Part shown: in pieces, positions 1 to 64,000 of the stretch
Layout: the number at the start of each line of letters is the position of its first letter
How positions within the stretch are numbered: the first letter of the stretch is position 1
DNA from: Vulcanimicrobiota bacterium
GTDB taxonomy: Bacteria > Vulcanimicrobiota > Vulcanimicrobiia > Vulcanimicrobiales > Vulcanimicrobiaceae
NCBI GenBank assembly: GCA_027459645.1
Contig: DAIDHQ010000019.1
Span: 1-64,000, forward strand
Direction: 5' to 3'
DNA length: 64,000 nt
Notes under the pieces: generated by a model
Seen by the model: the letters and a program-made list of their open reading frames with translations, nothing else
Database searches by the model: none
What the model was told of the DNA's origin: nothing
Program-made: the position numbers and the translations under genes

Positions 1-1
1 G

Positions 2-286
2 CAAGATCCGCCGCAGATCTATTACGCTCGCCTCGAACCAACGGTCATTACACCCACGACAATCGTTTCAATGCACGTGGTTACCTCGACGAACGTGAAC
101 TCGGTTACGATCGGCACGCCCGGTCATGCCGTGCAGCTCTCAAATCTCGGCAACGGCAAATGGAGCGCGTCGTTTCCTGGAAGCCGCCTGATCCTTAGCA
201 GCGCGCAACAAACGACGATGCTGCAGCTCAACGCCTATCGCACCGACGGCACGGCGGCGTCGATTCAAGTTCCGGTCAGTCCATGA
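2..286 (+). CDS. C-terminal part of an unidentified protein (5' end outside window)
   Basis: The reading frame is open from base 2 to the TGA at 284-286, so only the last 94 residues are visible. They are rich in Thr, Ser, Val and Asn with alternating hydrophobic residues, like the end of a beta-sandwich or Ig-like domain of an exported protein. No catalytic motif is visible. The stop overlaps the ATG of the following acetyltransferase (ATGA), so the two are probably translationally coupled. I do not recognise the family. Confidence 0.6.
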   Translation, partial: QDPPQIYYARLEPTVITPTTIVSMHVVTSTNVNSVTIGTPGHAVQLSNLGNGKWSASFPGSRLILSSAQQTTMLQLNAYRTDGTAASIQVPVSP

Positions 287-1047
287 AACCGCGCCTCACG
301 TACAAACTCATCAACGACGTGTTCCGCAGCAAGACCTACGGGCAACACGACATTTTTACCGCCAGGTCGTGGTCGCGCTTCGTGCGCATGCACGATATCG
401 ATCTTTCGCGCGCGCTCTTCGCCGAAGACGGCGGCCGCATCATCGGAACGATCGCGTTCGCTCAACGCGGCGACCGCGGGTGGCTATCCGTCATGGGTGT
501 ACTGCCGGAATATCGCCGGCGCGGCATCGGCCGTCAGTTATTCGGAGGAGCGGTCGAAGCGATACGCGCCTCGGGAGTCAAGCACGTCGAATTCGAAGTG
601 GTGCAGCGCAACGAGCACGCGCGCAAGATGTACGAAGGCTTCGGGTTCCGCATCGTCCGCGAACTCTACGTATGGGCGCGCAAGCCGAGCGCATCCGCCG
701 AAGGCGTCCGTTACGAGCGCCAGCGATTACCGAACGTTCGGCGCATCGCGGGCGAATCGCCCGTCTGCTGGCAGCGCGATCCGATCGCCGTTTCGCGCAG
801 CGGCCCTTCCGCGCTCATCAGCACGGACGGCGCATATGCGTTCGTCTTGGAGAGCGGCGTGGTCGCCGACGCCGGCGCGCGCGACGAGCGATCGGCTCGC
901 GCGCTCGTCGCGGAACTCGATGCCCGCGTTCCGCACGAACTCACGCTCTTGAACGAACCGCAAGCATCGCCGCTAACGCCCGCGCTGCAGGATGCCGGCT
1001 GGCGCATCGTCGACCGCCAATTCCAAATGATGGGCACGTTGCAGTAA
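283..1047 (+). CDS. GNAT-family N-acetyltransferase
   Basis: This 254-residue protein transfers an acetyl group from acetyl-CoA to an unknown amine. The N-terminal half is a GNAT fold: a beta-strand at about 67-74 is followed by the acetyl-CoA pyrophosphate-binding loop RRRGIG at 78-83, and the usual N-E-A-YE-GF segment of motif B lies near 110-122. Residues from about 140 to 254 do not match motif A/B and may form a second, degenerate GNAT-like half, since the length is well above the usual 150-180. It starts with ATG inside the stop codon of the preceding gene. The substrate cannot be read from the sequence. Confidence 0.85.
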   Translation: MKPRLTYKLINDVFRSKTYGQHDIFTARSWSRFVRMHDIDLSRALFAEDGGRIIGTIAFAQRGDRGWLSVMGVLPEYRRRGIGRQLFGGAVEAIRASGVKHVEFEVVQRNEHARKMYEGFGFRIVRELYVWARKPSASAEGVRYERQRLPNVRRIAGESPVCWQRDPIAVSRSGPSALISTDGAYAFVLESGVVADAGARDERSARALVAELDARVPHELTLLNEPQASPLTPALQDAGWRIVDRQFQMMGTLQ

Positions 1048-1075
1048 CGTCCGCGTCGTCACATAGTGTCGTAGC

Positions 1076-1136
1076 GATCCTTCGTCTACGCGGATTTAGC
1101 GCAAAGCGCTAAATCCAGCTCCGCTCAGGATGACAA
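1076..1136 (+). repeat. Dispersed hairpin repeat, copy A
   Basis: This copy runs from GATCCTTCGTCTACGCG to the core CTCAGGATGACAA. It holds a perfect 11-base-pair stem, GGATTTAGCGC (1092-1102) and GCGCTAAATCC (1106-1116), closed by a three-base AAA loop. The same flanks with different stems occur near 35.6, 44.4 and 49.6 kb. It lies between two convergent genes and could act as a bidirectional terminator. Confidence 0.8.
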
Positions 1137-1144
1137 GAGGCGAG

Positions 1145-1170
1145 CCTTCGCCTGCGCTCAGGATGACAAC
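1145..1170 (+). repeat. Dispersed repeat, truncated copy
   Basis: A partial copy keeps only the CCTTCG start and the CTCAGGATGACAA core and lacks the internal hairpin. Read on the minus strand, the core supplies the last codons and the TGA stop (1158-1160) of the neighbouring MFS gene. Confidence 0.7.
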
Positions 1171-2372
1171 GTGGCGGGCTTCGGCATGACGAACGAGCCG
1201 CCGAAGGCGATGAACGCGCACACGGCGATCGTGGCAAACACGGTGATGAGGCCAAAATCGTCGCCGATTTTTCCGAAGAGCGGTGCGGCGATGCCGCCGA
1301 CGGTGTTCGCAAGCCCAAGCGTCACGCCCGATGCGATGCCGATGTGTTTGGGCAGATACTCTTGTCCCAGCACGACCAGCACGCCGGCCGAAAGGCCGAG
1401 CGACACGCCGAACGCAAGCGCGAGCACCGCCGTCACGATAAAGACGTGGAGGTATGCCCCGCACAGCGCCAGCAGCGCCGATGCCACAGCCGTACACGCG
1501 AGCGAGAGTTTGATCACGTTGCGGCGGTCGATGCGATCGGCTAGGCGGCCGCCGTACATCGTGCCGATCGCGCCGCCGAGCAGCAGCATGAAGAGCGCGA
1601 TCGATCCGAGCGTCGCACTTGCATGCACCACACGCATAATAAAGACGGGTGTGAACGAGACGGCGGCAAGGAACGTGGTCGAACGAATTGCGACGACGAC
1701 GGCCATCGCGGAGAAGCCGCGCCAATCGTCACGTCCCGGACGCTCGTGGTGTGCGCGGTGCGCCGTGGCACGCACGGCGGCAAAACGCGGCAGCTCGCGC
1801 AGCAGCAGCACGGCGATCGCGAGCGCCGGAATCATCAGGAATGCAACGCCGGGCAGACCGAAGGCGAGAATCAACGGCGTTGCGACGATCGGGCCGAACG
1901 CAAAGCCGAGATATCCGCCGACGGTGAACGTGCTCATCCCCGACGCCCGCTTCTTTCCGGCGAAATAGTTCGAGAAGCGCGAGCCTTCCGGGTGGAATGC
2001 CGCCACGCCGAAGCCGGAGATCATCGCGCCCAGGAGCATCAGCGGAAGCGTGGGAGCCAGGCCGATCAGCGCGGTTCCGGCCGTGGCGAGCACGATCGAC
2101 GCCGGGATGACCCACGCGCTGGATTTTTTGTCGGAGATGTAGCCGAAGAGCGGCTGCACGATCGAACCGAAGAGGTTCGCGGCCAGGACCAGCGTCGCCG
2201 CGGCCGCCAGGGTGAGGTGGCGGTGGGTGACGAGCCACGGGATCATCACCGGAAGCACACCTTGGTTGAGGTCGTTGATCAGGTGAGCGGCCGTGATCAG
2301 CCGGAGGCCCGGTTTGTCGGCTTCGTGGAGCGATCCGACGTGGACGGGGCGAGGGGCGGTGCGTACGGCCAT
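1158..2372 (-). CDS. MFS transporter, fosmidomycin-resistance (Fsr)-like
   Basis: A 404-residue polytopic inner-membrane exporter of the major facilitator superfamily with about twelve hydrophobic segments. The stretch GFGVAAFHPEGSR and the following SGMSTFTVGGYLGFAFGP closely resemble the Fsr branch, whose members export fosmidomycin or other small drugs by proton antiport. I chose the ATG at 2372, because the in-frame sequence upstream to 2447 is Ser/Cys/Trp-rich and overlaps the divergent gene. The divergent LysR regulator and an operator-like inverted repeat in the 73-base gap suggest regulated expression. The last codons (Leu-Ser-Ser-stop) lie in a dispersed repeat. Confidence 0.88.
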   Translation of the reverse strand: MAVRTAPRPVHVGSLHEADKPGLRLITAAHLINDLNQGVLPVMIPWLVTHRHLTLAAAATLVLAANLFGSIVQPLFGYISDKKSSAWVIPASIVLATAGTALIGLAPTLPLMLLGAMISGFGVAAFHPEGSRFSNYFAGKKRASGMSTFTVGGYLGFAFGPIVATPLILAFGLPGVAFLMIPALAIAVLLLRELPRFAAVRATAHRAHHERPGRDDWRGFSAMAVVVAIRSTTFLAAVSFTPVFIMRVVHASATLGSIALFMLLLGGAIGTMYGGRLADRIDRRNVIKLSLACTAVASALLALCGAYLHVFIVTAVLALAFGVSLGLSAGVLVVLGQEYLPKHIGIASGVTLGLANTVGGIAAPLFGKIGDDFGLITVFATIAVCAFIAFGGSFVMPKPATLSS

Positions 2373-2394
2373 GCGGATATCATTCCATGGGCAG

Positions 2395-2448
2395 CATGAT
2401 AAGTCCAATATATCGTTTGACTTACTTTGATAGGCTTTACTTATCATG
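2395..2448. promoter_or_regulatory. Operator-like inverted repeats between MFS and LysR genes
   Basis: CATGATAAG at 2395-2403 is repeated as its exact complement CTTATCATG at 2440-2448. Nested inside is TAAGTC (2400-2405) with GACTTA (2419-2424). The right arm covers the ATG of the LysR gene. LysR-type regulators usually bind interrupted dyads in divergent promoters, so this is a plausible site for autoregulation and MFS control. No Shine-Dalgarno sequence precedes the LysR ATG, which may therefore be read from a very short leader. Confidence 0.55.
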
Positions 2449-3339
2449 GAGCTTCGACAGCTGCGTTACGCCATGGCCGTGGCGCAGAAGCTAAACTTCA
2501 CCCAGGCCGCAGAGGCCCTCGCGATCGCCCAGCCGGCGCTCTCGCAGCAGATCGCCGGTCTGGAGCGCGAGCTCGGGGTGCGCCTCTTCGAGCGGACGAA
2601 CCGCAAAGTCGAGATCACCGATGCCGGGCGCGCCTTCGTCCGGCACGCGGAGCGGATCATCGACGAGTTGGCCGCGACCGCCGAAGAGATGACGGCCTAC
2701 GCGGGCGGCCTGCGCGGCCGGGTCGTCGTCGGGACGTATCAGTCGTTCGCCGAGTACACGTTGCCCAAGCTGTTGGGGCGCTTCCACGCCTCGTTTCCCG
2801 GAATCGAAATTGCGTTGCGCGAGGGCATGGCGGACGATCTGCTCGCCGGATTGCGGGCCGGCAGCGTGGACGTCTTTATCGGCGACATCACCGAATCGCA
2901 GTACGCCGGCGACCGCGCATTTCGAGCGGAAGGGCTCTACGAGGACGAACTGGTCGTCATCGTGGGCGCAGGGCACCCGCTCGCACGCGCGAGCACGCTT
3001 CGCATCGAGGAAGTGCGCGACGAACCGTTCGTCATCTTCCGGCCCGGCTCGTCGATTACCGGCCGCCTGATGACCGCCGCGCGCAATGCGGGATTTCGAC
3101 CGCGCGTCGTCTTCGAAAGCGTCGATTCGCTCACGGTGCGATCGCTCGTCGCCGAAGGCCTCGGCATCGCGCTCTTTCCGCGCACGCTCGGCAACATGCC
3201 GGGGCCTAACGTCGCGCTGCTCTCGATCGATCCGCAACGCATGATGCGTCACATGTCGCTCGTCACGCGCGTGGGCGAGCCGTCCCCGTCCACGCGAACC
3301 TTCGTCGATTTTCTGCGCGATGCAATGGAGTACGCGTGA
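2446..3339 (+). CDS. LysR-type transcriptional regulator
   Basis: A 297-residue regulator of normal LysR length. Residues 1-60 are the winged helix-turn-helix: MELRQLRYAMAVAQ, then the recognition segment TQAAEALAIAQPALSQQI, then LGVRLFERTNRKVEITDAG. Residues from about 90 to 295 form the two-lobed effector-binding domain. It is divergent from the Fsr-like exporter and shares its short control region, so it probably regulates that exporter. Its TGA overlaps the GTG start of the uracil-DNA glycosylase. The effector is unknown. Confidence 0.93.
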   Translation: MELRQLRYAMAVAQKLNFTQAAEALAIAQPALSQQIAGLERELGVRLFERTNRKVEITDAGRAFVRHAERIIDELAATAEEMTAYAGGLRGRVVVGTYQSFAEYTLPKLLGRFHASFPGIEIALREGMADDLLAGLRAGSVDVFIGDITESQYAGDRAFRAEGLYEDELVVIVGAGHPLARASTLRIEEVRDEPFVIFRPGSSITGRLMTAARNAGFRPRVVFESVDSLTVRSLVAEGLGIALFPRTLGNMPGPNVALLSIDPQRMMRHMSLVTRVGEPSPSTRTFVDFLRDAMEYA

Positions 3340-4040
3340 AAAAGCCGCCGCGCACGCTCGACCTAATCTCGGCCTCGGTCGTGAAGTGCAAACGATGCCC
3401 GCAACTGCGCGCCTACACGGCCGAGGTCGCGCACACGAAGAAGCGCGCGCACGCAAACGACGAGTATTGGGGAAAACCCGTTCCGGCGTTCTACGATGCG
3501 AACGCGCGCGTGATGTTGGTCGGGCTTGCGCCTGGTGCGCACGGCAGCAATCGAACCGGGCGCGTCTTTACCGGCGATGCTTCGGGAGATTTTCTCTATC
3601 CGGCGCTCTTTCGCGCGGGCTTTGCATCGCAGCCGAACGCGCGCGGACGCGACGACGGCATGCAACTGCACGATTGCATCATTACCGCCGCAGCGCGATG
3701 CGCGCCGCCGAAGAACAAGCCGACGCCCGACGAACTGCGCGCGTGCTTTAGTTACTTGCTCGAAGAGTTCGACGCGCTACCGCAGCTTCGCGTGATGGTC
3801 GGGCTCGGCTCGATCGGTTTCGATGCGGTGCTCAAGGTATTGAACGAACGGGGCTTTGCACTCGAACCCGCACGCCCCAAATTCGGGCACGGCATCGAAG
3901 CCGTCGCGCGAAAGGGAAGCCGCGTCGTTACCGCGATTGCTTCCTACCATCCGAGCCGCCAAAACACCAATACCGGAGTACTCACCGCGCCGATGTTCGA
4001 TCGCATTTTCACACGAGCGAACGAACTCAAAAATCCCTAA
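3336..4040 (+). CDS. Uracil-DNA glycosylase, family 5 (UDGb)
   Basis: A 234-residue DNA-repair enzyme that removes uracil (family 5 also takes other deaminated bases). Motif A is GLAPGAHGSNRTGR at 63-76, in which the usual catalytic Asp is absent, as is typical of family 5. Motif B is HPSRQN at 205-210. Cys18, Cys21, Cys122 and Cys137 have the spacing of the 4Fe-4S ligands in families 4 and 5. The GTG start at 3336 overlaps the lysR stop codon, indicating coupled translation. Its function has no obvious link to the regulator. Confidence 0.9.
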   Translation: MKKPPRTLDLISASVVKCKRCPQLRAYTAEVAHTKKRAHANDEYWGKPVPAFYDANARVMLVGLAPGAHGSNRTGRVFTGDASGDFLYPALFRAGFASQPNARGRDDGMQLHDCIITAAARCAPPKNKPTPDELRACFSYLLEEFDALPQLRVMVGLGSIGFDAVLKVLNERGFALEPARPKFGHGIEAVARKGSRVVTAIASYHPSRQNTNTGVLTAPMFDRIFTRANELKNP

Positions 4041-4047
4041 AGCATCG

Positions 4048-4446
4048 TTATTGCGGAGTTGGAGTCGGCGTAGGCGAACTCGACCCCTGCGGCACGACCG
4101 GCCGTCCGCACATGTCGGTCAGCTGCACCATGCCCCATTTATACTGCTTCGTCTGCGTGCGCAGATCGGGATGCGGTTCACCGAAATCCTTCACGGCGTC
4201 CTGATACGCCTTCGTCCGAACGTCATCGTTCGGCGCTTGAAGGACGACGATCTGCGCCGGCGTGCCGTCGGCATTGGCTTGAACGAAGAGTTGCGCGCCG
4301 TCGAGGCTGAGTTCACGTTGTTCGCACGAATGCAACCCCAGCGGGGTACCGCCCGGAGACGGCGATGCCGCGTTTTTCGCGTTGGTGTTGCCGCTGCACG
4401 CGGCGAGCGCGAGGAGCGCTATTGAAACGAGAGCGTACGGCCGCAT
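4048..4446 (-). CDS. Small lipoprotein, paralogue of the next gene
   Basis: A 132-residue predicted lipoprotein. A hydrophobic signal ends in the lipobox LAAC with Cys17 as the acylation site. After it lie a Cys near the start of the folded part, the pattern QIVVLQAPNDD, and a C-terminal CGRP, followed by a Pro/Thr/Ser-rich tail. The same layout (Cys, then LVLTGADVD, then CGRT) is present in the gene immediately upstream, so the two arose by tandem duplication. The genes overlap by 28 bases and follow aspS. No known domain is recognised. Confidence 0.75.
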   Translation of the reverse strand: MRPYALVSIALLALAACSGNTNAKNAASPSPGGTPLGLHSCEQRELSLDGAQLFVQANADGTPAQIVVLQAPNDDVRTKAYQDAVKDFGEPHPDLRTQTKQYKWGMVQLTDMCGRPVVPQGSSSPTPTPTPQ

Positions 4447-4802
4447 GAATCGATCGCTTTGTCCGGAATCGACATCCCGCTACCACCCGGCGCGGGTTTG
4501 AACGAAATGATCTTTAGCGGCGGCGCGTCAATATCTGCCGGACCGTACTGCTTTTGCAGCGCGAGGCGCAAGTCGTTCACCCCTTCCATGTCGACGTCAG
4601 CGCCCGTCAATACGAGATAGCGCTGAACCGCTCCGTTTTTCGCGAAGAGAATCTTGATAGCGACGTCCCTCTGACGCACGATCTTTTCCCCGCACGAAGG
4701 CCCGCCATTCGCGGCGACGACCTTGGCCGGTTTCGATATGGCAACGCAAGCCGCCAGGGCCACGGGCGCGACGAACACAGCGGTGATGAGGCGAACTCTC
4801 AC
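4419..4802 (-). CDS. Small lipoprotein, paralogue of the previous gene
   Basis: A 127-residue predicted lipoprotein with a GTG start at 4802 and lipobox ALAAC (Cys19). The mature part begins with a Cys-Gly-Glu segment, contains a two-strand core around YLVLTGADVD, and ends with SCGRTLSFQ. The conserved pair of cysteines could form a disulfide in the periplasm (inference). It starts 7 bases after the aspS stop, at the tail of the long glycan operon. Function unknown. Confidence 0.72.
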   Translation of the reverse strand: MRVRLITAVFVAPVALAACVAISKPAKVVAANGGPSCGEKIVRQRDVAIKILFAKNGAVQRYLVLTGADVDMEGVNDLRLALQKQYGPADIDAPPLKIISFKPAPGGSGMSIPDKAIDSCGRTLSFQ

Positions 4803-4809
4803 GTCTGTC

Positions 4810-6582
4810 TTATCGGCTGGTCGGCTGCTCGGGGGGCGTACTGCGAAGGTAAAGATCTCGCAAGAGTTGCTCGGGTACCGTAGCAGGCGAGCCCATCATC
4901 AGGTCGCGGGCGGTCTGCGTCTTCGGGAAGGCGATGACTTCTCGCAGGTTGTCTTCCCCACAGGCAAGCATCGCGATCCGGTCGATTCCGAGCGCCATCC
5001 CACCGTGGGGCGGAGCGCCGTATTCGAGGGCTCGGATGAAGAACCCGAATTGCTCTTCGATTTGCTGCGGCGTCATCCCGAGCATCTCGAAGATCGCCCG
5101 CTGCTCTTCGGGCTTGTGGATGCGGATCGATCCGGATCCAAGCTCGTAACCGTTGAGCACCATATCGTAGTGCTGCGCGCGCATCTTGAGCGGCTCGTCG
5201 TGCAGGTACGCCCATTGTCCGGGGCCCGGCGACGTGAAGGGATGATGCGCCGGGAACTTTTTGCCCGTCTCGGGATCGACTTCGAGATACGGAAAATCGA
5301 GCACCCAGCAGAACGAAAAGACGGCCGGATCGGCGAGCCCGCAGCGCGCGCCCACCAAGTTGCGCATACGTCCCGCAACGGGCAACGCGGACGCGCGCGC
5401 GTCGGCGAAGAGCAAGAGCGCATCGCCCGTCTCCGCAGCGGTCAGTTCGCGCAACCGCGCGACGTGTTCGTCGAGAATAAATTTCTGCGCGGACGATTTA
5501 ACGCCGTCGGCTCCCAGCGCGACCCACACCATGCCCTTCGCGCCCGCTTGTTTCGCGTCGTCGGTCAGCGCATCGAAATCGCGGCGCGAAAGCGACGCAC
5601 CGTTCGGGTAGCGCAGCGCGACGATCGCGCCGCCGCTTTCGATCACCGATTTAAAGACGACGAAATCGGTGCCGGCAAAAACGTGGTTCGCGTCGTGCAA
5701 CTCCAAGCCGAAACGTAGATCGGGTTTGTCTACGCCGTAGCGCGTCATCGACTCCTCGTGAGTGAGGCGCGGGAACGGCGGAAGGTCGATCTCGAGGCAT
5801 TGCTTCCACACGTAGCGGATGCAGGACTCCATCGTTTCAAGGACGTCCTCTTGGCTCACGAACGACATCTCGACGTCGAGCTGCGTGAATTCCGGCTGAC
5901 GATCGGCGCGCAGATCCTCGTCGCGCATGCAGCGCGCGAGCTGCATGTATTTTCCGAATCCGGCGATCATCAAGATTTGCTTGAGCAACTGCGGCGACTG
6001 CGGAAGCGCGAAGAACTCTCCGGGAAACAAGCGCGAAGGAACCAAGTAATCGCGCGCGCCCTCCGGCGTGCTCTTCATGAGCATCGGCGTCTCGATTTCC
6101 AGGAAACCGCGCCCGTCCAGAAAGTCGCGCATCGCTTTGATGATGCGATGGCGCATGCGCAGGTTGTATTGCATGCGCGGACGGCGCAGATCCAAGTAGC
6201 GATATTCCAAGCGCAGATTGTCGTCGACCTTGGCGTCGTTGTTGATCTGAAACGGCGGCGTCTGCGACCGGTTGAGAATTTCGAGCGAGTCGACGCCGAC
6301 TTCAACGTCGCCGGTCTTCAGCGCGGCGTTTTCCGTTCCGGCCGGGCGCGCGCGCACCGTTCCCGTCACACGAATCACGTCTTCGTTGCGAAGATGCTCC
6401 GCGTCTTTGAAGCTGGGATGCTGCGGATCGAACACGATCTGCGTGACGCCCTCGCGGTCGCGTACGTCGATGAAGATCAAGCCACCGTGGTCGCGGCGGC
6501 GATTGACCCAGCCCGAGAGCTCGACGGCGGCGCCGGCGTCGCTTGCGCGCAAGGCTCCGCAGCTAAATCGCGTGGTTGTCAC
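4810..6582 (-). CDS. aspS: Aspartyl-tRNA synthetase
   Basis: A 590-residue class II synthetase that charges tRNA-Asp, or tRNA-Asp and tRNA-Asn if it is non-discriminating. The N-terminal OB fold that binds the anticodon begins with ELSGWVNRRRDHGGLIF. Motif 2 is in CMRDEDLRADRQPEFTQLD, the bacterial GAD insertion lies in the middle, and motif 3 is GMALGIDRIAML. The in-frame sequence further upstream is antisense-like and belongs to the glycosyltransferase, so I start at the GTG at 6582, which has AAGGAG eight bases upstream and overlaps the previous stop (GTGA). Confidence 0.97.
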   Translation of the reverse strand: MTTTRFSCGALRASDAGAAVELSGWVNRRRDHGGLIFIDVRDREGVTQIVFDPQHPSFKDAEHLRNEDVIRVTGTVRARPAGTENAALKTGDVEVGVDSLEILNRSQTPPFQINNDAKVDDNLRLEYRYLDLRRPRMQYNLRMRHRIIKAMRDFLDGRGFLEIETPMLMKSTPEGARDYLVPSRLFPGEFFALPQSPQLLKQILMIAGFGKYMQLARCMRDEDLRADRQPEFTQLDVEMSFVSQEDVLETMESCIRYVWKQCLEIDLPPFPRLTHEESMTRYGVDKPDLRFGLELHDANHVFAGTDFVVFKSVIESGGAIVALRYPNGASLSRRDFDALTDDAKQAGAKGMVWVALGADGVKSSAQKFILDEHVARLRELTAAETGDALLLFADARASALPVAGRMRNLVGARCGLADPAVFSFCWVLDFPYLEVDPETGKKFPAHHPFTSPGPGQWAYLHDEPLKMRAQHYDMVLNGYELGSGSIRIHKPEEQRAIFEMLGMTPQQIEEQFGFFIRALEYGAPPHGGMALGIDRIAMLACGEDNLREVIAFPKTQTARDLMMGSPATVPEQLLRDLYLRSTPPEQPTSR

Positions 6583-7496
6583 GTTGACTCCTTTGCTTCG
6601 TCCTGCGTCTGCGCGAGGGCGGTCTTGATTCCGGAAACGTAATAATACTGCTGCACGAGATCGCGCGCGAACTTCGACGAAGCGGCGCGCCGGTCGAAGT
6701 ATCCGAGCACCGCAGGCATCTTCGTCAGAAGCGAGTGCAATCCGAGCGATACGGGCGTCATGCCCAAGTTGAGTTGCACGGCGAAATCGGGATGTTTGCG
6801 ATAGAAGCGCACGGTCGAACGCCCGGCAAGTTTCATCTTTTCGACTTGGTCGTCGTGCGGAACGTCTTGGCAGTGATAGTTGATCGCAAGCGGATCGTAG
6901 AGGATCGTGATGCCCGCGCGCTCCAAGCGGTATCCCAATTCCAGATCCTCGTGTCCGTAGCCGGTGAAGCTTTCGTCGAACGATCCGACTCGCAGCAGAT
7001 CCTCGCGCCGCACCGATGCGTTTCCAGTGAGAAAATACAGCCACGGTAGCGTCTTGCGCGTCGGTTTGTGCAGCGAGCCGCGCGCCTCGGGATGATCGCG
7101 CTTGTACGCATAATCGTCGAGGTCTTTAACCTGCACCTCGAGCCCCACCACCGCGATATTGCGTCGCTCGCGATGGTGCTGCAGGTGTCGCTCCAAGAGA
7201 TCGGGCGATGCCAGAATATCCGAATCGTTGAAGAGCACGACCTCGCCGCTCGCGGCGGCGATGCCCGCATTGCGCGCCATCGCGCGCCCGGTATAGGCGC
7301 CGGGCAGGTGACGCACGTTCGGATGCTGCGCGTGGACGGAAGCGAGATATTCGGCGGTGCCGTCCGTCGAATTCGAATCGCAGACGAGCACCTCGAAATC
7401 GCTCGCCGGCAACGTTTGCGCGAGCATCGTGGGGATGACGTGAGCGAGCGTCTCCAACCGGTTGTATGTCGGGACGACGACGGATATTTCAGGCAT
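6579..7496 (-). CDS. Glycosyltransferase family 2
   Basis: A 305-residue GT-A fold enzyme that probably adds a sugar to lipopolysaccharide or another surface glycan on the cytoplasmic side of the membrane. ISVVVPTYNR at the start, the Asp-rich NDSD near residue 92 for metal and nucleotide-sugar binding, and FTGYGHEDLELGYRLE near 175-190 are all GT2 marks, the last being the Glyco_transf_7C segment. The two other GT2 genes upstream share these motifs. Its stop overlaps the aspS start and its start overlaps the end of the GT9 gene by eight bases. Confidence 0.92.
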   Translation of the reverse strand: MPEISVVVPTYNRLETLAHVIPTMLAQTLPASDFEVLVCDSNSTDGTAEYLASVHAQHPNVRHLPGAYTGRAMARNAGIAAASGEVVLFNDSDILASPDLLERHLQHHRERRNIAVVGLEVQVKDLDDYAYKRDHPEARGSLHKPTRKTLPWLYFLTGNASVRREDLLRVGSFDESFTGYGHEDLELGYRLERAGITILYDPLAINYHCQDVPHDDQVEKMKLAGRSTVRFYRKHPDFAVQLNLGMTPVSLGLHSLLTKMPAVLGYFDRRAASSKFARDLVQQYYYVSGIKTALAQTQDEAKEST

Positions 7497-8466
7497 CGAT
7501 CAGCGCTTTGACGCCGAGGACGATCTCGTTGCGGAATTGCACGAGCGCCGTCTCTTCGGCACGTTCCGGCTTGCGAACCAGCACGGTCGGCACGCGATAC
7601 GGCGCCCATTCTTGCGAGTTCAACCGGAAATACCGATGTTCGAAAGCGACAAGCGTGGGCCTGCGCGTCGCGCTTGCGACATGAGTCGCACCGGTATCGA
7701 TCGTGACGACGCAACAAGCGCGTTCAAAAAGTGCGGCCCATTGAAAGAACGGCAACCGTCGCACGACCGTGAAGCCGCCCGATTCGAACACGTGTGCGTA
7801 GGCATCGCACTCTGCCGGGCACGACAATACGAGCGGGACGCCGAGCGAGCGCAGCATCTCTGCAAGCGCCACCGTGCTTTCGAGCGTGCTACCCGTAGAA
7901 AACCAGCGCTGGCCGAGGTGCAGCACGATCGGAGCGGCCGGAAGATGTTCGACCCCGGCACGATCTTCATCGCGCAGGTCCAGCCGCAGATCGCGCACCG
8001 TCTCGCGCGCGCCGGCCACGGCGACGAGGGCGAGCAGTTGATCGACCTCGTGCGGAACGGTCAGTTGCGGATTGCGCTCGCAGAGATCGGGATCGGCTAC
8101 GCTCACGATCATGCGGTTCACGTAAAGCCGCGCGCTCAAGCGGGCGAGCCAACGGCGCTGATACGTATAGCCGGCGCGTATCGGGGCGCGCGTCGCACCC
8201 ACGAGTTGCAGATCGACGTTTCGCGGCGCGAGCGCGACCGCAAGATCGTAGCCCCGGAAACGCGCGCCGAACGCGGCGGGCTTGATGCCGCGCGGAAGGT
8301 CGACGAGTTCGTCCACGTCGTCGTTGCGTTCCATCACCACGTGGTTGTAGGGGCTGGTGATCATGGTTATGTGCGCGTCGGGAAACGACGCCCGCACCGT
8401 CGCAATCGCGGGCGTGCTCAAGATCAGGTCGCCGATCCGGTCGGTACGCGAAAGCAGGATCTTCAC
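7489..8466 (-). CDS. Glycosyltransferase family 9 (heptosyltransferase-like)
   Basis: A 325-residue GT-B fold enzyme of the ADP-heptose:LPS heptosyltransferase family. It opens with VKILLSRTDRIGDLILSTPA, the usual GDxLL-type N-terminus, and carries TIDTGATHVASA near residue 260, matching the D-T/S-G-x-x-H donor-binding motif. Placement with gmhA, hldA and hldC makes ADP-heptose a likely donor. The GTG at 8466 overlaps the stop of the preceding GT2 gene (GTGA), and the in-frame sequence upstream of it lies antisense-like over that gene. Confidence 0.9.
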   Translation of the reverse strand: MKILLSRTDRIGDLILSTPAIATVRASFPDAHITMITSPYNHVVMERNDDVDELVDLPRGIKPAAFGARFRGYDLAVALAPRNVDLQLVGATRAPIRAGYTYQRRWLARLSARLYVNRMIVSVADPDLCERNPQLTVPHEVDQLLALVAVAGARETVRDLRLDLRDEDRAGVEHLPAAPIVLHLGQRWFSTGSTLESTVALAEMLRSLGVPLVLSCPAECDAYAHVFESGGFTVVRRLPFFQWAALFERACCVVTIDTGATHVASATRRPTLVAFEHRYFRLNSQEWAPYRVPTVLVRKPERAEETALVQFRNEIVLGVKALIDA

Positions 8467-9353
8467 GCGTGAAGCGATTTTTCGAGCTCGTCGTAATACG
8501 CATCGCGAGCTGCGCGCCGCGCGCCACGCAGCTCGGCATCGGAGAGCGCGCGATCGCCTCCGAACTGCTCGGGCGTGAAGTGCCGCGCCTTTTCGATGCC
8601 GCGAATCCACTTGTGCAGGTTGCGCTGCACCGGATCCATTCCGGTGGCGAGGTACGTTCGCCAATGCGGGTGCAGCTTCGCGAGTTGCACGGCGGTACGG
8701 GCCTGCGCGCGCGCTTGCCGGATCATCTTTTCGACGTCGCCGCTGCGCGGACGAGGTTTCCAGTGATAGACGAGCGCCTTCGGATTGAAGATCGCTTTGA
8801 CGCCGCCGAAGCGCAGGCGCAATCCGACGTCGATGTCTTCCCAGCCGTACTCGGCGAACGTTTCGTTGAAACCGCCAACGGCGCGAATCGTGGCGAGCGG
8901 CACCGAGACGTTCGTCGTCCAAAAATAGTTGCCGCTGTAGTTGCGAACCGTCCAGACCGGCGGCGGAAGATCTTCGAAGTTCTCGACGTTGATCGCCCCG
9001 CCACGCACGATCGCTTTCGGATGAGCCTCGTGAGAACGCAGATGTTCTTCGACGAAGTTCGGTAGCGGCAGCACGTCGTCGTCGATGAAAATGATTCGCT
9101 CGCCGCTCGCACGCGCGATACCCGCGTTACGCCCTTTTGCAAGGCCGGAATTGGGCTGGTCGATCACTTCGAAGCGACAGGTCGCGCGAGTCTTCGCCTG
9201 CGCGATAACCTCGGGCGTCCGGTCCTTGGAACCATCGTTTACGAGCACCACTTCGTAGTGCTCGCTCGGGACGGTCTGCTCGAAACACGCATCGAGCACC
9301 CGTTCGAGCAGGTGAGCTCGATTGTAGGTGCAGAGCTGAATGGTCGCGCGCAT
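8463..9353 (-). CDS. Glycosyltransferase family 2
   Basis: A 296-residue GT2 enzyme. MRATIQLCTYNRAHLLERVL starts the GT-A fold, IIFIDDDVLPLP supplies the DxD-type acidic residues near 93-96, and GGFNETFAEYGWEDIDVGLR is the GT7C-like acceptor segment. The C-terminal 80 residues are basic and helical and may touch the membrane. It is closely similar in layout to the GT2 gene beginning at 11265. The ATG lies 14 bases after the stop of a GT9 gene, and its stop overlaps the next GT9 start. Confidence 0.92.
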   Translation of the reverse strand: MRATIQLCTYNRAHLLERVLDACFEQTVPSEHYEVVLVNDGSKDRTPEVIAQAKTRATCRFEVIDQPNSGLAKGRNAGIARASGERIIFIDDDVLPLPNFVEEHLRSHEAHPKAIVRGGAINVENFEDLPPPVWTVRNYSGNYFWTTNVSVPLATIRAVGGFNETFAEYGWEDIDVGLRLRFGGVKAIFNPKALVYHWKPRPRSGDVEKMIRQARAQARTAVQLAKLHPHWRTYLATGMDPVQRNLHKWIRGIEKARHFTPEQFGGDRALSDAELRGARRAARDAYYDELEKSLHA

Positions 9354-9367
9354 GGACCGGCCGAGTT

Positions 9368-10396
9368 CTACGCCGGAATCAGCCGTTCCGTTGCAGCGAC
9401 GATCCGATCCACGTCGAGATGCGCGATGCACGCGTAATCGGAACAGGTCTCCTTGGTATCGCCCGGATGGCACGGATACGCCGGCCGAACGACGGCCGTG
9501 TGTCTTCCGAGCGGTCCCCACCGATCCGGCACGTCGGACTGAAAGGGAAAGATGCCGACCGTGCGCGCACCCACGGCAGCCGCAACGTGCATCGTCCCGG
9601 TCGTAATGCCGACGAAGGCTTCTGCCCTTTGCGCGAGCGCGCCGAATGCGCCGATGCCGAGCTTGCCGCTGACGTCGATGATGCGATCCCCGACGGCCCC
9701 GGAGCAAGCGGCGGCGATCGCGCGGTTGATCTCCGCATCCGCATTCGAACCGCTCAAAAGCACGCGTGCGTCGAAACGCTGCGCCAAAGCCGATGCAAGA
9801 CGCGCCCAGCCCGCGACGGGCCAGACGCCGCGTTTGGGGGCGATGGCGTTCGTGGGATGAAGCACGATATAACCGCGTGTGTCGCACGGAGCCGGTCGAA
9901 GCGCGGCGAGCAAGGCTTCGGCTTGCGCGCGGTCTTCATCGGTCGGCACGAACGTCGGGAAATAATCGGCGGTGTCGCAATCGATCGCGCGCGCGTAATC
10001 GAGCAGTATCTGCGCCCACGGCGTCGTGACGTCGCCGCGTTCGCTTCGCACCGGCACCCGCACGGTAAAGCGACGCGAGTATAAACGCCGCGCCTGCCCC
10101 ACACGCACGGGGATTCCCGCCGCTTGCGGAACGTGCGCGGTGCGGGGCGTCGCCCACGTAACGACGCAGGCATCATAATTTCGCTCGCGCAGCGTGGAGG
10201 CAAGTTGCGCTTCGTCGCCGTCGTCATCGACGAGCACGCCGTCGAGATCGGGTACGCGTTCGAGCGTCGAACGGTGCGCGGGAAGCGTCAGCGCATCGAC
10301 TCGCTCGAAGCGCGCATGCAAAGCGCGCCCCACGACGCTTGCAACGAGCGAATCGCCGATGCCGCCGCCGGCGCAATACAATAACGCGCGGCTCAC
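9368..10396 (-). CDS. Glycosyltransferase family 9 (heptosyltransferase-like)
   Basis: A 342-residue GT-B enzyme related to heptosyltransferases. The N-terminus ALLYCAGGGIGDSLVASVVG carries the GIGD motif, VLHPTNAIAPKRGVWPVAGW is the typical central segment, and FVGITTGTMHVAAAVGARTV is the C-terminal donor-binding region (the usual D is replaced by G-I-T-T). The GTG at 10396 overlaps the stop of the preceding GT2 gene. It is paired with GT2 genes on both sides, as in the other GT9 copy of the cluster. Confidence 0.9.
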   Translation of the reverse strand: MSRALLYCAGGGIGDSLVASVVGRALHARFERVDALTLPAHRSTLERVPDLDGVLVDDDGDEAQLASTLRERNYDACVVTWATPRTAHVPQAAGIPVRVGQARRLYSRRFTVRVPVRSERGDVTTPWAQILLDYARAIDCDTADYFPTFVPTDEDRAQAEALLAALRPAPCDTRGYIVLHPTNAIAPKRGVWPVAGWARLASALAQRFDARVLLSGSNADAEINRAIAAACSGAVGDRIIDVSGKLGIGAFGALAQRAEAFVGITTGTMHVAAAVGARTVGIFPFQSDVPDRWGPLGRHTAVVRPAYPCHPGDTKETCSDYACIAHLDVDRIVAATERLIPA

Positions 10397-11265
10397 TCGT
10401 CCAAAACGCGCTTGAGTTCGCGGACGTACATGCCGTCGAGGAACTGCGCCTTCGCCAGGTTGCGCAAGACCGGCGGCGCCTTTTCGCTCGTCGCGATGCC
10501 CGCATAGATCGCGAGCAACTGGTCGGGCTTCAGAAACGATGCGCGCAAGAGATTGACGGGATGCGCGCCGGTCGCCATCCTCACGCGCTGCGTCGGCTGC
10601 TTTTCCAAGAAACGCCGCGCCATGCGCGCCTTTTCGAGCGTCTTGCGCGCTTCGACTTCGAGCGTGTTCTCCTCGGGCGGCTTTATATGCCACAAATACG
10701 CGTCCCACGCGAACTTCCAGCGCATTCCCGCATCGCGTAAGCGCACGCCGAGTTCGGTGTCTTCCCAGCCGTAGAGATTGAACGTTTCGTCGAACCCGCC
10801 GACCGCATCCAACGAATGCTTGGGAATCGAAACGTTGCACGTGCACAAGAACGCGCGCGAATAATTGGCGAACGTCGGCTTGGGCCGTTCGTCGTACGAT
10901 CCGACGTTCATGATCGGTCCGTTCACCACCAAATTGCTCGTGCCGTGCGCCGCTTCGTGCGCCGCCAGAAACCCGGGCGGGGCGACGATATCGTCGTCGC
11001 AGAAGACCACGATGTACCCGGTCGCCACGGCGAGCCCGCGATTGCGGGCCTTGGCGCGATTCGGTTCGCCTTCGTACACGTAGCGCACGGGATAGGCGTT
11101 GCGTGAGGTCTGGCGTTCCGTCACGTCGCGCGTGTCGTCGGTCGACGCGTTATCGACGACGATCACTTCGAACGACGGCGCTCCGATCTGCGCTTCGAAC
11201 GATGCCAGCGCGCGTTCGAGGTACGAGGCACGGTCCTTGGTTGCAATGACGATCGAGAGACGCAT
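10393..11265 (-). CDS. Glycosyltransferase family 2
   Basis: A 290-residue GT2 enzyme: MRLSIVIATKDRASYLERAL, then VDNAST near residue 37, FCDDDIVAPPGF as the metal-binding acidic loop, and GGFDETFNLYGWEDTELGVR as the GT7C-like segment. A basic C-terminal region follows. It starts five bases downstream of the LpxB-like gene and its stop overlaps the next GT9 gene, so it lies in the middle of the coupled glycan operon. Donor and acceptor cannot be read from sequence. Confidence 0.92.
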   Translation of the reverse strand: MRLSIVIATKDRASYLERALASFEAQIGAPSFEVIVVDNASTDDTRDVTERQTSRNAYPVRYVYEGEPNRAKARNRGLAVATGYIVVFCDDDIVAPPGFLAAHEAAHGTSNLVVNGPIMNVGSYDERPKPTFANYSRAFLCTCNVSIPKHSLDAVGGFDETFNLYGWEDTELGVRLRDAGMRWKFAWDAYLWHIKPPEENTLEVEARKTLEKARMARRFLEKQPTQRVRMATGAHPVNLLRASFLKPDQLLAIYAGIATSEKAPPVLRNLAKAQFLDGMYVRELKRVLDE

Positions 11266-11270
11266 GTCGC

Positions 11271-12488
11271 TTACAACCCGCCAAGTTCCACGAGCGATTC
11301 GGCCATGCGGTCTGCGGCACCGACGTGCGCTTCGTAGAGCGCGCCCAACCGCTCCCCCGCCTCGCGCTGCCACGCGCGGTCGTCGAAGCGCTCGAGCGCG
11401 ACCCGCGCCACGCGGCCGGGCGTCAGCGTTCCGTGCAGTTCGTGCACGAGCATTTCACCGGCATCGATATTGGGCTGCGTGTGGAAGCGAAAGCGCTTCG
11501 CAACCTGCACGACGGCCGTCCGCTTCAGCGGCTTGCCGATCAAGGGAATCCGGTCGAGATAGGTCAGCGGGCCGTTTACCGTGATTTTCTCCGGCGCGTT
11601 CATCGGCGTAATGGCGATGGCCGGAATGCCGAGCGCGGCCAGTTCGATCGTCTTGGTTCCCGGCAGCGTAACCACCAGCCGCGCGTGCTTTGCGGCGGCG
11701 AGCGCGTTGCGCAGAACCGGGAAGCGCGCGTGACCGTCCGCGCTCGTGAGATACGGCATGCCGCCCTCCTCGTGCAGCACGCCGCGTTGCGCGAAGACGC
11801 GCGGATCGCCGCCCGCTTCAACCGCCGCACGAACGTCGGCGAGCGGCGTGAAGGGCGAGATGCCGAACGCGATCGGCAGTCCCGGCCGCTCGCGCACGAT
11901 TCGCAGCGCCATCGTAAAAAAGAACGGGATCAAATTTTCGACTTCGTAGCCGCGCGAGCCGGGCATGATCACGATGCCGTCTTCGGGCACGCCGGCTTCG
12001 ACCGGCTGCTGCGCTTCCAAGATCGCGCCGTCGATGGCCAGATTGCCGACGGTGACGATGCGTTCGGCCGCCGTCTCCCAATCGCGCAGCTGCTGGACGT
12101 TGGCGTCGTCGACGGCGAAGAAGCGCGCGAATTTTTCGCGATACGATGCCTTGGAGAATTTGTAGCTCGCGGCGGCGCCGCCCAATCGCGCGTGCACGCG
12201 CAACGCGTGCATCAGATCGCCGCCGAGATACTGCACGACGTCCACGCTCTCCGGGACGTTTTCGACGCTTCGCCCGAGCGCGAATTGCACGTACGCCTTC
12301 GGTTCGATGACGCGCGCGCTCGGAAAGAGCCGTCGCGCGAATTCGGCTTCGTAGCCGGTTGCGTATTCGTCGGGAACGCAGAACAGCGTAACGTCCAGCG
12401 AGGGGTCGTGCTCGTAGAGACGCCGCACGAGCGGACGAAACCAGCCGGCAACTTCGCCCGGACCGTTAGCGGTGATCGCGATGCGCAT
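11271..12488 (-). CDS. LpxB-like glycosyltransferase (GT19-related)
   Basis: A 405-residue protein resembling lipid-A-disaccharide synthase. It begins MRIAITANGPGEVAGWFRPL, the LpxB-type N-terminal strand and glycine loop, and has VIMPGSRGYEVENLIPFF, equivalent to the LLPGSR-x-EI motif of LpxB. TLPGTKTIELAALGIPAIAI matches the SGTATLE segment. It is diverged from canonical LpxB and resembles the lipid-A-disaccharide-synthase-related group, so the exact acceptor is uncertain. Position between hldC and a GT2 gene supports a role in surface glycolipid assembly. Confidence 0.8.
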   Translation of the reverse strand: MRIAITANGPGEVAGWFRPLVRRLYEHDPSLDVTLFCVPDEYATGYEAEFARRLFPSARVIEPKAYVQFALGRSVENVPESVDVVQYLGGDLMHALRVHARLGGAAASYKFSKASYREKFARFFAVDDANVQQLRDWETAAERIVTVGNLAIDGAILEAQQPVEAGVPEDGIVIMPGSRGYEVENLIPFFFTMALRIVRERPGLPIAFGISPFTPLADVRAAVEAGGDPRVFAQRGVLHEEGGMPYLTSADGHARFPVLRNALAAAKHARLVVTLPGTKTIELAALGIPAIAITPMNAPEKITVNGPLTYLDRIPLIGKPLKRTAVVQVAKRFRFHTQPNIDAGEMLVHELHGTLTPGRVARVALERFDDRAWQREAGERLGALYEAHVGAADRMAESLVELGGL

Positions 12489-12500
12489 TGCGGCTCGCTA

Positions 12501-12992
12501 TCAGGCTCCGTAACGCGAGATGATCTGGGCGATAACGTCGGTGGTGCTGTGGCCCGCGACGTGGGGTGCGAGACGGATCACGCCGCCGTGCGATTCGACG
12601 ACGGTCTTTTCCGGAAGCTCGTCGGCACGATATTGATCGCTCTTGACGTGCACGTCCGGGCGCAACCGGTCGAGCAGCACTTCGGGCGTACGCTCGCCGA
12701 ATCCGACGACGGCATCGACGCTGCGCAGCGCGCGCAAGAGCATCGCGCGATCTTCGAAAGGAACGATCGGACGGCGTTCGCCCTTGAGCTTGCGCACCGA
12801 CTCATCCGAGTTCAGCCCGACGACGAGCAGGTCGCCCTGTTTGCGTGCCCACGCGAGATACGCGACGTGTCCCGAATGCAACACGTCGAAACAGCCGTTG
12901 GTAAACACGACGCTCTTGCCGTCCTCGCGCATGCGTTCGCGCCAGGCGACCGCGTCGTCGACGCCCAGCAGCGGCGCGAAGAACTCAGGCAT
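12501..12992 (-). CDS. hldC: D-glycero-beta-D-manno-heptose 1-phosphate adenylyltransferase
   Basis: A 163-residue nucleotidyltransferase that makes ADP-heptose from heptose 1-phosphate and ATP. The HSGH signature (39-42) inside TNGCFDVLHSGH is the ATP-binding motif of the cytidylyltransferase-like superfamily. In E. coli this activity is the C-terminal half of HldE; here it is a separate protein overlapping the kinase gene by 8 bases. ATG at 12992 is the first good start after the kinase frame. Confidence 0.93.
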   Translation of the reverse strand: MPEFFAPLLGVDDAVAWRERMREDGKSVVFTNGCFDVLHSGHVAYLAWARKQGDLLVVGLNSDESVRKLKGERRPIVPFEDRAMLLRALRSVDAVVGFGERTPEVLLDRLRPDVHVKSDQYRADELPEKTVVESHGGVIRLAPHVAGHSTTDVIAQIISRYGA

Positions 12993-13968
12993 GCTCGTGT
13001 TCGACGAGCGCGACGATTTCGTCGGCCGACGCCGTCGCCGTGCCGAGCTTCTCGACGACGGCACCCGCCGCAAAGTTCGCCAGCTGCATCGCGCGTTCGA
13101 TCGGCGCGCCGGCAGAGAGCGCGAGCGCGAGCACGGCGACGACGGTGTCGCCGGCGCCGGAGACGTCGAAGACCTTACGCGCAACCGACGGCACGTCGAG
13201 CCGCGCGCCGTCCGCGCCGAAGAGCGACATGCCGGCTTCGCCGCGCGTGATGACCACGTACTCGCATGCCAGCTCTTCCAAAAGCGCCGCACCCGCGCGC
13301 TCGAGCGATTCGGCGTCGGTGATGCGCACGCCGGTCGCGGCGGACGCTTCGTGCACGTTCGGCGCGACGCAGGTCACGCCGCGAAACATCGGGAGATTCT
13401 GCGGTTTCGGATCGGCGAGCACGAGCGCGCACGCGCGCGCCGCTTCCACGATCTCGGGCGAAAGCAATCCTTTCGCGTAGTCGCTCAGGATGACCGCGTC
13501 CACCTGCGCCGCCCGCGAACGGACGTACTGCGCGATGCGCGCGCGATCGACCGCCTGCAACGGCGCCGCGACTTCCCAATCTGCTCGTACGACTTGCTGA
13601 TTGTGCGCGACGACCCGCGTCTTGCGCGTGGTCGGACGGTCGCCGACGGCAAACACGCCCGCGTCGTCGACGGCCTCTTCGCGCAGCAAGCGCCGGACGT
13701 CGGCGGCAAATCCGTCGTCGCCGATCGTGCCCACGAATTCGACCTGCGCTTCGAGCGCGCGGAGATTGTTCGCCACGTTTCCCGCGCCGCCGAGCTTGAA
13801 CGAATGATCGGTGACTGCGACGACCGGTACGGGCGCCTCGGGAGAGATCCGCGACACGGTGCCCCAAATCCATTCGTCGATCATCAAATCACCCACGACG
13901 AGGATCTTGCGTCCGCGCATGCGTTCGAATAGCGTGCGCGCGTCGGGCGGTTGAAGGCCGACGCTCAC
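12985..13968 (-). CDS. hldA: D-glycero-beta-D-manno-heptose-7-phosphate kinase
   Basis: A 327-residue PfkB/ribokinase-fold kinase that phosphorylates heptose 7-phosphate at C1. Typical features are ILVVGDLMIDEWIWG at the start, the glycine-rich KLGGAGNVANNL, the ADP-site region, and DVSGAGDTVVAVLALAL with the catalytic Asp. It corresponds to the N-terminal domain of HldE. The GTG at 13968 overlaps the gmhA stop, which favours it over an in-frame ATG 42 bases upstream inside gmhA. Confidence 0.94.
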   Translation of the reverse strand: MSVGLQPPDARTLFERMRGRKILVVGDLMIDEWIWGTVSRISPEAPVPVVAVTDHSFKLGGAGNVANNLRALEAQVEFVGTIGDDGFAADVRRLLREEAVDDAGVFAVGDRPTTRKTRVVAHNQQVVRADWEVAAPLQAVDRARIAQYVRSRAAQVDAVILSDYAKGLLSPEIVEAARACALVLADPKPQNLPMFRGVTCVAPNVHEASAATGVRITDAESLERAGAALLEELACEYVVITRGEAGMSLFGADGARLDVPSVARKVFDVSGAGDTVVAVLALALSAGAPIERAMQLANFAAGAVVEKLGTATASADEIVALVEHEHA

Positions 13969-14564
13969 GCCAAGCCCGCTTCCATCAAGCGCTGTTCGAC
14001 CAGATCGCACACGATGTGCGCCATCACTTGATGCACCTCTTGCACGATCGCCGCGTATCCGTCTGGTCCCATCAGAACGACGTCGGAAAACTCCACGATC
14101 GGACCGCCGCCGTTGCCGGTGAACGCGATCGTCCGCGCGCCTTGTTCGCGCGCGGCCTTCATGGCGAGCACGACGTTCTTCGAAACGCCGCTGGTCGTCA
14201 TGCCGATCAGCACGTCACCCGCTTGCACGAACGCTTCGACCTGACGCGCGAAGATGCGATCGTACCCGTAATCGTTTCCGACGCACGTAAGCGTCGAGGT
14301 ATTGACCGTAAGCGCTTCGCTGTTCAAGCCGCGCCGCTCGCGCAAATACCGCCCCGACAACTCCGCCGCCATGTGCTGCGCTTCTGCCGCACTTCCTCCG
14401 TTTCCGCACCAATAGACGCGTTTGCCGTCGCGCAACGCGGTGACGACGACGTCGACGATCTCGAGCACTTGGGCTTCGTATCGCGGATCGTCCAGCAAAC
14501 CCGCGCGGTCCGCGAGCAGTTCGGCGAAACTACGATGCGACGCCTTATAGTCCGGCACGGTCAC
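13965..14564 (-). CDS. gmhA: Sedoheptulose-7-phosphate isomerase
   Basis: A 199-residue SIS-domain isomerase catalysing the first step of ADP-heptose synthesis. YWCGNGGSAAEAQHMAAEL is the substrate-binding signature, and TTSGVSKNVVLAMKAARE is the SIS phosphate loop. The downstream hldA and hldC provide the next kinase and adenylyl steps; gmhB and hldD are not in this window. The GTG at 14564 overlaps the accB stop; a second GTG six bases on is an alternative. Confidence 0.95.
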   Translation of the reverse strand: MTVPDYKASHRSFAELLADRAGLLDDPRYEAQVLEIVDVVVTALRDGKRVYWCGNGGSAAEAQHMAAELSGRYLRERRGLNSEALTVNTSTLTCVGNDYGYDRIFARQVEAFVQAGDVLIGMTTSGVSKNVVLAMKAAREQGARTIAFTGNGGGPIVEFSDVVLMGPDGYAAIVQEVHQVMAHIVCDLVEQRLMEAGLA

Positions 14565-15016
14565 GGAGCGATCCAGAGCAGTTCCTCGCCCTGCGACACC
14601 AGCTCGCCGTTCTCGGGAATGATGCGCATGACGGTTCCGGCGTAGTCGCTTTGGATTTCGTTGAAGAGCTTCATCGCTTCCAAAATGCACACGACGTCGC
14701 CCGCTTCGACGCGGGTGCCTTCGCTCACGAACGGTTCGGCATCCGGCGAGGAAGAACGATAAAAGACGCCGGTCAGCGGCGCCGTCACGCGCTTGACGTT
14801 CGCCGGAGCACCGCCGGCCGAGGCGGCCCCTGCCGGTGCGGCGGCCGCGGGAGCGTGGGGAACGGCGGCGACGGGCGCGACGATCTGCGCCCCGGCTTCG
14901 CGCCGAACCAATTCATAGACCGCGTCGCCGACCCTGGCCTTGATCCGGTCCAGGTCGTGCTCGTGCATGATTTCGAGCAGGGATGCGATCGTCTCGGCTT
15001 CTTCTTCGTGTGCCAT
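14561..15016 (-). CDS. accB: Biotin carboxyl carrier protein of acetyl-CoA carboxylase
   Basis: A 151-residue carrier that holds the biotin shuttled between biotin carboxylase and carboxyltransferase in malonyl-CoA synthesis. Residues 1-45 form the AccB N-terminal region, 46-75 an Ala/Pro-rich flexible linker, and 75-151 the biotinyl domain with the invariant EAMKL and biotin-accepting Lys116. Its partner accC, often next to it, is absent here: the gene sits between hisS and gmhA. It starts 3 bases after the hisS stop codon begins, so the two are coupled. Confidence 0.95.
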   Translation of the reverse strand: MAHEEEAETIASLLEIMHEHDLDRIKARVGDAVYELVRREAGAQIVAPVAAVPHAPAAAAPAGAASAGGAPANVKRVTAPLTGVFYRSSSPDAEPFVSEGTRVEAGDVVCILEAMKLFNEIQSDYAGTVMRIIPENGELVSQGEELLWIAP

Positions 15017-16291
15017 TTACGCCCGTGATTCTCCAAGTGCGGCCGCAACGTCTGCCGCCCGGCCAAGGGGGACGCGCCGATCCTCGCGCGTTTCGAGATC
15101 GCGCACCACGACCGTTCCCGCGGCCAGCTCGTCGCTGCCGAGGATCAGCGCATAGCGCGCTTTGTTGCGATCGGCGATCTTCAAGTGCGCGAGCAATTTC
15201 CGATCGTCGAAATCCATGAACACCGGCGCGCGAAGCAGGCGGCGCAATTCCATCACCATCGGCAGCGCGACCGCGCGCGCTTGAGCGCCCAGGGCAATCG
15301 CCTGCACGCCGTCGCGAGGCGCGACGCGCGCGCCGTGCACCGCTTCGGCCATCATCAGAAACCGCTCGAGTCCCAGCGCAAATCCAACCGCCGGCACGTC
15401 GGGACCGCCGAGCGATTTGACGAGGCCGTCGTAGCGACCGCCGCCGCACACCGTCGATTGCGCTCCGAGCGCGCTCGAGGTAATTTCAAAAACGGTGCGC
15501 GTGTAATAGTCCAGGCCGCGCACGATGCGCGAGTTAACGACGAATGGAATGCCGCAGGCGCTTAGCAGTGCCTGCAGCGCGTCGTCGTGTTCGCGGCACG
15601 CGTCGCACAACACCGAAGCGAACGCGGGCGCGCTTTCGACGAACGGCCGATCGCGTTCGTCTTTACTATCCAGCAAACGCAAGGGGTTCTTCTCCAAGCG
15701 GCGCTGCGAATCGGCCGAAAGTTCGGCCGCATGCGGGCGAAAATGCTCTAGAAGCGCTTGCCGATAGCGCGGGCGGCAAACGTCGTCGCCGATGGAATTA
15801 ACGTTCAGCGTCGCGTCGGTCAGCCCGTAGCTGCGCACGAGTTCCCATGCAAGCGCGATGACTTCCGCGTCGGCTTCTGGCCCGGAAAATCCGGTGCATT
15901 CCACGCCGAACTGATGTGCTTGGCGATACCGCCCTTTTTGCGGCCGTTCGTAGCGGAAGATCGGGCCGACGTAGTACAGACGCTGCGGCCCTTGCGAAAA
16001 GAGATTGTGTTCGAGCGCGGCGCGCATCACCGGCGCGGTGAACTCCGGACGCAGCGTCATGCTGCGCTCGCCCTTGTCGAGGAACGTATACATCTCTTTT
16101 TCGACGATGTCGGTCGTCTCGCCGACGCCGCGCACGAAAAGCTCCGTGCCTTCGAAGACCGGCGTGCGGATTTCGGCATAGCCGAAACGGCGCGCGAGAT
16201 CGTGAATGCGCGACTCCAGTTCGAGCCAAGCGCCAGATTGCGGCGGCAGAATGTCTTGCGTGCCGCGGGGCGCGGTGAGTTTGGACGGCAT
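15017..16291 (-). CDS. hisS: Histidyl-tRNA synthetase
   Basis: A 424-residue class II synthetase. It begins with LTAPRGTQDILPP, contains motif 2 in GPIFRYERPQKGRYRQAHQF near 110-130, the HisA signature VRGLDYYTRTVFE, motif 3 around GFALGLERFLMM, and the C-terminal anticodon-binding domain. I start at ATG 16291; further in-frame sequence upstream is antisense to the divergent membrane gene. It appears to be the first gene of the minus-strand run ending in the lipoproteins at 4 kb. Confidence 0.96.
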   Translation of the reverse strand: MPSKLTAPRGTQDILPPQSGAWLELESRIHDLARRFGYAEIRTPVFEGTELFVRGVGETTDIVEKEMYTFLDKGERSMTLRPEFTAPVMRAALEHNLFSQGPQRLYYVGPIFRYERPQKGRYRQAHQFGVECTGFSGPEADAEVIALAWELVRSYGLTDATLNVNSIGDDVCRPRYRQALLEHFRPHAAELSADSQRRLEKNPLRLLDSKDERDRPFVESAPAFASVLCDACREHDDALQALLSACGIPFVVNSRIVRGLDYYTRTVFEITSSALGAQSTVCGGGRYDGLVKSLGGPDVPAVGFALGLERFLMMAEAVHGARVAPRDGVQAIALGAQARAVALPMVMELRRLLRAPVFMDFDDRKLLAHLKIADRNKARYALILGSDELAAGTVVVRDLETREDRRVPLGRAADVAAALGESRA

Positions 16292-16362
16292 GGGTGGCGC
16301 TTCAAGTTCGAAGGCTCGCCAGGCAATCCTAGATACGCGTCCGGCGCGCGGGATGGGAGGGC

Positions 16363-17109
16363 ATGCGAGGTGCGATCTACGTCGCCGCAGTGGTGGGCGT
16401 GGCGGCGGCCGCCCCGGGCGCCCTGCGAAGCGTCGCGGTCTGCGCCGCGAGCGTGCTGTTCGAAGCGCTGCCCTATCTGGCGCTGGGCCTCGCGCTGCTG
16501 CGAATCTTCGGCCGCTCCGGCGGCTGGGCGGCCACCTTGGCCGGGTGCGGCTGCAAGGGCGGGGCCGCCTCCATTCCCGCGACGCTCGCAGCCTGGACGC
16601 TTTTCGGTCCGGGGATCGCGCTCGGCCGCTGGGTCGCCGCACTCGCCGTGTACCGCCGCCGAATGCCCGGCGCCCACGACCAGCCCGCGTCACTTCTCGA
16701 CGAGCTCCTCGGGCTGGCACCGGCCGCGATGCTTTGCGGTCTGGTCGTCACCTTCACGCCGCAGCTCGACATCGCTCACCGGCCGGCCCTGCTGCAGGCG
16801 GCATTCGGCGCCGCGGCAGGCGTGGTGGCCTCGCCGTGCGCGCTCGGCGGCGTGGCGCTGGCGGCGTCGCTGCGCGTACACGCACCGATTGCGGCCTACG
16901 CCCTGCTGGTCACGTCGGGCATCGTGCCGTTTCCGCGGCCGCACATCCACGTCGCTTCGGACCCGCTCGCCTATGCGGCGCTCGCGCTCGCATGCGCGTT
17001 CGTCGCATTCGAAGGCGGCGCATCGCTCGTGCATCCGCGCCTGGCGTTGCCGCTGGGCGCATGCGCGGCATGGTGTTTCGTGAAGGCGTGGCGCGCGCGC
17101 TCGCGGTGA
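16363..17109 (+). CDS. YcgR/YraQ-like (UPF0718) permease, compact
   Basis: A 248-residue inner-membrane protein with about seven hydrophobic segments. Two short Cys-rich loops, AGCGCKGGAAS near residue 66 and ASPCALGGVALAASL near 152, match the paired CGCG and SPC signatures of the UPF0718 permease family. It is shorter than typical members, which run over 300 residues. GGGAGG eight bases upstream supports the ATG at 16363. The following overlapping gene encodes a YcgQ-like protein, the usual partner of YcgR, which strengthens the call. The transported substrate is unknown; metal transport has been proposed for relatives. Confidence 0.7.
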   Translation: MRGAIYVAAVVGVAAAAPGALRSVAVCAASVLFEALPYLALGLALLRIFGRSGGWAATLAGCGCKGGAASIPATLAAWTLFGPGIALGRWVAALAVYRRRMPGAHDQPASLLDELLGLAPAAMLCGLVVTFTPQLDIAHRPALLQAAFGAAAGVVASPCALGGVALAASLRVHAPIAAYALLVTSGIVPFPRPHIHVASDPLAYAALALACAFVAFEGGASLVHPRLALPLGACAAWCFVKAWRARSR

Positions 17110-17432
17110 TGCTGCTCGTTGCAGCGATCGTCGGCGCACCGGCGCCGCAATTCAGCGCGAACGAAGCTTCCGTCGCGACACTCTTTCCGGGCGAACGAAT
17201 CGATTTTACCGGCTCCTACGTGGCACGCCCGGCCCCTCACCTGTTGCGCTATGCGATCACGTGCTGCCGCGCCGACGCGCAACCGGTCGCGTTGCCGCTC
17301 GCGCGAGCGTTGCATGCGCGCGGCTGGGCCCGCGTTCGCGGCGTCGTCATCCGTAGCGGCAACGCACTCGTCGTCGAAGCGCAACGCGTCGACGCCGTCG
17401 CGCCGCCGGCCGATCCGTTCACCTACCGCTAG
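17061..17432 (+). CDS. YcgQ-like protein (DUF1980/TIGR03943 C-terminal domain)
   Basis: A 123-residue protein with an N-terminal hydrophobic signal or anchor followed by about 90 exported residues. The block YAITCCRADAQPVAL near residue 73 is the hallmark of the YcgQ family, and the ending PPADPFTYR fits its C-terminus. B. subtilis YcgQ is more than twice as long, so this keeps only the soluble domain with one membrane anchor. The gene overlaps the permease by 49 bases; ATG 17061 and ATG 17070 are both possible starts. Confidence 0.72.
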   Translation: MRGMVFREGVARALAVMLLVAAIVGAPAPQFSANEASVATLFPGERIDFTGSYVARPAPHLLRYAITCCRADAQPVALPLARALHARGWARVRGVVIRSGNALVVEAQRVDAVAPPADPFTYR

Positions 17433-17437
17433 CGCGG

Positions 17438-17839
17438 TTACGAAAGGTTTTCGCGCTTGCGCGGTTCGAGCAGCTCGATCGGGATGCCGTTGGGATCTTC
17501 CACGAACGCGATGGCGCGCGTACCGCTCGGCGACGTATAGACATCCTTGAGGATCTTGACGCCTTCGCTCTTGAGCCGGTCGACGTACGCGCTCAAATCG
17601 CCGTCGGCTTCGAGCGCCAGGTGTTCGTAGCGATTGCCGATCGCATACGGCGGATGTTCTTCCAGGTCGTACACCAGCTCGATATACGCGTTCCAGTCGC
17701 TGCCGACGAATGCCATATCGGCGTTACCCGGGTAGTGATACGGGCCGTCCAACAGTTTGAGCCCGAGCTTCTTCGTATAAAATTCGATCGACTCGTTCAT
17801 GTCGTTCACGAAGATCGACGTGTGCAGAAATTTCGGCAT
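17438..17839 (-). CDS. Glyoxalase I-like VOC-fold protein
   Basis: A 133-residue vicinal-oxygen-chelate protein made of two beta-alpha-beta-beta-beta modules. His6, Glu54, His73 and Glu122 sit where the four metal ligands of glyoxalase I lie, so lactoylglutathione lyase activity with Ni or Zn is likely. The thiol used (glutathione or another) is not known for this organism. It is convergent with the YcgQ-like gene, five bases away, and divergent from the S41 peptidase. Confidence 0.88.
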   Translation of the reverse strand: MPKFLHTSIFVNDMNESIEFYTKKLGLKLLDGPYHYPGNADMAFVGSDWNAYIELVYDLEEHPPYAIGNRYEHLALEADGDLSAYVDRLKSEGVKILKDVYTSPSGTRAIAFVEDPNGIPIELLEPRKRENLS

Positions 17840-17931
17840 GTACTCTCGGACCCGCGCGGCGCAAAGGCGGTTTCGTTACCTTTCGAAACAATCGAGCCCA
17901 TGCCCCCGTAGGCACTATCGGAGGTACGTTC

Positions 17932-20718
17932 GTGCGTCGATTGATTTCCGTTCTCTTCGTGTGTTGCTATCTGAGCGGGGCGCTACCGGTAGCCGCAGCA
18001 CCCGCTGCTTCTTTGACATCCAGCCCCGAGCAGCGCGTCTTGGCCGCGATGCGGCTATGGGGCGACGTGCGCTTTTTCGATCCGGCGCTGACGCGCGAGA
18101 AGATCGACTGGGATGCCGCATTTCTACGAGCCGAACCGGCCATCGCATCGGCGACCACGCTCGACGCATATCGCGCAGCAATTAACGAAATGCTCGCCCC
18201 GCTGCACGACCCCGCGACCTCGCTCAACACCAATGTGAACGGCGGGTCCGGTCAAATCACCGCAACGATGACCGGCGACGATGCGGTCATTACGTTACCC
18301 GCCGACGCGACCGAAGATCAAAACGCGCTCATGATGCAAGCCGCGAAGGCCGTGAGTGCCGCGAAAAGCGCGCACGCACTCGTCTTTGATCTGCGCGCCG
18401 CCACCGCTGACAACCAGGTTTCCGCATACGTGGCCACGCTGCTTTTTTCGGGATACTCGCCGTTCAAGGCGTTCTGGCACGGATCGATCGCCCTCCCGCG
18501 CGAACGCGAACGCGGCTATTTGGGGTACCCGACCAACGGCGGAGGATACCAGTTCTATTTCGCGCGGGATCGCGTGAACGACGCTTCGGCAGTCGCCGGC
18601 ACGGCAAAACGCGCGCGCCCCATGGCGTTCCTGGTGTCGTCGAAAACGATCTTACCGCCGCTTGCGATCGCTCTCGCGCAAGCGGGAGCCGCGACCATCT
18701 TTACCACCGGCGGCCAGCCGCAAGCGCCGCTGCCGAGCATGGATTCGCTGCAGCTCACCGACGGGCTGAGCGTCTCGATCCGCACGAGCGACATGGCAGA
18801 CGTCGACGAACACGCGCGGTTTGCCACCGCGCAGGCGGCGACCCCGCAAGCGGCGCTGCAACAACTGCACGCGCATCCTTCTGTCGCGGTCGCCTACGCG
18901 GGTCCGCCCCTACCCAAGACGCTTTACGACCGGCCGTATGCCAAGCAGACGTTTCCGCCACTGCCGATGCGATTGCTCGCGATCGCACGGGCGTACAACG
19001 TGATCCGCTACTTCTCGCCGTACCGCGACCTGATGCATGACGACTGGGACGCAGCCGCGTTGCAAGCCATCGACGATGAAACGCGGGCAACCGACGCGCG
19101 CGGCTACGTCATGGCGCTCATGAAATTCTACGCGCATCTGCACGACTCGCACGGATTCGTCGGCGGAACGGAAGTCAACGCTCTCTTCGGCGCGGGCCCG
19201 CCGTTTATCGTGCGTTACCTCCACGGACGCGCCGTCGTCACGCAGCTGCTCATGCCTTCTGCATTAAAGGGCTTGCACGTGGGCGACGTGATCGACGACG
19301 TCGACGGCGTTCCCGTCGATCGCGCGATGAAGGCGGTCGGGCCGTATCTGAACGCATCGACGCCGCAGGCCGCACGCGCGTCTGCGCTGCGTGCCGCATA
19401 CATGCCCTCGGTCTTTAGCGGCAAAGCGGACACGACGCTGCGCATCCGCGTGCATTCGCCGGGATCGCGTGCGTACCGCACGCTAACCGTTACGCGCGTT
19501 AGCGGCCTGCAAGCACCCGAAAAAACCGGTCCGGTATACCGGATTCTTCCGGGCAACGTCGGCTACGTCGATTTCGATCGTTTGGAACCGGGCCAGGTCG
19601 ACGCAATGTTTTCCGCACTACGCAACACGCGCGCCATCGTCTTTGACAATCGCGGGTATCCGCGCGGCGCCGCGTGGGCCGTCGCACCGCGTCTCACGAC
19701 GCGGACGAACGTTCGTCTCGCGCTCTTTAATACGCCGCTCGTCAACGGCCCGCTCGATGTCGACAGCGGGGCGCAAACGCTCCCGGTGTATCGCAACTTC
19801 TACCAAATGCTGGGAGCCGCGAGCGGCCCCCGCTATCTGAAACCGACGGTAATGCTGATCGACGAGCGATCGGTCAGCCAGTCGGAACATAGTGCGCTCT
19901 TCTTCCGCGCCGTCAACGGCACGCGCTTCGTCGGAACGCCGACGAACGGCGCGGACGGCGACGTGACGCAGATGGTCGCGCCGGGTGGCGTGGCGCTGTA
20001 CTTCAGCGGCGAAGGCGTTCGCTACCCCGACGGAAAGCAACTGCAACGCGTCGGCATACAACCCGACGTGCGTGTCGAACCGAAAGCGAGCGACATCGCG
20101 CACGGAAACGACGTCGTGTTGCAGGCCGGGTTGCGTGAGGCGCTACGCCTCTCGCATGCTAGTGCCGCGATGCAAATGCGTGCGGTACGCGAGGAGGCTG
20201 CGCACGAGCGGGCCGCGTTCGTGCGTCCGCCGGCCGCCACCGCACCCGTCGCCGGAACGCAAGCGCACGCGCTTGGCAGCGCATGGGCAGCGGGCAGCGC
20301 AAAATACGCAGGCTCGACGCAGCCTGCGGGAGGCGCGGGCGGCGGACCGGAGATCACGCTGACATCGGTCGCTTCGGCAATAACGCCCAGCGACTTCGGA
20401 ACCTACGCGCAGACGCTCGACGTCAAACCGTATCTCGGCAAGACCATTCGCGTGAGCGGGTTTCTCAGCACGCAAAACGTGACGGGCGGCGCGGGATTTT
20501 GGCTGCGTATCGACGGCCCTTCACGGCAATTCGACAACATGCAGAATCGATGGCTGAGCGGCACGACCGCATGGAAGCCGTTCGCGATCGTCTTGCACGT
20601 ACCGCAAGACGCGACCGGCGCGGTGCTCGGCCTACTGCTCGTCGGTACCGGTACGGTTCACGGCTCGAGGCTGACCGTCGATGTCGTACCCGACACGACG
20701 CCGACCACCGCGATGTAA
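17932..20718 (+). CDS. Secreted S41-family peptidase with accessory domains
   Basis: A 928-residue exported protein. Residues 1-23 are a signal peptide (MRRLISVLFVCCYL..., ending near AAA). Residues about 30-330 look like a degenerate, non-catalytic S41 copy. About 340-410 is the alpha-helical N-terminal part of the active unit, 420-525 a PDZ-like domain, and 535-720 the S41 core with DNRGYPRG and the nucleophile region DERSVSQSEHSALFF at 644-658. The Lys that pairs with Ser in CtpA is missing (GTPTNGADGD follows instead), as in tricorn-like members. Residues 815-925 form a beta-sandwich that may bind carbohydrate. GTG start with GGAGG upstream. Confidence 0.82.
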   Translation: MRRLISVLFVCCYLSGALPVAAAPAASLTSSPEQRVLAAMRLWGDVRFFDPALTREKIDWDAAFLRAEPAIASATTLDAYRAAINEMLAPLHDPATSLNTNVNGGSGQITATMTGDDAVITLPADATEDQNALMMQAAKAVSAAKSAHALVFDLRAATADNQVSAYVATLLFSGYSPFKAFWHGSIALPRERERGYLGYPTNGGGYQFYFARDRVNDASAVAGTAKRARPMAFLVSSKTILPPLAIALAQAGAATIFTTGGQPQAPLPSMDSLQLTDGLSVSIRTSDMADVDEHARFATAQAATPQAALQQLHAHPSVAVAYAGPPLPKTLYDRPYAKQTFPPLPMRLLAIARAYNVIRYFSPYRDLMHDDWDAAALQAIDDETRATDARGYVMALMKFYAHLHDSHGFVGGTEVNALFGAGPPFIVRYLHGRAVVTQLLMPSALKGLHVGDVIDDVDGVPVDRAMKAVGPYLNASTPQAARASALRAAYMPSVFSGKADTTLRIRVHSPGSRAYRTLTVTRVSGLQAPEKTGPVYRILPGNVGYVDFDRLEPGQVDAMFSALRNTRAIVFDNRGYPRGAAWAVAPRLTTRTNVRLALFNTPLVNGPLDVDSGAQTLPVYRNFYQMLGAASGPRYLKPTVMLIDERSVSQSEHSALFFRAVNGTRFVGTPTNGADGDVTQMVAPGGVALYFSGEGVRYPDGKQLQRVGIQPDVRVEPKASDIAHGNDVVLQAGLREALRLSHASAAMQMRAVREEAAHERAAFVRPPAATAPVAGTQAHALGSAWAAGSAKYAGSTQPAGGAGGGPEITLTSVASAITPSDFGTYAQTLDVKPYLGKTIRVSGFLSTQNVTGGAGFWLRIDGPSRQFDNMQNRWLSGTTAWKPFAIVLHVPQDATGAVLGLLLVGTGTVHGSRLTVDVVPDTTPTTAM

Positions 20719-20720
20719 CT

Positions 20721-22295
20721 TCAGTGCAGGAAGTAGCGGTAGCTCGAGAAGACGAGCGCGATTCCTAGACGGTCGGCGGCGGCAATCACGTCGTCGTCGC
20801 GCACGGAGCCGCCGGGCGCGATCACCGCGGTGCAGCCGCCTTCGGCCGCCGCTTCCAAACCGTCGGAAAACGGGAAGAACCCGTCGCTTGCGCAGGCCGC
20901 GCCTTTTGCGCCGTCGCCCGCGCGAAACGCGGCGATCTTGACGGCGCTCACGCGATTGGTCTGCCCCGCGCAGATGCCGCGCGTCGTGCCGCCCTTGACG
21001 ATCACGATGCCGTTCGATTTCACGTGACGCACGACATCCCACGCAAAGGCGAGATCGTGCCATTCCTGCGCCGTGGGGTGCCGTTTCGAAACGACCTTCC
21101 ATTCTTCGGGCGGTGCTTCGGGGTTATCGTCTTCGGCCAAGACGCCGCCGAGCGCCGAACGCACGCGCAGCTCGTGCGCGAGCTCATCCGGCAACGACGG
21201 CGCGAAACGCATCACGCGCAGATTCTTTTTCTTCTTCAGAATTGCGAGCGCGTCGTCGTCGAAGGCCGGCGCCGCGACGATCTCCAGGAAGAACTTCGAA
21301 AGCGATTCGGCCGCGGCGCGGTCCACCCGTCCGTCGGTCGCCACGATGCCGCCGTATGCCGAGACGGGGTCGGCTTCGAGCGCATCGGCGATCGCTTTTG
21401 CGACGCTGGAACGCTGTGCGACGCCGCACGGAACCGTATGCTTTACCACCGCCGCGCGCGCGAATCGCTCGCGCTCGCTGCCGAATTCCGCACCCAAGGC
21501 GCTACGCGAAAGCAGCCGCAGCGTTCCATCGAGATCGAGCAGGTTGTTGTAGGAGAGCGCCTTGCCGTGCAATTGCTCCGGCAGCCGTTCCGCCCGGTCC
21601 AGATAAAAGGCGGCGCGATTCTGCGGGTTGGTTCCGTAACGAAGCCGCTGCGAGAGCGGCAGCGTTAATGCGAGCGCACCGGGAAGATCGCTCGGCAGAT
21701 ATTCGCCCTCGGAACCGAGGTAGTGCGAGATTGCGGCGTCGTATTCGGCGGTGCGCTCGAACGCCGCGACCGCAAATTTGCGCCGCAGCTGCTGCGGAAC
21801 CGCGCCCGAGCGGAACGCCTGCAAGAAGCCCCCGTACTGCGACGGGTGCGTCAGCACGCAGACGTGCGCGAAATTCTTCGCGGCGGCGCGCAACAGCGAC
21901 ACGCCGCCGATGTCGATCTGCTCGATCGCCTCGGGAAGCGTCGTGCCCTCGCGCGCGACGGTCGCTTCGAACGGATATAAATTCACGCACACGACCGTGA
22001 TCGGCGCGATCGCGTACTTTTCGGCCTGCACACGGTGCTCGGCGTTGTCCCGATCGTAGAGAATCGCGCCGAAGACCTTCGGGTGCAGCGTCTTCACGCG
22101 CCCGTCGAAGAGCGGCGGGAAGCCCGTCATCTGCTCGACGTCGTATGCGGGAATGCCGTGATCCTCGAGATGCTTCTTGGTGCCGCCGGTCGCGTAGATT
22201 ACGGTACCGGCATCGTGCAGCGCCTGCGCTACCTCGAGCGATCCCGTCTTGTCCGAAAGCGAAAAGAGCGCCGCAGGACGGTGGGTGTCAGGCAA
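20721..22295 (-). CDS. purH: AICAR formyltransferase / IMP cyclohydrolase
   Basis: A 524-residue bifunctional enzyme for the last two steps of purine synthesis. The IMP cyclohydrolase domain (1-200) begins ALFSLSDKTGS and contains ATGGTKKHL and FDGRVKTLHPKVFG. The C-terminal domain carries KHTVPCGVA and the catalytic region of AICAR transformylase. Length is normal. The start overlaps the smc stop by eight bases, so it is read on the same transcript as fabF-rnc-smc. Confidence 0.97.
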   Translation of the reverse strand: MPDTHRPAALFSLSDKTGSLEVAQALHDAGTVIYATGGTKKHLEDHGIPAYDVEQMTGFPPLFDGRVKTLHPKVFGAILYDRDNAEHRVQAEKYAIAPITVVCVNLYPFEATVAREGTTLPEAIEQIDIGGVSLLRAAAKNFAHVCVLTHPSQYGGFLQAFRSGAVPQQLRRKFAVAAFERTAEYDAAISHYLGSEGEYLPSDLPGALALTLPLSQRLRYGTNPQNRAAFYLDRAERLPEQLHGKALSYNNLLDLDGTLRLLSRSALGAEFGSERERFARAAVVKHTVPCGVAQRSSVAKAIADALEADPVSAYGGIVATDGRVDRAAAESLSKFFLEIVAAPAFDDDALAILKKKKNLRVMRFAPSLPDELAHELRVRSALGGVLAEDDNPEAPPEEWKVVSKRHPTAQEWHDLAFAWDVVRHVKSNGIVIVKGGTTRGICAGQTNRVSAVKIAAFRAGDGAKGAACASDGFFPFSDGLEAAAEGGCTAVIAPGGSVRDDDVIAAADRLGIALVFSSYRYFLH

Positions 22296-25200
22296 GAGCG
22301 AGCTCCGGCGGCTGTTCGCGCTGGCTCAGCGTCGCGGCGATGAGCGTCGAGCAGCCGGGCTCCTTCATCGTTACGCCGTACATGCGATCCGCCAACTCCA
22401 TCGTCTTTTTGTTGTGCGTGACGATGATCATCTGCGAATCCATCGCCATCTCGCGCACCATGCTCGAGAAGCGTTCGACGTTAGCGTCGTCGAGCGCCGC
22501 GTCGACTTCGTCCAGCAGATAGAACGGCGACGGTTTCACCTTGATGAGCGCAAAGATCAGCGCCGCGGCCGTCATCGCGCGTTCGCCGCCGGAAAGCGCC
22601 GTGAGCGGCATCAGCTTCTTGCCGGGCGGCTGCACCGAAATTTCGATGCCGGTTTCCGAGAGATTCTCCGGATTGGTCTGCCACATCTTGGCGTTACCGC
22701 CGGGGAAGAGTTTCGCGTACATCTCCGTGAACGCCGCCGAAACCTTTTCGAACGTCTCGTTGAACTGTTCCTGACTTTGCGCTTCGATCTCTTTGATCGA
22801 TTGCAGCAGCGTCTCGCGCGCCGAGGCGAGGTCTTCTAACTGGGTTCGCAGGAACGTCTCGCGTTCCGTAAGTTCTTCACGTTCGGCTTCCGCGTTGAGA
22901 TTCACGTTGGCCGAAAGGCGTGCGAGCTCTTCGCGCAAGCGCGGCAGCTCTTCCATCACCGTATCGGATTCTTGCGCGTACCGTTCTTCGACGTCCTTGC
23001 ATTCGTCGTCGGTCGCGGGGTTCTGCGCGAACTGCGAAACCAGCATGCCGAGCTCCGCTTCGATCTCGGCAAGGCGCGTGCGATGGCGCTCGCCGCCGGC
23101 CGCCGCTTCCCGTTCGTCGTTCTCCGCGCCGCGAAGATCCGATTCCAGCTGCAGCAACGCGTTCGCGGTCGTTTCACGCTCGCGCCGCGCCACGTCGAGC
23201 TGCGCGTCGAGCTCGCTGACGCCGCGGCGCAATCCGTCGAGATGTTCGTGCGACGTGCGCGTCTGTTCGAGGAGCGCGCCGATCTCGGCAAGCATCGATT
23301 CGCGGGCCCGCGTTGCGCGCTGGCTGTCGACATCGAGCATCCCCAGGCGGCCCTTCGCGGCGTCGCGTTCTGCCGTAAGCGCGGCGATGCGTTCGCGAAG
23401 ATCGCCGGCGCGATGGGTCGCATCGGCCTGCACGCCCTCCGCCTGCGCGATTTCTTCGCGGGCACGCGCAAGTTCGGCCTCAAGGCGGCGACGCTCTTCA
23501 TCGCTGTGCATCGCTTCCGCCTCGCCGCCTTCGAGCAAGTGTTCGCGCGAACGCGCCTCGTGCGCTTGCGCGGCGAGCGCTTCGATACGCGCGCGCGCAT
23601 CTTGCACTTCCGCGTTCATGCGTTCGAGCTCGCTATTGAGCCCGACCATCTCCGTGCGCAATTCGGCCGCCTGTAATTCGATGCGCCCGAGCGATTCGCG
23701 AGCCGCGTCGCGCTGCGCGATCGCTGACTCGACGCGCACGCTTGCCTCCTGCGCTTCGCGTTCGAGCGATTCCATCTTCGCGCGCATGCCGACCAGCTGC
23801 TCGCGCAACGCGTGCGCCTGCGCGCGGCGTCCGAGAATCGATTTCTCGCGGCGGAACCGGCCGCCGGTAATTGCACCGCCGCCGGCGATCTGTTCGCCCG
23901 CGAGGGTCACGATCGTGTCGCGGAATCCGCGCCCGCGCACGAGCGCGATGCCGGTCTGCAGCGTGTCGACGATGAGGACGTTGCCGACCAGGAAACGTAC
24001 GACGCCTTCGTACTGCGGCTCGGTCTTGACGAGCGTGTGCGCGTAGCCGATCACGCCGTCGGTCGAATGCAGTTCGGGCGTCATCTGCTTCGCGTCGCGA
24101 TTGGCGAGCGTGTCGAGCGGCAAGAAGGTTGCCCGGCCCGACTCACTACGGTTCAAGAATTCGATCGCGCGTTCCGCGTCTTCCGACGTGCGCGTGACGA
24201 TGTTCGAAAGACGGGCGCCGAACGCTATATCTAGCGCGCGCGCGTAGCGCTCGTCGGTCGTGATGAGATTCGAGACGATACCTTCGATGCCGCGAAGCTC
24301 GCCGCGCTGCCAGGCCTCGACGACCGCACGCGTGCCAGGCACGTGCCCTTCGAGCGATGCTTCGAGTTCCTCGATGGTGTGCAGCCGCGATTCGGCCGCC
24401 TTGACGTCGCCGGTTTGCTCGCGATGCGCCGCTAGCGCCACCGCCAGCACGTCCTGCGCGTGCGTGACCGCGTGTTCGGCGGTTTCGAAACTGCGCCGCG
24501 CATCGGTCAGCTGCGACTCCAGCGTGCCCAGCGCCGCTTCTCGTTCCGAATAACGTTGCGTCGCGCTGCCGGTCGCGAGTTCGAGCTGCCCCGTTCGCTC
24601 GCGTGCGGCATGCAGTTCGCCTTCCAAACGTTCGGCTTCCGCGCGAAGGTTTTCGCTTTGCACGCGTCGTTCCGCACGTTTCGCGGCAACCTCGGCAGCG
24701 GCGGATTCGACCTGCCGCAACTGCGTGAAGATCGCGTCGAGCTGCGCGCGCGCTTGGGCGAGTGCCGTCTGCGCCTCCAATTCGCGTTCGCGCGCGGATT
24801 CCACGTCGCTCGCGAGCGGCGCCAACCGCTCTTCCAGCGCGGCAATCGTCGAACCGAGCGCTTCGCGTTCGGCTTGCACGCGCGCGGCGTCTTCGGAAGT
24901 CTGCGTGGACTGCGCCTCGAGTGCCTCTCGGCGCGCCAGCGCCGCCGCATAATCCGCTTCGATCCGCGCGAGTTCGCCGCGCTTGGTCTGCGCCTGCGAG
25001 CGGATCTCTTCGAGCTGCAATTCTTGCTGGTACGCACGCGTGCGCAGTTCCGCCAGATTGGCGCCGAGCTGCGCGACGCGCGCTGCCGCCGCGCTGCGAA
25101 CTTCTTCTTGCTTTTCGAGTTCCAGGCGAAGCATCTCGCGTTCCGCGCGGCGCGATTCGCTCGCGCGCATGTACGAGAGAATCTCCAGATCGCGCACGCG

Positions 25201-25860
25201 CGCGCTCACCTTGCGGTAGCGCTTGGCGCGGCGCACCTGCGTGTCGAGTTCGGGAATGCGGCGTTCGAGTTCCGAGATCAGATCGTTGATGCGGATCGCG
25301 TTCTGTTCGGTTTGCTCGAGGCGGCGCATCGACTCGTGCTTGCGCGCGAGAAACTTGTTGATACCCGCCGTCTCTTCGAAGAGCGCGCGGCGCTCCGTCG
25401 GCTTGCTCGTGAGAATCGAATCGATCTGCCCCTGCGAGACGATCGAGTACGAACCCGGGCCGAGACCAGTGCCCATAAGCAATTCGACGATGTCTTTCAA
25501 CCGCACCTGATTGCGGTTGATGAAATATTCGCTGTCGCCGCCGCGATAGGTACGGCGCGTGATCTCGACTTCGGAATAATCCGTCGGCAGCTTGTGATCG
25601 GTGTTGTCGAACGTGACGGCGACTTCGGCAAGCCCGAGCGGCTTGCGCTTCTCGTTACCGGCAAAGATCACGTCTTCCAGCTTGCCCGAACGCAATTGGC
25701 GGCTCGACGTTTCGCCGAGTACCCAGCGAAACGCATCGACGAGGTTCGATTTGCCCGAGCCGTTCGGCCCCACGACGGCGGTGATGCCGTGCGAGAAATC
25801 GAGCGACGTCGGCTCTGCAAACGTCTTAAAGCCGAAAGCCTTGATCTTCTTTAGTTTCAT
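22288..25860 (-). CDS. smc: Chromosome segregation ATPase SMC
   Basis: A protein of about 1,190 residues that dimerises through its hinge and, with ScpA/ScpB, loads at parS via ParB to organise origin-proximal DNA. Visible are the Walker A GPNGSGKSN near residue 32, two long coiled coils, a hinge near 500-660, and the C-terminal signature LSGGERAMTAAALIFAL followed by Walker B FYLLDEVDAALDD. ATG 25860 has GGAG 11 bases upstream; a GTG 12 bases further upstream is an alternative. It lies between rnc and purH. Confidence 0.97.
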   Translation of the reverse strand: MKLKKIKAFGFKTFAEPTSLDFSHGITAVVGPNGSGKSNLVDAFRWVLGETSSRQLRSGKLEDVIFAGNEKRKPLGLAEVAVTFDNTDHKLPTDYSEVEITRRTYRGGDSEYFINRNQVRLKDIVELLMGTGLGPGSYSIVSQGQIDSILTSKPTERRALFEETAGINKFLARKHESMRRLEQTEQNAIRINDLISELERRIPELDTQVRRAKRYRKVSARVRDLEILSYMRASESRRAEREMLRLELEKQEEVRSAAAARVAQLGANLAELRTRAYQQELQLEEIRSQAQTKRGELARIEADYAAALARREALEAQSTQTSEDAARVQAEREALGSTIAALEERLAPLASDVESARERELEAQTALAQARAQLDAIFTQLRQVESAAAEVAAKRAERRVQSENLRAEAERLEGELHAARERTGQLELATGSATQRYSEREAALGTLESQLTDARRSFETAEHAVTHAQDVLAVALAAHREQTGDVKAAESRLHTIEELEASLEGHVPGTRAVVEAWQRGELRGIEGIVSNLITTDERYARALDIAFGARLSNIVTRTSEDAERAIEFLNRSESGRATFLPLDTLANRDAKQMTPELHSTDGVIGYAHTLVKTEPQYEGVVRFLVGNVLIVDTLQTGIALVRGRGFRDTIVTLAGEQIAGGGAITGGRFRREKSILGRRAQAHALREQLVGMRAKMESLEREAQEASVRVESAIAQRDAARESLGRIELQAAELRTEMVGLNSELERMNAEVQDARARIEALAAQAHEARSREHLLEGGEAEAMHSDEERRRLEAELARAREEIAQAEGVQADATHRAGDLRERIAALTAERDAAKGRLGMLDVDSQRATRARESMLAEIGALLEQTRTSHEHLDGLRRGVSELDAQLDVARRERETTANALLQLESDLRGAENDEREAAAGGERHRTRLAEIEAELGMLVSQFAQNPATDDECKDVEERYAQESDTVMEELPRLREELARLSANVNLNAEAEREELTERETFLRTQLEDLASARETLLQSIKEIEAQSQEQFNETFEKVSAAFTEMYAKLFPGGNAKMWQTNPENLSETGIEISVQPPGKKLMPLTALSGGERAMTAAALIFALIKVKPSPFYLLDEVDAALDDANVERFSSMVREMAMDSQMIIVTHNKKTMELADRMYGVTMKEPGCSTLIAATLSQREQPPELALA

Positions 25861-25903
25861 TTTCCCAGGCACTCCGCGGTTGGGGCGGATGTGATTCTAT
25901 TTT

Positions 25904-26593
25904 TCACTTGAGCGCAGCTAAGGCCGCCTCAGCGGCGGCCTGTTGCGCGGCCTTCTTCGATGCGCCGCGCCCGGTCCCCAGTGTTTTTCCGTTAACGATT
26001 GCCTCGGAGCGGAATTTTGGCTCCTGGGGCGTCCCCTCGCTGTGCTCGCGGTAGGTAGGCGTCGCGGAAAGGTGCTCCTGCGCGTAATGCTGCAGGCGCG
26101 TCTTCGCATCCAGCAGGGCATCGGGCGCATGGTCGAGCTGTTCGATGTGCTCGGCGGTCACGAAGCGCCGCGCCTTCTCGTGCCCGTACGTCAGCTCCAG
26201 CGCCGCCACGACGGCTTCGAACGCCGCCGCTAAGATCGACGTGTTGTCGCTTCCTCCGGCCGCACGCATGCCCGCGCCGAGCTGCACGAGATCCGAGAAG
26301 CCGAGACGGCGCGCGGTCGTTGCCAGCTGCGCGTCGTTGACGATCGCCGCCTTGCGTACCGTGAGCTGGCCTTCCGGCTCATCGGGGAAATGCCGGTAGA
26401 GCCATCCCGCGGTGATCGATCCGAGCACCGAGTCGCCGTAGAACTCCATGCGTTCGTTCGACTCACCGCCGTGCTCTTTTGCGTAGCTTTCGTGGACGAA
26501 CGCTTGCTCGACCAGCGAGAGATCGCCCGCAGCGCGGACGCCCGCGCGCTTCACCAGCGCGCGCAAGCGCCGCCGGTGATTTTCACCCGCCAT
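25904..26593 (-). CDS. rnc: Ribonuclease III
   Basis: A 229-residue double-strand-specific RNase that processes rRNA precursors. The catalytic signature NERMEFYGDSVLGSITAG sits near residues 43-60, and a C-terminal dsRNA-binding domain ends with GRGASKKAAQQAAAEAAL. The ATG at 26593 lies five bases after the fabF stop; the in-frame upstream extension runs over fabF. The fabF-rnc-smc order is widespread in bacteria. Confidence 0.96.
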   Translation of the reverse strand: MAGENHRRRLRALVKRAGVRAAGDLSLVEQAFVHESYAKEHGGESNERMEFYGDSVLGSITAGWLYRHFPDEPEGQLTVRKAAIVNDAQLATTARRLGFSDLVQLGAGMRAAGGSDNTSILAAAFEAVVAALELTYGHEKARRFVTAEHIEQLDHAPDALLDAKTRLQHYAQEHLSATPTYREHSEGTPQEPKFRSEAIVNGKTLGTGRGASKKAAQQAAAEAALAALK

Positions 26594-26598
26594 CCGCG

Positions 26599-27843
26599 TT
26601 AGCCGCGGACTTTGCCGAAGACTATCACGCCGTTGTGGCCGCCGAATCCGAACGAGTTGTTGAAGGCGATGCCCAGATCGGCTTTGCGCGCGACGTTCGG
26701 CACGTAGTCCAACGTGCATTCGGGATCGGGAAACTCGTAATTGATCGTCGGCGGGATGATGCCGTCGTGCAACGCCATCACCGTCGCGATACTCTCCAAG
26801 CCGCCGGCCGCACCGAGCGCGTGCCCGTGCATCGATTTCGTCGAGCTGACCGCCAAATGCGGATGTTCCCCGAAGACTTTCTGGATCGCTTGCGATTCGG
26901 CGATGTCGCCGAGCGGGGTGGACGTACCGTGCGCGTTGATGTAATCGACGTCGTCGGGTCTGATGCCGGCCGACGCGAGCGCGCGCGTGAGCGCCAGCAC
27001 GACGCCGCTGCCGTCGGGATCGGGCGCGACGATGTTGTACGCGTCGGCCGATTGGCCGTATCCCAGCACTTCGCAATAGATCTTCGCGCCGCGCGCCTTC
27101 GCGTGTTCGTACTCCTCGAACACCAACAGGCCGCAGCCTTCGGCCAGCACGAAGCCGTCGCGTTCTTTGTCGAACGGACGCGACGCTTTTGTCGGCTCGT
27201 CGTTGCGCGTCGACATCGCCTTCATCGAACAGAAGCCGCCGACGGCAAGCGGCGAGATGCAGGCTTCGGTTCCGCCCGTGACCATCGCGTCGGCATCGCC
27301 GTGCGCGATCGCGTTATAGGCCGTCGCCAAAGCATCGTTTGCCGACGCGCATGCGCTGGCCGTCGAGAAAATCGGTCCGCGGAAATGGTAGGTCATCGAG
27401 ATGTGCGCGGGCGCGGCGTTCGCCATCAGCATCGGAATGAAGAACGGCGACGTCTTCGTCCAGTTGCCCACCTGCGCGGCTTTTTCGGACTCGTGCCAAA
27501 ACGTGATGATGCCGCCGATTCCCGTGCCGATGACCGAGCCGACCCGATCGCGGAAGGCCTGATCCTCGGGCAGGTTCGCATCGTCCATCGCTTCTTTTGC
27601 CGCGACCGCAGCGAACTGCGAGAAGCGGTCCATGCGGCGGACCTCTTTCTTGCCCACGACCTCGTCGGCGTTGAGGTCTTTGACCTCCGCCGCGATCCGG
27701 GTCGGAAAGACGCTGGGATCAAAAACCGTTATAGGCCCGACACCCGACTCTCCGGCGACCAAACGGCGCCAGAACTCGGGGACACTATTTCCTAAGGGCG
27801 TCACGGCGCCGAGGCCCGTGACGACTACACGTCGCTTATCCAA
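26599..27843 (-). CDS. fabF: 3-oxoacyl-ACP synthase II
   Basis: A 414-residue condensing enzyme that elongates fatty acids by joining acyl chains to malonyl-ACP. The catalytic triad is Cys165 (in ACASAND), His305 (in NAHGTSTPLGD) and His341 (in MHGHALGAAGG). Translation seems to start at a TTG at 27843 with GAGG close upstream, since MDKRRVVVTGLGAVTP is the family N-terminus. The ACP gene often found just upstream is not here; a divergent secreted protein begins 55 bases away. Confidence 0.96.
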   Translation of the reverse strand: MDKRRVVVTGLGAVTPLGNSVPEFWRRLVAGESGVGPITVFDPSVFPTRIAAEVKDLNADEVVGKKEVRRMDRFSQFAAVAAKEAMDDANLPEDQAFRDRVGSVIGTGIGGIITFWHESEKAAQVGNWTKTSPFFIPMLMANAAPAHISMTYHFRGPIFSTASACASANDALATAYNAIAHGDADAMVTGGTEACISPLAVGGFCSMKAMSTRNDEPTKASRPFDKERDGFVLAEGCGLLVFEEYEHAKARGAKIYCEVLGYGQSADAYNIVAPDPDGSGVVLALTRALASAGIRPDDVDYINAHGTSTPLGDIAESQAIQKVFGEHPHLAVSSTKSMHGHALGAAGGLESIATVMALHDGIIPPTINYEFPDPECTLDYVPNVARKADLGIAFNNSFGFGGHNGVIVFGKVRG

Positions 27844-27898
27844 AACCTCACCAAGTTACCACGGCCCGGCAACGGCCCCTTGTGGTTCCGGTGGTAAA

Positions 27899-28297
27899 AT
27901 GGACTCAAGCATGCTTTTACGCCGCCTGTTCCTTGCCACCGCTGCCTCCGCCCTCGCGGGCGCGCTGATGCTGCCGGCTGCAGCAGATCAGGTCTTCCAA
28001 AGCGTCTCGACCGGAAAACTGCCGGCACCGACCGCCACGTATAACCCCAACAACGTGACGATCGACTACCTCTACTATCCCTGCGGCTATGGCAACGGCC
28101 AGGGCAACGGGCGCTTTAACCCGTTCAACGCCCAGAACCACAGCGGACCCATCTCGCCGCCGCCCGGACGCAACATCCCGCGCGGCCGCCGGCCTTACCC
28201 GCCCTACTGCAACTACGGCAACAGGTTCAAGGGACGGCCCCCGATGCCGCCCAACCCGGGCCGGCGCGTCATACCCCTGGCTACGCCGAGAAGCTAA
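27899..28297 (+). CDS. Secreted Pro/Gly/Asn-rich protein, unknown
   Basis: A 132-residue protein with a strong signal peptide (LLRRLFLATAASALAGALML, cleavage near PAAA-DQ). The mature chain has a short ordered part with DYLYYPCGYG, then a disordered tail rich in Pro, Gly, Asn and Arg. Two cysteines lie in YPC and YCN contexts. ATG 27899 or ATG 27911 may be the start; GGTGG upstream favours the first. It is divergent from fabF, and its 3' end overlaps the next gene tail-to-tail by 17 bases. I recognise no family. Confidence 0.65.
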   Translation: MDSSMLLRRLFLATAASALAGALMLPAAADQVFQSVSTGKLPAPTATYNPNNVTIDYLYYPCGYGNGQGNGRFNPFNAQNHSGPISPPPGRNIPRGRRPYPPYCNYGNRFKGRPPMPPNPGRRVIPLATPRS

Positions 28298-28847
28298 AGA
28301 CCGGCGCGGGGTAGACCCCGGCGACCGCGATCTGACGGATCGTCTGAACGATGCGCTGCACTTGCGAGCCGCTGACCGGCTCCACGTACTGCGGCGTGCT
28401 GGACGGCGGCAGCGAGGGCGCCGAGGTTATCGACGGCACGCTCGAGATATTGGCGGGGGTCGTCGTAAGCGCAAAACTGATCGGGCCCGACGGCGCGGCG
28501 GCCGGCGACGTACCGCCGCCTTGGCCCACGAGGGCGTGGGAAACGGCCGGATTGGTCGCGCCGATGGCGTTGGTGGTGTTCGGCGCCCCGCCCACCGGCT
28601 GGTTGGTAAAGCCCACGATCGCCGAATTTAAACGCAAAATCGCCTGAAAGACCGGCGCTGCCGTGAGGGAGAGGTTGGCCGGGACCGATGGATTGCCGGT
28701 CCTCTGAACCGGTACCAGGTTGGTATTCGGGCTGCCGTAGGGCGGCGTAGGAGAGGTCGGGGACGCCCCGCCGAGGGAGAGCGCCTGAAAGACTTGCGGC
28801 CGCGGATAGAGCTGCCCGCCGCCGAATCCGATGACTCCGAATGACAC
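28281..28847 (-). CDS. Low-complexity Ser/Thr/Pro/Asn-rich protein, unknown
   Basis: A 188-residue protein lacking a clear signal peptide. It starts with a Gly-rich [16 protein letters not shown], continues as a Pro/Ser/Thr/Asn-rich low-complexity region, and ends with a short predicted helix ([16 protein letters not shown]) and a hydrophobic tail. The GTG at 28847 is preceded at seven bases by GGAGG, which supports real translation. It is convergent with the secreted protein gene and divergent from rpmA. Function unknown; possibly a surface or envelope component. Confidence 0.6.
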
Positions 28848-28876
28848 GCCGTGGCCTCCGTCCCTATTTTAGCACC

Positions 28877-28906
28877 TTGCACGGCCGGTGGGGCCTTTGC
28901 TATACT
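28877..28906 (+). promoter_or_regulatory. Promoter of rpmA
   Basis: TTGCAC at 28877-28882 and TATACT at 28901-28906 are separated by 18 bases, close to the sigma-70 consensus. The expected transcription start is around 28912-28914, only two to four bases before the rpmA ATG at 28916, so the message would be nearly leaderless. No Shine-Dalgarno sequence precedes the ATG. Confidence 0.7.
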
Positions 28907-28915
28907 CTCCCGGCT

Positions 28916-29200
28916 ATGTTCGTTTTCGACCTTCAACTGTTTGCGTCCAAGAAGGGCGCCGGTTCGACCCGTAACGGCCGCGACTCGAACGCCCAGCGCC
29001 TCGGCGTGAAGCGGTTCGGCGGCGAGCGCGTGCTCGCGGGGAACATCCTGGTCCGCCAGCGTGGAACGAAGTTCTATCCGGGCGACAACGTCGGCATCGG
29101 TAAGGACCACACGCTCTTCGCGCTCGTTGAAGGCACCGTGGAATTTTCGACGCGACGCAACAAGAAGCACATCAACGTGCGTCCGTTCGCGGCCGTCTAA
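28916..29200 (+). CDS. rpmA: Ribosomal protein L27 with N-terminal extension
   Basis: A 94-residue large-subunit protein whose mature N-terminus reaches the peptidyl-transferase centre. It starts [10 protein letters not shown] and then [14 protein letters not shown], where the second part is the normal L27 N-terminus. The extra segment resembles that of Firmicutes L27, which the cysteine protease Prp removes after a FFA-type sequence. Neither prp nor rplU, the usual neighbours, is next to it. A near-consensus promoter lies directly in front and a strong terminator 22 bases after the stop. Confidence 0.97.
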
Positions 29201-29221
29201 GCACAAGAAAGAGATGCCGGA

Positions 29222-29250
29222 GAGGGCCGTTTCGGCCCTCTTTGTTTTTC
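29222..29250 (+). terminator. Rho-independent terminator after rpmA
   Basis: A perfect 8-base-pair stem GAGGGCCG/CGGCCCTC with a TTT loop is followed by TTTGTTTTTC. It separates rpmA from obgE by ending at 29250, only 13 bases before the obgE ATG, so obgE must be read by readthrough or have its own start site. Confidence 0.85.
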
Positions 29251-29263
29251 TAACCGATACGCG

Positions 29264-30529
29264 ATGCAATTCATCGATGAAGCGACGGTCACGGTCGCAG
29301 CCGGTAACGGCGGAGACGGCATCGTCGCATGGCGTCGCGAGAAATACATCCCCAAAGGCGGTCCGGCCGGCGGCGACGGCGGCGCGGGCGGCAGCGTCTA
29401 TATCGAAGCGACGCCCGAACTTTCGACGCTCGTCGAGTTCCGCTACAAGCGTCAATTTCACGCCGAAGCCGGCAAAGCCGGCGGTCAATCCAACAAATCG
29501 GGGCGCAGCGCGCACGATCTGACGATTCCGGTTCCGGTCGGTACGATCGTCTATCGCACCCTCGAAGGTAAATCCGAAGCGTTTCTTGCCGATCTCGCGC
29601 ATCCGGGCGATCGCATCATGGTTGCCAAAGGCGGCAAGGGCGGACTCGGCAATCAGCATTTTGCAACGAGCACGCGGCAAGCGCCGCGCATCGCCTATAA
29701 CGGCGAGCCGGGCGAACGCGCATCGGTGCGGCTGGAGTTGCGTCTGTTGGCGGATTGCGGCGTCATCGGCGTTCCGAACGCGGGCAAGTCGACGCTGCTT
29801 TCGGTGGTGACCGCGGCGCGTCCGAAAATTGCCGACTATCCGTTCACGACGATCGAACCGCAACTCGGCGTCGTGCGCGTTTCGGACGAAGAGTCGTTCC
29901 TGATGGTCGACGTTCCGGGCCTTATCGAAGGCGCGCACGAAGGCGCGGGCCTGGGCGATCAATTCCTCAAGCACGTCGAACGCACGCGCGCTCTCGTGCA
30001 TTTGCTCGACGGGGCGAAGCCGCTCGAGGAGATGCTGCACGACAAGAGCACGATCGAACGCGAGCTGGGCGCGTGGAATCCGAAATTGCTCGATAAGCCT
30101 GCGCTGCTGGTGGTGAGCAAACTCGATCTTCCCGATGCGCGCGAGCGCTTCGAAGAACTGCGCTTGCAGTATCCCGAGGTGCGCGGCATCAGCTCGGCGA
30201 CGCAAGAAGGCGTGCAAGAGCTCGTCTATGCCGTGTGGCAGACGATCAAGGATGCGCCGATGCCCGAAGTCGTGACCCCTCCGCCGGCGGATATCGAACT
30301 CGTTCCCCGCGACGCATTTGCGATTACGCGCGAATCCGACGGCACGTTCGTCATCGCCGGCGAACGCATCGAACGGCTTGCGGCCGTGACGAATTTCGAT
30401 TCGGACGAAGCACTCGCGCGCTTCGAACGCGCGCTTGCAAAAATGGGCGTCGAAAAGAAACTGCGTGAACTCGGCGCCGCGGAAGGAGATACGGTCCGCA
30501 TCGGGCACTACGAGTTCACCTATTCATGA
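29264..30529 (+). CDS. obgE: GTPase Obg, ribosome assembly
   Basis: A 421-residue GTPase acting in late 50S assembly and stress control. The glycine-rich Obg fold covers 1-160 (GNGGDGIVAWRREKYIPKGG, GKGGLGNQHF). The G domain follows, with G1 GVPNAGKS at 169-176 and G3 DVPG. Residues about 345-421 form the OCT domain, which many Obg proteins have. It overlaps nadD by four bases (ATGA). Confidence 0.96.
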   Translation: MQFIDEATVTVAAGNGGDGIVAWRREKYIPKGGPAGGDGGAGGSVYIEATPELSTLVEFRYKRQFHAEAGKAGGQSNKSGRSAHDLTIPVPVGTIVYRTLEGKSEAFLADLAHPGDRIMVAKGGKGGLGNQHFATSTRQAPRIAYNGEPGERASVRLELRLLADCGVIGVPNAGKSTLLSVVTAARPKIADYPFTTIEPQLGVVRVSDEESFLMVDVPGLIEGAHEGAGLGDQFLKHVERTRALVHLLDGAKPLEEMLHDKSTIERELGAWNPKLLDKPALLVVSKLDLPDARERFEELRLQYPEVRGISSATQEGVQELVYAVWQTIKDAPMPEVVTPPPADIELVPRDAFAITRESDGTFVIAGERIERLAAVTNFDSDEALARFERALAKMGVEKKLRELGAAEGDTVRIGHYEFTYS

Positions 30530-31131
30530 AGCTCGGCATCTTCGGCGGGACGTTCGATCCCATCCACAACGCGCATCTGTTTCTCGCGGAGTCGGCCCGC
30601 TTATTGGAAGGGCTCGATCGCGTGCTCTTCGTGCCGACGCGCGTGCAGCACTACCGCAACGCCGCGCAGGTGAGCGCGGAACACCGCTGCGCGATGGTGC
30701 TCGGTGCAATAGCCACGAATCCGAAATTCAAGCTCGACGACACCGATCTGCGCCCCGACGCGACCGGCTACACTGCCGATTTGCTGCCGCGGTTGCGCGA
30801 ACGGTATCCCGGCGACTCCCTGACGTTCATCATCGGGGCGGATTCGCTCGCAAATTCCACCTGGGAGCGCTTCGACACCGTGCTGGAGCACTTGGACCGC
30901 TTCGTGATCGCGCCGCGACCGGGCGTGCGCGCCGAAGCGCTGCAGCGCGTGATAGCCGCGGTTCCCAAAAACCTGCGCGAACGGATCGCCACGCTCAACA
31001 TGCCCGAGCTCCCGGAGTCGGCCACGCTGATTCGCACCTTGCTCTCGCAGGGACGGAGCGTACGCTATCTCGTACCGGAGGCGGTATGGCAATACATCGT
31101 CGCGCAAAAGCTCTACGGCATTACGGAATAA
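30526..31131 (+). CDS. nadD: Nicotinate-nucleotide adenylyltransferase
   Basis: A 201-residue enzyme that joins ATP and nicotinate mononucleotide to deamido-NAD. The N-terminus MKLGIFGGTFDPIHNAHLFL contains the GGTFDPxHxGH-like nucleotide-binding motif, with Ala for Gly at the penultimate position. A C-terminal SATLIRTLLSQG fits the ISSTxIR motif. The obgE-nadD order is common; rsfS, which often follows, is missing here. The 3' end overlaps the next lipoprotein gene. Confidence 0.94.
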   Translation: MKLGIFGGTFDPIHNAHLFLAESARLLEGLDRVLFVPTRVQHYRNAAQVSAEHRCAMVLGAIATNPKFKLDDTDLRPDATGYTADLLPRLRERYPGDSLTFIIGADSLANSTWERFDTVLEHLDRFVIAPRPGVRAEALQRVIAAVPKNLRERIATLNMPELPESATLIRTLLSQGRSVRYLVPEAVWQYIVAQKLYGITE

Positions 31132-31520
31132 TCGTCGCGCTGCTGCTCGTCAGCGCGTGCAACAGCCACCCCGAGGAGCCGAACAACGCGCTCGTGTGCC
31201 AGCTCTATGCGGGGCAAGGCTCGAAGACCGAAGTGTTCGTCAAAGGCACCGTGCAGCGCGTGCTCGGCGATAGCCAAGGACCGAGCGGCGTGCACGAAGG
31301 GTATCTGCTGCAGTTGCGCCACGGCTGCGACGTTCTCGCGCGCATCGAAACCAACGAGACGTTGACGGGCCACATCCCGCTGCATAACGGCGAATCGGTC
31401 GAGGTGAAGGGCGAATACGAATACACGCCCGAGGGCGGCGTGATTCACTGGACGCATCGCGCCAGAAACGGGCGCCACATCAACGGCTACGTCTACGCCG
31501 GCGGCAAATACTACCAGTAG
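31086..31520 (+). CDS. DUF3465-type lipoprotein
   Basis: A 144-residue predicted lipoprotein with lipobox LLVSAC near residue 25. The C-terminal part (GEYEYTPEGGVIHWTHRA, then GYVYAGGKYYQ) matches the DUF3465 pattern of a small OB-like beta-barrel ending in a G-x-Y-Q motif. The function of DUF3465 is unknown. The ATG at 31086 lies inside the nadD end, an overlap of 46 bases in another frame; starts further inside would remove the signal. Confidence 0.75.
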   Translation: MAIHRRAKALRHYGIIVALLLVSACNSHPEEPNNALVCQLYAGQGSKTEVFVKGTVQRVLGDSQGPSGVHEGYLLQLRHGCDVLARIETNETLTGHIPLHNGESVEVKGEYEYTPEGGVIHWTHRARNGRHINGYVYAGGKYYQ

Positions 31521-31608
31521 CTACGAGTACGAAGGGCGCCATGATGCGAAGAACCGGCATTGTGCGAGTCTACCGGAGCCGACCGACGCCCCTGAGAAGA
31601 ACCGGGGA

Positions 31609-32208
31609 ATGCAGATCGTTCTCGCCAGTGCCTCGCCCCGGAGGCTCGAATTGCTGCGCTCGCTCGGTCTCGACGTCGTCGTGCGTCCGAGCGCCTACAG
31701 CGAGCCCGACCACCCCGGCGCCACGCCGCTGGAACTTGCCGTGCGCCACGCGCGCGAAAAAGCAACCGACGTTCGCAGCGCAAGCGGCGGGGACGCGCTG
31801 ATCGTCGCCGCCGATACCGTCGTCGACCTCGACGGCGTGGCGCTCAATAAGCCGGCCGATGACGGGGATGCCATCCGCATGCTCTCCCTGCTTTCAGGCC
31901 GGGAACACCGCGTCCACACGGCATTCGCACTCGCCGTCCCCGGTAACGAGGCGTTGATCGAGCGCGCTTCGACGACCGCGGTACGCTTCTACCAGCTCTC
32001 GCGTGAGGAGATTGAGGACTACGTGGCAACCGGAGAGCCCATGGACAAGGCCGGCTCGTACGGGATTCAGGGGCGCGCCGCCGCCTTGGTCGAGGGCATC
32101 ACGGGCGACTTTTATACCGTGATGGGCTTTCCGCTCGGCCGCTTTATTCGAACGCTGCGCGAGTTAGGTATTTCGCTGCCGACAACGAAGAAAAGGCCAC
32201 AATACTAG
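31609..32208 (+). CDS. maf: Maf-type nucleoside triphosphate pyrophosphatase
   Basis: A 199-residue house-cleaning enzyme, probably of the dTTP/UTP (YhdE) type. The N-terminus IVLASASPRRLELL is the Maf signature, ADTVVDLDG contains the catalytic Asp, and KAGSYGIQGRAAALVEGI near 145-165 is typical of the YhdE branch. It leads a shape cluster of mreC, mreD and a PBP2 gene, an order seen in many bacteria, although mreB is absent here. Confidence 0.93.
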   Translation: MQIVLASASPRRLELLRSLGLDVVVRPSAYSEPDHPGATPLELAVRHAREKATDVRSASGGDALIVAADTVVDLDGVALNKPADDGDAIRMLSLLSGREHRVHTAFALAVPGNEALIERASTTAVRFYQLSREEIEDYVATGEPMDKAGSYGIQGRAAALVEGITGDFYTVMGFPLGRFIRTLRELGISLPTTKKRPQY

Positions 32209-32229
32209 GGCTTTCCGGGGGCCGGTTTC

Positions 32230-33039
32230 ATCTTTACCTATCGCGACGAACGCAAACTCTTTGCGCTGATCGCCGTCATAATCGTGGCGGCGTTGATCGC
32301 GCTCGTGCAAATCAGCTCGCAGCGCAGCGGAAACGAAAGTCCGCTGACGACCGCGGTGATGAGCGTTGCATCGTTCGTTGAAACGGCCGCGAGCACGACG
32401 ATCAACGGCACGCGCAGCGCGGGCGCGAGCGTACTTTCGCTGCCGCAACTGGTCTCGCAGAACAAGTCGCTGACCGAGCGCAACGCGAAACTGCAAGAGG
32501 AGAACGTGCAGCTGCACGAACTCGCCGCGCAGTACGCGGCCGAAGCTCGCGTGCGGCCCGTCGTCGATACGAATCCCGGCGGCGTAGAGGCGCGCGTCGT
32601 CGGCTTCCCGCCCGAAAACGAATCGCGCACGGTGACGATCGACAAAGGATCGGCCGCCGGAATCAAACCCAACGACGGCGTGCTGGCCGCCGGCGGCGTC
32701 GTCGGCGAAGTGCGCTCGGTCACGCCGTTCGCAAGCAAAGTCGTTCTCGTAACCGATTACACCAGCCGCATTCCCGTGATTACGCGCGCCGGCCGCTACT
32801 GGGGCATCGCGCGCGGCAATCTCGCAAGCGTGCGCGTCGAATACATTCCGCAAGACGCGAAACTCAAAATCGGCGACGTCGTCGTAACCGGCGAAGGACG
32901 CTCGTTCCACTCGGGCATTCCGCTCGGCACGATCGATCGCATCGAACGCGGCGATTCGACGCTGTATCAGATCGCCATCGTTAAACCGTCGGCTCCCATC
33001 GGCTCCCTCGATCGCGTTGTCGTCCTCACGAAACACTGA
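32230..33039 (+). CDS. mreC: Rod shape-determining protein MreC
   Basis: A protein of about 269 residues: short cytoplasmic tail (FTYRDERK), one transmembrane helix (LFALIAVIIVAALIALV), a coiled coil near residues 75-100 (LTERNAKLQEENVQLHELAA) and a periplasmic beta-rich domain that links MreB to the elongasome. The frame is open from the maf TAG at 32206-32208, but contains no ATG, GTG or TTG before GTG 32284, which lies inside the membrane helix. I place the start at the ATC at 32230, downstream of GGGGG; an atypical start or a sequence error are the options. Confidence 0.8.
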   Translation: MFTYRDERKLFALIAVIIVAALIALVQISSQRSGNESPLTTAVMSVASFVETAASTTINGTRSAGASVLSLPQLVSQNKSLTERNAKLQEENVQLHELAAQYAAEARVRPVVDTNPGGVEARVVGFPPENESRTVTIDKGSAAGIKPNDGVLAAGGVVGEVRSVTPFASKVVLVTDYTSRIPVITRAGRYWGIARGNLASVRVEYIPQDAKLKIGDVVVTGEGRSFHSGIPLGTIDRIERGDSTLYQIAIVKPSAPIGSLDRVVVLTKH

Positions 33040-33184
33040 GTGCTCCGCCCCATACGCAACGTGACAGCCGCTCCGCGCTTCCCCGTCGTCGCTTCGTCGC
33101 TCATCGGTCATAACGCCATGGCGTTGCTCCCTCTTCGCTCCTCGCGTCAACGAAAACTCGCTGTCGCTTTGTGTCACGCGGCGC
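33040..33184. other. 145-base gap between mreC and mreD with dyad symmetry
   Basis: The gap is rich in CGCTTC/CGCTCC words and contains a perfect 14-base palindrome AACGCCATGGCGTT (33112-33125). CGTGACA at 33060-33066 pairs with TGTCACG at 33172-33178. No convincing gene or promoter is visible; it breaks an otherwise tight operon, so it may be an inserted repeat or a folded RNA segment. Confidence 0.4.
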
Positions 33185-33709
33185 ATGGCGCGAAACACTA
33201 AACTGCACATTCCGCGCGCCGTCGCACCGACGTGGTGGATCGCCGCGTTGTGGTTGCTCGCGGCCGCGATCGCGCAAGTGACGCTGATGCATTACGCCGT
33301 CGTGCGCAATGTCGAACCGAGCCTCGTGCTGGTGGCGGTCGTTTGGTATGCGTTGCGCGTGAACGCGATGCAGGCGGCAGCGTACGGTCTTGCTGCGGGC
33401 CTCCTGGAAGACGTTCTTGCAACGGGCACCGGCGCGGCGTTCACGATTTCGACGATGCTCGCGGCGCTGGTGGCACAAAGTATTTCGCGCGGCTTCTTTG
33501 CCGATTCGCTTCCGCTCGTACTGACGATCACCGTTGCGGCCACGCTCGTACGCCAGTTGATTTTCTGGGTGGTGTGGGGCTTCGAAGGGTACCCGCCGGG
33601 CCTCGCATGGGTGCACTTTCATGAAGCAATCGGCGCCTGCGTTGCAAACGCGTTACTGATGCTGCTCGTGATGGCCATCGCTCGCCGCTTCGATTCACGC
33701 TACGCCTAA
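33185..33709 (+). CDS. mreD: Rod shape-determining protein MreD
   Basis: A 174-residue inner-membrane protein with five or six hydrophobic helices and a short basic cytoplasmic tail (MARNTKLHIP at the start, RRFDSRYA at the end). The placement between mreC and PBP2 and the segment YGLAAGLLEDVLATGTGAAF, common in MreD, support the name. Its stop codon shares a base with the ATG of the PBP2 gene (TAATG). Confidence 0.88.
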   Translation: MARNTKLHIPRAVAPTWWIAALWLLAAAIAQVTLMHYAVVRNVEPSLVLVAVVWYALRVNAMQAAAYGLAAGLLEDVLATGTGAAFTISTMLAALVAQSISRGFFADSLPLVLTITVAATLVRQLIFWVVWGFEGYPPGLAWVHFHEAIGACVANALLMLLVMAIARRFDSRYA

Positions 33710-35607
33710 TGGTTACCGATCGCCGCCGCGTTCCGCGCATTTCGTGGCAGAAGTCGCCGTGGCGCATCGCGGGCTTCATCGCCGTGATCGTCGTCGCGCT
33801 CCTGATCGTGCTCGGGCGGCTGGTTCAAGTGCAGATTTTCGAAGGTCAACAGTTCCGTGCGGCAGCTCAAGCCAATCAGATCCGCCTCATCAAAGTCGCC
33901 GCGCCGCGCGGGATGATTTACGATCGCAACGGCAAGGTGATGGTGCGCAACCGCCCGTCCTTCGTCGTCGGCTTGATCCCTTCGGAAATCACGAATATCA
34001 ATCACGTCTTGCACACGCTCGCCGGCGTTCTCGACGTTCCCGAAGCCTCGCTCGAGCACCGGTTGCTACACCACCGCGGCGTGAACTACATCAATTGCGG
34101 CGGGACGTTGTCGTCGTGTTTCGAGCAAGTGCAGGTATACGAACCCTACGGTCCCGTCGTGCTCGCAAACGACATTTCGGTCGCGAAGGTCGCGCGTTTG
34201 TCGGAACTGTTGAACGAATTGCCGGGCGTCGACTTGGAAGTGCAGCCGATTCGCGATTATCCGGGCGGCGTGACCGGCGCGGCCGTGTTCGGCTACGTCG
34301 GGCAGATCACGGAAGCCGAATATAAAAAGCGCAAAGGCGAAGGCTACACGCCCAACGACGTCATCGGCAAAGACGGCTTGGAGTGGTGGTACGACAAGTA
34401 TTTGCGCGGCGTACCGGGCGGCCAGCAAGTGCAGGTCGATTCGCAAGGCCAAGTCGTTCCCGGCGTGAAGCTTCCTTCGAAGAGCGCGATCCCCGGCGAC
34501 ACGTTGATCACGACGATCGACTGGCGACTGGAGAAGATCGCGCAGAAAGCGCTGCACGACGGCATTACCAAATGGGCGAACGGTAGGCAGCTTTCCGGCG
34601 CCGTCGTGATCGAGGATCCGTGGACCGGCGGCATTCTCGCGCTCGCGAGCAATCCGGAATTCAATCCGAATTACTTCGCCGCAGACAATTGGAAGATGGT
34701 CTCCAAGTATCTGCTCGATCCGGCCGATCCGCTCTTCGACAATGCGATCGGTGCCGCGACGCCGACGGGATCGACGTTCAAGATGGTGACCGGCACGGGC
34801 GTCATCAGCGAAGGGCTCGTGCGGCCGAACGAAATCGTCTACGACAGCGGCGCGTGGGATTGCGGAGGATATATCGCGCGCGATATCGTTTCGGGCGGAC
34901 TCGGCAATACGACCTTCGTACCGGCGCTCGCCGCCTCGTCGGACGGCTATTTCTACCAAATGGCGTGGCGCCTGGGACGCAAACGTTTGCGGAAGTGGGC
35001 GCTGCTCTTCGGGCTGGCAAAGAAGAGCGGCATCGATTTGCCGGGTGAGAACGCGGGGAACTGGCCGACGCCGGCGTGGGAGCTGAAGAACTTCGGCGTA
35101 CCGATGGAGCCGAGCGAAACGTGCATGAACGGCATCGGGCAGGGCGCGATGCAAGCGACGCCGCTGCAAATCGTCAACGTCGCATCGACGGTCATTAACG
35201 GCGGCACCCTGTGGCGTCCGCACATCGTCAGCGAAATTCGCACGCCGCAAGGCACCGTCATTAAACGCTTTCCGCCCACGCCGATCCGGCACGTGCCGGG
35301 AACGCCGGAAGCATTCGCCGCCGTTCGAAAGGGCATGGCGGAAGTGACCGATCCCGGCGGCACCGCGTACGGATTAAAGATTGAGGGCTTGCCGTTTAGC
35401 GGCAAGACCGGCACGGCCGAAACCGGCGTCAATGGTTCCGGCGCGAATACGACGTGGTTCGTTTGCTGGGCGCCGACCAATCATCCGGTGATGGCGATTG
35501 CCGTCTTCGTCGACCGCAGCGGCGGCTACGGCGCCAACGTCGCCGCGCCTATCGCACGCGAAATCATGGTCAAATACTTCAAGAAGAACCCGGCTTACAT
35601 TCAGTAG
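33709..35607 (+). CDS. mrdA: Penicillin-binding protein 2 (transpeptidase of the elongasome)
   Basis: A 632-residue class B PBP that cross-links peptidoglycan during side-wall growth. An N-terminal membrane helix (about 20-42) precedes the dimerisation region with AAPRGMIYDRNGKVM. The transpeptidase motifs are S-T-F-K at 355-358, S-S-D near 412 and KTGT at 566-569. The partner rodA gene and mreB are not adjacent, unlike in many bacteria. A two-cysteine loop (INCGGTLSSCF) near residue 130 is unusual. Confidence 0.94.
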   Translation: MVTDRRRVPRISWQKSPWRIAGFIAVIVVALLIVLGRLVQVQIFEGQQFRAAAQANQIRLIKVAAPRGMIYDRNGKVMVRNRPSFVVGLIPSEITNINHVLHTLAGVLDVPEASLEHRLLHHRGVNYINCGGTLSSCFEQVQVYEPYGPVVLANDISVAKVARLSELLNELPGVDLEVQPIRDYPGGVTGAAVFGYVGQITEAEYKKRKGEGYTPNDVIGKDGLEWWYDKYLRGVPGGQQVQVDSQGQVVPGVKLPSKSAIPGDTLITTIDWRLEKIAQKALHDGITKWANGRQLSGAVVIEDPWTGGILALASNPEFNPNYFAADNWKMVSKYLLDPADPLFDNAIGAATPTGSTFKMVTGTGVISEGLVRPNEIVYDSGAWDCGGYIARDIVSGGLGNTTFVPALAASSDGYFYQMAWRLGRKRLRKWALLFGLAKKSGIDLPGENAGNWPTPAWELKNFGVPMEPSETCMNGIGQGAMQATPLQIVNVASTVINGGTLWRPHIVSEIRTPQGTVIKRFPPTPIRHVPGTPEAFAAVRKGMAEVTDPGGTAYGLKIEGLPFSGKTGTAETGVNGSGANTTWFVCWAPTNHPVMAIAVFVDRSGGYGANVAAPIAREIMVKYFKKNPAYIQ

Positions 35608-35639
35608 CGCGCCGCCCCGTCGGTGCGCGGTAGCGTTCG

Positions 35640-35694
35640 TGTCATCCTGAGCGGCGCGTTTGCGCTTCGCGCAACAGCTCCGCTCAGAATGACA
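35640..35694 (+). repeat. Dispersed hairpin repeat, copy B
   Basis: Ends TGTCATCCTGAGCGG and CCGCTCAGAATGACA are inverted repeats with one mismatch. Inside is the stem TTGCGC/GCGCAA with loop TTC. The right end overlaps the 3' end of the minus-strand gene 35684-36001 and provides its TGA. It lies between two convergent genes. Confidence 0.8.
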
Positions 35695-36001
35695 AAGGGG
35701 CGCGAGCCGCGATCACCAGTAACGCCGCGTCGGCTGCTTCGCGCACCGTTGCATCCGGGTCGTCGCTGCGGATCTCGTTCAATTCCTCGACGCACCAGGG
35801 CTGGCCGACGATCGCAAGTCGCTCCACCCGATCGATGCGCAGTTCCAAATCGAGTTCCGCTTCGGGCGAGGGCGCTTCTGCAAGCGCGAGCGGCGGCGCG
35901 GTTTCTCGGCGCAACAGCGTCCCGACGACGAAGAGAATCGCGCCCAGCAAAAAGAGCGCGAGGATGAAAATGCCGAAGTGATTGTTGCTAGTCGACGGCA
36001 A
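35684..36001 (-). CDS. Small single-pass membrane protein with HEAT-like tail (module copy 2)
   Basis: A 105-residue protein: one N-terminal membrane helix (about 9-30, IFILALFLLGAILFVVGTLL), then Arg-Arg, an Ala/Pro/Glu linker, and a pair of helices (VERLAIVGQPWCVEEL, VREAADAALLVIAA) resembling one HEAT repeat. The RR after the helix suggests the tail is in the cytoplasm. The TTG start at 36001 overlaps the end of the giant gene by 14 bases. It matches in layout the protein at 39297-39710. The last residues and stop come from a dispersed repeat. Confidence 0.72.
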   Translation of the reverse strand: MPSTSNNHFGIFILALFLLGAILFVVGTLLRRETAPPLALAEAPSPEAELDLELRIDRVERLAIVGQPWCVEELNEIRSDDPDATVREAADAALLVIAARAPLSF

Positions 36002-39000
36002 TGTGAGCCGCGTTGCGCAGCGCGTCGAGCACCTGCGCGAGCGCTTGATCGAGCGTACGGTTTACGCTCGAAGTCAGCACGCGGTGGAACTCTTCGAGCG
36101 GCAGCTCGTTGAGCACGAGGAGCACGTTGAGCAATTCCGAGCGGTAGCGTTCCAACGCGTTGCGATCGGCAACGTCGTTGTAAATCGTCGTGCCGAGCAA
36201 TTGCGCGTTGACGAGCCACGGCGTCACCGATCCGACCGGCGTCGTCTCCAACTCCGGCATCAGCGAACGAACTACGTCGAGTTCGATCTGCCCTTCGATG
36301 CGAATCGTTCCGGGTGCGGGCGCTTGCGGTTTCGCGGTCGGCGCGAAGACCAGATCGTTCAGCAGGTTCATCAGCGCATCGCGGCCGTCGCGGTCTTCTA
36401 AATCCTTCGTTGTGAGCGACAAGCGCGGCATGCGCAAGCGCACGAAGAGGCGTTCGAGCGGCGCGCGCACGGCGCGGCTCGCGCCGGCAAAGGCTTGCGT
36501 CAATTGCTGCGGCGCATCGATCGCGTTTTCGGGGAAGAACATGCGCAGCGCAAAGAGGTGCTGCACCAAGCCGCCCGCACTGTCGCTGCGCTCGAGCATC
36601 TTAATGACGTTGGCCAAACGCTCCGGCGTGAAATCGATGAAGAGTACCGGCGTCGGCAGTTCGACTTCGGCTGCCGGTGCAACGAGCGATTCCGCGTGCT
36701 CGGCAACGATCTCCGCGATCGCGCGCGGCGGCGCTTCTTGCGCGACGGGCGGCATTTCGGCCGTTTCGACGGGTGCGAGTTCCGGCACCGACGGCGCCGC
36801 GATCGCTTCGTATTCCGGCGGAAGCCCCGGCGGTTCGTACGGAGGCGCGCCGGTCGGGAAGATCCGCGCGATCGAAATCGGCGTTCCGGCGATCGATTCG
36901 GTCAACGACGGTTGCGCTTGCACGCGAACCGTCGGTGCGGCGATCGCAAACGTCGTGCCTTCGCCCCATTCAAACACCGTGCGCGTATCGAGCGGCGTTC
37001 CGGCGGGAAGCGGCGCCATCACCATCATCTCCCAGCGCAAGCGCAGTTCGATGTTGGGATTGACGTCGGCCAGCACGAGGCCGCGCGCCGACCACAGTTG
37101 CGACGCGCCGGCGTCGTCGACAATCGGCATGCCGTTGATCGTCGTCGTCGACGGCACATAGACGGCAAGATTCGTCGGGACGACGCGAATGGTCAGCCGG
37201 TCCGCGGGCCCGTCGCCGTCGTTGCGCAAGCGAATTTCGTAATATAAGCGTTCGCCCGCGTTGACGAGCTCGCCCGGAATCGCAACGAGCTGCGCGCTCT
37301 GCGCGAACTGCGCTTCGGCGTGCGTCGGAACTTCGAGCGCGGGAAACTGCATCGGGCTGATGCCGCGACCGTGCAGCCATCCGTCGATCGCAAGCTTGCG
37401 GTTTCCGGCGACGGCGCTGAGCAGACGCAGCGTCAGACGCGCTTCGTGTACGCTCTCGGGAGCGACGTCGGCAAAGGCGATGCCTTCGCGATCGCGGCGC
37501 GCGTCGACCGCGCGTTCCACCACGAGTTCGGGCGGCAGGGTCAGCGCCAGCCGCGCCTCGCGCAACACGTCGGATCCGCCGTTATGCACGCGTACCACGA
37601 CGTCGATCGTGCGATTCGGACGCAACGCTTCGTTCGACGCGAGCTCCCATTCGACGCGATCGATCGCCGGACGCGAACGAATAACGAGCGTCGCCGTGCC
37701 CAAATCGACGGCCCCGTCGGCATGTTCGAGAATCACGCCGAGCGTAGCAGTCGAACGATCCGGCACCTTCGACGCGATTTTTGCGTGAACGGTAAAAATG
37801 CGTTCGTGGTGCGGGTTCACGACGCCGAGCGAAACCGGCTCGTTGTACGGCGCGCTTTCGCCCTGCTCTTCGCTCACGCGAAGTTCGGTCAGGTATAACC
37901 CCGGCATCAGCCGCAAACGCACGTCGGATTCGGGTGCGGTGCCGTCGTTATAGACGTGAACCGTAAACGAAACGTCCTCACGTGCCTGCGCGGCGCCGCG
38001 ATCCGCGTTGACGTAGTTGCGCGCGCGGCCGAAGCGTGGCGCGACGCGTACCGCCAAGCGGCGCGAGAAATTGCGTTCGCCGGTCTTCCAGCGCAGCGAC
38101 GCGCTGACGGGAAGCACTGTCTCGCCCGAGTGCGGCACGGCGACCGTTGCAGCGATGCCGACTTCGGCCATCCGGCCGGCCGGCAACGAGCCGAGCGAAA
38201 ACGCCAAACCTGGAATTGAATCGTCGCTGACCGGCTGCCCGTCGACCTGCGCCGAACCCGGAGCATACATCAGTCCGGGCGGTAAGATAAAGGCGAGCTG
38301 CATGCGCTCGGCGATGCCCGTTCCCGCGTTCATCGCGCGCAATACCATCGGCACGCGCATGCCCGGCGTCACCACGTCGTCGCTGAGCACCAGCAGTTGC
38401 GTTTCGTCGTTTTCGAAATCGACCGGCGAAGCGACGACGATCTCGGCCGAGGCGATCGGGAATTCGTTCAAGCCGCGTGCACCGACCGTGCCGGCCGCGC
38501 GGATGCGCGTGCCGTCGAGCAGCGGCGAATCGATCGTCGCCTGATATTCGACCTGCACCGATTGACCCGGCGCAAGCCGTTCGCTCACGACGGTCGAATT
38601 TTCGTAGTCGAAGACCTCGCCTTCGTTATTGACCAGGCGGCCGTCGATGCGCGTGCTGCGCGCCAGGTAGGTGGTATGTTCGGGCGTCGGAAGGATGAGC
38701 ACCACGTCGTGCGCGCTCGAAGAACCGCTGTTGCGGATCGTGGCGCGCACCGAGATGACGTCGCCGGGCTTGGGCGCCGGCGGCGCCGAGAGCGAGACCA
38801 GCGTTGCGCTGTTCTGCAGGTCGGGACGGCTGCGAACGGTGAGGCGCTCGATGTTCGAGGCGATGAGCCCCGTCTGGTCGGTCACGAGCGCGGCTTGAAA
38901 GACCATCTCGCTCGCGTCTTCGATCGTATCGTCGACCTTGAACGTGCACTGCACGCGCCGCTGCGCGTTCGGCTCCAGCTCGCCGATCGGCGCGCCGTTG

Positions 39001-39263
39001 GAATCGACGAAGCGCAACCCTTCGGCCAGCGGGGCGTCGTCGACGGTATCGGCCCCCTCGATGTGCGAGACGCCCTGCGGCAACGCGAAGCGCACGCGCA
39101 CGCCTGTCGCCGCGGCACCGCCGAGGTTCGAGAACGTGAATTGCGCGCGAATCGTATCGCCGGGCACGGTGGTGCGCGACGGATCGAGGCTAAGGGTCCG
39201 GAGTGTCTCGGGCAATGCCGGAGAGCCCGGGGAGAAAATGCCGGTCAACGTCGTGGACGACAC
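35988..39263 (-). CDS. Giant DUF11-like repeat protein (module copy 2)
   Basis: A 1,091-residue protein. From about residue 15 to 800 there are six beta-sandwich units of about 125-135 residues, each with the DUF11-like pattern of a Val-rich strand, N-x-G, hydrophobic strands and L-P-x-G (for example RATIRNSGSSSAHDVVL). A Pro/Ala/Glu-rich linker (800-870) leads to a helical domain from about 874 that begins FTPERLANVIKMLE and contains HLFALRMFFPE and LERLFVRLRMP. No signal peptide or membrane helix is visible, which is odd for DUF11. The GTG start at 39263 follows AAGGGGG. Unit order is colinear with the paralogue at 39712-42975. Confidence 0.8.
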   Translation of the reverse strand: MSSTTLTGIFSPGSPALPETLRTLSLDPSRTTVPGDTIRAQFTFSNLGGAAATGVRVRFALPQGVSHIEGADTVDDAPLAEGLRFVDSNGAPIGELEPNAQRRVQCTFKVDDTIEDASEMVFQAALVTDQTGLIASNIERLTVRSRPDLQNSATLVSLSAPPAPKPGDVISVRATIRNSGSSSAHDVVLILPTPEHTTYLARSTRIDGRLVNNEGEVFDYENSTVVSERLAPGQSVQVEYQATIDSPLLDGTRIRAAGTVGARGLNEFPIASAEIVVASPVDFENDETQLLVLSDDVVTPGMRVPMVLRAMNAGTGIAERMQLAFILPPGLMYAPGSAQVDGQPVSDDSIPGLAFSLGSLPAGRMAEVGIAATVAVPHSGETVLPVSASLRWKTGERNFSRRLAVRVAPRFGRARNYVNADRGAAQAREDVSFTVHVYNDGTAPESDVRLRLMPGLYLTELRVSEEQGESAPYNEPVSLGVVNPHHERIFTVHAKIASKVPDRSTATLGVILEHADGAVDLGTATLVIRSRPAIDRVEWELASNEALRPNRTIDVVVRVHNGGSDVLREARLALTLPPELVVERAVDARRDREGIAFADVAPESVHEARLTLRLLSAVAGNRKLAIDGWLHGRGISPMQFPALEVPTHAEAQFAQSAQLVAIPGELVNAGERLYYEIRLRNDGDGPADRLTIRVVPTNLAVYVPSTTTINGMPIVDDAGASQLWSARGLVLADVNPNIELRLRWEMMVMAPLPAGTPLDTRTVFEWGEGTTFAIAAPTVRVQAQPSLTESIAGTPISIARIFPTGAPPYEPPGLPPEYEAIAAPSVPELAPVETAEMPPVAQEAPPRAIAEIVAEHAESLVAPAAEVELPTPVLFIDFTPERLANVIKMLERSDSAGGLVQHLFALRMFFPENAIDAPQQLTQAFAGASRAVRAPLERLFVRLRMPRLSLTTKDLEDRDGRDALMNLLNDLVFAPTAKPQAPAPGTIRIEGQIELDVVRSLMPELETTPVGSVTPWLVNAQLLGTTIYNDVADRNALERYRSELLNVLLVLNELPLEEFHRVLTSSVNRTLDQALAQVLDALRNAAHIAVD

Positions 39264-39296
39264 GCTTCCCCCTTTCCCTCTCGCCCGCTGCGCGCC

Positions 39297-39710
39297 CTAG
39301 GAGCTTTGCGGAGTTTGGACATCGAGCAGCGAGAGCGTTTGCGCGATCCGGTCCGCGCGCGCGCCGGGGTGCGCGTTCAAAAAGCGTTCGACCATCGCGC
39401 GCCGGCCGCTGCCGGTGAGCGCGTGGGCCGCGGCAAGCGACACCGCTTCGGAGGGGTCGCTGAGCGCGTGCTCCAGCAGTTGCTGCGAGCGTTCGTCTTC
39501 GAGCGCCGCCACCGCGAAGATCATGTCGCACCGCGCCGATTCCGAGAGGCCCGCGAACTCGTCGCCCGCCTCGTGCGTCCACGCCGTCGTCACCTGCAGC
39601 GGCTCGCCTTCGCGTTTGGTGTAGGCGCGCTCTTTGGCCCGCGGCGCGAAATACGCGTACGCGGCTATCGCGATGCCGACCAGGATGACCGCAACGACGA
39701 CGACCGTCAT
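39297..39710 (-). CDS. Small single-pass membrane protein with HEAT-like tail (module copy 1)
   Basis: A 137-residue protein with an N-terminal membrane helix (about 2-22, VVVVAVILVGIAIAAYAYF), a basic stop-transfer segment (PRAKERAYTKR), and a helical tail. The tail contains DMIFAVAALEDERSQQLLEHAL and EAVSLAAAHALTGS, which look like HEAT-repeat helices. The charge pattern places the tail in the cytoplasm. The ATG is one base downstream of the giant gene stop, a strong sign of co-expression. Homologous in layout to 35684-36001. Confidence 0.74.
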   Translation of the reverse strand: MTVVVVAVILVGIAIAAYAYFAPRAKERAYTKREGEPLQVTTAWTHEAGDEFAGLSESARCDMIFAVAALEDERSQQLLEHALSDPSEAVSLAAAHALTGSGRRAMVERFLNAHPGARADRIAQTLSLLDVQTPQSS

Positions 39711-39711
39711 C

Positions 39712-42700
39712 TTAGACGGTGCTGGCGTGCAGCGAGGTGCGTACCACGTCGAGCGCCGCATCGAGCGCGACGTCGCGCCGTCGTTGCAGCGCGTCGAGAA
39801 ATTCGCTCGCGTCGCCGTCGACGAAGGCATCGAGCCGCTCGATCAGCATGGATCGATAGTGCGCGAGTTGCGGCGTTCCGTCGGGCAGCATGCGTGCCAT
39901 GATCGCCCACGGCAGCGCCGAAGCGAGTTCGGTTTCGCTCAAGCGCTCCCCAAGGTCCGCGATGGCATCGGCGTCGATGCTTCCACGCAGCACGACCGCG
40001 GCGTTCGGCGTTTCGGCGGCCGAACCGTGAACTGCAGCAAGATCGTGCACGAGCCGTTCCAGCGTCGCGCGCAGCGACGGCGTTTCGATGTCGCGCGGTG
40101 CGATCACATAGTTCGGCAAGCGAAGTTTGATGAAGAGCCGGTCGAGTTCGTCACGTAACCCTTCGCGCATCGACTCGACGGAGCCGACGTGCGCGTCGCC
40201 GATGACTTCGGGGAAGAATGCGCGCAGCGCGAACAGGTGCGTGATCAAACCGTCGAACCGCGCTTCATCGAGGAATCGAAGCACGCGCGCGTGCCGTTCC
40301 GGCGTAAAGCTGACGAGCACCCCGAGCGCATTGTCGGCGGCGAGCGATCCATCGACGTAACTGCCGTTGGTCCGATTCCCGTTGCTCGATGCGAGCGCCG
40401 GCACGTCGCCGTGCATGGGCATATATGCCTCGCGCGCGGCATTTATGCCGGATTCGCCGTTGACGGGCGTCGCCGGCGGCAGTTCCATGAAACGATCTTC
40501 GGTGAGCGCGCGCTGACCGCCGCTGAACGACGGTCCGACCATGCCGTCCAATCCGAACGGCAAGCCGGGAATCGCATTCGCGAAGACGGGTGTCGCGCGG
40601 ACTTTCAGTTCGTTGGAGAGCACTTCGTCGTCGCGATCGCCGTCGTATTGCACGCGCGCGACGCGCACGATCGCTTCGCCGGCCGGCAAACCGTTGTGCA
40701 CCACGTCGCGGAACTTGATCGTCGCTTCGACGCCCGGATCGACGTCGTTGAGTACGATGCCCCGATCGCTTGCAAGCGCGGAGTGCGCGCCGACGTCACG
40801 AATCGGCACGTCGTTGACGGTCGTAGAATTCGGTACGTAAATCAACGACTCGGGCTGCGCGCAGAAAATCTGCACGCGTCGTGCCGGGCCGTCGCCGCCG
40901 TTGCGGACGTGCAACGTCCATTCGATCGTTTCGCCGACGTCGACGACGTCGATCGGTTCGCTGCGCAGCGTACCGACGGAAAAATCCGGTTCGGCGGTGG
41001 TAACGATCGTCAGCCGGTCGAGCGGCACGGGAAGCATCGCATCGGCCGTCAATACGCCGTCGACCGTTACCGGATAATCTTTCGCGAGGCTTCGCAACAA
41101 CCGCAATCCCAAACGCGCTTCGGCGGTCGTACCGGGAGCGATCTCCCCAAAGACCAGCTTCGATTTCTCGCGCGTCGCACCGTCTACGGTTTCCAAGCGC
41201 GCTTCGGGAGAAACATAGAGACGCACGCGCACGTTGTGCGCGACGTCGCTGCCGACGTTCGTGAGTTTCACCAGCACGTTCGCAAGCTGGTTCGGACGCA
41301 GCGTCTCGTCGGTCTCGAGCGTAAACGCCGAACTCTTCGGCGAAAACGCGGGATGCGAGTCCGTCCGCCATGCCGCTTCACCGAGCGGCGTTTCGCCCAG
41401 TTCGCGGCTGTGGGCGCTGGCACCGATGCGAATCTCGCTGCGATCCGCGTACGGGCTGCGCAGACGCGCGCGCAGATGCAGACGGCGCGTGGCATACGAT
41501 TCGAGCGTACCGATTTCGGCCGCATCGCCGTCGAGGGCGACGCGCGCGTTCTTTTCGGAGAGGCGGACTTCTTCGAGCGCGGGATCGAGACGCAGATGCA
41601 GCACCAGGTCGGTCGCGGGCGCGCTGCCGTCGTTGCCGAGCAAAATCTCCGCTTCCACTTCCTCGCCCGGATGCACGATCTCGCCGCTGGCGCGCACGAT
41701 GGCGTTGCGGCGAGCGGGCAGGGCGGGTTGCGAATGGACGCTGACGACGCGGTCGAAGCGGCGCTCGGAGCGATCGCCGGCCGGCTCCCAGCTCAGCGTT
41801 GCCGCCACCGGCAGGGTGGCGTCGTCGGGTAGCGGCGATGCAACCATCGCTTCGCAGCGCAACTCGACGCGTTCGTCCGAATCGATCCGGCCGAGTTCGA
41901 AGCTCAAGCCGTCCTTTTTCTTCGTTTCTCTGAGCGGCCGGCCGTCGATCGAGGTGGCGCCCCGCACCGGCAGAAGACCGTCGGGAAGCTCGAGCGCGGC
42001 GACGACGTTCTCGGCGGCCGCGGAACCCGCGTTGTGCGCGATCAGCACCATCGTGACGCGATGGCCGGGCCGGACGTCGTGCGAGGGTTCGATCGAAAAC
42101 GTGGTGCGGTCGTCCTCGAATTCGGGGGCCGACCGGACGGTCAGCGACGCCGGTTCCAGATCGAACGCGGCCGTTTCTTGCGATGCGACGACCGCGCGGG
42201 CGACGATCGAGGTTCCGTCGTCGAGCGGCGAATCGACGCGCACCCGGTAAATGACGGTTGCACTGGCGCTCGCGGCGAGCGCGCTCGTGACGATCGGCGC
42301 GTAGACGCGGTCGAACGGCAGGCCCAGATCGCGCTCGATCTCCCGGCCGTTCACGCGGGCGGAATTCGGAACGTAGGTGGTGTGCTCGGGGATCGGCGCC
42401 ACCACGACGACATCGCGCGCGCTCGACTCGCCGGCGTTATGGACGCGTACCGTCACCTGCGCCTCGGTACCGGGCGTCGGAACCGCGCTACGCGACTCGA
42501 TGGTAACGCCGGTCAGATTGTTGCTGAGTTGCGGCCGGCTGCGCGCGATCAGGCGGACGATGTTCGACCCGACCGGCGCCACCTCGAACGAGGCGACCGC
42601 CGCTTGCAGTTCGATCGTCGTGCCGTTCTCGATCGCGCCCGCGACGCTGTACGAAATTTCGATCCGGCGCTCTTCGCCGGGCGCCACGTCGCCAATGTGC

Positions 42701-42975
42701 GCGCCGGAGCGCGAAAGCAACGGAGAGTTGCCGTGCTCGTCGTCGAGATTGACCGAGTCCAATTCGCCCGTGCCGACGAGATAGACGAGGCCGTCCGGCA
42801 GATTGAAGCGCACGCGGACTCCCGTTGCGGGCGCGCCGCCTTGATTACGGAACGTGAACGCTGCACGCACCGTCATTCCAGGTTCCAACTCGCGGTCGGG
42901 CGAAACGACGAGCGTTCGGAGGCCCTCCGGCAACGTCGGTGCACCTGGCGCAAAAACTTCCGACAGGGTCCGCAT
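39712..42975 (-). CDS. Giant DUF11-like repeat protein (module copy 1)
   Basis: A 1,087-residue paralogue of 35988-39263. The N-terminus RTLSEVFAPGAPTLPEGLR aligns with TGIFSPGSPALPETLR of the other copy. Six DUF11-like units follow in the same order, with matching landmarks such as PEHTTYVPNSARVNG in unit two and YVPNSTTVNDVPI in unit six. A Gly/Ser/Asn-rich linker ends near residue 885, then the helical domain FTPERHARVLRFLDE, HLFALRAFFPE, LDRLFIKLRLP. No signal peptide, membrane helix or sortase-type tail. ATG 42975 was preferred to in-frame upstream starts that enter the divergent aminotransferase. Confidence 0.8.
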   Translation of the reverse strand: MRTLSEVFAPGAPTLPEGLRTLVVSPDRELEPGMTVRAAFTFRNQGGAPATGVRVRFNLPDGLVYLVGTGELDSVNLDDEHGNSPLLSRSGAHIGDVAPGEERRIEISYSVAGAIENGTTIELQAAVASFEVAPVGSNIVRLIARSRPQLSNNLTGVTIESRSAVPTPGTEAQVTVRVHNAGESSARDVVVVAPIPEHTTYVPNSARVNGREIERDLGLPFDRVYAPIVTSALAASASATVIYRVRVDSPLDDGTSIVARAVVASQETAAFDLEPASLTVRSAPEFEDDRTTFSIEPSHDVRPGHRVTMVLIAHNAGSAAAENVVAALELPDGLLPVRGATSIDGRPLRETKKKDGLSFELGRIDSDERVELRCEAMVASPLPDDATLPVAATLSWEPAGDRSERRFDRVVSVHSQPALPARRNAIVRASGEIVHPGEEVEAEILLGNDGSAPATDLVLHLRLDPALEEVRLSEKNARVALDGDAAEIGTLESYATRRLHLRARLRSPYADRSEIRIGASAHSRELGETPLGEAAWRTDSHPAFSPKSSAFTLETDETLRPNQLANVLVKLTNVGSDVAHNVRVRLYVSPEARLETVDGATREKSKLVFGEIAPGTTAEARLGLRLLRSLAKDYPVTVDGVLTADAMLPVPLDRLTIVTTAEPDFSVGTLRSEPIDVVDVGETIEWTLHVRNGGDGPARRVQIFCAQPESLIYVPNSTTVNDVPIRDVGAHSALASDRGIVLNDVDPGVEATIKFRDVVHNGLPAGEAIVRVARVQYDGDRDDEVLSNELKVRATPVFANAIPGLPFGLDGMVGPSFSGGQRALTEDRFMELPPATPVNGESGINAAREAYMPMHGDVPALASSNGNRTNGSYVDGSLAADNALGVLVSFTPERHARVLRFLDEARFDGLITHLFALRAFFPEVIGDAHVGSVESMREGLRDELDRLFIKLRLPNYVIAPRDIETPSLRATLERLVHDLAAVHGSAAETPNAAVVLRGSIDADAIADLGERLSETELASALPWAIMARMLPDGTPQLAHYRSMLIERLDAFVDGDASEFLDALQRRRDVALDAALDVVRTSLHASTV

Positions 42976-43010
42976 GACGCGTGAACCTTCGCCACCGGTA
43001 GAACGCCCCC

Positions 43011-43038
43011 TTGATTCACAACTCGTCGTTTTTATTAC
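43011..43038 (+). promoter_or_regulatory. Possible promoter of the aminotransferase gene
   Basis: TTGATT at 43011-43016 and TATTAC at 43033-43038 are spaced by 16 bases in the AT-richer part of the gap between divergent genes. The match is moderate. An AAGGA Shine-Dalgarno sequence lies just before ATG 43060. Confidence 0.4.
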
Positions 43039-43059
43039 GCAACTGGAAGGATACGTTCG

Positions 43060-44256
43060 ATGCTCGCTGTTCACGATAAACGCATCGCCGACTCGATCTC
43101 CCGATTGGGTGCCGAGAACGCATTTCAAGTGCTCGCTCGCGCTAAGGAGATAGAAGCAACCGGCCGCCGCGTCGTGCACATGGAGATCGGCGAACCCGAT
43201 TTCGACACGCCCGAGCACATCAAAAAGGCGGCGATCGAATCGCTGATGGGACACGACACGCACTACACCCCGTCGGCTGGCATCATGGAACTGCGCGAAA
43301 CGGTCGCCGACTACGCGACGCGCTTTCGCAAGATGCCGGAACCGTACACCGCAGCGAACGTTACCGTGGCGCCCGGCGCGAAGCCCATCATCTGGAATAT
43401 CCTAAGTGCGATCCTGAATCCCGGCGACGACTTCATCTATTTCGATCCCGCGTATCCCGCGTACGGATCGGCGTCGACGTACCTGCAGGCGAACGTCATT
43501 CGCATTCCGCTGCGCGAGAAGCTGAACTGGCGCATGGATCTTGACGAGCTCGCGAGCCGCGTGAGTTCGAAGACCAAAGCGATCGTCATTAACTCGCCGC
43601 ACAATCCGACGGGCGGCGTGCTGCTGCGTTCGGATTTGGAACGCATCGCCGAACTCGCGCAGAAGCACGACTTCCTGGTGATCGCGGACGAGATCTACAG
43701 CCGCAACTTCTATCTGGACACCGAGTTCGTCTCGATCGCGTCGCTGCCGGGAATGAAGGAGCGCACGATCATCGTCGACGGCTTCTCGAAGGCCTACGCG
43801 ATGACGGGATGGCGCTTGGGTTATGCGATCATGCCCGAAGAGCTCTGCAAAGTGGTGACGCTCTTCAACAACAACACCTTCAGCTGCGTGACGTCGTTCG
43901 TGCAGAAAGCCGGCATCGCCGCGCTGACCGGACCGGATGCGCCGGTCGTCGAGATGAACGAGATGTTCCGCAAGCGCCGCGACAAGATCGTGAGCGGTCT
44001 TAACGCAATTCCGGGCCTGAGCTGCACGACGCCCGAAGGCGCCTTTTACGCCTTCCCCAACGTGCAACAGTACACGCACGACGACAAAGCGCTCGCGAAT
44101 TTCTTACTGGAACAAGCCGGCGTCGCATGCGGCGGCGGTTCGTCGTTTGGTCCGGCCGGCGCGGGCTACCTGCGCTTCTCGTACGCGGCGTCGCTCGACG
44201 ACATCGATTACGCGCTCGCGCAGATCCGCGAGATGCTGCCGAAATTCAAAGCCTAG
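43060..44256 (+). CDS. Pyridoxal-phosphate aminotransferase, class I/II
   Basis: A 398-residue fold type I aminotransferase of the aspartate aminotransferase group. The PLP lysine is Lys244 in GFSKAYAMTGWRLGY. INSPHNPTGGV supplies the Asn that holds the PLP ring, and ADEIYSRNFY the Asp and Tyr. EPDFDTPEHIKKAA at the start is the substrate-side segment. Its exact amino acid cannot be fixed by sequence alone. It is divergent from the giant-protein module and followed by a repeat cluster and terminator. Confidence 0.92.
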   Translation: MLAVHDKRIADSISRLGAENAFQVLARAKEIEATGRRVVHMEIGEPDFDTPEHIKKAAIESLMGHDTHYTPSAGIMELRETVADYATRFRKMPEPYTAANVTVAPGAKPIIWNILSAILNPGDDFIYFDPAYPAYGSASTYLQANVIRIPLREKLNWRMDLDELASRVSSKTKAIVINSPHNPTGGVLLRSDLERIAELAQKHDFLVIADEIYSRNFYLDTEFVSIASLPGMKERTIIVDGFSKAYAMTGWRLGYAIMPEELCKVVTLFNNNTFSCVTSFVQKAGIAALTGPDAPVVEMNEMFRKRRDKIVSGLNAIPGLSCTTPEGAFYAFPNVQQYTHDDKALANFLLEQAGVACGGGSSFGPAGAGYLRFSYAASLDDIDYALAQIREMLPKFKA

Positions 44257-44259
44257 CAA

Positions 44260-44358
44260 TGTCATCCTGAGCCCTTCGACTCGCTTCGCTCGCTCAGGAC
44301 AGGCTCCGTGATGTCATCCTGAGCTTGTCGAAGGATGGCATTGCGCAGACGAAGGATC
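44260..44358 (+). repeat. Dispersed repeats, degenerate copies
   Basis: Two partial copies, TGTCATCCTGAGC at 44260-44272 and again at 44313-44325, are joined by related segments such as CTCGCTTCGCTCGCTCAGGACA. They start immediately after the aminotransferase stop. Unlike the other copies, these read left-end first. Confidence 0.7.
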
Positions 44359-44371
44359 GCAACGAACGAAG

Positions 44372-44404
44372 AGCCCGGCGAAACGACGCCGGGCTTTTCT
44401 CTTT
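44372..44404 (+). terminator. Rho-independent terminator after the aminotransferase
   Basis: A 9-base-pair stem AGCCCGGCG/CGCCGGGCT with loop AAACGA is followed by TTTCTCTTTC. It lies between blocks of the dispersed repeat and ends the aminotransferase transcript. Confidence 0.8.
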
Positions 44405-44408
44405 CATC

Positions 44409-44532
44409 GGTCCTTCGTCTACGCGCTTTCGCTTCGCGAAACCACTCCGCTCAGGATGACAAACAGATTGCGGTCCTTCGTCTACGCGCTTTCGCTTCGC
44501 GAAACCGCTCCGCTCAGGATGACAAACAGATT
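44409..44532 (+). repeat. Two tandem copies of the dispersed hairpin repeat
   Basis: Copies at 44409-44470 and 44472-44532 have a 63-base period and differ at very few positions (for example ACCACT versus ACCGCT). Each runs from GGTCCTTCGTCTACGCG to CTCAGGATGACAAACAGATT and contains the stem TTTCGC/GCGAAA with loop TTC. Their near identity indicates a recent duplication. Confidence 0.85.
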
Positions 44533-44566
44533 AAAGCTCAATGATATGCAGTGTTCTCTCAGGTTC

Positions 44567-44581
44567 GCCTAATGATTAGGC
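44567..44581. promoter_or_regulatory. Operator-like palindrome upstream of a lipoprotein gene
   Basis: GCCTAAT at 44567-44573 and ATTAGGC at 44575-44581 form a perfect dyad around one central base, 62 bases before the ATG of the lipoprotein gene. It could bind a dimeric regulator. No regulator gene is adjacent. Confidence 0.35.
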
Positions 44582-44643
44582 CTGGTGCGCGCCTTTATGC
44601 TCGGGGAGCAAACCAGCTTCACCGACACACGAGGACCACAGGC

Positions 44644-45807
44644 ATGCGCAACCACCTCTTTTTTGCACTCGCTGCAACGTTCGCACTCGCCGCGTGCGGA
44701 GGCGGCGGCAGCGGTTCCGCGACACCGCCGGTCACGGGCGGAGGCACCAACAACCCGCCGACGACACCGCAAAGTCAATCCGAAGACGCGATCGGCGTGA
44801 CGAATTCGCTCGGCGATCCCGTCAAGACGATCGCGAGCTTCAACAACAATACTTCCGGCGCTTTATTGGTCGCCCGCAGTGGCGCGTTGCTGCCGATGAG
44901 CGGCGGCAACGGTACCTGCAACAACGGCGTGGAGTTCTGGTCGCCCGATAAGAACGGCGACGCGAATTCGACCGAAGAACAATACTTCTACGATAGCGGT
45001 TGCACGCAGATTGCGCGCGACATCGTGCGCATCTTCAATCAAAGCGGTTCCAGCGAGAGCGTGAATCGCAGCGACAAGCAGTACGCGATCAACAATTCGA
45101 CGCCTACAGCGCAGCGCACCACCACCATCAACTTCATCAACGGCACCTTTAACGCCAACGGCTTCCCCAATACGGCCGACGGCTTCGACCGTTCGGATAC
45201 GAGCGAATTGGATATTGCCGGTTCGAAGACGATTCTGGGCGACAACGAGCTCGTGATGCTTCCCAGCAGCAACAGCGTCAACAATTTCTGCGGCGACAGT
45301 GCCGGCTATAACGCAACGGGCATCCAGTCGCTCAACGAAACCTTCGGCTGGCAAGGCGTCACGGTGAGCGGCACGCGCACCGTCAACAACGACGGTTCGG
45401 TGACGTGGCAGTCGACGCATCAAGGCAGCACGACGAAGGGCGCAATCGGTTCGCTCTCGATCAACGTCGGCGCGGCGAACACCGCCTGCCCGATCGGAAC
45501 GCCGGAGTACACGCTGCAGGGTGGTACGTCACAAGGCAGCTACACGATCCCGGTGAGCGCGACGTTCCTGCACGGCGAGCTCACGGACCTCGTCGTGACG
45601 AACGCACAGCTCGCAAACGGCAACACGCTCAACGTCCAAACGAACAGCGGCGTCTCGCCGACGAACAGTCAGTTCATCACCGGCATCATCAGCAACAACG
45701 GTACGCAGATCGCCACGTTCGCCGTCGACACGTTCGGTGACGGCACGCTGACGGTGACGTCGAGCGGCGCACAGTACGTGATGAGCGACTGGCACGTCGT
45801 GAAGTAA
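44644..45807 (+). CDS. Lipoprotein of unknown function
   Basis: A 387-residue predicted lipoprotein. The signal MRNHLFFALAATFALAAC ends at lipobox Cys18, followed by a Gly/Ser/Thr/Pro-rich tether to about residue 55. The rest is Thr/Asn/Ser/Gly-rich with alternating hydrophobic residues, suggesting a beta-barrel or beta-helix fold, and contains Cys residues near 90, 120 and 218. GAGGA lies upstream of ATG 44644. It stands alone between a terminator and a pseudogene. I do not recognise the family. Confidence 0.75.
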   Translation: MRNHLFFALAATFALAACGGGGSGSATPPVTGGGTNNPPTTPQSQSEDAIGVTNSLGDPVKTIASFNNNTSGALLVARSGALLPMSGGNGTCNNGVEFWSPDKNGDANSTEEQYFYDSGCTQIARDIVRIFNQSGSSESVNRSDKQYAINNSTPTAQRTTTINFINGTFNANGFPNTADGFDRSDTSELDIAGSKTILGDNELVMLPSSNSVNNFCGDSAGYNATGIQSLNETFGWQGVTVSGTRTVNNDGSVTWQSTHQGSTTKGAIGSLSINVGAANTACPIGTPEYTLQGGTSQGSYTIPVSATFLHGELTDLVVTNAQLANGNTLNVQTNSGVSPTNSQFITGIISNNGTQIATFAVDTFGDGTLTVTSSGAQYVMSDWHVVK

Positions 45808-45831
45808 GACGTTCCTCCACGAGCGGCAAGC

Positions 45832-45868
45832 GAAGCCCGGGACGATCGAACTCCCGGGCTTCTTGCCT
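45832..45868 (+). terminator. Rho-independent terminator after the lipoprotein
   Basis: An 11-base-pair stem GAAGCCCGGGA/TCCCGGGCTTC with loop CGATCGAAC is followed by TTGCCTT. The T-tract is weak, but the stem is perfect. Confidence 0.7.
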
Positions 45869-45967
45869 TCTGGCGCCTTGGGTTGCTTGGGCATCTCTGC
45901 GACGTGAACCGACCTTAAGGGTGCTCGCTCTGCCAATAGGGAACCGTGGTTTCTAAAAGAGGTGCCT

Positions 45968-46351
45968 ATGCGACTCCTTACCGTATCGGCCATGCCTTGG
46001 GCGGCCGCCCTTTTCGTCGCGGCGATGCTCGCCGCGTCGCAACCAACGCTCGGCGAGGGTCAAGATGCGTGCACGAGCGGCGCCGCCACGCCGACTCAAG
46101 TGATTGCCGCTTGTACGGCAGATACCCGGCACGGCGACACCCGCAAAAACGCTCGCAGCGGCATCCGTTAGGCAGCCCGGCGCAGTCGGACCCAACACGA
46201 ATCTGTGCAAGCGCACTTCTACATCGGCGAATGGTACGCGCTGCACCAGCAGCTCGCGCTTGCGAAGAGTAACCTGAACCTAGCGGAAAAAACGTGCCCC
46301 CGCACATTCATCGAATATACGGGGGCGAAAGCCGAACTCGGCCGCTTATAG
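45968..46351 (+). pseudogene. TPR-type exported protein, interrupted by a stop codon
   Basis: A signal peptide (MRLLTVSAMPWAAALFVAAML) and the Cys-rich start typical of small TPR proteins (QVIAACTADTRHGDTRKN) run into a TAG at 46169-46171. The same frame continues after it with AHFYIGEWYALHQQLALAKS, AEKTCPRTFIEYTGAKAEL and a TAG at 46349-46351, which is the characteristic last repeat of such proteins. The middle repeats seem missing. AGAGG precedes ATG 45968. I read it as a decayed gene; a functional short peptide of 67 residues is possible. Confidence 0.6.
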
Positions 46352-46375
46352 TTCCGTTACGTCAGCTACGCGAAG

Positions 46376-46639
46376 CTACCGCTTCGCCCAGGCAATGCAC
46401 CAGCCTTTGGGGCTGATCGTGCCGGTCACGACCGAACAGCCGTGCGGTTTGCGGAAGAACCGGCAGCCGCTGCACTCCCGGCCGTGGGGTCCCGGCTTGT
46501 CTTGATACTTGAACTGCTTCTTATTATCAGCGGCCTCGGCCGGCAGGGCTCCCGCGGCTACTGCCGCCGCCAATGCCGGAAGCACCAGCAGCTGTTTGAT
46601 TGCCGAAGCGCGCGAGCGCTTCTCCTTGCCGTCTTCCAT
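46376..46639 (-). CDS. High-potential iron-sulfur protein (HiPIP)
   Basis: An 87-residue exported electron carrier with a 4Fe-4S cluster of high redox potential. Cys56, Cys59, Cys68 and Cys81 have the C-x2-C-x8-C-x12-C spacing, in the contexts GRECSGCRFF and SPKGWCIAWAKR, which is the family signature. The N-terminal KEKRSRASAIKQLL region and hydrophobic stretch suggest export, possibly by Tat after cofactor insertion, though the RR motif is not perfect. A strong GGAGGG precedes ATG 46639. HiPIPs commonly feed electrons to oxidases or photosynthetic reaction centres. Confidence 0.93.
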   Translation of the reverse strand: MEDGKEKRSRASAIKQLLVLPALAAAVAAGALPAEAADNKKQFKYQDKPGPHGRECSGCRFFRKPHGCSVVTGTISPKGWCIAWAKR

Positions 46640-46725
46640 TTCGACCCTCCTAGATAAGCTTTGACGAGAAACGCTATTCGGTACGAGTTAGTGCGGCGTT
46701 CCTGCAACCGCCCAGGGAAGCGTTC

Positions 46726-47730
46726 CTAGATTAGTTTCATGGCGCGTTTCACGTCGGTCATCACGGCATGCGCGACTTCCCGCGTGCGCGCGGTGCCATC
46801 AGCGACGATCGCCTCGACTTGCGCCGGATCGCTACGGAAGGTTGCGAGCCGCTCGCGAATCGGGCGCAGATACGCGTTGAGCTGTTCGGCAAAATCGGTC
46901 TTATCCGCCACGCAGCCGAGCGCGCCGCTACGGCAGCCTTCGGCAATCGCATCGGTCTTGAGCGGGTTGACGAACTTCCACATCGCAAAGAGCGGGCAGA
47001 CTTCAGGACGGCCGGGATCGCCTCGCCGAATCTTCTGCGGATCGGTGATCATCGAGCGCACCTTCTTCGTCGTGGTCTCTTCGTCGTCGGCGAGCAGGAT
47101 CGCGTTGTTGTACGACTTCGACATCTTGCGCCCGTCGGTGCCGGGAACTTCCGCAAACTCCGTGAGCGTCGGTTGCGCTTCGACGAGCACTTCTTGGCCG
47201 TCGCCGTAGAGATGATTGAAGCGCCGCACGACCTCGCGGCCGAATTCCAAATGCGCGACTTGATCGCGTCCGACCGGCACGCGTTCGCCTCGAACGATCG
47301 CGATGTCGCAGGCTTGCAGCAGCGGATAGCCGAGGAAACCGTACGTCGCAACGTGCGCGCCGAGTTCTTCTTGCTGGCCCTTCCACGTCGGCACGCGTTC
47401 GAGCCACGAAACCGGCGTGATCATCGACAGCAGCGTGTGCAGTTCGGTGATTTCCGGCACCGCCGATTGCAGAAAAATCGTGGATTTTTTCGGATCGACG
47501 CCGGCGGCCAACCACACCGCGACCATCTCGTTACGCGCGTCGCGGATCGTTTGCGGATGTTCGTAGCCCGTCGTATACGCGTGCAGATCGGCGATTTCGA
47601 AATATGCGTCGGCCGTGTCGCAGAAGCTCACCCACTGGGTGAGCACGCCCTCCAAATGTCCGAGATGAAGGCCGCCCGTGGGGCGCATTCCCGCCATCAC
47701 GCGGGGTTTGGAGAGCGTTGTGGTCGACAT
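46726..47730 (-). CDS. trpS: Tryptophanyl-tRNA synthetase
   Basis: A 334-residue class I synthetase that charges tRNA-Trp. The HIGH-type motif is PTGGLHLGH at 17-25 and the KMSKS motif lies near residue 200 in DGRKMSKSYNN. GYPLLQACDIAIVRG is the tryptophan-pocket helix region. ATG 47730 lies eight bases after the thiD stop, so it is likely in one operon with parA-parB-thiE-thiD. Confidence 0.96.
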   Translation of the reverse strand: MSTTTLSKPRVMAGMRPTGGLHLGHLEGVLTQWVSFCDTADAYFEIADLHAYTTGYEHPQTIRDARNEMVAVWLAAGVDPKKSTIFLQSAVPEITELHTLLSMITPVSWLERVPTWKGQQEELGAHVATYGFLGYPLLQACDIAIVRGERVPVGRDQVAHLEFGREVVRRFNHLYGDGQEVLVEAQPTLTEFAEVPGTDGRKMSKSYNNAILLADDEETTTKKVRSMITDPQKIRRGDPGRPEVCPLFAMWKFVNPLKTDAIAEGCRSGALGCVADKTDFAEQLNAYLRPIRERLATFRSDPAQVEAIVADGTARTREVAHAVMTDVKRAMKLI

Positions 47731-47738
47731 ATCCGCGG

Positions 47739-48497
47739 CTAATACGCCACGGTAAGCCCGCCAAACTCCCGGCCGCCGGCAATTTTTCTGCGTACGAACG
47801 CGCGCGCGAATTGCACCGCGTCGCGCAGCGGGTCGCCCTGGGCGAGCGCGCAGGCGAGCGCCATCGCCAAGATGCACCCGGTCCCGCGCACGTCGCCTTC
47901 GATACGGGAGCCGCTCAAGATCTCGACTTCATCGATCGTTGCGAGCGCATCGACGGGATTTTCATCCAGGTGGCCGCCTTTGAGCAACACCGCGCGACAA
48001 CCTAAACGCTGGAGATCGCGCGCCGCTTCGGCGAGGCCGTCGCGATCGATCGTCCGGCCGCCGAGCAGCGTCGAAGCCTCGGGGAGATTCGGCGTGAGAA
48101 TCACGTTCGGCAGCGACGCGATCTCACGGCGAAGCGCGAGAACCGTTGCATCATCGGCGAACCGTCCGCCCCGGGTCGCGCCTATGACCGGATCGACGAC
48201 GACCGGCACGTCGTACAACCGGCGCAGCGCCTGCGCGACTTGCGCGACGCTTCCGCCCGAAGTGAGCGCGCCGACGCGCACCGCCGCGATTTCACGCGTG
48301 TCCACGCTTTCGAACTGCGCGCGCACGATCTCCGCGGAGAGCGTTTCCACGGCCGCGATGCCGCTCGCGTCTTGCGCGCTCACCGCCGTACGCACGGAAA
48401 GCACGCGGACGCCCAATTCGGCCCCGATCAGCAGATCCAGACCGACACCCGCGATGTTCCACGGATGTGTCGTCCCGACCGACAACACCGTCGTCAT
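47739..48497 (-). CDS. thiD: Hydroxymethylpyrimidine/phosphomethylpyrimidine kinase
   Basis: A 252-residue ribokinase-fold enzyme phosphorylating the pyrimidine half of thiamine. VVVDPVIGATRGGRF is the ThiD signature, LTPNLPEASTLLGG follows, and GTGCILAMALACALA is the anion-hole segment with Cys where other ThiD have Thr/Ser nearby. The substrate-loop starts TTHPWNIAGVGLD in place of the usual SGGAGI, so substrate choice could differ. ATG 48497 overlaps the previous stop (ATGA). Confidence 0.88.
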   Translation of the reverse strand: MTTVLSVGTTHPWNIAGVGLDLLIGAELGVRVLSVRTAVSAQDASGIAAVETLSAEIVRAQFESVDTREIAAVRVGALTSGGSVAQVAQALRRLYDVPVVVDPVIGATRGGRFADDATVLALRREIASLPNVILTPNLPEASTLLGGRTIDRDGLAEAARDLQRLGCRAVLLKGGHLDENPVDALATIDEVEILSGSRIEGDVRGTGCILAMALACALAQGDPLRDAVQFARAFVRRKIAGGREFGGLTVAY

Positions 48498-48856
48498 TTC
48501 ACATATCCCAGCCGTTCGTAGCACGCGAATCCCCTGGCTATGAGATCGCGCAACTCTTCATAGAGTTCGGGTTCGGGGGTCACAAAGTTGAAGCAGGACT
48601 TGCCGTGCAGCCGGCGGCGCAACGCGTCCGAGATGCCGCCCATCAGTTCGGGGTTGGAATAGATCGGCATGAAATGGAAACTCACGTAGTTTCTCCCGGC
48701 GCGCACGCCGCCGAAGAATATCGGCCGGCGGAAGCCCGAGACGGGTCCGGCTTCCAGGGTGAACTGCGCAGGCGTGTCCGCTGTGACGGTGAGGCGGTCG
48801 AGGTATGGGTCGAAGAGCGCCTTCAGATCCTCAAACGTCGTTCCGAACGCCGGCAC
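48494..48856 (-). CDS. Conserved hypothetical protein
   Basis: A 120-residue soluble protein with no signal or membrane helix. GRNYVSFHFMPIYSNPELM and LHGKSCFNFVTPEPELYEEL are motifs that I recall from a widespread unnamed family sometimes annotated near DUF1801, but I cannot assign a function. It lies between thiE and thiD, overlapping both by 26 and 4 bases, so it is certainly co-expressed with them; that does not prove a thiamine role. Confidence 0.75.
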   Translation of the reverse strand: MPAFGTTFEDLKALFDPYLDRLTVTADTPAQFTLEAGPVSGFRRPIFFGGVRAGRNYVSFHFMPIYSNPELMGGISDALRRRLHGKSCFNFVTPEPELYEELRDLIARGFACYERLGYVK

Positions 48857-49487
48857 GCTGCCTCCAGATGTCGACTAGCTCGCGCGCCGCGCGTTCCGGA
48901 TCCTCGACATCGAGCGCGGAGAGCACCGCCGCCATCGCCACGCCCGTGTCGCGCACGGCCGCAAGATTGCTGGCATTGATGCCGCCGATCGCCGCCGCCG
49001 GCAGCTCGACCGACCCCGCGACGCTCTCGAGCCCGGAGACGCCGATCGGCGCCCCCGCGTCGGCTTTGGAACCCGTGGCGTAGACGGCGCCCACGCCGAT
49101 ATAGTCGGCGCCGATGCGTTCGGCCATCCGGGCTTCATCGATCGTTCCGCACGAAAGTCCGACCAATCTCACGCCGAACTGTTCGCGCAGCGGCACGAGT
49201 TCTTCGAAGCCTTCGTCGTCGGGCCCGAGATGCACGCCGTCGCAATCAAAGTCGAGTGCCGCGCGCCAGTCGTCGTTCATGAAGAGCAACGCATTCGCGT
49301 CGCTCGTAACGCTGCGAATATCGCGTAATCGCTGCGCGTCGTAGCCTTGCTTCGCGCGGTATTGAATGACTGTGATGCCGCCGGAGAGCGCCCCTTGCGT
49401 GATTTCGAGCGCGCGCGGGCCGTCGTTGACGATCGCGTAGAGGCCGCGCAGGCGGTTTACTGCTTCGGACGGATCGACTTGCGCCAT
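48831..49487 (-). CDS. thiE: Thiamine-phosphate synthase
   Basis: A 218-residue TIM-barrel enzyme joining the pyrimidine and thiazole halves of thiamine. GGITVIQYRAKQ binds the pyrimidine, FMNDDWRAALDFDCDGVHLG supplies the metal-binding Asp residues, and IGVGAVYATGSKADAG is the phosphate loop. With thiD it gives the later part of thiamine synthesis; thiC, thiG and a TPP riboswitch are not seen here. The start overlaps the small membrane gene by 31 bases. Confidence 0.94.
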   Translation of the reverse strand: MAQVDPSEAVNRLRGLYAIVNDGPRALEITQGALSGGITVIQYRAKQGYDAQRLRDIRSVTSDANALLFMNDDWRAALDFDCDGVHLGPDDEGFEELVPLREQFGVRLVGLSCGTIDEARMAERIGADYIGVGAVYATGSKADAGAPIGVSGLESVAGSVELPAAAIGGINASNLAAVRDTGVAMAAVLSALDVEDPERAARELVDIWRQRAGVRNDV

Positions 49488-49639
49488 AGCCAGAGATTCA
49501 CGATGAGATAGGCGACGAAAAGCACGCTTATGCCGACGGCGAGCGCGGTCTTGTGCTGACTGAGCGCCATCGGCACGATCAAGACGAAACAGAGCACGCC
49601 GAACATGGCGATCGTGATGAGGCGAGTGAACGGAATCAT
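49457..49639 (-). CDS. Small two-helix membrane protein
   Basis: A 60-residue protein with two hydrophobic helices (about 6-24 and 31-51) and a basic C-terminus (LWRKSIRPKQ). I start at ATG 49639, because sequence further upstream lies in a dispersed repeat. It sits between parB and thiE and overlaps thiE by 31 bases in another frame. Function unknown. Confidence 0.6.
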   Translation of the reverse strand: MIPFTRLITIAMFGVLCFVLIVPMALSQHKTALAVGISVLFVAYLIVNLWLWRKSIRPKQ

Positions 49640-49640
49640 T

Positions 49641-49694
49641 CGTCCTTCAACTGCGCAGGTTCGCTTCGCGAACCGCTCCGCTCGGGATGACAAC
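49641..49694 (+). repeat. Dispersed hairpin repeat, copy E
   Basis: CGTCCTTCAACTGCGC to CGCTCGGGATGACAACG, with internal stem GGTTCGC (49658-49664) and GCGAACC (49668-49674) around loop TTC. It fills the gap between parB and the small membrane protein gene. Confidence 0.8.
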
Positions 49695-49696
49695 GT

Positions 49697-50563
49697 TTAG
49701 GGCTCAAGCAGCAACTCGCCCAGACGAATTAATTCTTTGTCGTTCGTGAAACGGAACTCGATGCGTCCGCCCTTACCGCTGCGCACGAGCGCGACGTGCG
49801 TGCCGAACCGCTCGCGCAGTCGCGACTCGAAGTCGTGTTCGTCGGGCGAGAGCTCGCGCAATTTCGGCGACTTGGCCGTCGCCGTTTCGGTCGTGACGGC
49901 GCCGGTGAGCGCCTCAAGCGCGCGAACGGAAAGCCCTTCGTTGAACGCCCGTTCGGCGAGCGGAACGCGGCGTTCGGCAGGCGCTGCCAGGAGCGCGCGG
50001 CCGTGTCCGGCCGAAAGCCTGCCGTCGGCCAGCATCGCCTTGACCGCATCGGGAAGTTGCAGCAGCCGTAAGCCGTTGGCGATGACGGGGCGGCTCTTGC
50101 CGACGCGATGCGCGACTTCTTCTTGCGTCAAGCCGTACTCATCGATCAGGCTCGAGAAACCCGCCGCCTCTTCGAGCGGATTCAGATTTTCGCGCTGCAA
50201 GTTTTCGATGATCGCGACTTCGAGCGTGTCGCGGTCGCCGATCTCGCGCACGATCGCCGGAATCGTTTCGCGCTGCAACGCGGCCGACGCGCGCCAGCGC
50301 CGCTCGCCGGCGACGAGTTCGAAGTGCTCGCCGCGACGCCGCACGATCACCGGAACGAGCACGCCGTAAATCGAGATCGAGGCTTTGAGTTCGTCGAGCG
50401 AATCTTGACCGAACGATTTACGCGGCTGATGCGGATTGGGCCGAATCGACGCAACCGGAATTTCGCGCAGCGCTTCGAAGGCCGCCGGCGAGGTTGGAAC
50501 CGGCGAGTCGCCGAGCAGCGCCCCGAGCCCCTTGCCGAGCCCACGCTTTGGTGGTTGGCTCAC
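49697..50563 (-). CDS. parB: Chromosome partitioning protein ParB
   Basis: A 288-residue CTPase clamp that loads at parS and recruits SMC. The N-terminus [13 protein letters not shown] is the ParA-stimulating segment. NPHQPRKSF and VAGERRWRA form the CTP-binding ParB/Srx motifs, [23 protein letters not shown] is the helix-turn-helix that reads parS, and the last 50 residues form the dimer domain. GTG 50563 overlaps the parA stop. Two parS-like sites lie just upstream of the operon at 52.7-52.8 kb. Confidence 0.97.
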
Positions 50564-51342
50564 GGACGTCCCACCGCGTGCGACTCTTGCGCGACGAGTT
50601 CTCTTGCAAGCGCCATATACGCTTGCGACCCGCGGCTCTTCACGTCGAAGAGAATGACGGGCTTACCGAACGACGGCGCTTCCGATAGACGAATGTTGCG
50701 CGGAATCTGCGTTTTGAACATTTGCTGCGGGAAATATTTCTCTAATTCGTCGAGCACTTCCATTGCCAATCGCGTGCGGCCATCGAACATCGTGACCAAC
50801 ACACCGCTCACGTGCAGCGACGGATTGAGCGCTTCGCGCACGCGCCGCACGACCGCGGTGAGCTGCGAGAGGCCTTCGAGCGCGTAGTATTCCGCCTGCA
50901 CGGGGATGACGATCTCTTCGGCGGCGGTGAGCGCGTTGATCGTCAGCAAACCGAGCGACGGCGGGCAATCGATCAGCACGTAATCGTAACGCGAGGCCAC
51001 CGGCACGACGGCTTGACGCAGACGCGTTTCGCGTGAAAGCGCCGATACCAATTCGATTTCCGCGCCGGCGAGGTTGATCGTCGCAGGCACGAGCATCAGA
51101 TGTTCGAGCTCGGTGCGTTGCGCGACGTCGTCGATCGTTGCTTGCTGCATCAGGACGTCGTAGACGTCGTGATGCAAACCGTGTTTTTCGATGCCGAATC
51201 CCGTCGTCGTGTTGCCTTGCGGGTCGCAATCGACGACGAGCACTTTCTGTCCGTCGACGGCAAGCGCGGCACCAAGATTGACGGCCGTCGTGCTTTTTCC
51301 GACGCCGCCTTTTTGATTGACGAGGGCGATGATTCGACTCAA
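50560..51342 (-). CDS. parA: Chromosome partitioning ATPase ParA
   Basis: A 260-residue deviant Walker ATPase (Soj type) that moves ParB-parS complexes. [16 protein letters not shown] holds the deviant Walker A (11-18), VVDCDPQGN is the A' motif and LIDCPPSLG Walker B. There is no N-terminal DNA-binding domain, so it is the chromosomal type. The TTG at 51342 overlaps the cca stop codon, indicating coupling to that gene. Confidence 0.97.
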
Positions 51343-52724
51343 GCGTGGGTCCCGAATGACGCGGCTTCGTGCAAGAAATATTCGTCAAGAAGCGCCAGAA
51401 GCGTCTGGCGCTCGTTACGCTCGGGCTGGTCCGTGACCTGCTCGAAGAGCCACTTCAAAGCATCGCCCACGCGCCGGTCGCCGCGAAAGTCCGCTTGCAC
51501 GAGACCACGCTCGACCATAGCGTCCATCACGTCGGCTCCGCTAATCGAAAGATCCGCGATCGAAAATGCGGGCTTGCGCTCGACCTCGGCCCATACGCGC
51601 GCTTCAAAACGCTCGTTCGAGTCGTCGCGCTTGGGCATCCCGGAGCCGACGATATCGGCTGCCCGTACGGCGAACTGCCGAGCGAGATGTTCCACGCCGA
51701 CGCGCCGGATGAAACGCCGGACGGCGGCGTCGCTCAGCTCGGGATCCTGATTGTACATGTGCTGGCGCACGAGGTGCTCGACCGTGCCGGTCGCCTCGTT
51801 CGAGAATCTTAGTCGGCTAAGCATCTCACGAGCCATCTCCGCCCCAACGAGCTCGTGGCGGTAGAAATGCGGCCCGTCCTTGCAGCGCGGCTTACCGACG
51901 TCGTGCAGCAGCGCCGCAAGGCGCAAGGTCGCGTCGCCCGGAGGGGTCGCATCCATCGTCTCGAGGTTGTGGCGCCACACATCGTACGCATGCCACTCGT
52001 TCTGATCGACCCCCACGCCTTCGAGGAGCTCGGGCCAAATGTGCTCCAGCACGCCGGTCGCGCGAAGCAGTTCCAGGCCGATTGACGGCTTGCGGGCACG
52101 CTCGAAGAGCTTAGTGAACTCGTCGGCGACGCGCTCGGGCGACACCGTCTTCACCAGCTTCGCCGAGGCGCGCATCGCTTCGAGGGTGCGTTCGGTAAGG
52201 TGATAGTCGAAGCGCGCGGCAAACTGCGCGGCCCGAAGCATCCGAAGGGGGTCTTCTTCGAACGCGCGCTCCGTCAGAATGTCGATGCGGTGATTCCGAA
52301 TATCGTCCGCTCCGCCGTAGGGATCGACGATCTCCCCCGACGGCAGGGCGCGCGCGATCATATTCATGCGGAAATCACGACGTGCAAGGTCCTCCTCGAG
52401 AGGGATCTCGGGTCCGCTTTGAACCACAAAGTCACGGTGGCCGATGCCGGTCGAGCGCTCGCGCCGCGGCAGGGCGACGTCGACCGTTTGACCGTCGGCC
52501 GTGAGCTTGATGACCGCGAACGCGGCCCCCACTAAATCGACCTTCCCGATGCGGGCCAATCGCTCGCGCACATCCTCCAGCGGAACACCCGTGACGACGT
52601 AGTCGAGGTCCTTTACGGGAATCTCCACGCCTTCGATCTGCGAGCGCAGCTCATCGCGGACGCGGCCGCCCACGGCGAACAGCGACCCGGCTGGCAATAC
52701 GGAAGCAAGCTGTTGGTCAATCAT
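51339..52724 (-). CDS. cca: tRNA nucleotidyltransferase (CCA-adding) with HD domain
   Basis: A 461-residue class II nucleotidyltransferase. [10 protein letters not shown] (17-26) and the catalytic Asp39 and Asp41 in KDLDYV form the polymerase head; [11 protein letters not shown] and [16 protein letters not shown] follow. Near residue 275 LLHDVGKPR marks an HD phosphohydrolase domain, as in E. coli Cca. Whether it adds CCA or only A, or C, is not readable. It starts at 52724, just after the parS sites, and leads into parA. Confidence 0.92.
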
Positions 52725-52742
52725 CGACGATCGGACTTATTT

Positions 52743-52758
52743 CGTTTCACGTTAAACA
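52743..52758. other. parS-like site 1
   Basis: CGTTTCACGTTAAACA matches the bacterial parS consensus TGTTTCACGTGAAACA at 14 of 16 bases. It lies 18 bases upstream of the cca start codon in the only large gap of the parAB-cca operon. Confidence 0.75.
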
Positions 52759-52824
52759 GCGGTCTTCGGGTACGCGCCCATAGTCGTCCAGCATCCTGCG
52801 AAATAGTTCAAATGTAAAGGGTCA

Positions 52825-52840
52825 AGTTTCCCGTGAAACA
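52825..52840. other. parS-like site 2
   Basis: AGTTTCCCGTGAAACA matches the parS consensus at 14 of 16 bases. It is 67 bases from site 1 and 45 bases before the amidotransferase gene. Two sites close together favour real ParB loading. Confidence 0.75.
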
Positions 52841-52884
52841 TCGCACAAGCATGCTCTTACGGCTTGGCGAAGAAGCCGGAAGCC

Positions 52885-53580
52885 ATGAAGATCGGGCTCA
52901 GCTACGATCAAGGCAAAGCGGAGTATCGCCTTTATGTGGGGGCGCTGCTTGCTGCCGCCGACGCGGCCGGCTTTGAGGATGTCGAGCCGGTGTGGCTCGC
53001 CGGAGCGGCGCAACCCCTCGATCGCGACGCCCTCGACACGATCGACGGCCTCGTCCTCACGGGTGGCGCCGACGTGGACCCCGAGCGCTACGGCGCCGTC
53101 GACCCCAAGGGGCTTGCCGAGCCGTTCCCCGGTCGCGATGAAGCCGAATGGAAAATTCTCGACGCTGCGATGAGCCGGCGGCTCCCCATCCTGGCCATTT
53201 GCCGCGGCATGCAGCTTCTGAACGTCTATCACGGCGGGTCGCTCGTTCTCGACCTTGCCGCCCCCGAGCATGCGCTCGCGAATAGCGAGCGCCATAGCGT
53301 GACCGTCGAAAGCGGGTCGGCACTGCACCGCCTGGCCGGTATTCACGCCGGTGATACCAGCTCTTCGCACCACCAGGCGATCGCGGAGCTCGGGCACGGC
53401 CTTATCGCGGTCGCTCACCACGACGACGGAACGATCGAAGCGATCGAGTGGACCGCCCCGATGCGCAAACCGTGGCTGGTCGCCGTTCAGTGGCACCCCG
53501 AGCTCATGGCTTTGGACGAGCCGCTTTCCGGCCCGATTCTACGCGGCTTCCTGGAAGCGGTCCGCGCGCGTTCGGGCTAG
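52885..53580 (+). CDS. Class I glutamine amidotransferase-like hydrolase (PuuD family)
   Basis: A 231-residue peptidase C26 protein like gamma-glutamyl-GABA hydrolase PuuD. The nucleophile is Cys106 in LAICRGMQLLN, with catalytic His in VQWHPEL near residue 207 and LTGGADVDPERYG upstream as in PuuD. The substrate is not certain without a polyamine operon nearby. ATG 52885 is chosen; a TTG 21 bases upstream is possible. It is convergent with rsmG, sharing four bases, and its upstream region holds both parS sites. Confidence 0.87.
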   Translation: MKIGLSYDQGKAEYRLYVGALLAAADAAGFEDVEPVWLAGAAQPLDRDALDTIDGLVLTGGADVDPERYGAVDPKGLAEPFPGRDEAEWKILDAAMSRRLPILAICRGMQLLNVYHGGSLVLDLAAPEHALANSERHSVTVESGSALHRLAGIHAGDTSSSHHQAIAELGHGLIAVAHHDDGTIEAIEWTAPMRKPWLVAVQWHPELMALDEPLSGPILRGFLEAVRARSG

Positions 53581-54254
53581 AGGCAGAGCGGGCGCTTCTC
53601 GGGCACGCCGGTTCGCCGCGGAAAGCGGAGCTGGGTGGGCGCCGTCTTTTCGACGATGACCAGCCGGCCCGTCGGCATATCCTCGATCACCCGCTCGACG
53701 CGGCCGCCCAGCACGAGCGATGCGTCCTCGAGCGCCTGCATCTCCCGCGCATCGGTCTCGCCGCGCTGTAAAAGGGCCCTTCCGCCGACCGCAATGAGCG
53801 GCAGCACCAGCTCGGCCACTGTCGGTGCGCTTGAGACGGCCCGCGCCGTCCCCGTACGAAACTGCTCTCGCAAGTGCCGATCGTGGGCGGCAATCTCGGC
53901 CCGAGCGGCAATTGCGGCGCCTTCGAGCCCGAATTCGCGCAGCATGCGCTCCAAAAACCGCACCTTTTTACCCGTTGACTCGATCATCACGACCGGAATC
54001 CGCCGCACGATCGCAATTGGAATCGCGGGCAGGCCGCCGCCGGAGCCGACGTCCACCAGCGAACCTTCGGCGTACGGCGCCACGGCGACGCTATCGATAA
54101 TGTGCGGCGCAAACTCCGCCGGACTCTTCGCGCCGGTCAGATTGAACTTCTGATTCTCCTCGAGCACAAAGCAGCCGTAGCGGACCAGCTCCTGGCGGTG
54201 CTCCTCCGGCACGCGTCCGGCCAGCAGTTCCGCAAACGCATCGAAGGTGCTCAC
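53577..54254 (-). CDS. rsmG: 16S rRNA (guanine-527-N7)-methyltransferase
   Basis: A 225-residue SAM-dependent methyltransferase (GidB). [16 protein letters not shown] is the SAM-binding motif I; NQKFNLTG upstream is typical of RsmG, and [10 protein letters not shown] follows. GTG 54254 overlaps the mnmG stop codon (GTGA). mnmG-rsmG-parAB is a standard origin-side order, here interrupted by the amidotransferase and cca. Confidence 0.95.
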
Positions 54255-56095
54255 GCGGTCGCGGTGCTGCGCTCGCGCTGGACGAAGAGCCCAAGAATGG
54301 CCACATCGGCCGGCGTTACGCCTGGGATCCGGCCGGCAGCCCCGAGGGTCCGCGGCCGCTGCGCGCTCAATTTCTCGCGCGCCTCGCTCGAAAGCGCTCC
54401 GACGGCAGCGTAATCGAAGCTCTCGGGGATCGCGACCCGCTCCGTTTTTGCCGCCTTCTCGATGGCGATCTCTTGTCGGTGCACATAACCTGCGACTTTT
54501 ATCTCAATCGTCGCGCGTTCGCCCAGCTCATCGCTCACGGCCGGGTCGAAATGCGCTGCAATATCACCAAACTCTAGCGTCGGGCGGCGGATCGCATCGG
54601 CGACGGTCGCGCCCGCCTCGAAATGCTGCCCGGCGATCTCGCGGACGCGAAGCTTCGTGCGTTCCGCCGCAGCAATCACCGCGCGCAGGTCTGCCTGGCG
54701 GGTGAGGAACGCCTCCCACGCCGCGTCGTCGACGAGGCCCGCTTCGCGGCCGATCGGCGTAAGGCGCGTATCCGCATTATCGTGGCGCAAGATGACGCGA
54801 TGCTCCGCGCGCGAGGTCAGCATGCGGTAGGGCTCGTCGACGCCCTTGGTCACGAGGTCGTCGATCATCACGCCGATGTACGCGTCGCTGCGCGACAAGC
54901 GCAACGGCTCGCGTCCTTGCACAGAGCGCGCCGCATTGACGCCCGCAATCAATCCCTGCGCCGCAGCTTCTTCATATCCCGACGTGCCGTTCAATTGCCC
55001 GCAATGATACAGGTTGCGTATGCGGTGCGTTTCGAGCGTTTCACGTAACTCCGTCGGCGGCACCATATCGTATTCCACCGCATAGCCCGCGCGCAGCATC
55101 ACGCACTCTTCCAAACCGGGAAGCGTGTGCAACATGTCGAGTTGCACTTCTGCCGGCAACGACGTCGAAAAACCGCCGACGTACAGCGTCGGCTCGTCCC
55201 AGCCTTCCGGTTCGATAAAGAGCGAATGCGTGGGATTGTGCGCGAATTTCACGACTTTATCTTCGATCGACGGACAGTAACGCGGACCGATTCCTTCGAT
55301 CAAATCCAAACCGTAGAGCGGCGAACGATGCAGGTTCTCGCGCACGAGCCGATGCGTGCGATCGTTGGTTTGCGTAATATAACAATTGAGCTGCTCGCCG
55401 GCGAACTTCGGCTCGCTCGCGTACGAAAACATCAGCGGAACCGCGCTCGGCGGCTGCACCTGCATCGCGGCGGCGTTCACCGTCGTCTTGTCGATGCGCG
55501 GCGGCGTGCCCGTCTTTAAGCGGCGCGTCGGAAATCCCAAGCGACGCAACGCAAACGAAAGTCCGACGGCGGGTGCTTCGCCGAAGCGCCCTTCCGGCTG
55601 CACGACGTCACCGCGAAAGGTCTTGCCGCCCAAGAACGTTCCGGTTGCAAGCACGACGGCGCGCGCGTAATACCGCTCGCCGCCGGCGCACACCACGCCC
55701 CGCGCCTCGCCGCCTTCGACGATCACATCCTCGACCAGACCCTGCACGATCGTCAGATGCGGCTGCGCGCGCAGCACGTCGATCGCAAGCCGAGCGTAGG
55801 CCGGCTTGTCCATCTGCTGGCGCAGCGCGCGAACCGCGGGGCCTTTGCTTTCGTTCAAAAAGCGTGAATGTACGCTGCACCGGTCGGCCAGACGCCCCAT
55901 GGCGCCCCCGAGCGCATCGATCTCGCGGACCAGCTGTCCTTTGGCGCTCCCGCCGATCGACGGGTTACACGGCAGCGTGCAGATCTTCGCGGGATCGCCC
56001 GTGACCAGCATCGTCTCGACGCCCAGGCGCGCGGAAGCAAGCGCCGCTTCGACGCCCGCGTGCCCTCCTCCAACGATGATGACCCCCGCATCCAT
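54251..56095 (-). CDS. mnmG: tRNA uridine 5-carboxymethylaminomethyl modification enzyme MnmG
   Basis: A 614-residue FAD enzyme acting with MnmE on the wobble uridine of some tRNAs. [20 protein letters not shown] is the FAD-binding motif; [22 protein letters not shown] and [13 protein letters not shown] are family signatures, and the C-terminal helical domain carries the tRNA and MnmE contacts. Length is normal. It is divergent from a small secreted protein. Confidence 0.97.
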
Positions 56096-56118
56096 TGCCG
56101 TGTGGTAGTTTAACAGAT

Positions 56119-56466
56119 ATGTCCATGCCCCACATCCGAACGCTCGCGACCGCCCTCTTTGCGCTGATCGTCTTTTCCGCGCACATCACCGATCAGACCA
56201 CCGGCCAGCCCATGCCCGGCCTGAGCGTCACGGCCAGCGGGCCGAGCCACGCCCATGGGAAGACCGACAAGCACGGCATCGTGACGATGAAGGGGCTCAA
56301 GCCCGGCGCGTACGCGATCCGGATCGAGTCGGACGACGTGCCCCCGCAAACCGTCCACGTCACGCTCAAAGCGACGACCACCGTCGTGCCGGTTCACGTG
56401 TGCAGCATGACGCTGGACTACCACTGCGGCGGCGGCCCCACGAACGGTGGGGGCGGCGGCGCCTAG
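56119..56466 (+). CDS. Small exported protein with carboxypeptidase-regulatory-like fold
   Basis: A 115-residue protein. A hydrophobic N-terminus ([15 protein letters not shown]) precedes a beta-sandwich of about 85 residues with [37 protein letters not shown], which is the CarboxypepD_reg-like pattern. A Gly-rich tail follows two cysteines. It is divergent from mnmG and ends one base before the next, convergent gene. ATG 56119 or 56125 may be the start. Function unknown. Confidence 0.7.
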
Positions 56467-56889
56467 CTACTTGGTCGTGAAGGTGCCGGCCGCTTCGGTC
56501 TGCGCCGCGCAGGGACCGGATGCGGCAAAGTACACTTGCACCGTGTAGGTCGTCGCGCTTTGCAGCGGGCCGACCGCGTACGATCCGAAGTTTCCGCCCG
56601 GAACCGGTGTAGCGCTCGGGGCCGGCGACGGGAGCGATGTCGACGCGAGCGTAATGGGCGAGCCGCCGGGAGCGACGAGTTGAATGCTCGTGCCGACTTG
56701 CGCGCCCAACACCATCGTGAAGTTTCCGTCGGCAACGCCGGTCGCGCCGTTTGCCGGAATCAGCATAGGCGGCGGCGCAACGAGCGTTCCGCACGCGATG
56801 CTTCCAGAGCCCGGCGCGGTCGCCGTGCCGCTGCTGCATGCGGCGAGCAGCGCCGACACGGCGAGGAACCCGGTTACGTGTTTGTTCAT
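56467..56889 (-). CDS. Small lipoprotein with Ig-like fold
   Basis: A 140-residue predicted lipoprotein: MNKHVTGFLAVSALLAACSSG with lipobox Cys18, a short Ala/Gly/Pro/Ser-rich tether, then a beta-sandwich starting PPPMLIPANGATGVADGNF as in bacterial Ig-like (Big_5 type) domains, with a closing pair of cysteines. It overlaps the DUF308 gene by three bases and meets the previous gene tail-to-tail. Function unknown. Confidence 0.7.
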   Translation of the reverse strand: MNKHVTGFLAVSALLAACSSGTATAPGSGSIACGTLVAPPPMLIPANGATGVADGNFTMVLGAQVGTSIQLVAPGGSPITLASTSLPSPAPSATPVPGGNFGSYAVGPLQSATTYTVQVYFAASGPCAAQTEAAGTFTTK

Positions 56890-57425
56890 TCCTTCGCGTG
56901 CGGACGCAGACGAATCGAGAGCCCGATCATCAGCACGCCGAAGAGAATCGCGTACGCGCCGATCAGCCAAATCACCGTGACGACGCCCGCGCGCGGATAC
57001 ACGATCATCAGAATACCGAAGACGATCGACGCGATGCCGCTGAGCACCAATAGCCACTCGTTCGGCAATTCTTTGCGCAACCGAAACGCCGCGATCAATT
57101 CGAAGATGCCGGTGAGCACCGCCCATGCGGCGATCGTCACGTACAGCGCGAGCGCCGCAAGCCCCGTATCGAAGAGCACGATTGCGGCGAAGATCAAGCC
57201 GATGATGCCTTCGATCGCAAAGGCCATCCAGCGTTCGTGCGATTCCGCCGCGCGGATCGCCGCGATCAGGGCAAAAATACCGTCGATAAACGCATAGGCG
57301 CCGAAGAGAATCACGAGCGCAAGTCCCGTCGCGCCCGGCCAGAAGAATGCCAGCAATCCGAAGATGACGGCGGCGATTCCGCGCAGCAGAAGAGCCCACC
57401 AATTTCGCGCGAGCGCGTGCAACAT
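56886..57425 (-). CDS. HdeD-like DUF308 membrane protein
   Basis: A 179-residue inner-membrane protein with six helices, built from the repeated pattern of a helix pair with G-F-W-P or Y-P at the turn (LLAFFWPGATGLALV, GILMIVYPRAGVV), which defines DUF308/HdeD. In E. coli HdeD is linked to acid resistance; here its role is unknown. GAGG precedes ATG 57425. It lies between mnmE and mnmG, where it is not usually found. Confidence 0.88.
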   Translation of the reverse strand: MLHALARNWWALLLRGIAAVIFGLLAFFWPGATGLALVILFGAYAFIDGIFALIAAIRAAESHERWMAFAIEGIIGLIFAAIVLFDTGLAALALYVTIAAWAVLTGIFELIAAFRLRKELPNEWLLVLSGIASIVFGILMIVYPRAGVVTVIWLIGAYAILFGVLMIGLSIRLRPHAKE

Positions 57426-57436
57426 CGTAGTTCGCC

Positions 57437-58792
57437 TCACTTTCCGATACAAAAGCGCGCGAAGACGCCGGTCAGTACGTCCTGCGCGGCAACATCCCCG
57501 GTAACGTGCCCGAGAGCGGCGTAGGCATCCTGCAGATCGCCGACGATCAGATCGACGGCGTCCCCCCGCTGCAGCGTGGCCCGCGCCTCGCGTAACGCGC
57601 CGAGCGCGGATACGACGGCATCGAATTCGACGAGCGATGCCAGATGCGGCCGCTCGAGATCCGGAACTTCGCCGTGCCAGCCGACGCGCGCAAGCGCCGC
57701 GCGTATCGCACGCAGCGTTCCCGGTTCGCGCACCGATCCGACGATCGCGTCGCGGATGCCGGCTTCGTGCGCGCCGTCCTCGCCCACGTCGGCCTTATTG
57801 AAGAAGACGACGCGTTCGCGATCTTGCGTTTCGCGCAGCAGCTCGCGCGCGTGCGCGTCCAGCGGCGCCGACCCGTCGAGCACGACGAGCGCGATGCGCG
57901 CGGACGCAAGCGCGCGACGCGTCCGGTCGATCCCGGCCGCTTCCAAACGATCGGCGTGATGGCGAATTCCGGCCGTATCCACGAGGCGCACGCGCACGCC
58001 GTCGATCGCGATCGATTCTTCGATCGTATCGCGCGTGGTGCCGGCGATATCGGAAACGATCGCGCGCTCTTCACCGAGCAGCGCGTTGAGCAACGACGAT
58101 TTTCCCGCATTGGGCGGCCCGACGATCGCCACGGTCACGCCGTCGCGCACCAGCCGGCCGATTTCGCCGTCATGTTTCAAGCGCTCGAGATCGGCAACGA
58201 CGGCAGCGAGTTCCGCATCGACGCGCGTGCGGTCGGGATCGGGCACCTCTTCGGGAAAATCGATGGCGCCGCTGCAGTCTTCGACGATTGCCGTCAAACG
58301 CGCGCGCAACGCGCGAACCTCGCTCGCGAGGCCCCCGCCCAAATTTGCGAGCGCCGCGCGGGCGGCGGAACGCGTTTCGGCATCGATCAATTCCGCCACG
58401 GCCGCCGCCGCATGCAGATCCATCTTGCCGTTGAGAAAGGCGCGTTGCGTGAACTCGCCCGGGGCTGCGTTGCGCGCGCCGAGGGCGAGCAGCGCGCGCA
58501 CGGTTTCCGTCGCAACGACGGGCGATCCGTGCACGTGCAGTTCGAGCGTGTCTTCGCCGGTGTACGAATGCGGAGCGGGCGAAAAAAGCGCGAGGCCGCG
58601 GTCGATCGTGCGCCCTTCTTCGTCGACGATGGCGGCGTAGTGTGCGTAGCGGGGACGCAGATGCTCGACCTCCGGCAGCATGCGACGCGCAAGCTCGCGA
58701 ACGCGCGATCCGCTCACGCGCACGATGGCGATCGCACCGCGCCCGGGCGGCGTCGCAATCGCGGCTATCGTGTCGGCGAACGCATCTCCCAC
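57437..58792 (-). CDS. mnmE: tRNA modification GTPase MnmE
   Basis: A 451-residue GTPase that with MnmG modifies wobble uridine. ADTIAAIATPPGRGAIAIVR is the folate-binding N-terminal domain, the G1 loop GPPNAGKS is at 225-232, GTTRDTIEE is switch I, and the C-terminal CIGK carries the conserved cysteine. I start at GTG 58792 because it gives the normal N-terminus; an in-frame ATG 48 bases upstream overlaps the preceding gene. Confidence 0.96.
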   Translation of the reverse strand: MGDAFADTIAAIATPPGRGAIAIVRVSGSRVRELARRMLPEVEHLRPRYAHYAAIVDEEGRTIDRGLALFSPAPHSYTGEDTLELHVHGSPVVATETVRALLALGARNAAPGEFTQRAFLNGKMDLHAAAAVAELIDAETRSAARAALANLGGGLASEVRALRARLTAIVEDCSGAIDFPEEVPDPDRTRVDAELAAVVADLERLKHDGEIGRLVRDGVTVAIVGPPNAGKSSLLNALLGEERAIVSDIAGTTRDTIEESIAIDGVRVRLVDTAGIRHHADRLEAAGIDRTRRALASARIALVVLDGSAPLDAHARELLRETQDRERVVFFNKADVGEDGAHEAGIRDAIVGSVREPGTLRAIRAALARVGWHGEVPDLERPHLASLVEFDAVVSALGALREARATLQRGDAVDLIVGDLQDAYAALGHVTGDVAAQDVLTGVFARFCIGK

Positions 58793-58805
58793 GTAGCGCT
58801 CTTCG

Positions 58806-59252
58806 TCACGACAGCGCCTTTCGCTGCGCGACGATCGCATCGTAGAGTCCTTCGGGGTCGTCGGTGCCGAGGCTCACCTTCGAGCCGTCGGCACGCGTAA
58901 GCTGGACGGCGCGAAACCCGCCAGTATTCCACAACCAGCCATGCCAGATCGTCAAATGGATGCCGAAGCCTTCCCAAAGGCGCGTTTCGACGATTTCCAC
59001 CGAGGCGATCTGCGCGAGCGGCATCGACCCGGCGGGCCAGCCCCAACCGAACATCCATCGTACGTCGGCGCCGTCGACGATCGTGGTGAGTTGCGAGAAG
59101 ATCGCGCACACGATCACCACCAGGACGCCGACGAGCGAGAAGCCGCCGGGAATCGTCGGATTGCCCAGCCGCTCGAGCCACAGGGCCAAGATCACGGCCA
59201 ACGCCACGGCCCAGTACCACATCACGACTTGCTTGTGCGCGTAGCCTTCCAT
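58806..59252 (-). CDS. Membrane protein with PH-like domain, unknown
   Basis: A 148-residue protein with two helices (about 13-30 and 37-55) and a cytoplasmic domain of about 85 residues that looks like a bacterial PH domain (SMPLAQIASVEIVETRLWEG, AVQLTRADGSKVSLGTDDPEGL). The ending resembles the D-x-L motif of bPH proteins. GGAG precedes ATG 59252; a TTG 15 bases upstream is possible. It lies between khpB and mnmE. No function is assigned. Confidence 0.7.
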   Translation of the reverse strand: MEGYAHKQVVMWYWAVALAVILALWLERLGNPTIPGGFSLVGVLVVIVCAIFSQLTTIVDGADVRWMFGWGWPAGSMPLAQIASVEIVETRLWEGFGIHLTIWHGWLWNTGGFRAVQLTRADGSKVSLGTDDPEGLYDAIVAQRKALS

Positions 59253-59266
59253 ACTGCTCCATACCA

Positions 59267-59301
59267 ACGAAAACGGCGCGTGTTGCGTACACGCGCCGTT
59301 T
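59267..59301 (-). terminator. Terminator after khpB
   Basis: A perfect 13-base-pair stem, AAACGGCGCGTGT (59271-59283) and ACACGCGCCGTTT (59289-59301), followed on the minus strand by TTTTCGTT. It would stop the rpmH-rnpA-yidD-yidC-khpB transcript before the PH-like gene. Confidence 0.7.
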
Positions 59302-59328
59302 GCGAGGAAAAGAGCGGCCGGACGAACG

Positions 59329-59988
59329 CTACTTCGGGAAGACCACCACGCACCGTTCGGGCTCTTCGCCTTCGGACTCGGTGCGAACGTTGCCGTTCTC
59401 GGCGAGCGCTATGTGCACGATCTTGCGTTCCGACGGAAGCATCGGTTCGAGCTTGACCGGTTTGTTGTCCCGCTCGACGCGCTCCAGCGTGGCGAGCGCG
59501 AGATCTTTTAACTGATCCGCGCGGCGGGCGCGATAGCCTTCGGCGTCGATTGTGTAGTACCGGCGGTTGTTGCGCACGCCCGCGTTGATGATGTTGTTGA
59601 AGATCAGGTTGAGCGCTTCGAGCGTGTTGCCATGACGGCCGATCAGCATCGCGAGATCGGGGCCGCTGACTTCGAGATACTCGCCTTCCTGGCGCGGAAT
59701 GTAGCTGATCTCCGTCTGCTTCACGCCCATTCGGGTGAGAATTTCGTTGAGTAGATCGCGCGCCGGCAGCGCGTCCGGCGGAAACTCGTGCTTCTCGCCG
59801 CTGTAATAGGCGCCGAGGGGGGCACCGTACCGGCGTCCTCCGCCACCGTTGCCGCCGCGGCGCCCACCGCCGCCACCGCCGCCACGACGGCCGCCGCCTC
59901 CCGTGCGTGAATCGTTCTTACCGGGAATCTGCCGGTCGCGTATGTTCGCCGGCTGTTCTTCAAACTCGAAATCGTCTTCGTAGAGCAT
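59329..59988 (-). CDS. khpB: RNA-binding protein KhpB (Jag)
   Basis: A 219-residue RNA-binding protein. The KH domain holds the GRHG loop (SGPDLAMLIGRHGNTLEALN), and the R3H domain is near the C-terminus (KLEPMLPSERKIVHIAL). The usual N-terminal Jag_N domain is missing: residues 20-55 are an Arg-Gly-rich low-complexity region of the RGG type, then a helical segment (DLLNEILTRMGVKQ). Its ATG shares a base with the yidC stop codon (TAATG). Confidence 0.93.
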   Translation of the reverse strand: MLYEDDFEFEEQPANIRDRQIPGKNDSRTGGGGRRGGGGGGGRRGGNGGGGRRYGAPLGAYYSGEKHEFPPDALPARDLLNEILTRMGVKQTEISYIPRQEGEYLEVSGPDLAMLIGRHGNTLEALNLIFNNIINAGVRNNRRYYTIDAEGYRARRADQLKDLALATLERVERDNKPVKLEPMLPSERKIVHIALAENGNVRTESEGEEPERCVVVFPK

Positions 59989-60851
59989 TACGAATTCGCG
60001 CCTTTCGTTTTCTTCTTGACTTTGTACGTCTTGGCGGCCTTGCCGTTATTGGGCAGCGCCTTTTTCTTCGGCTGCTCGTCGGCCATTTCCGCGGGCACGG
60101 GCACGTCCGTGATCACGTGCGCGCTGTCGACGAAGGCCAGCGGCTCGTGGTATTTGCGCAACAGATAGAACTGCTGACCCATCTGCAGCAGGTTCGACGA
60201 GAACCAGTACACGACGAGCGCCGACGGCCACGCATATTTGAAGCCGAAGAAGCCGAGCATCAGCGGCGACATGAACGCCATGAGCTTTTGCGTTTGCGCT
60301 TGCTGCGGATCGGTTGCCGGCATGCTGCCGAAACGCACCGTAATGTACATGGAAACCATGTAGAGCACGAGGAAGATCAGATCGGCGTGCGCGAGGCTCG
60401 ATGCAACGAGCGGCACGCCGAAGATCACCGGCGCGTGCTGCGAAAGCGCACTTCCGATCCACAGGAAGTGCTGGCCTTGGAACGACGGCTTGTGTTGCAG
60501 CACGACGTAGAGCACGGCGATCAGGAACGGATATTGCACGAGCATCGGCAAGCAGCCCGAGAGCGGATTGGCTCCGGCCTGTTTGTAGAGCGCCATCGTT
60601 TCGGCTTGCTGCTTCTGCGGATCGTTCTTGTATTTTTCTTGCAGCTTCTTGATTTGCGGTGCAAGTTTTTGCATCGCGATCATCGATTTGAACTGCTTGA
60701 CGTTGAGCGGCCAGAAGATGCCGCGCAGAATCACCGCGAGGATGATGAGGCTGACGCCGAAGTTGTGGATCGGCGTGTTAATGACGGTCAGCAGCCAGTA
60801 CATCCCATTGACGATGGGGTCCAGCCAGCTCGTCGCGAGAATCGGAACCAA
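59988..60851 (-). CDS. yidC: Membrane protein insertase YidC
   Basis: A 287-residue insertase of the short (Oxa1/SpoIIIJ-like) type without the large periplasmic domain of proteobacterial YidC. Five membrane helices are present; the hydrophilic groove Arg43 lies in LIILAVILRGIFWPLN, and the coiled cytoplasmic loop (MQKLAPQIKKLQEKYKND) is typical. The C-terminus is very Lys-rich, as in proteins that contact ribosomes. TTG 60851 follows AAAGG and the yidD stop. Confidence 0.94.
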   Translation of the reverse strand: MVPILATSWLDPIVNGMYWLLTVINTPIHNFGVSLIILAVILRGIFWPLNVKQFKSMIAMQKLAPQIKKLQEKYKNDPQKQQAETMALYKQAGANPLSGCLPMLVQYPFLIAVLYVVLQHKPSFQGQHFLWIGSALSQHAPVIFGVPLVASSLAHADLIFLVLYMVSMYITVRFGSMPATDPQQAQTQKLMAFMSPLMLGFFGFKYAWPSALVVYWFSSNLLQMGQQFYLLRKYHEPLAFVDSAHVITDVPVPAEMADEQPKKKALPNNGKAAKTYKVKKKTKGANS

Positions 60852-60854
60852 GGG

Positions 60855-61091
60855 TTACCTTTCCAGATGCGGGCGCGATGCAACCGGGACGAGATCGACG
60901 CCGCCGGGGTGCCCGGGATGACAGCGCGCGATGCGAAGCAGGCCGAGCCAGATGCCGCGTAGCGCGCCGTGAGTAGAAATTGCTTCGACCGCGTACTGCG
61001 AGCAACTCGGGTAGAACCGGCAATGCGGTCCTAGCAGAGGCGAGATCGCGATCTGGTAGAGACGTATCGGGAGAATCAATAAAGCGCGCAC
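60855..61091 (-). CDS. yidD: Membrane protein insertion efficiency factor YidD
   Basis: A 78-residue protein with the family pattern [27 protein letters not shown] and a second [14 protein letters not shown], which together form the conserved Cys-rich amphipathic helix. It is thought to help YidC-mediated insertion. GTG 61091 follows the rnpA stop by 8 bases, and yidC starts 3 bases after its stop. Confidence 0.95.
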
Positions 61092-61099
61092 CGGGCTAC

Positions 61100-61417
61100 C
61101 TATACCAGTGCCCGTTCGAGATCGTTTCGAAGCTGCGCAAAGGGCGTGGTCGCGGCGGACGGGCGCGCGACGACGAGCAGCCGAAGGCGGCGCCCCGCCA
61201 GGGCTTCGCGCAAAATCGCCGCCACGCGGCGGCGAACGGTATTTCGGACGACGGCCCCTCCGACGGGCTTGCCGACGGTGATGCCGACCACCGAGAGCGA
61301 ATCGGATGGATAGGGGTCGGCGCGGTAGACGGTCAAGGCTCCGGTGGCGATGCGCCGGCCGCGCTGACGCAGGCGGGAGAAGTCCCGGCTGCGACGCAGG
61401 CTGGCATAGCGGCGCAT
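61100..61417 (-). CDS. rnpA: Ribonuclease P protein component
   Basis: A 105-residue basic protein that helps RNase P RNA process tRNA 5' ends. The helix with RNTVRRR (58-64) is the RNR motif, close to the RNxxKRRxR consensus. [17 protein letters not shown] is the preceding strand. Its ATG shares one base with the rpmH stop (TGATG), as in many genomes. Confidence 0.95.
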
Positions 61418-61551
61418 CAGACGGTCAGGCGATGACGCCCCTTCTTGCGGCGGCGCGACAGGACGGCACGGCCGTTCTTCGTGCTCATACGTTCGAGGAA
61501 GCCGTGCACGCGTTTGCGACGGCGGTTGTGCGGCTGAAACGTCCGCTTCAT
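61417..61551 (-). CDS. rpmH: Ribosomal protein L34
   Basis: A 44-residue protein, [20 protein letters not shown] then [20 protein letters not shown], which is the L34 signature almost throughout. It is the first gene of the origin-left operon rpmH-rnpA-yidD-yidC-khpB. A near-consensus promoter and a hairpin lie in its leader. Confidence 0.98.
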
Positions 61552-61572
61552 TGCTAGCTCAATCTCCCAGGC

Positions 61573-61636
61573 AAAAATAGCCCGCCTCGCGGCGGGACAG
61601 CGCCTTAGTATAGGGGCGAGGCCCCATGGGCGTCAA
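61573..61636 (-). promoter_or_regulatory. rpmH promoter and leader hairpin
   Basis: On the minus strand TTGACG (61636-61631) and TATACT (61612-61607) are separated by 18 bases, the same spacing and -10 as at rpmA. The predicted start near 61600 gives a 49-base leader that contains CCCGCC/GGCGGG (61581-61596) with loop GCGA, followed by CTATTTTTG. This terminator-like hairpin could attenuate transcription or protect the message 5' end. Confidence 0.65.
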
Positions 61637-61689
61637 GGATGCAAGACGCCCCGGTGAGGTCCCCGATCGGCCCGGATAGGCCCTCGCCA

Positions 61690-61994
61690 CGGTTAACCAT
61701 CCACACCTGTGGACAGCGCTGTGGAAAAGCCCGTTTATTAGCCCTTTGTTAAGGAGCGTTCGACGAGGGATTTTCGGGCTTTTTCGTTCGTGTCAAGGGG
61801 TTACAAAAACAATTCGCAGAGGCGTGAAAAAGCCCGAAAAATCGTTTGAACGAGCCTGTGGATAAGTGGATAAATCTGGGGTCAAAATCCGCAGGAGTGG
61901 GGCCTGATTAAGCCAACCGAAAGCGCCTCACGGAGCCCCATGGGTCGCGGCACAGCCGGCAATTTGTGGTGTTTCGAGTAATGCTTTTCGGCCG
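61690..61994. other. Probable replication origin, rpmH-dnaA part of oriC
   Basis: A gap of over 400 bases holds a perfect DnaA box TGTGGATAA (61857-61865), a one-mismatch neighbour AGTGGATAA (61865-61873), a one-mismatch TGTGGAAAA (61720-61728) and weaker CCATCCACA (61697-61705) and TGTGGACAG (61708-61716). AT-richer stretches surround CGTTTATTAGCCCTTTGTTAA and GGTTACAAAAACAATTC. TTTTCGGGCTTTTTC (61771-61785) and its exact complement (61826-61840) form a long dyad. A candidate dnaA promoter, TTGAAC (61846) and GATAAA (61869) with 17 bases between, overlaps the boxes, suggesting DnaA autoregulation. Confidence 0.8.
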
Positions 61995-63374
61995 ATGGGG
62001 ACGCAGAGGATGGCGCTAGCGGTAGGCAATTCCGACATTTCGAACGAGCTATGGAATGCGGCACTCGAGGCGCTCGAGCGCAAATTTACCAAGCCGGTGT
62101 TCGAAATGTGGGTCAAGCCGATCCGCCTCATCGCGATGGAAGGCGATGAGTTGTTGCTGTCGGTTCCCAACGGCTTTGCGCGCGAATGGGTGGAAAATCG
62201 CCTAAAGGCGCAGATCACCGACACGCTGGCCGAGGTCTTCGGCGCGCGCTGCGAGCTGCGTTTTACGGTCGTGGAGGCCGAATCGCCGCGTCCGGGCGGG
62301 CAGGCGGCCGCCGCGCCGGTCCCGGCCAAGCCCCCGGAAGAGCTGCGCTCGTCGACCCTCAACGCGCGCTACACCTTTAACGAATTCGTCGTCGGCAATT
62401 CGAACCGGTTCGCTCACGCGGCCGCGCAAGCCGTCGCCTGCGCCCCCGCGCGCGCCTACAATCCGCTCTTTTTATACGGCGGTGTGGGACTGGGCAAGAC
62501 GCACTTGATGCACGCGATCGGTCATCGCGTCTTGATCGACAATCCGAACGCTAACGTCGTGTACGTTACGTGCGAGAAGTTCACGAACGAATTCATCATC
62601 GCGCTGCAGAACAACCGCACGCCCGAGTTCCGCAATCGTTACCGGCAAGTCGACGTGCTGCTGATCGACGACATTCAATTCTTGGCCGGCAAGGAAACGA
62701 CGCAAGAAGAGTTCTTCCACACCTTCAACGCGCTTCACGAATCCGGCCGCCAGTTGATCATCAGCTCGGATCGTCCGCCCAAAGAGATCCAAACGCTCGA
62801 GTCGCGCTTGCGCTCGCGGTTCGAATGGGGACTGCTCACCGACATTCAAGCGCCGGACATCGAAACGCGTGAAGCGATCCTTCGCAAGAAGGCCGAGAGC
62901 GAGAAAATCCCCGTTCCCGACGAGGTGACGTCGTTTATCGCGAAGGTTATTCCGTCGAACATTCGCGAGCTCGAAGGCGCGCTGATTCGCGTCGTGGCGT
63001 TTGCGTCGTTGACGAAATCACCCATCACGCTCGATCTCGCCGCCGAGGTGCTCAAGAGCGCGGTCGCGCAAGCGCCGCTCCAGCGCATCACGATCGGCAA
63101 GATCAAAGAGACCGTCGCGAGCGCGCACGGGCTCACCGTTAAAGAGATGGACAACGGCCGGCGCGATCAGCGTCTGGCGATGCCGCGACAGATCGCGATG
63201 TTCATCGCAACGGAGCTGACGAACTATTCGCTTCCGCAGATCGCACGTGACTTCGGCAAGAAAGACCATACGACGGTCATGTACGCGCGAGACAAGATCA
63301 AAGATCAGATGCAGCGAGACGAGGCGTATCGCAACAAGATTCGGCAACTCATCGCGATGTGCCAGAATCCGTAG
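61995..63374 (+). CDS. dnaA: Chromosomal replication initiator protein DnaA
   Basis: A 459-residue initiator that binds DnaA boxes and opens the origin. Domain I spans about 1-90 (LWNAALEALERKF, WVKPIRLI). A short Ala/Pro linker follows, then the AAA+ core with Walker A GGVGLGKTH near 162-170, Walker B VLLIDDIQFL, and the initiator-specific helix. Domain IV ends with the box-recognition helix FGKKDHTTVMYARDKI near 420. ATG 61995 and ATG 62010 (with GGGGA eight bases upstream) are both possible starts. Confidence 0.98.
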   Translation: MGTQRMALAVGNSDISNELWNAALEALERKFTKPVFEMWVKPIRLIAMEGDELLLSVPNGFAREWVENRLKAQITDTLAEVFGARCELRFTVVEAESPRPGGQAAAAPVPAKPPEELRSSTLNARYTFNEFVVGNSNRFAHAAAQAVACAPARAYNPLFLYGGVGLGKTHLMHAIGHRVLIDNPNANVVYVTCEKFTNEFIIALQNNRTPEFRNRYRQVDVLLIDDIQFLAGKETTQEEFFHTFNALHESGRQLIISSDRPPKEIQTLESRLRSRFEWGLLTDIQAPDIETREAILRKKAESEKIPVPDEVTSFIAKVIPSNIRELEGALIRVVAFASLTKSPITLDLAAEVLKSAVAQAPLQRITIGKIKETVASAHGLTVKEMDNGRRDQRLAMPRQIAMFIATELTNYSLPQIARDFGKKDHTTVMYARDKIKDQMQRDEAYRNKIRQLIAMCQNP

Positions 63375-63380
63375 TGGAAG

Positions 63381-63416
63381 GACCGCCCAGCATCAAACGC
63401 CGGGCGGTCTTTTTTT
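63381..63416 (+). terminator. Rho-independent terminator after dnaA
   Basis: An 8-base-pair stem GACCGCCC/GGGCGGTC with a 13-base loop is followed by seven T residues. It separates dnaA from dnaN transcription. Confidence 0.85.
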
Positions 63417-63683
63417 CATAGGGCCGCCCTTTCGGCGTTCTCCCCATTCTGCACGCATCGGCGCACAAGGGCGTGCCTCCATTCGTGGATAACTGCACGA
63501 AGGCCAAAGACGGTGGTTATGTGTATCCTCCGCAGCGATGCGTCCACAGGTTGTTCTTCGAGAAAATTCCCGTCAGAACAAGCGAAAAGGGACTTATCCG
63601 CGGAATACACCGCCCTACTACTGTTACGACGGTATTTATAAATACTTACCCGGAAATGACGCGAGCGGAGAATCGGTGGAGTC
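63417..63683. other. dnaA-dnaN gap: possible second part of oriC
   Basis: The gap holds a one-mismatch DnaA box CGTGGATAA (63484-63492), TTATCCGCG (63594-63602, two mismatches), CTACTACTG (DnaA-trio-like on the minus strand), and a perfect AT palindrome GTATTTATAAATAC (63632-63645) about 40 bases before dnaN. No gene is visible. Together with the upstream region it could form a bipartite origin. Confidence 0.55.
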
Positions 63684-64000
63684 ATGAAGTTCACCTGTAA
63701 TACGAAGGATATCGCTTCGGCCGTCGGCGCGGCGAGCAAGGTCGTCAACGCGCACACGACGGTGCCGATTCTTTCCAACGTGCTGCTGCAAGCCGAGAAC
63801 GGCAAGATCGCCGTCCGCGCGACGGACCTGGAGCTGACGCTCGAACACGCCTTCCCGGCGGAGATCGGCGAACCGGGCTCGGTGACCGTTCCGGCCAAAC
63901 TCTTCTCGAGCTACCTCGGCAACTTGCCGGCCGGCTTGCTCGAGCTCAACGGCACGCCGACGCGCGCGTCGGTGAAGTGCGAACGCAGCAACTACGACTT
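63684..64000 (+). CDS. dnaN: DNA polymerase III beta clamp (3' end outside window)
   Basis: The first 105 residues of the sliding clamp. MKFTCNTKDIASAVGAASKV, then VPILSNVLLQAENGKIAVRATDLE matches the first clamp domain, with VRATDLEL as the strongest motif. GGTGGAG precedes the ATG. It runs off the right edge. Position right after dnaA confirms the origin assignment. Confidence 0.97.
   Translation, partial: MKFTCNTKDIASAVGAASKVVNAHTTVPILSNVLLQAENGKIAVRATDLELTLEHAFPAEIGEPGSVTVPAKLFSSYLGNLPAGLLELNGTPTRASVKCERSNYD

Follow-up and report, generated by a model that had tools for sequence, protein, structure and literature searches.

Domains of the DUF11, CARDB and NEW3 types are commonly extracellular. 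FimV and HubP are inner-membrane proteins with a long cytoplasmic part that organise pili or flagella and interact with diguanylate cyclases (PMC12918733, PMC7033161). Each consists of one protein, in which a LysM-like domain lies in the periplasm and a TPR domain at the C terminus (PMC12918733). Here we describe a module of two giant and two small proteins encoded in a 64,000-nucleotide stretch of DNA (the window) from a genome of 3.14 Mb in the phylum Candidatus Eremiobacterota.

Like FimV and HubP, the module is proposed to place a long cytoplasmic part at the inner membrane. Unlike them, it divides its components between two genes and combines a HEAT anchor with a beta-sandwich array, and none of the four module proteins has a Pfam match to a LysM or TPR (FimV) domain at E ≤ 1. 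The giants share with DUF11 surface proteins (PF01345, TIGR01451) the tandem DUF11-type units, which score above curated cut-offs, but they lack a signal peptide or surface anchor and have an apparently new C-terminal domain (CTD) and an obligate-looking partner gene for a transmembrane (TM) HEAT protein. The predicted cytoplasmic helices of the small proteins match the profiles of HEAT-repeat proteins (PF13646) as well as solved alphaRep and HEAT structures, although here a lone TM helix carries only about one to three helix pairs. Foldseek matched the giant's beta array best to ciliary central-apparatus proteins, which are intracellular and contain tandem Ig-like domains; the fold is a common one, and the 9-12% identity and very low TM-scores give no sign of kinship. 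A literature search returned no report of cytoplasmic DUF11 scaffolds, nor of HEAT proteins associated with pili.

Layout of the giant-small module

The module consists of giant A, small A, giant B and small B (Table 1). A single base separates giant A from small A, 33 bases separate small A from giant B, and small B and giant B share 14 bases. The two giants align colinearly, with 34% identity overall and 31-32% between their CTDs, and the motifs FTPER, HLFALR.FFPE and RLF..LR.P are found in both; the two small proteins form one profile family. We read A and B as paralogues arranged in tandem, each provided with a proposed small tether. In a CTD tree, A falls in a supported clade, but the tree gives no date for the A/B duplication because several branches are long and unstable. 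A first-pass annotation of the window had described the module, and its coordinates and lengths for the four minus-strand genes, the colinearity and shared C-terminal motifs of the giants, the common HEAT-like type of the small proteins (borne out by their family profile) and the DUF11-like repeats were all borne out. The giants score 114.8 and 92.2 bits against Pfam DUF11 (PF01345), for which the curated cut-off is 24.6.

Table 1. Positions of the module genes and of the domains of the giants in the window
Feature	Position	Strand	Description
Giant A	39712..42975	-	1087 aa, ATG start; six DUF11-type beta-sandwiches, linker and CTD; no signal peptide
Giant A residues 1-23	42907..42975	-	highest conservation in the protein; possible docking peptide
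Giant A beta-sandwich array, residues 20-793	40597..42918	-	predicted, AlphaFold2 model
Giant A disordered linker, residues 794-882	40330..40596	-	predicted, AlphaFold2 model
Giant A CTD, residues 883-1087	39715..40329	-	possibly two beta-alpha4 units
Small A	39297..39710	-	137 aa; TM helix at about residues 3-21, basic stretch, linker, HEAT-like helices
Giant B	35988..39263	-	1091 aa, GTG start; colinear paralogue of giant A
Giant B CTD	36000..36647	-	31-32% identical to the CTD of giant A
Small B	35684..36001	-	105 aa, TTG start; TM helix at about residues 11-29 and HEAT-like helix pair

The AlphaFold2 model of giant A predicts six beta-sandwiches, a disordered linker and a mainly helical CTD (residues 883-1086), with a mean pLDDT of 72 and a pTM of 0.33, so that the arrangement of the domains relative to one another is unreliable. 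Residues 1-19 are predicted to be disordered, yet conservation in the protein peaks at residues 5-23. The N-terminal peptide of the giant is LSEVFAPGAPTLPEGLRTL; the start peptide takes the form M[RS]TL[ST]E[VI]FAPG...LPEGLRTL in the A type and SLTGIFAPG...ESLRTL in the B type. Conservation of a segment predicted to be disordered is the pattern expected of a docking peptide, which may be its role. No hydrophobic N-terminal segment was detected by hydropathy scan in the giants examined, and the absence of a signal peptide, as first annotated, extends to their orthologues. Domain profile searches revealed no signalling domain in the giants or small proteins. Similarly, neither these proteins nor the pilus-operon CTD protein described below match profiles of the core type IV pilus families (PilM, N, O, Q, B, C, T).

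The module is flanked by convergent mreC-mreD-PBP2 genes and a divergent aminotransferase gene, and lies about 20 kb from a dnaA-like gene; gene names around it were mostly read by eye. The mre locus of the window (31609-35607) reads Maf-MreC-MreD-PBP2, with no mreB. A role in anti-phage defence was rejected, as the one weak PADLOC match (Cas7_IIIh, E = 0.0086) was taken as chance.

The C-terminal domain and its membrane-bound partner

The CTD is about 205 aa long. A search of 149 genomes of the phylum with profile A1 detected it in 81, and all of those among the matches listed belong to two families of one order. Searches of Pfam, NCBIfam and PDB sequences gave the CTD no significant match. 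Foldseek returned nothing at E ≤ 0.001, and VIA Z scores stayed below 5 for a CTD model with a mean pLDDT of 68. Candidate fold relatives were rejected; they were low-scoring helical-bundle matches only, which leave room for a known fold. The model reads roughly as a strand followed by four helices, twice, and a profile comparison of one half with the other scored 27.7, with a probability of only 52%, while none of 30 column-shuffled controls exceeded 15.3. The profile and the model are suggestive of an internal duplication.

In the small proteins, Lys and Arg are richer after the TM helix than before it in 33 of 34 cases, the remaining one being equal. From this charge pattern, an N-out, C-in topology with cytoplasmic HEAT tails is a well-supported prediction. 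HEAT (PF13646) is matched at E ≤ 0.01 by 15 of 20 family members, at best with 3.7e-5; small A itself scores 20.8 bits, under the gathering cut-off of 27.7. A profile of the small A group matches both an alphaRep structure (3.9e-26) and a HEAT protein of natural origin (2.9e-10). A single weak OmdA match in small A, confined to one member, was dropped.

A HEAT-protein gene is adjacent on the downstream side or fused at 83 of the 87 CTD loci with enough contig to judge, a count that comes from related genomes and does not represent independent events. Two of the four unpaired loci (L061 and L059) show a HEAT-like partner on inspection. Further, ten genomes of genus g25 fuse TM-HEAT in frame to the CTD, with the CTD attached on the same side of the TM helix as HEAT; the fusion protein at L049 has 393 aa. 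A simple codon-usage script supplied the gene calls beyond the window, and the genomes are mostly metagenome assemblies; G009, a single-contig genome, also carries giant-small pairs. At the sequence level, no outcome that would count against the first-pass annotation was seen. Several of its expectations are supported here: no described family was found for the CTD by profile search or Foldseek, the tails of the small proteins are predicted to be cytoplasmic by charge pattern in 33 of 34, and the pairing of giant and small genes is near constant, with natural fusions in addition. Of its proposed cytoplasmic scaffold at the inner membrane, the predicted topology and the pairing make a membrane-tethered, cytoplasmic giant-small complex well supported, whereas the term scaffold goes further and remains our interpretation.

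Many genomes of the same family retain, apart from some losses, the order Obg-NadD-Maf-MreC-MreD-PBP2, small B-giant B-small A-giant A, aminotransferase-TrpS-ThiD, and their giant A orthologues have 50-79% identity. Since this order recurs in many related genomes, the four-gene module is not a product of chance. In family f2, one giant and one small protein adjoin the same aminotransferase gene, with no PBP2 seen within the 20-kb giant locus. Among relatives, the beta-sandwich array ranges from six units to almost none, and several g19 genomes have a giant B reduced to little beyond its CTD. Judged from the fusions and the shrunken giant B, CTD plus TM-HEAT is the constant core and the beta array is the variable part.

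Other relatives were seen in the same survey. A further CTD paralogue of about 730-950 aa, seen in genera g9 and g20 (L075-L078, L084), has a Crp-like regulator as its neighbor and, where checked, a TM small protein of about 124 aa. The giant-small pair of the four f2 genomes faces a convergent gene identified only by eye as flagellin-like (L058 6323-7678; also L055, L056, L057). Separate DUF11-type proteins with no CTD occur in a four-gene operon (L067 8849-10909, L072 3183-5345, L074 6439-8586), and the proteins of this operon mostly begin with a hydrophobic segment and are apparently exported. A DUF11 giant with a CTD-like ORF by an ExeA-type ATPase gene in G056 (L060) was dropped, as the match did not recur in the phylum search.

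Pilus operons and flagellar clusters

What is new here is that CTD and HEAT pairs homologous to the module sit inside type IV pilus operons. The pilus-operon form of the CTD occurs in eight genomes. Seven of them show the order PilQ, CTD protein, HEAT protein, PilT, and the contig of the eighth breaks off within the CTD protein; the eight may stem from one ancestral event and are not eight independent observations. The pilus-operon CTD protein is homologous to the CTD of the giants (hhalign 98.2%, E = 5e-14, 195 columns), and Pfam matched secretin, PilM and T2SSE ATPase in one of these genomes. Several of the HEAT ORFs start with hydrophobic and then basic residues, and BLAST links their HEAT parts to the f2 small proteins. 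No giant was found at the PBP2-aminotransferase site in the six pilus-operon genomes inspected.

One of the four f2 genomes (G038) has, in a pilus operon, a DUF11 giant of 1026 aa that includes a CTD, along with a small partner bearing a TM segment; the other three have no pilus-linked giant. This operon also encodes PilB (T2SSE, MshEN), a second T2SSE ATPase, PilC (T2SSF), a prepilin peptidase, a secretin, and GGDEF and HD-GYP proteins. Because of the PilQ-PilT genomes and this f2 genome, two families are seen, by homology and gene order, to place the CTD and HEAT pair in pilus operons. In the genome of the window, secretin, pilin and T2SSE genes lie elsewhere and the module is not part of a pilus operon, and we infer a pilus role for this copy only indirectly. 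Type IV pili drive the movement of Vulcanimicrobium alpinus, a relative that has been cultured (PMC9758169).

In the genome of the window, a protein of about 500 aa with one DUF11 unit is encoded between an ExeA-like AAA ATPase and a glycosyltransferase, by FliD/FliS (L065 7951-11170, G000:C12). The same set of ExeA-like, DUF11 plus CTD-like and glycosyltransferase genes occurs in L063, L066, L068-L071 and L073, and a conserved peptide, SADMRLLELQR, opens the protein. There is a match between the last unit of this protein and the first half of the CTD (95%, E = 3.8e-8), which suggests that use of the CTD may not be restricted to a single surface machine. These flagellar-cluster loci yielded no TM-HEAT partner.

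A proposed tethered scaffold and its alternatives

We favor, at a probability of about one half, a model in which the module is a tethered scaffold linked to pili. The products of each gene pair would assemble into a single complex, anchored at the inner membrane on its cytoplasmic side. The small protein would span the membrane once, with its N terminus outside, and its cytoplasmic HEAT helices would grip the CTD of the giant by direct contact. From there the giant would reach into the cytoplasm through the flexible linker and then the beta-sandwich rod, which may act as a spacer of variable length. The tip of the rod would be the highly conserved, flexible N-terminal peptide, which could dock a client; the likeliest candidate is a type IV pilus-class machine that spans the envelope, contacted through its motor ATPases or inner-membrane platform. 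Points against the model are that the window's own copy lies outside pilus operons, that one f2 genome of four has the pilus-linked giant, that many g52 genomes have no CTD, and that the predicted domain arrangement of giant A is unreliable. A broader form of the idea, which we put forward tentatively as a possibility, is that an Ig-type rod bearing the CTD, together with a TM-HEAT anchor, makes up a lineage-specific, interchangeable internal scaffold for envelope machines (type IV pili, and a flagellar cluster via the related CTD protein), built on a domain unlike any described.

The surroundings of the module raise the question of cell-wall elongation. The giants could organise MreC-MreD-PBP2 from the cytoplasm, having taken over from the MreB of the locus: their position beside mreC-mreD-PBP2 is conserved in one family, and genomes with the A+B module do not have the divergent mreB that many relatives, giant-less ones included, have between Maf and MreC (L093-L107 examined). 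Judged from gene content, the locus MreB is lost in part of the family, with another MreB kept elsewhere in the genome; this second MreB occurs widely across the phylum, the genome of the window included, which speaks against a takeover. A necessary link between giants and MreB replacement was rejected, as genomes of genus g52, many of which have no CTD by profile search, lack both giants and locus mreB, and those of genus g9 and family f2 have both. The module is also convergent with PBP2, and so not co-transcribed with it, and the f2 giant keeps the aminotransferase neighbor with no PBP2 in its 20-kb locus. We consider an elongasome scaffold quite unlikely.

Signalling genes near several relatives bring up a different role, in which the pair would be a membrane-anchored platform for a signalling pathway, based on cyclic di-GMP or on a Crp-type regulator, that governs surface behavior, and would not be a structural part of a machine. 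GGDEF genes lie near the pilus-operon pairs, with both GGDEF and HD-GYP in the f2 operon, a Crp-like regulator adjoins the copies of about 900 aa in g9 and g20, and a PAS-GAF-SpoIIE-HATPase protein is encoded directly downstream of the small gene in G009. Against this, giants and small proteins have no signalling domain of their own, and there is no regulator gene in the four-gene module of the window or directly beside it; such an adaptor seems unlikely. Export to the surface or periplasm without a classical signal would fit the usual location of DUF11, CARDB and NEW3 domains. We hold it to be very improbable, given the missing signal peptide in the giants examined, the predicted inside location of the small-protein tails, the fusion of the CTD on the HEAT side of the TM helix, and the cytosolic-type AAA ATPase gene that adjoins the flagellar-cluster relative.

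DUF11 arrays are usually treated as extracellular, and conserved, tethered cytoplasmic arrays would, if true, correct annotations. Further, the conserved pairing, the fusions that occur naturally and the pilus-operon locations make the tethered scaffold linked to pili a testable claim about how surface machines may be organised in a poorly studied phylum.

What the first reader, a model, noticed from the sequence alone, without database searches (positions are those of the whole stretch)
36000..36700. Shared C-terminal helical domain as a possible new domain family
Residues from about 874 (copy 2) and 885 (copy 1) to the end are alpha-helical and conserved between the copies better than the linker in front. 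Landmarks are FTPER, HLFALR-x-FFPE, a basic L-(E/D)-RLF-(V/I)-(R/K)-LR-(M/L)-P and a leucine-rich tail. I cannot match it to a known family. It is the likely functional end of the protein, while the six beta units act as spacer or binding array.
Basis: partly seen in the sequence, partly recalled or inferred. Interest (0 to 1): 0.6.

Follow-up and report, generated by a model that had tools for sequence, protein, structure and literature searches.

The report
New domain paired with membrane HEAT protein
The tail of two large repeat proteins in an uncultured bacterium is a previously undescribed protein domain, and almost every gene that carries it is followed by a small gene for a membrane-anchored partner, which suggests an unknown scaffold attached to the inside of the cell membrane.

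Summary
Both paralogs (B, 35988-39263; A, 39712-42975; minus strand) end in a ~215-residue domain (CTD). It matches no Pfam, NCBIfam, PHROGs or PDB family by sequence. AlphaFold models it confidently (pLDDT 95.0), yet Foldseek finds no PDB or viral match at E<=0.001. It is alpha/beta rather than purely helical and looks internally duplicated. Of 149 genomes held for the phylum (Eremiobacterota), 78 have it, all in the window's own order.

71 of 75 testable CTD genes are followed by a small gene, M, encoding one transmembrane helix plus a HEAT-like domain (window: M1 39297-39710, M2 35684-36001). In one genus (10 of 10 genomes examined) M is fused to the second CTD and that paralog's DUF11 array is gone; in another, M and an array-less CTD are separate neighbouring genes. 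So the CTD is a module linked to a membrane protein. "Array = spacer" is not supported: the arrays are as conserved as the CTD, the N-terminus more so.

Best guess: a membrane-tethered cytoplasmic Ig-array scaffold. Docking, location and function are inferred.

The parts
   Evidence: ORF and alignment of starts; DUF11 by Pfam
39715..40320 (-). CTD-A
   Evidence: profile match 39721-40338; alignment
39297..39710 (-). gene M1: 137 aa, N-terminal TM helix plus HEAT-like domain; starts 1 nt after the stop codon of A
   Evidence: dN/dS 0.23-0.37 over six pairs
36918..39194 (-). array of six Ig-like units of B (residues ~24-782)
   Evidence: Pfam DUF11 and full-length AlphaFold model
36663..36914 (-). 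linker of B (residues ~784-867), poorly conserved, pLDDT mostly under 50
35991..36647 (-). CTD-B: the domain of the finding (residues ~873-1091)
35684..36001 (-). gene M2: 105 aa, N-terminal TM helix plus HEAT-like tail; inferred TTG start overlaps the end of B by 14 nt
   Evidence: dN/dS 0.24-0.49 over six pairs

Best explanation
The CTD is a lineage-specific docking and assembly domain. It is one half of a two-part module whose other half is M, a small inner-membrane protein with one TM helix and a cytoplasmic HEAT-like domain. The DUF11-CTD proteins A and B carry no export signal. They are proposed to stay in the cytoplasm, dock through the CTD on the HEAT-like part of M at the inner membrane, and hold their six Ig-like units as an extended arm, forming a membrane-tethered scaffold. 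Shown by sequence or prediction: the domain family; its near-constant gene pairing with M; the predicted C-in topology of M; the M-CTD gene fusion in one genus; and, with moderate evidence, the internal duplication of the CTD. Inferred: the physical CTD-M contact, the cytoplasmic location of A and B, the scaffold role, and what the Ig-like units bind.
For: M follows 71 of 75 distinct CTD genes with room downstream (67 by a TM-ORF rule; 4 more by profile), against 46 of 271 other genes under the TM-ORF rule. 63 of 72 M1-profile matches in 149 genomes lie directly downstream of a CTD match. Genus g25: M1 and CTD-B form one chain in 10 of 10 genomes examined, CTD dN/dS median 0.15 over 45 pairs. 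Genus g19: M1 and an array-less CTD-B are separate neighbouring genes. M is HEAT-like by profile (5dcq_A, one stretch, E 9e-10). 75 of 76 distinct M have more K/R after the TM than before it. No TM-like or signal-like start in 27 A and 13 B proteins (highest 19-residue Kyte-Doolittle mean 1.31 in the first 63 residues).
Against: No contact between CTD and M was computed or measured. Distances of CTD-B and M2 correlate (r 0.70) no better than with flanking genes (0.67-0.81), although CTD-A and M1 do (0.90 against 0.65-0.77; 9 genomes). Exceptions without M: L037 B, L045 B (already fused to M1), L061, L076 B. In g19 the array-less CTD evolves fast (dN/dS 0.47), so it may be decaying. Gene pairing and fusion show a functional link, not what the function is. 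Signal peptides were judged only by hydropathy.
Confidence: 0.42

Rival explanations
1. The CTD is mainly a pairing domain: A and B, or two copies of one, join through their CTDs, and M only localises or stabilises the pair.
For: A and B are tandem paralogs kept side by side; in g25 and g19 the second CTD is kept without its array next to a full-length A.
Against: Many genomes have one CTD gene only (32 of the 78 genomes have a single match, some of them incomplete), and these still have M, e.g. L053, L056, L059.
Confidence: 0.2
2. A and B are exported by a route without a classical signal, with the CTD as the signal and M as its membrane receptor; the arrays act at the cell surface, as many DUF11 proteins are thought to (recalled).
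For: Most DUF11 arrays known to me are extracellular (recalled); M is a membrane protein always next to the CTD gene.
Against: No secretion apparatus gene was found paired with the module; in g25 the CTD itself is tethered to the membrane with a predicted cytoplasmic side, which an export signal would not need.
Confidence: 0.15
3. The CTD is an enzyme or signalling domain whose activity M controls at the membrane.
For: Conserved polar residues H42, R84, D94, E96, R101, Y180 (numbering of alignment A2).
Against: No family or fold match to an enzyme. Whether these residues cluster was not checked.
Confidence: 0.12
4. A polymorphic toxin with its immunity gene: a long repeat protein with a C-terminal toxin domain and a small downstream immunity protein (layout recalled).
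For: Gene order: long repeat protein, C-terminal domain less conserved than the N-terminus, small membrane protein directly downstream.
Against: The CTD is the same family throughout, not swapped between unrelated domains; conserved place in a housekeeping region; no secretion signal; in g25 'toxin' and 'immunity' would be one protein.
Confidence: 0.06

Closest known systems
DUF11 / B_ant_repeat proteins (PF01345, TIGR01451)
   Same: The six beta units of A and B are DUF11-type.
   Different: The CTD and the downstream M gene are not part of those families; A and B lack an export signal.
HEAT-like repeat proteins (HEAT_2 PF13646; designed alphaRep proteins)
   Same: M's soluble part matches HEAT-like repeats by profile.
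   Different: M is short, with an N-terminal TM helix, and stays below Pfam's cut-off (20.8 of 27.7 bits).
Cytoplasmic Ig-array proteins of the ciliary central apparatus (entries 9ijj, 7sqc)
   Same: The best Foldseek matches of the full-length model of B are such arrays; works-like comparison only.
   Different: Low TM-scores (0.11-0.25 among these rows), eukaryotic, and no CTD or M; not a membership claim.

Membership tests
DUF11 (PF01345), for the arrays of A and B | score above Pfam's cut-off of 24.6 bits for the whole protein | tested here: met
   92.2 bits (B) and 114.8 bits (A), 5 stretches each
Any Pfam family, for the CTD | score above a family's cut-off | tested here: not met
   no family for CTD-B; among 53 members 17 families with scattered weak hits, best E 0.0012 in one member
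Known fold, for the CTD | clear structural match in the PDB | tested here: inconclusive
   Foldseek best E 0.21; VIA-align best Z 5.3, rmsd 5.9, 146 aligned; a weak match shows neither sameness nor novelty
HEAT_2 (PF13646), for M1 | score above Pfam's cut-off of 27.7 bits | tested here: not met
   20.8 bits, E 0.00049
HEAT-like repeats in the wide sense, for M1 | profile similarity to solved HEAT-like proteins | tested here: met
   alphaRep chains, e.g. 5dcq_A with a single stretch E 9e-10; 6veh_A (HEAT repeat domain protein) 3.5e-10 over 4 stretches
Polymorphic toxin with immunity gene | C-terminal domains of unrelated families exchanged between related proteins | tested here: not met
   one homologous CTD family in 78 genomes
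Polymorphic toxin with immunity gene | toxicity neutralised by the downstream protein | not testable with these tools
   needs an experiment
Spore-coat proteins with a SipL domain (considered) | SipL domain (PF12673) in the genome | tested here: inconclusive
   0 of 21 genomes, but no control genome rang either

The most novel reading that the evidence does not exclude
An undescribed intracellular, membrane-anchored scaffold of Ig-array proteins, specific to one order of Eremiobacterota, built from a new internally duplicated docking domain and HEAT-like membrane receptors: in layout a bacterial counterpart to eukaryotic cytoplasmic Ig-array scaffolds.
Probability: 0.25. Interest if true: 0.8.

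Novelty: categorically new. Interest (0 to 1): 0.58.

Why it matters
It turns an unexplained protein tail into a testable two-part system: a new domain with a confident model, a candidate partner, and a natural fusion that predicts the contact. If the scaffold reading is right, a little-known phylum uses Ig-like arrays inside the cell, at its membrane. At the least it gives context to proteins of about 1090 residues whose only recognisable part by curated families is the DUF11 array.

Tried and rejected
Spore-coat link (SipL domain): 0 of 21 genomes, uninformative because the controls were silent too; the cultivated species of the phylum is described as non-spore-forming (PMC9758169, passages).

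Link to cell elongation because mreC-mreD-mrdA lie next door: the neighbourhood is conserved in many genomes, but those genes are convergent with the module, and the copies of L047-L050 and of L054, L055, L057 and L058 do not show them in the 12-20 kb fetched; no functional link is claimed.

Defence or phage origin: PADLOC and PHROGs gave only weak hits. A scan of viral contigs could not be run because alignment A2 had no conserved enough stretch, and was not tried again.

Fold matches of the CTD: none at E<=0.001 in the PDB or viral library; the VIA-align second look is weak.

Array-less CTD-B as a pseudogene: rejected for g25 (dN/dS 0.15, 10 of 10 frames open), left open for g19 (0.47).

Reading-frame caution: in g19 the stretch between A and CTD-B looked like noise in the CTD frame; another frame showed the intact M1 gene.

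Rows dropped before counts: L060 and L061 (2 of 46 CTD rows) from the half-domain test and the tree; L076 (1 of 52 locus stretches) from A2; 4 of 79 CTD genes without room downstream; L044, L045, L054, L057 and the four f2 loci from the M1 set; proteins under 1000 residues or with a weak N-terminal match from the conservation profile.

A first dN/dS run sorted copies by a bit-score threshold that did not fit g25; CTD-B values come from the corrected run.

Full report
WHERE IT IS. The window lies in a genome of the candidate phylum Eremiobacterota (Vulcanimicrobiota in NCBI). The two large genes are on the minus strand between the mreC-mreD-mrdA group and a PLP aminotransferase.

CHECK OF THE OBSERVATION. 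The CTD is better conserved than the linker. It is not the best conserved part: in 27 A-type and 13 B-type proteins the first 40 residues reach 0.76 and 0.71 mean pairwise identity, while the CTD blocks lie between 0.36 and 0.64, leaving out the short last block. So 'functional end versus spacer' does not follow from conservation.

THE DOMAIN. Neither window copy matches a Pfam or NCBIfam family in the CTD above a cut-off, nor any PHROG. Scanning all 53 members gives scattered hits, the best E 0.0012 in one member; a profile of the 53 finds no PDB chain better than E 0.17. AlphaFold gives pLDDT 95.0 and pTM 0.90. Foldseek finds no PDB match at E<=0.001 (best 0.21) and none in the viral library. 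The VIA-align second look peaks at Z 5.3, a level that may mean only a common helical arrangement. This is consistent with a new fold but does not prove one.

INTERNAL DUPLICATION. The predicted elements run strand, then several helices, twice. Profiles of the two halves (44 rows of 46) align in register over 69 columns with score 24.9 and P 7.3e-4, though hhalign's own probability is only 26%. None of 200 column-permuted versions of the second half reached that score (highest 18.8), and reversed halves scored 11.5 and 12.2. I take the duplication as likely, not proven.

DISTRIBUTION AND HISTORY. With a 23-row profile, 78 of the 149 genomes held for the phylum have the domain: 74 in the window's family and 4 in a sister family of the same order; no genome of the other families gave a match. 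The scan of named genomes used a single motif, so distant relatives without it would be missed. In the tree (44 of 46 rows) A-type and B-type copies separate, with the sister family and some copies at other loci apart.

THE MISSED PARTNER. The 450 nt between A and B hold a third gene, M1 (39297-39710, 137 aa): a TM helix, then a HEAT-like domain. B is followed by a relative, M2 (35684-36001, inferred TTG start). M1 and M2 profiles are related (hhalign 95.5%, E 1.5e-8). Of 79 distinct CTD genes, 75 have at least 450 nt downstream; 67 of these are followed by a small TM-protein ORF, against 46 of 271 other genes under the same rule. Profiles add 4 more, so 71 of 75. The exceptions are L037 B, L045 B (the fused form), L061 (a very divergent CTD) and L076 B. 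The genomes are related, so these are not independent cases. Conversely, of 72 M1-profile matches in 149 genomes, 63 lie directly downstream of a CTD match; of the other 9, three are strong (G118 and G082 at contig edges; for G100 the contig end was not checked) and six are weak, at 25 bits or less. M1 and M2 look like real genes: dN/dS 0.23-0.37 and 0.24-0.49 over six pairs each.

FUSION AND SPLIT. In genus g25, 10 of 10 genomes examined have, after A, one reading frame of about 360-400 residues that begins as M1 and ends as the CTD of B, with no DUF11 array (one is cut by its contig end). Its CTD is under purifying selection (dN/dS median 0.15, maximum 0.25, 45 pairs), like that of A in the same genus (0.18). 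In genus g19, five genomes show a separate M1 gene followed by an array-less CTD; in a sixth, L116, the contig ends inside M1. There the CTD evolves faster (0.47, 10 pairs), which may mean relaxed constraint.

MECHANISM. No signal-like or TM-like start appears in the 27 A and 13 B proteins by hydropathy. M has its positive charges after the TM helix in 75 of 76 distinct sequences; in the one exception my script picked an over-long start. By the positive-inside rule (established knowledge, not tested) M's HEAT-like part is cytoplasmic. The fusion puts CTD and M on one chain. The simplest reading is that the CTD docks on M at the inner face of the membrane and the six Ig-like units form an arm. 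Evolutionary distances fit an A-M1 link (r 0.90 against 0.65-0.77 for either with two flanking genes; 9 genomes) but not a B-M2 link (0.70 against 0.67-0.81). The contact, the location and the role are inferred.

WHAT IT RESEMBLES. The full-length model of B shows six Ig-like units, a disordered linker and the CTD (mean pLDDT 85.0, pTM 0.35, so relative placement is unknown). Its best Foldseek hits are Ig-like arrays, first those of the ciliary central apparatus, then complement and integrin chains, all with low TM-scores. This is a likeness of stacked units only.

NOVELTY. I rate the module 'categorically new' because no known system that I tested or recall joins a cytoplasmic-looking DUF11 array, this CTD and a TM-HEAT partner. 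The weak points of that rating are the missing AlphaFold DB and HHpred searches.

IN PRINT? Searches for Eremiobacterota with DUF11 (0 papers) and for at least three of six terms among phylum names, DUF11, B_ant_repeat and HEAT repeat (9 papers, the 8 listed holding no DUF11 or HEAT repeat) found no description. Two broader searches listed nothing on this phylum. Only open-licence PMC papers are held. From PMC9758169 I saw passages only; all other papers were seen in listings.

Noticed in passing
L045, L104-L112 (genus g25): M1 and the CTD of B are fused into one protein and the DUF11 array of B is gone; no M2 follows in L045.
   Followed up: yes
L047-L050, downstream of the CTD gene: The single-copy sister family (f2) has a longer M (184-207 aa) whose middle aligns with M2 and whose end aligns with M1 (hhalign 94.6% and 96.0%), as if M1 and M2 kept different parts of an ancestral M.
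   Followed up: partly
window 42855-42975 (-) and homologs: The first ~40 residues of A (MRTLSEVFAPGAPTLPEGLRTL...) and of B are the most conserved part of the proteins, yet their role is unknown.
   Followed up: no
L060:9854-13091 (-): The A gene of this genome is split between two frames (array frame 10266-13091, CTD frame 9854-10417): a frameshift or an assembly error.
   Followed up: no
L055 and L057 (genome G009): G009 is one contig of 3,508,363 bases; Vulcanimicrobium alpinum has a 3.50 Mb genome (PMC9758169), so G009 may be that cultivated species. It has two CTD genes, without the mre genes nearby in the stretches fetched.
   Followed up: partly
window 39297-39710 (-), M1: Weak profile similarity of M1 to the phycobilisome degradation protein NblB model (19.4 bits, cut-off 300), most likely only because both hold HEAT-like repeats.
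   Followed up: no
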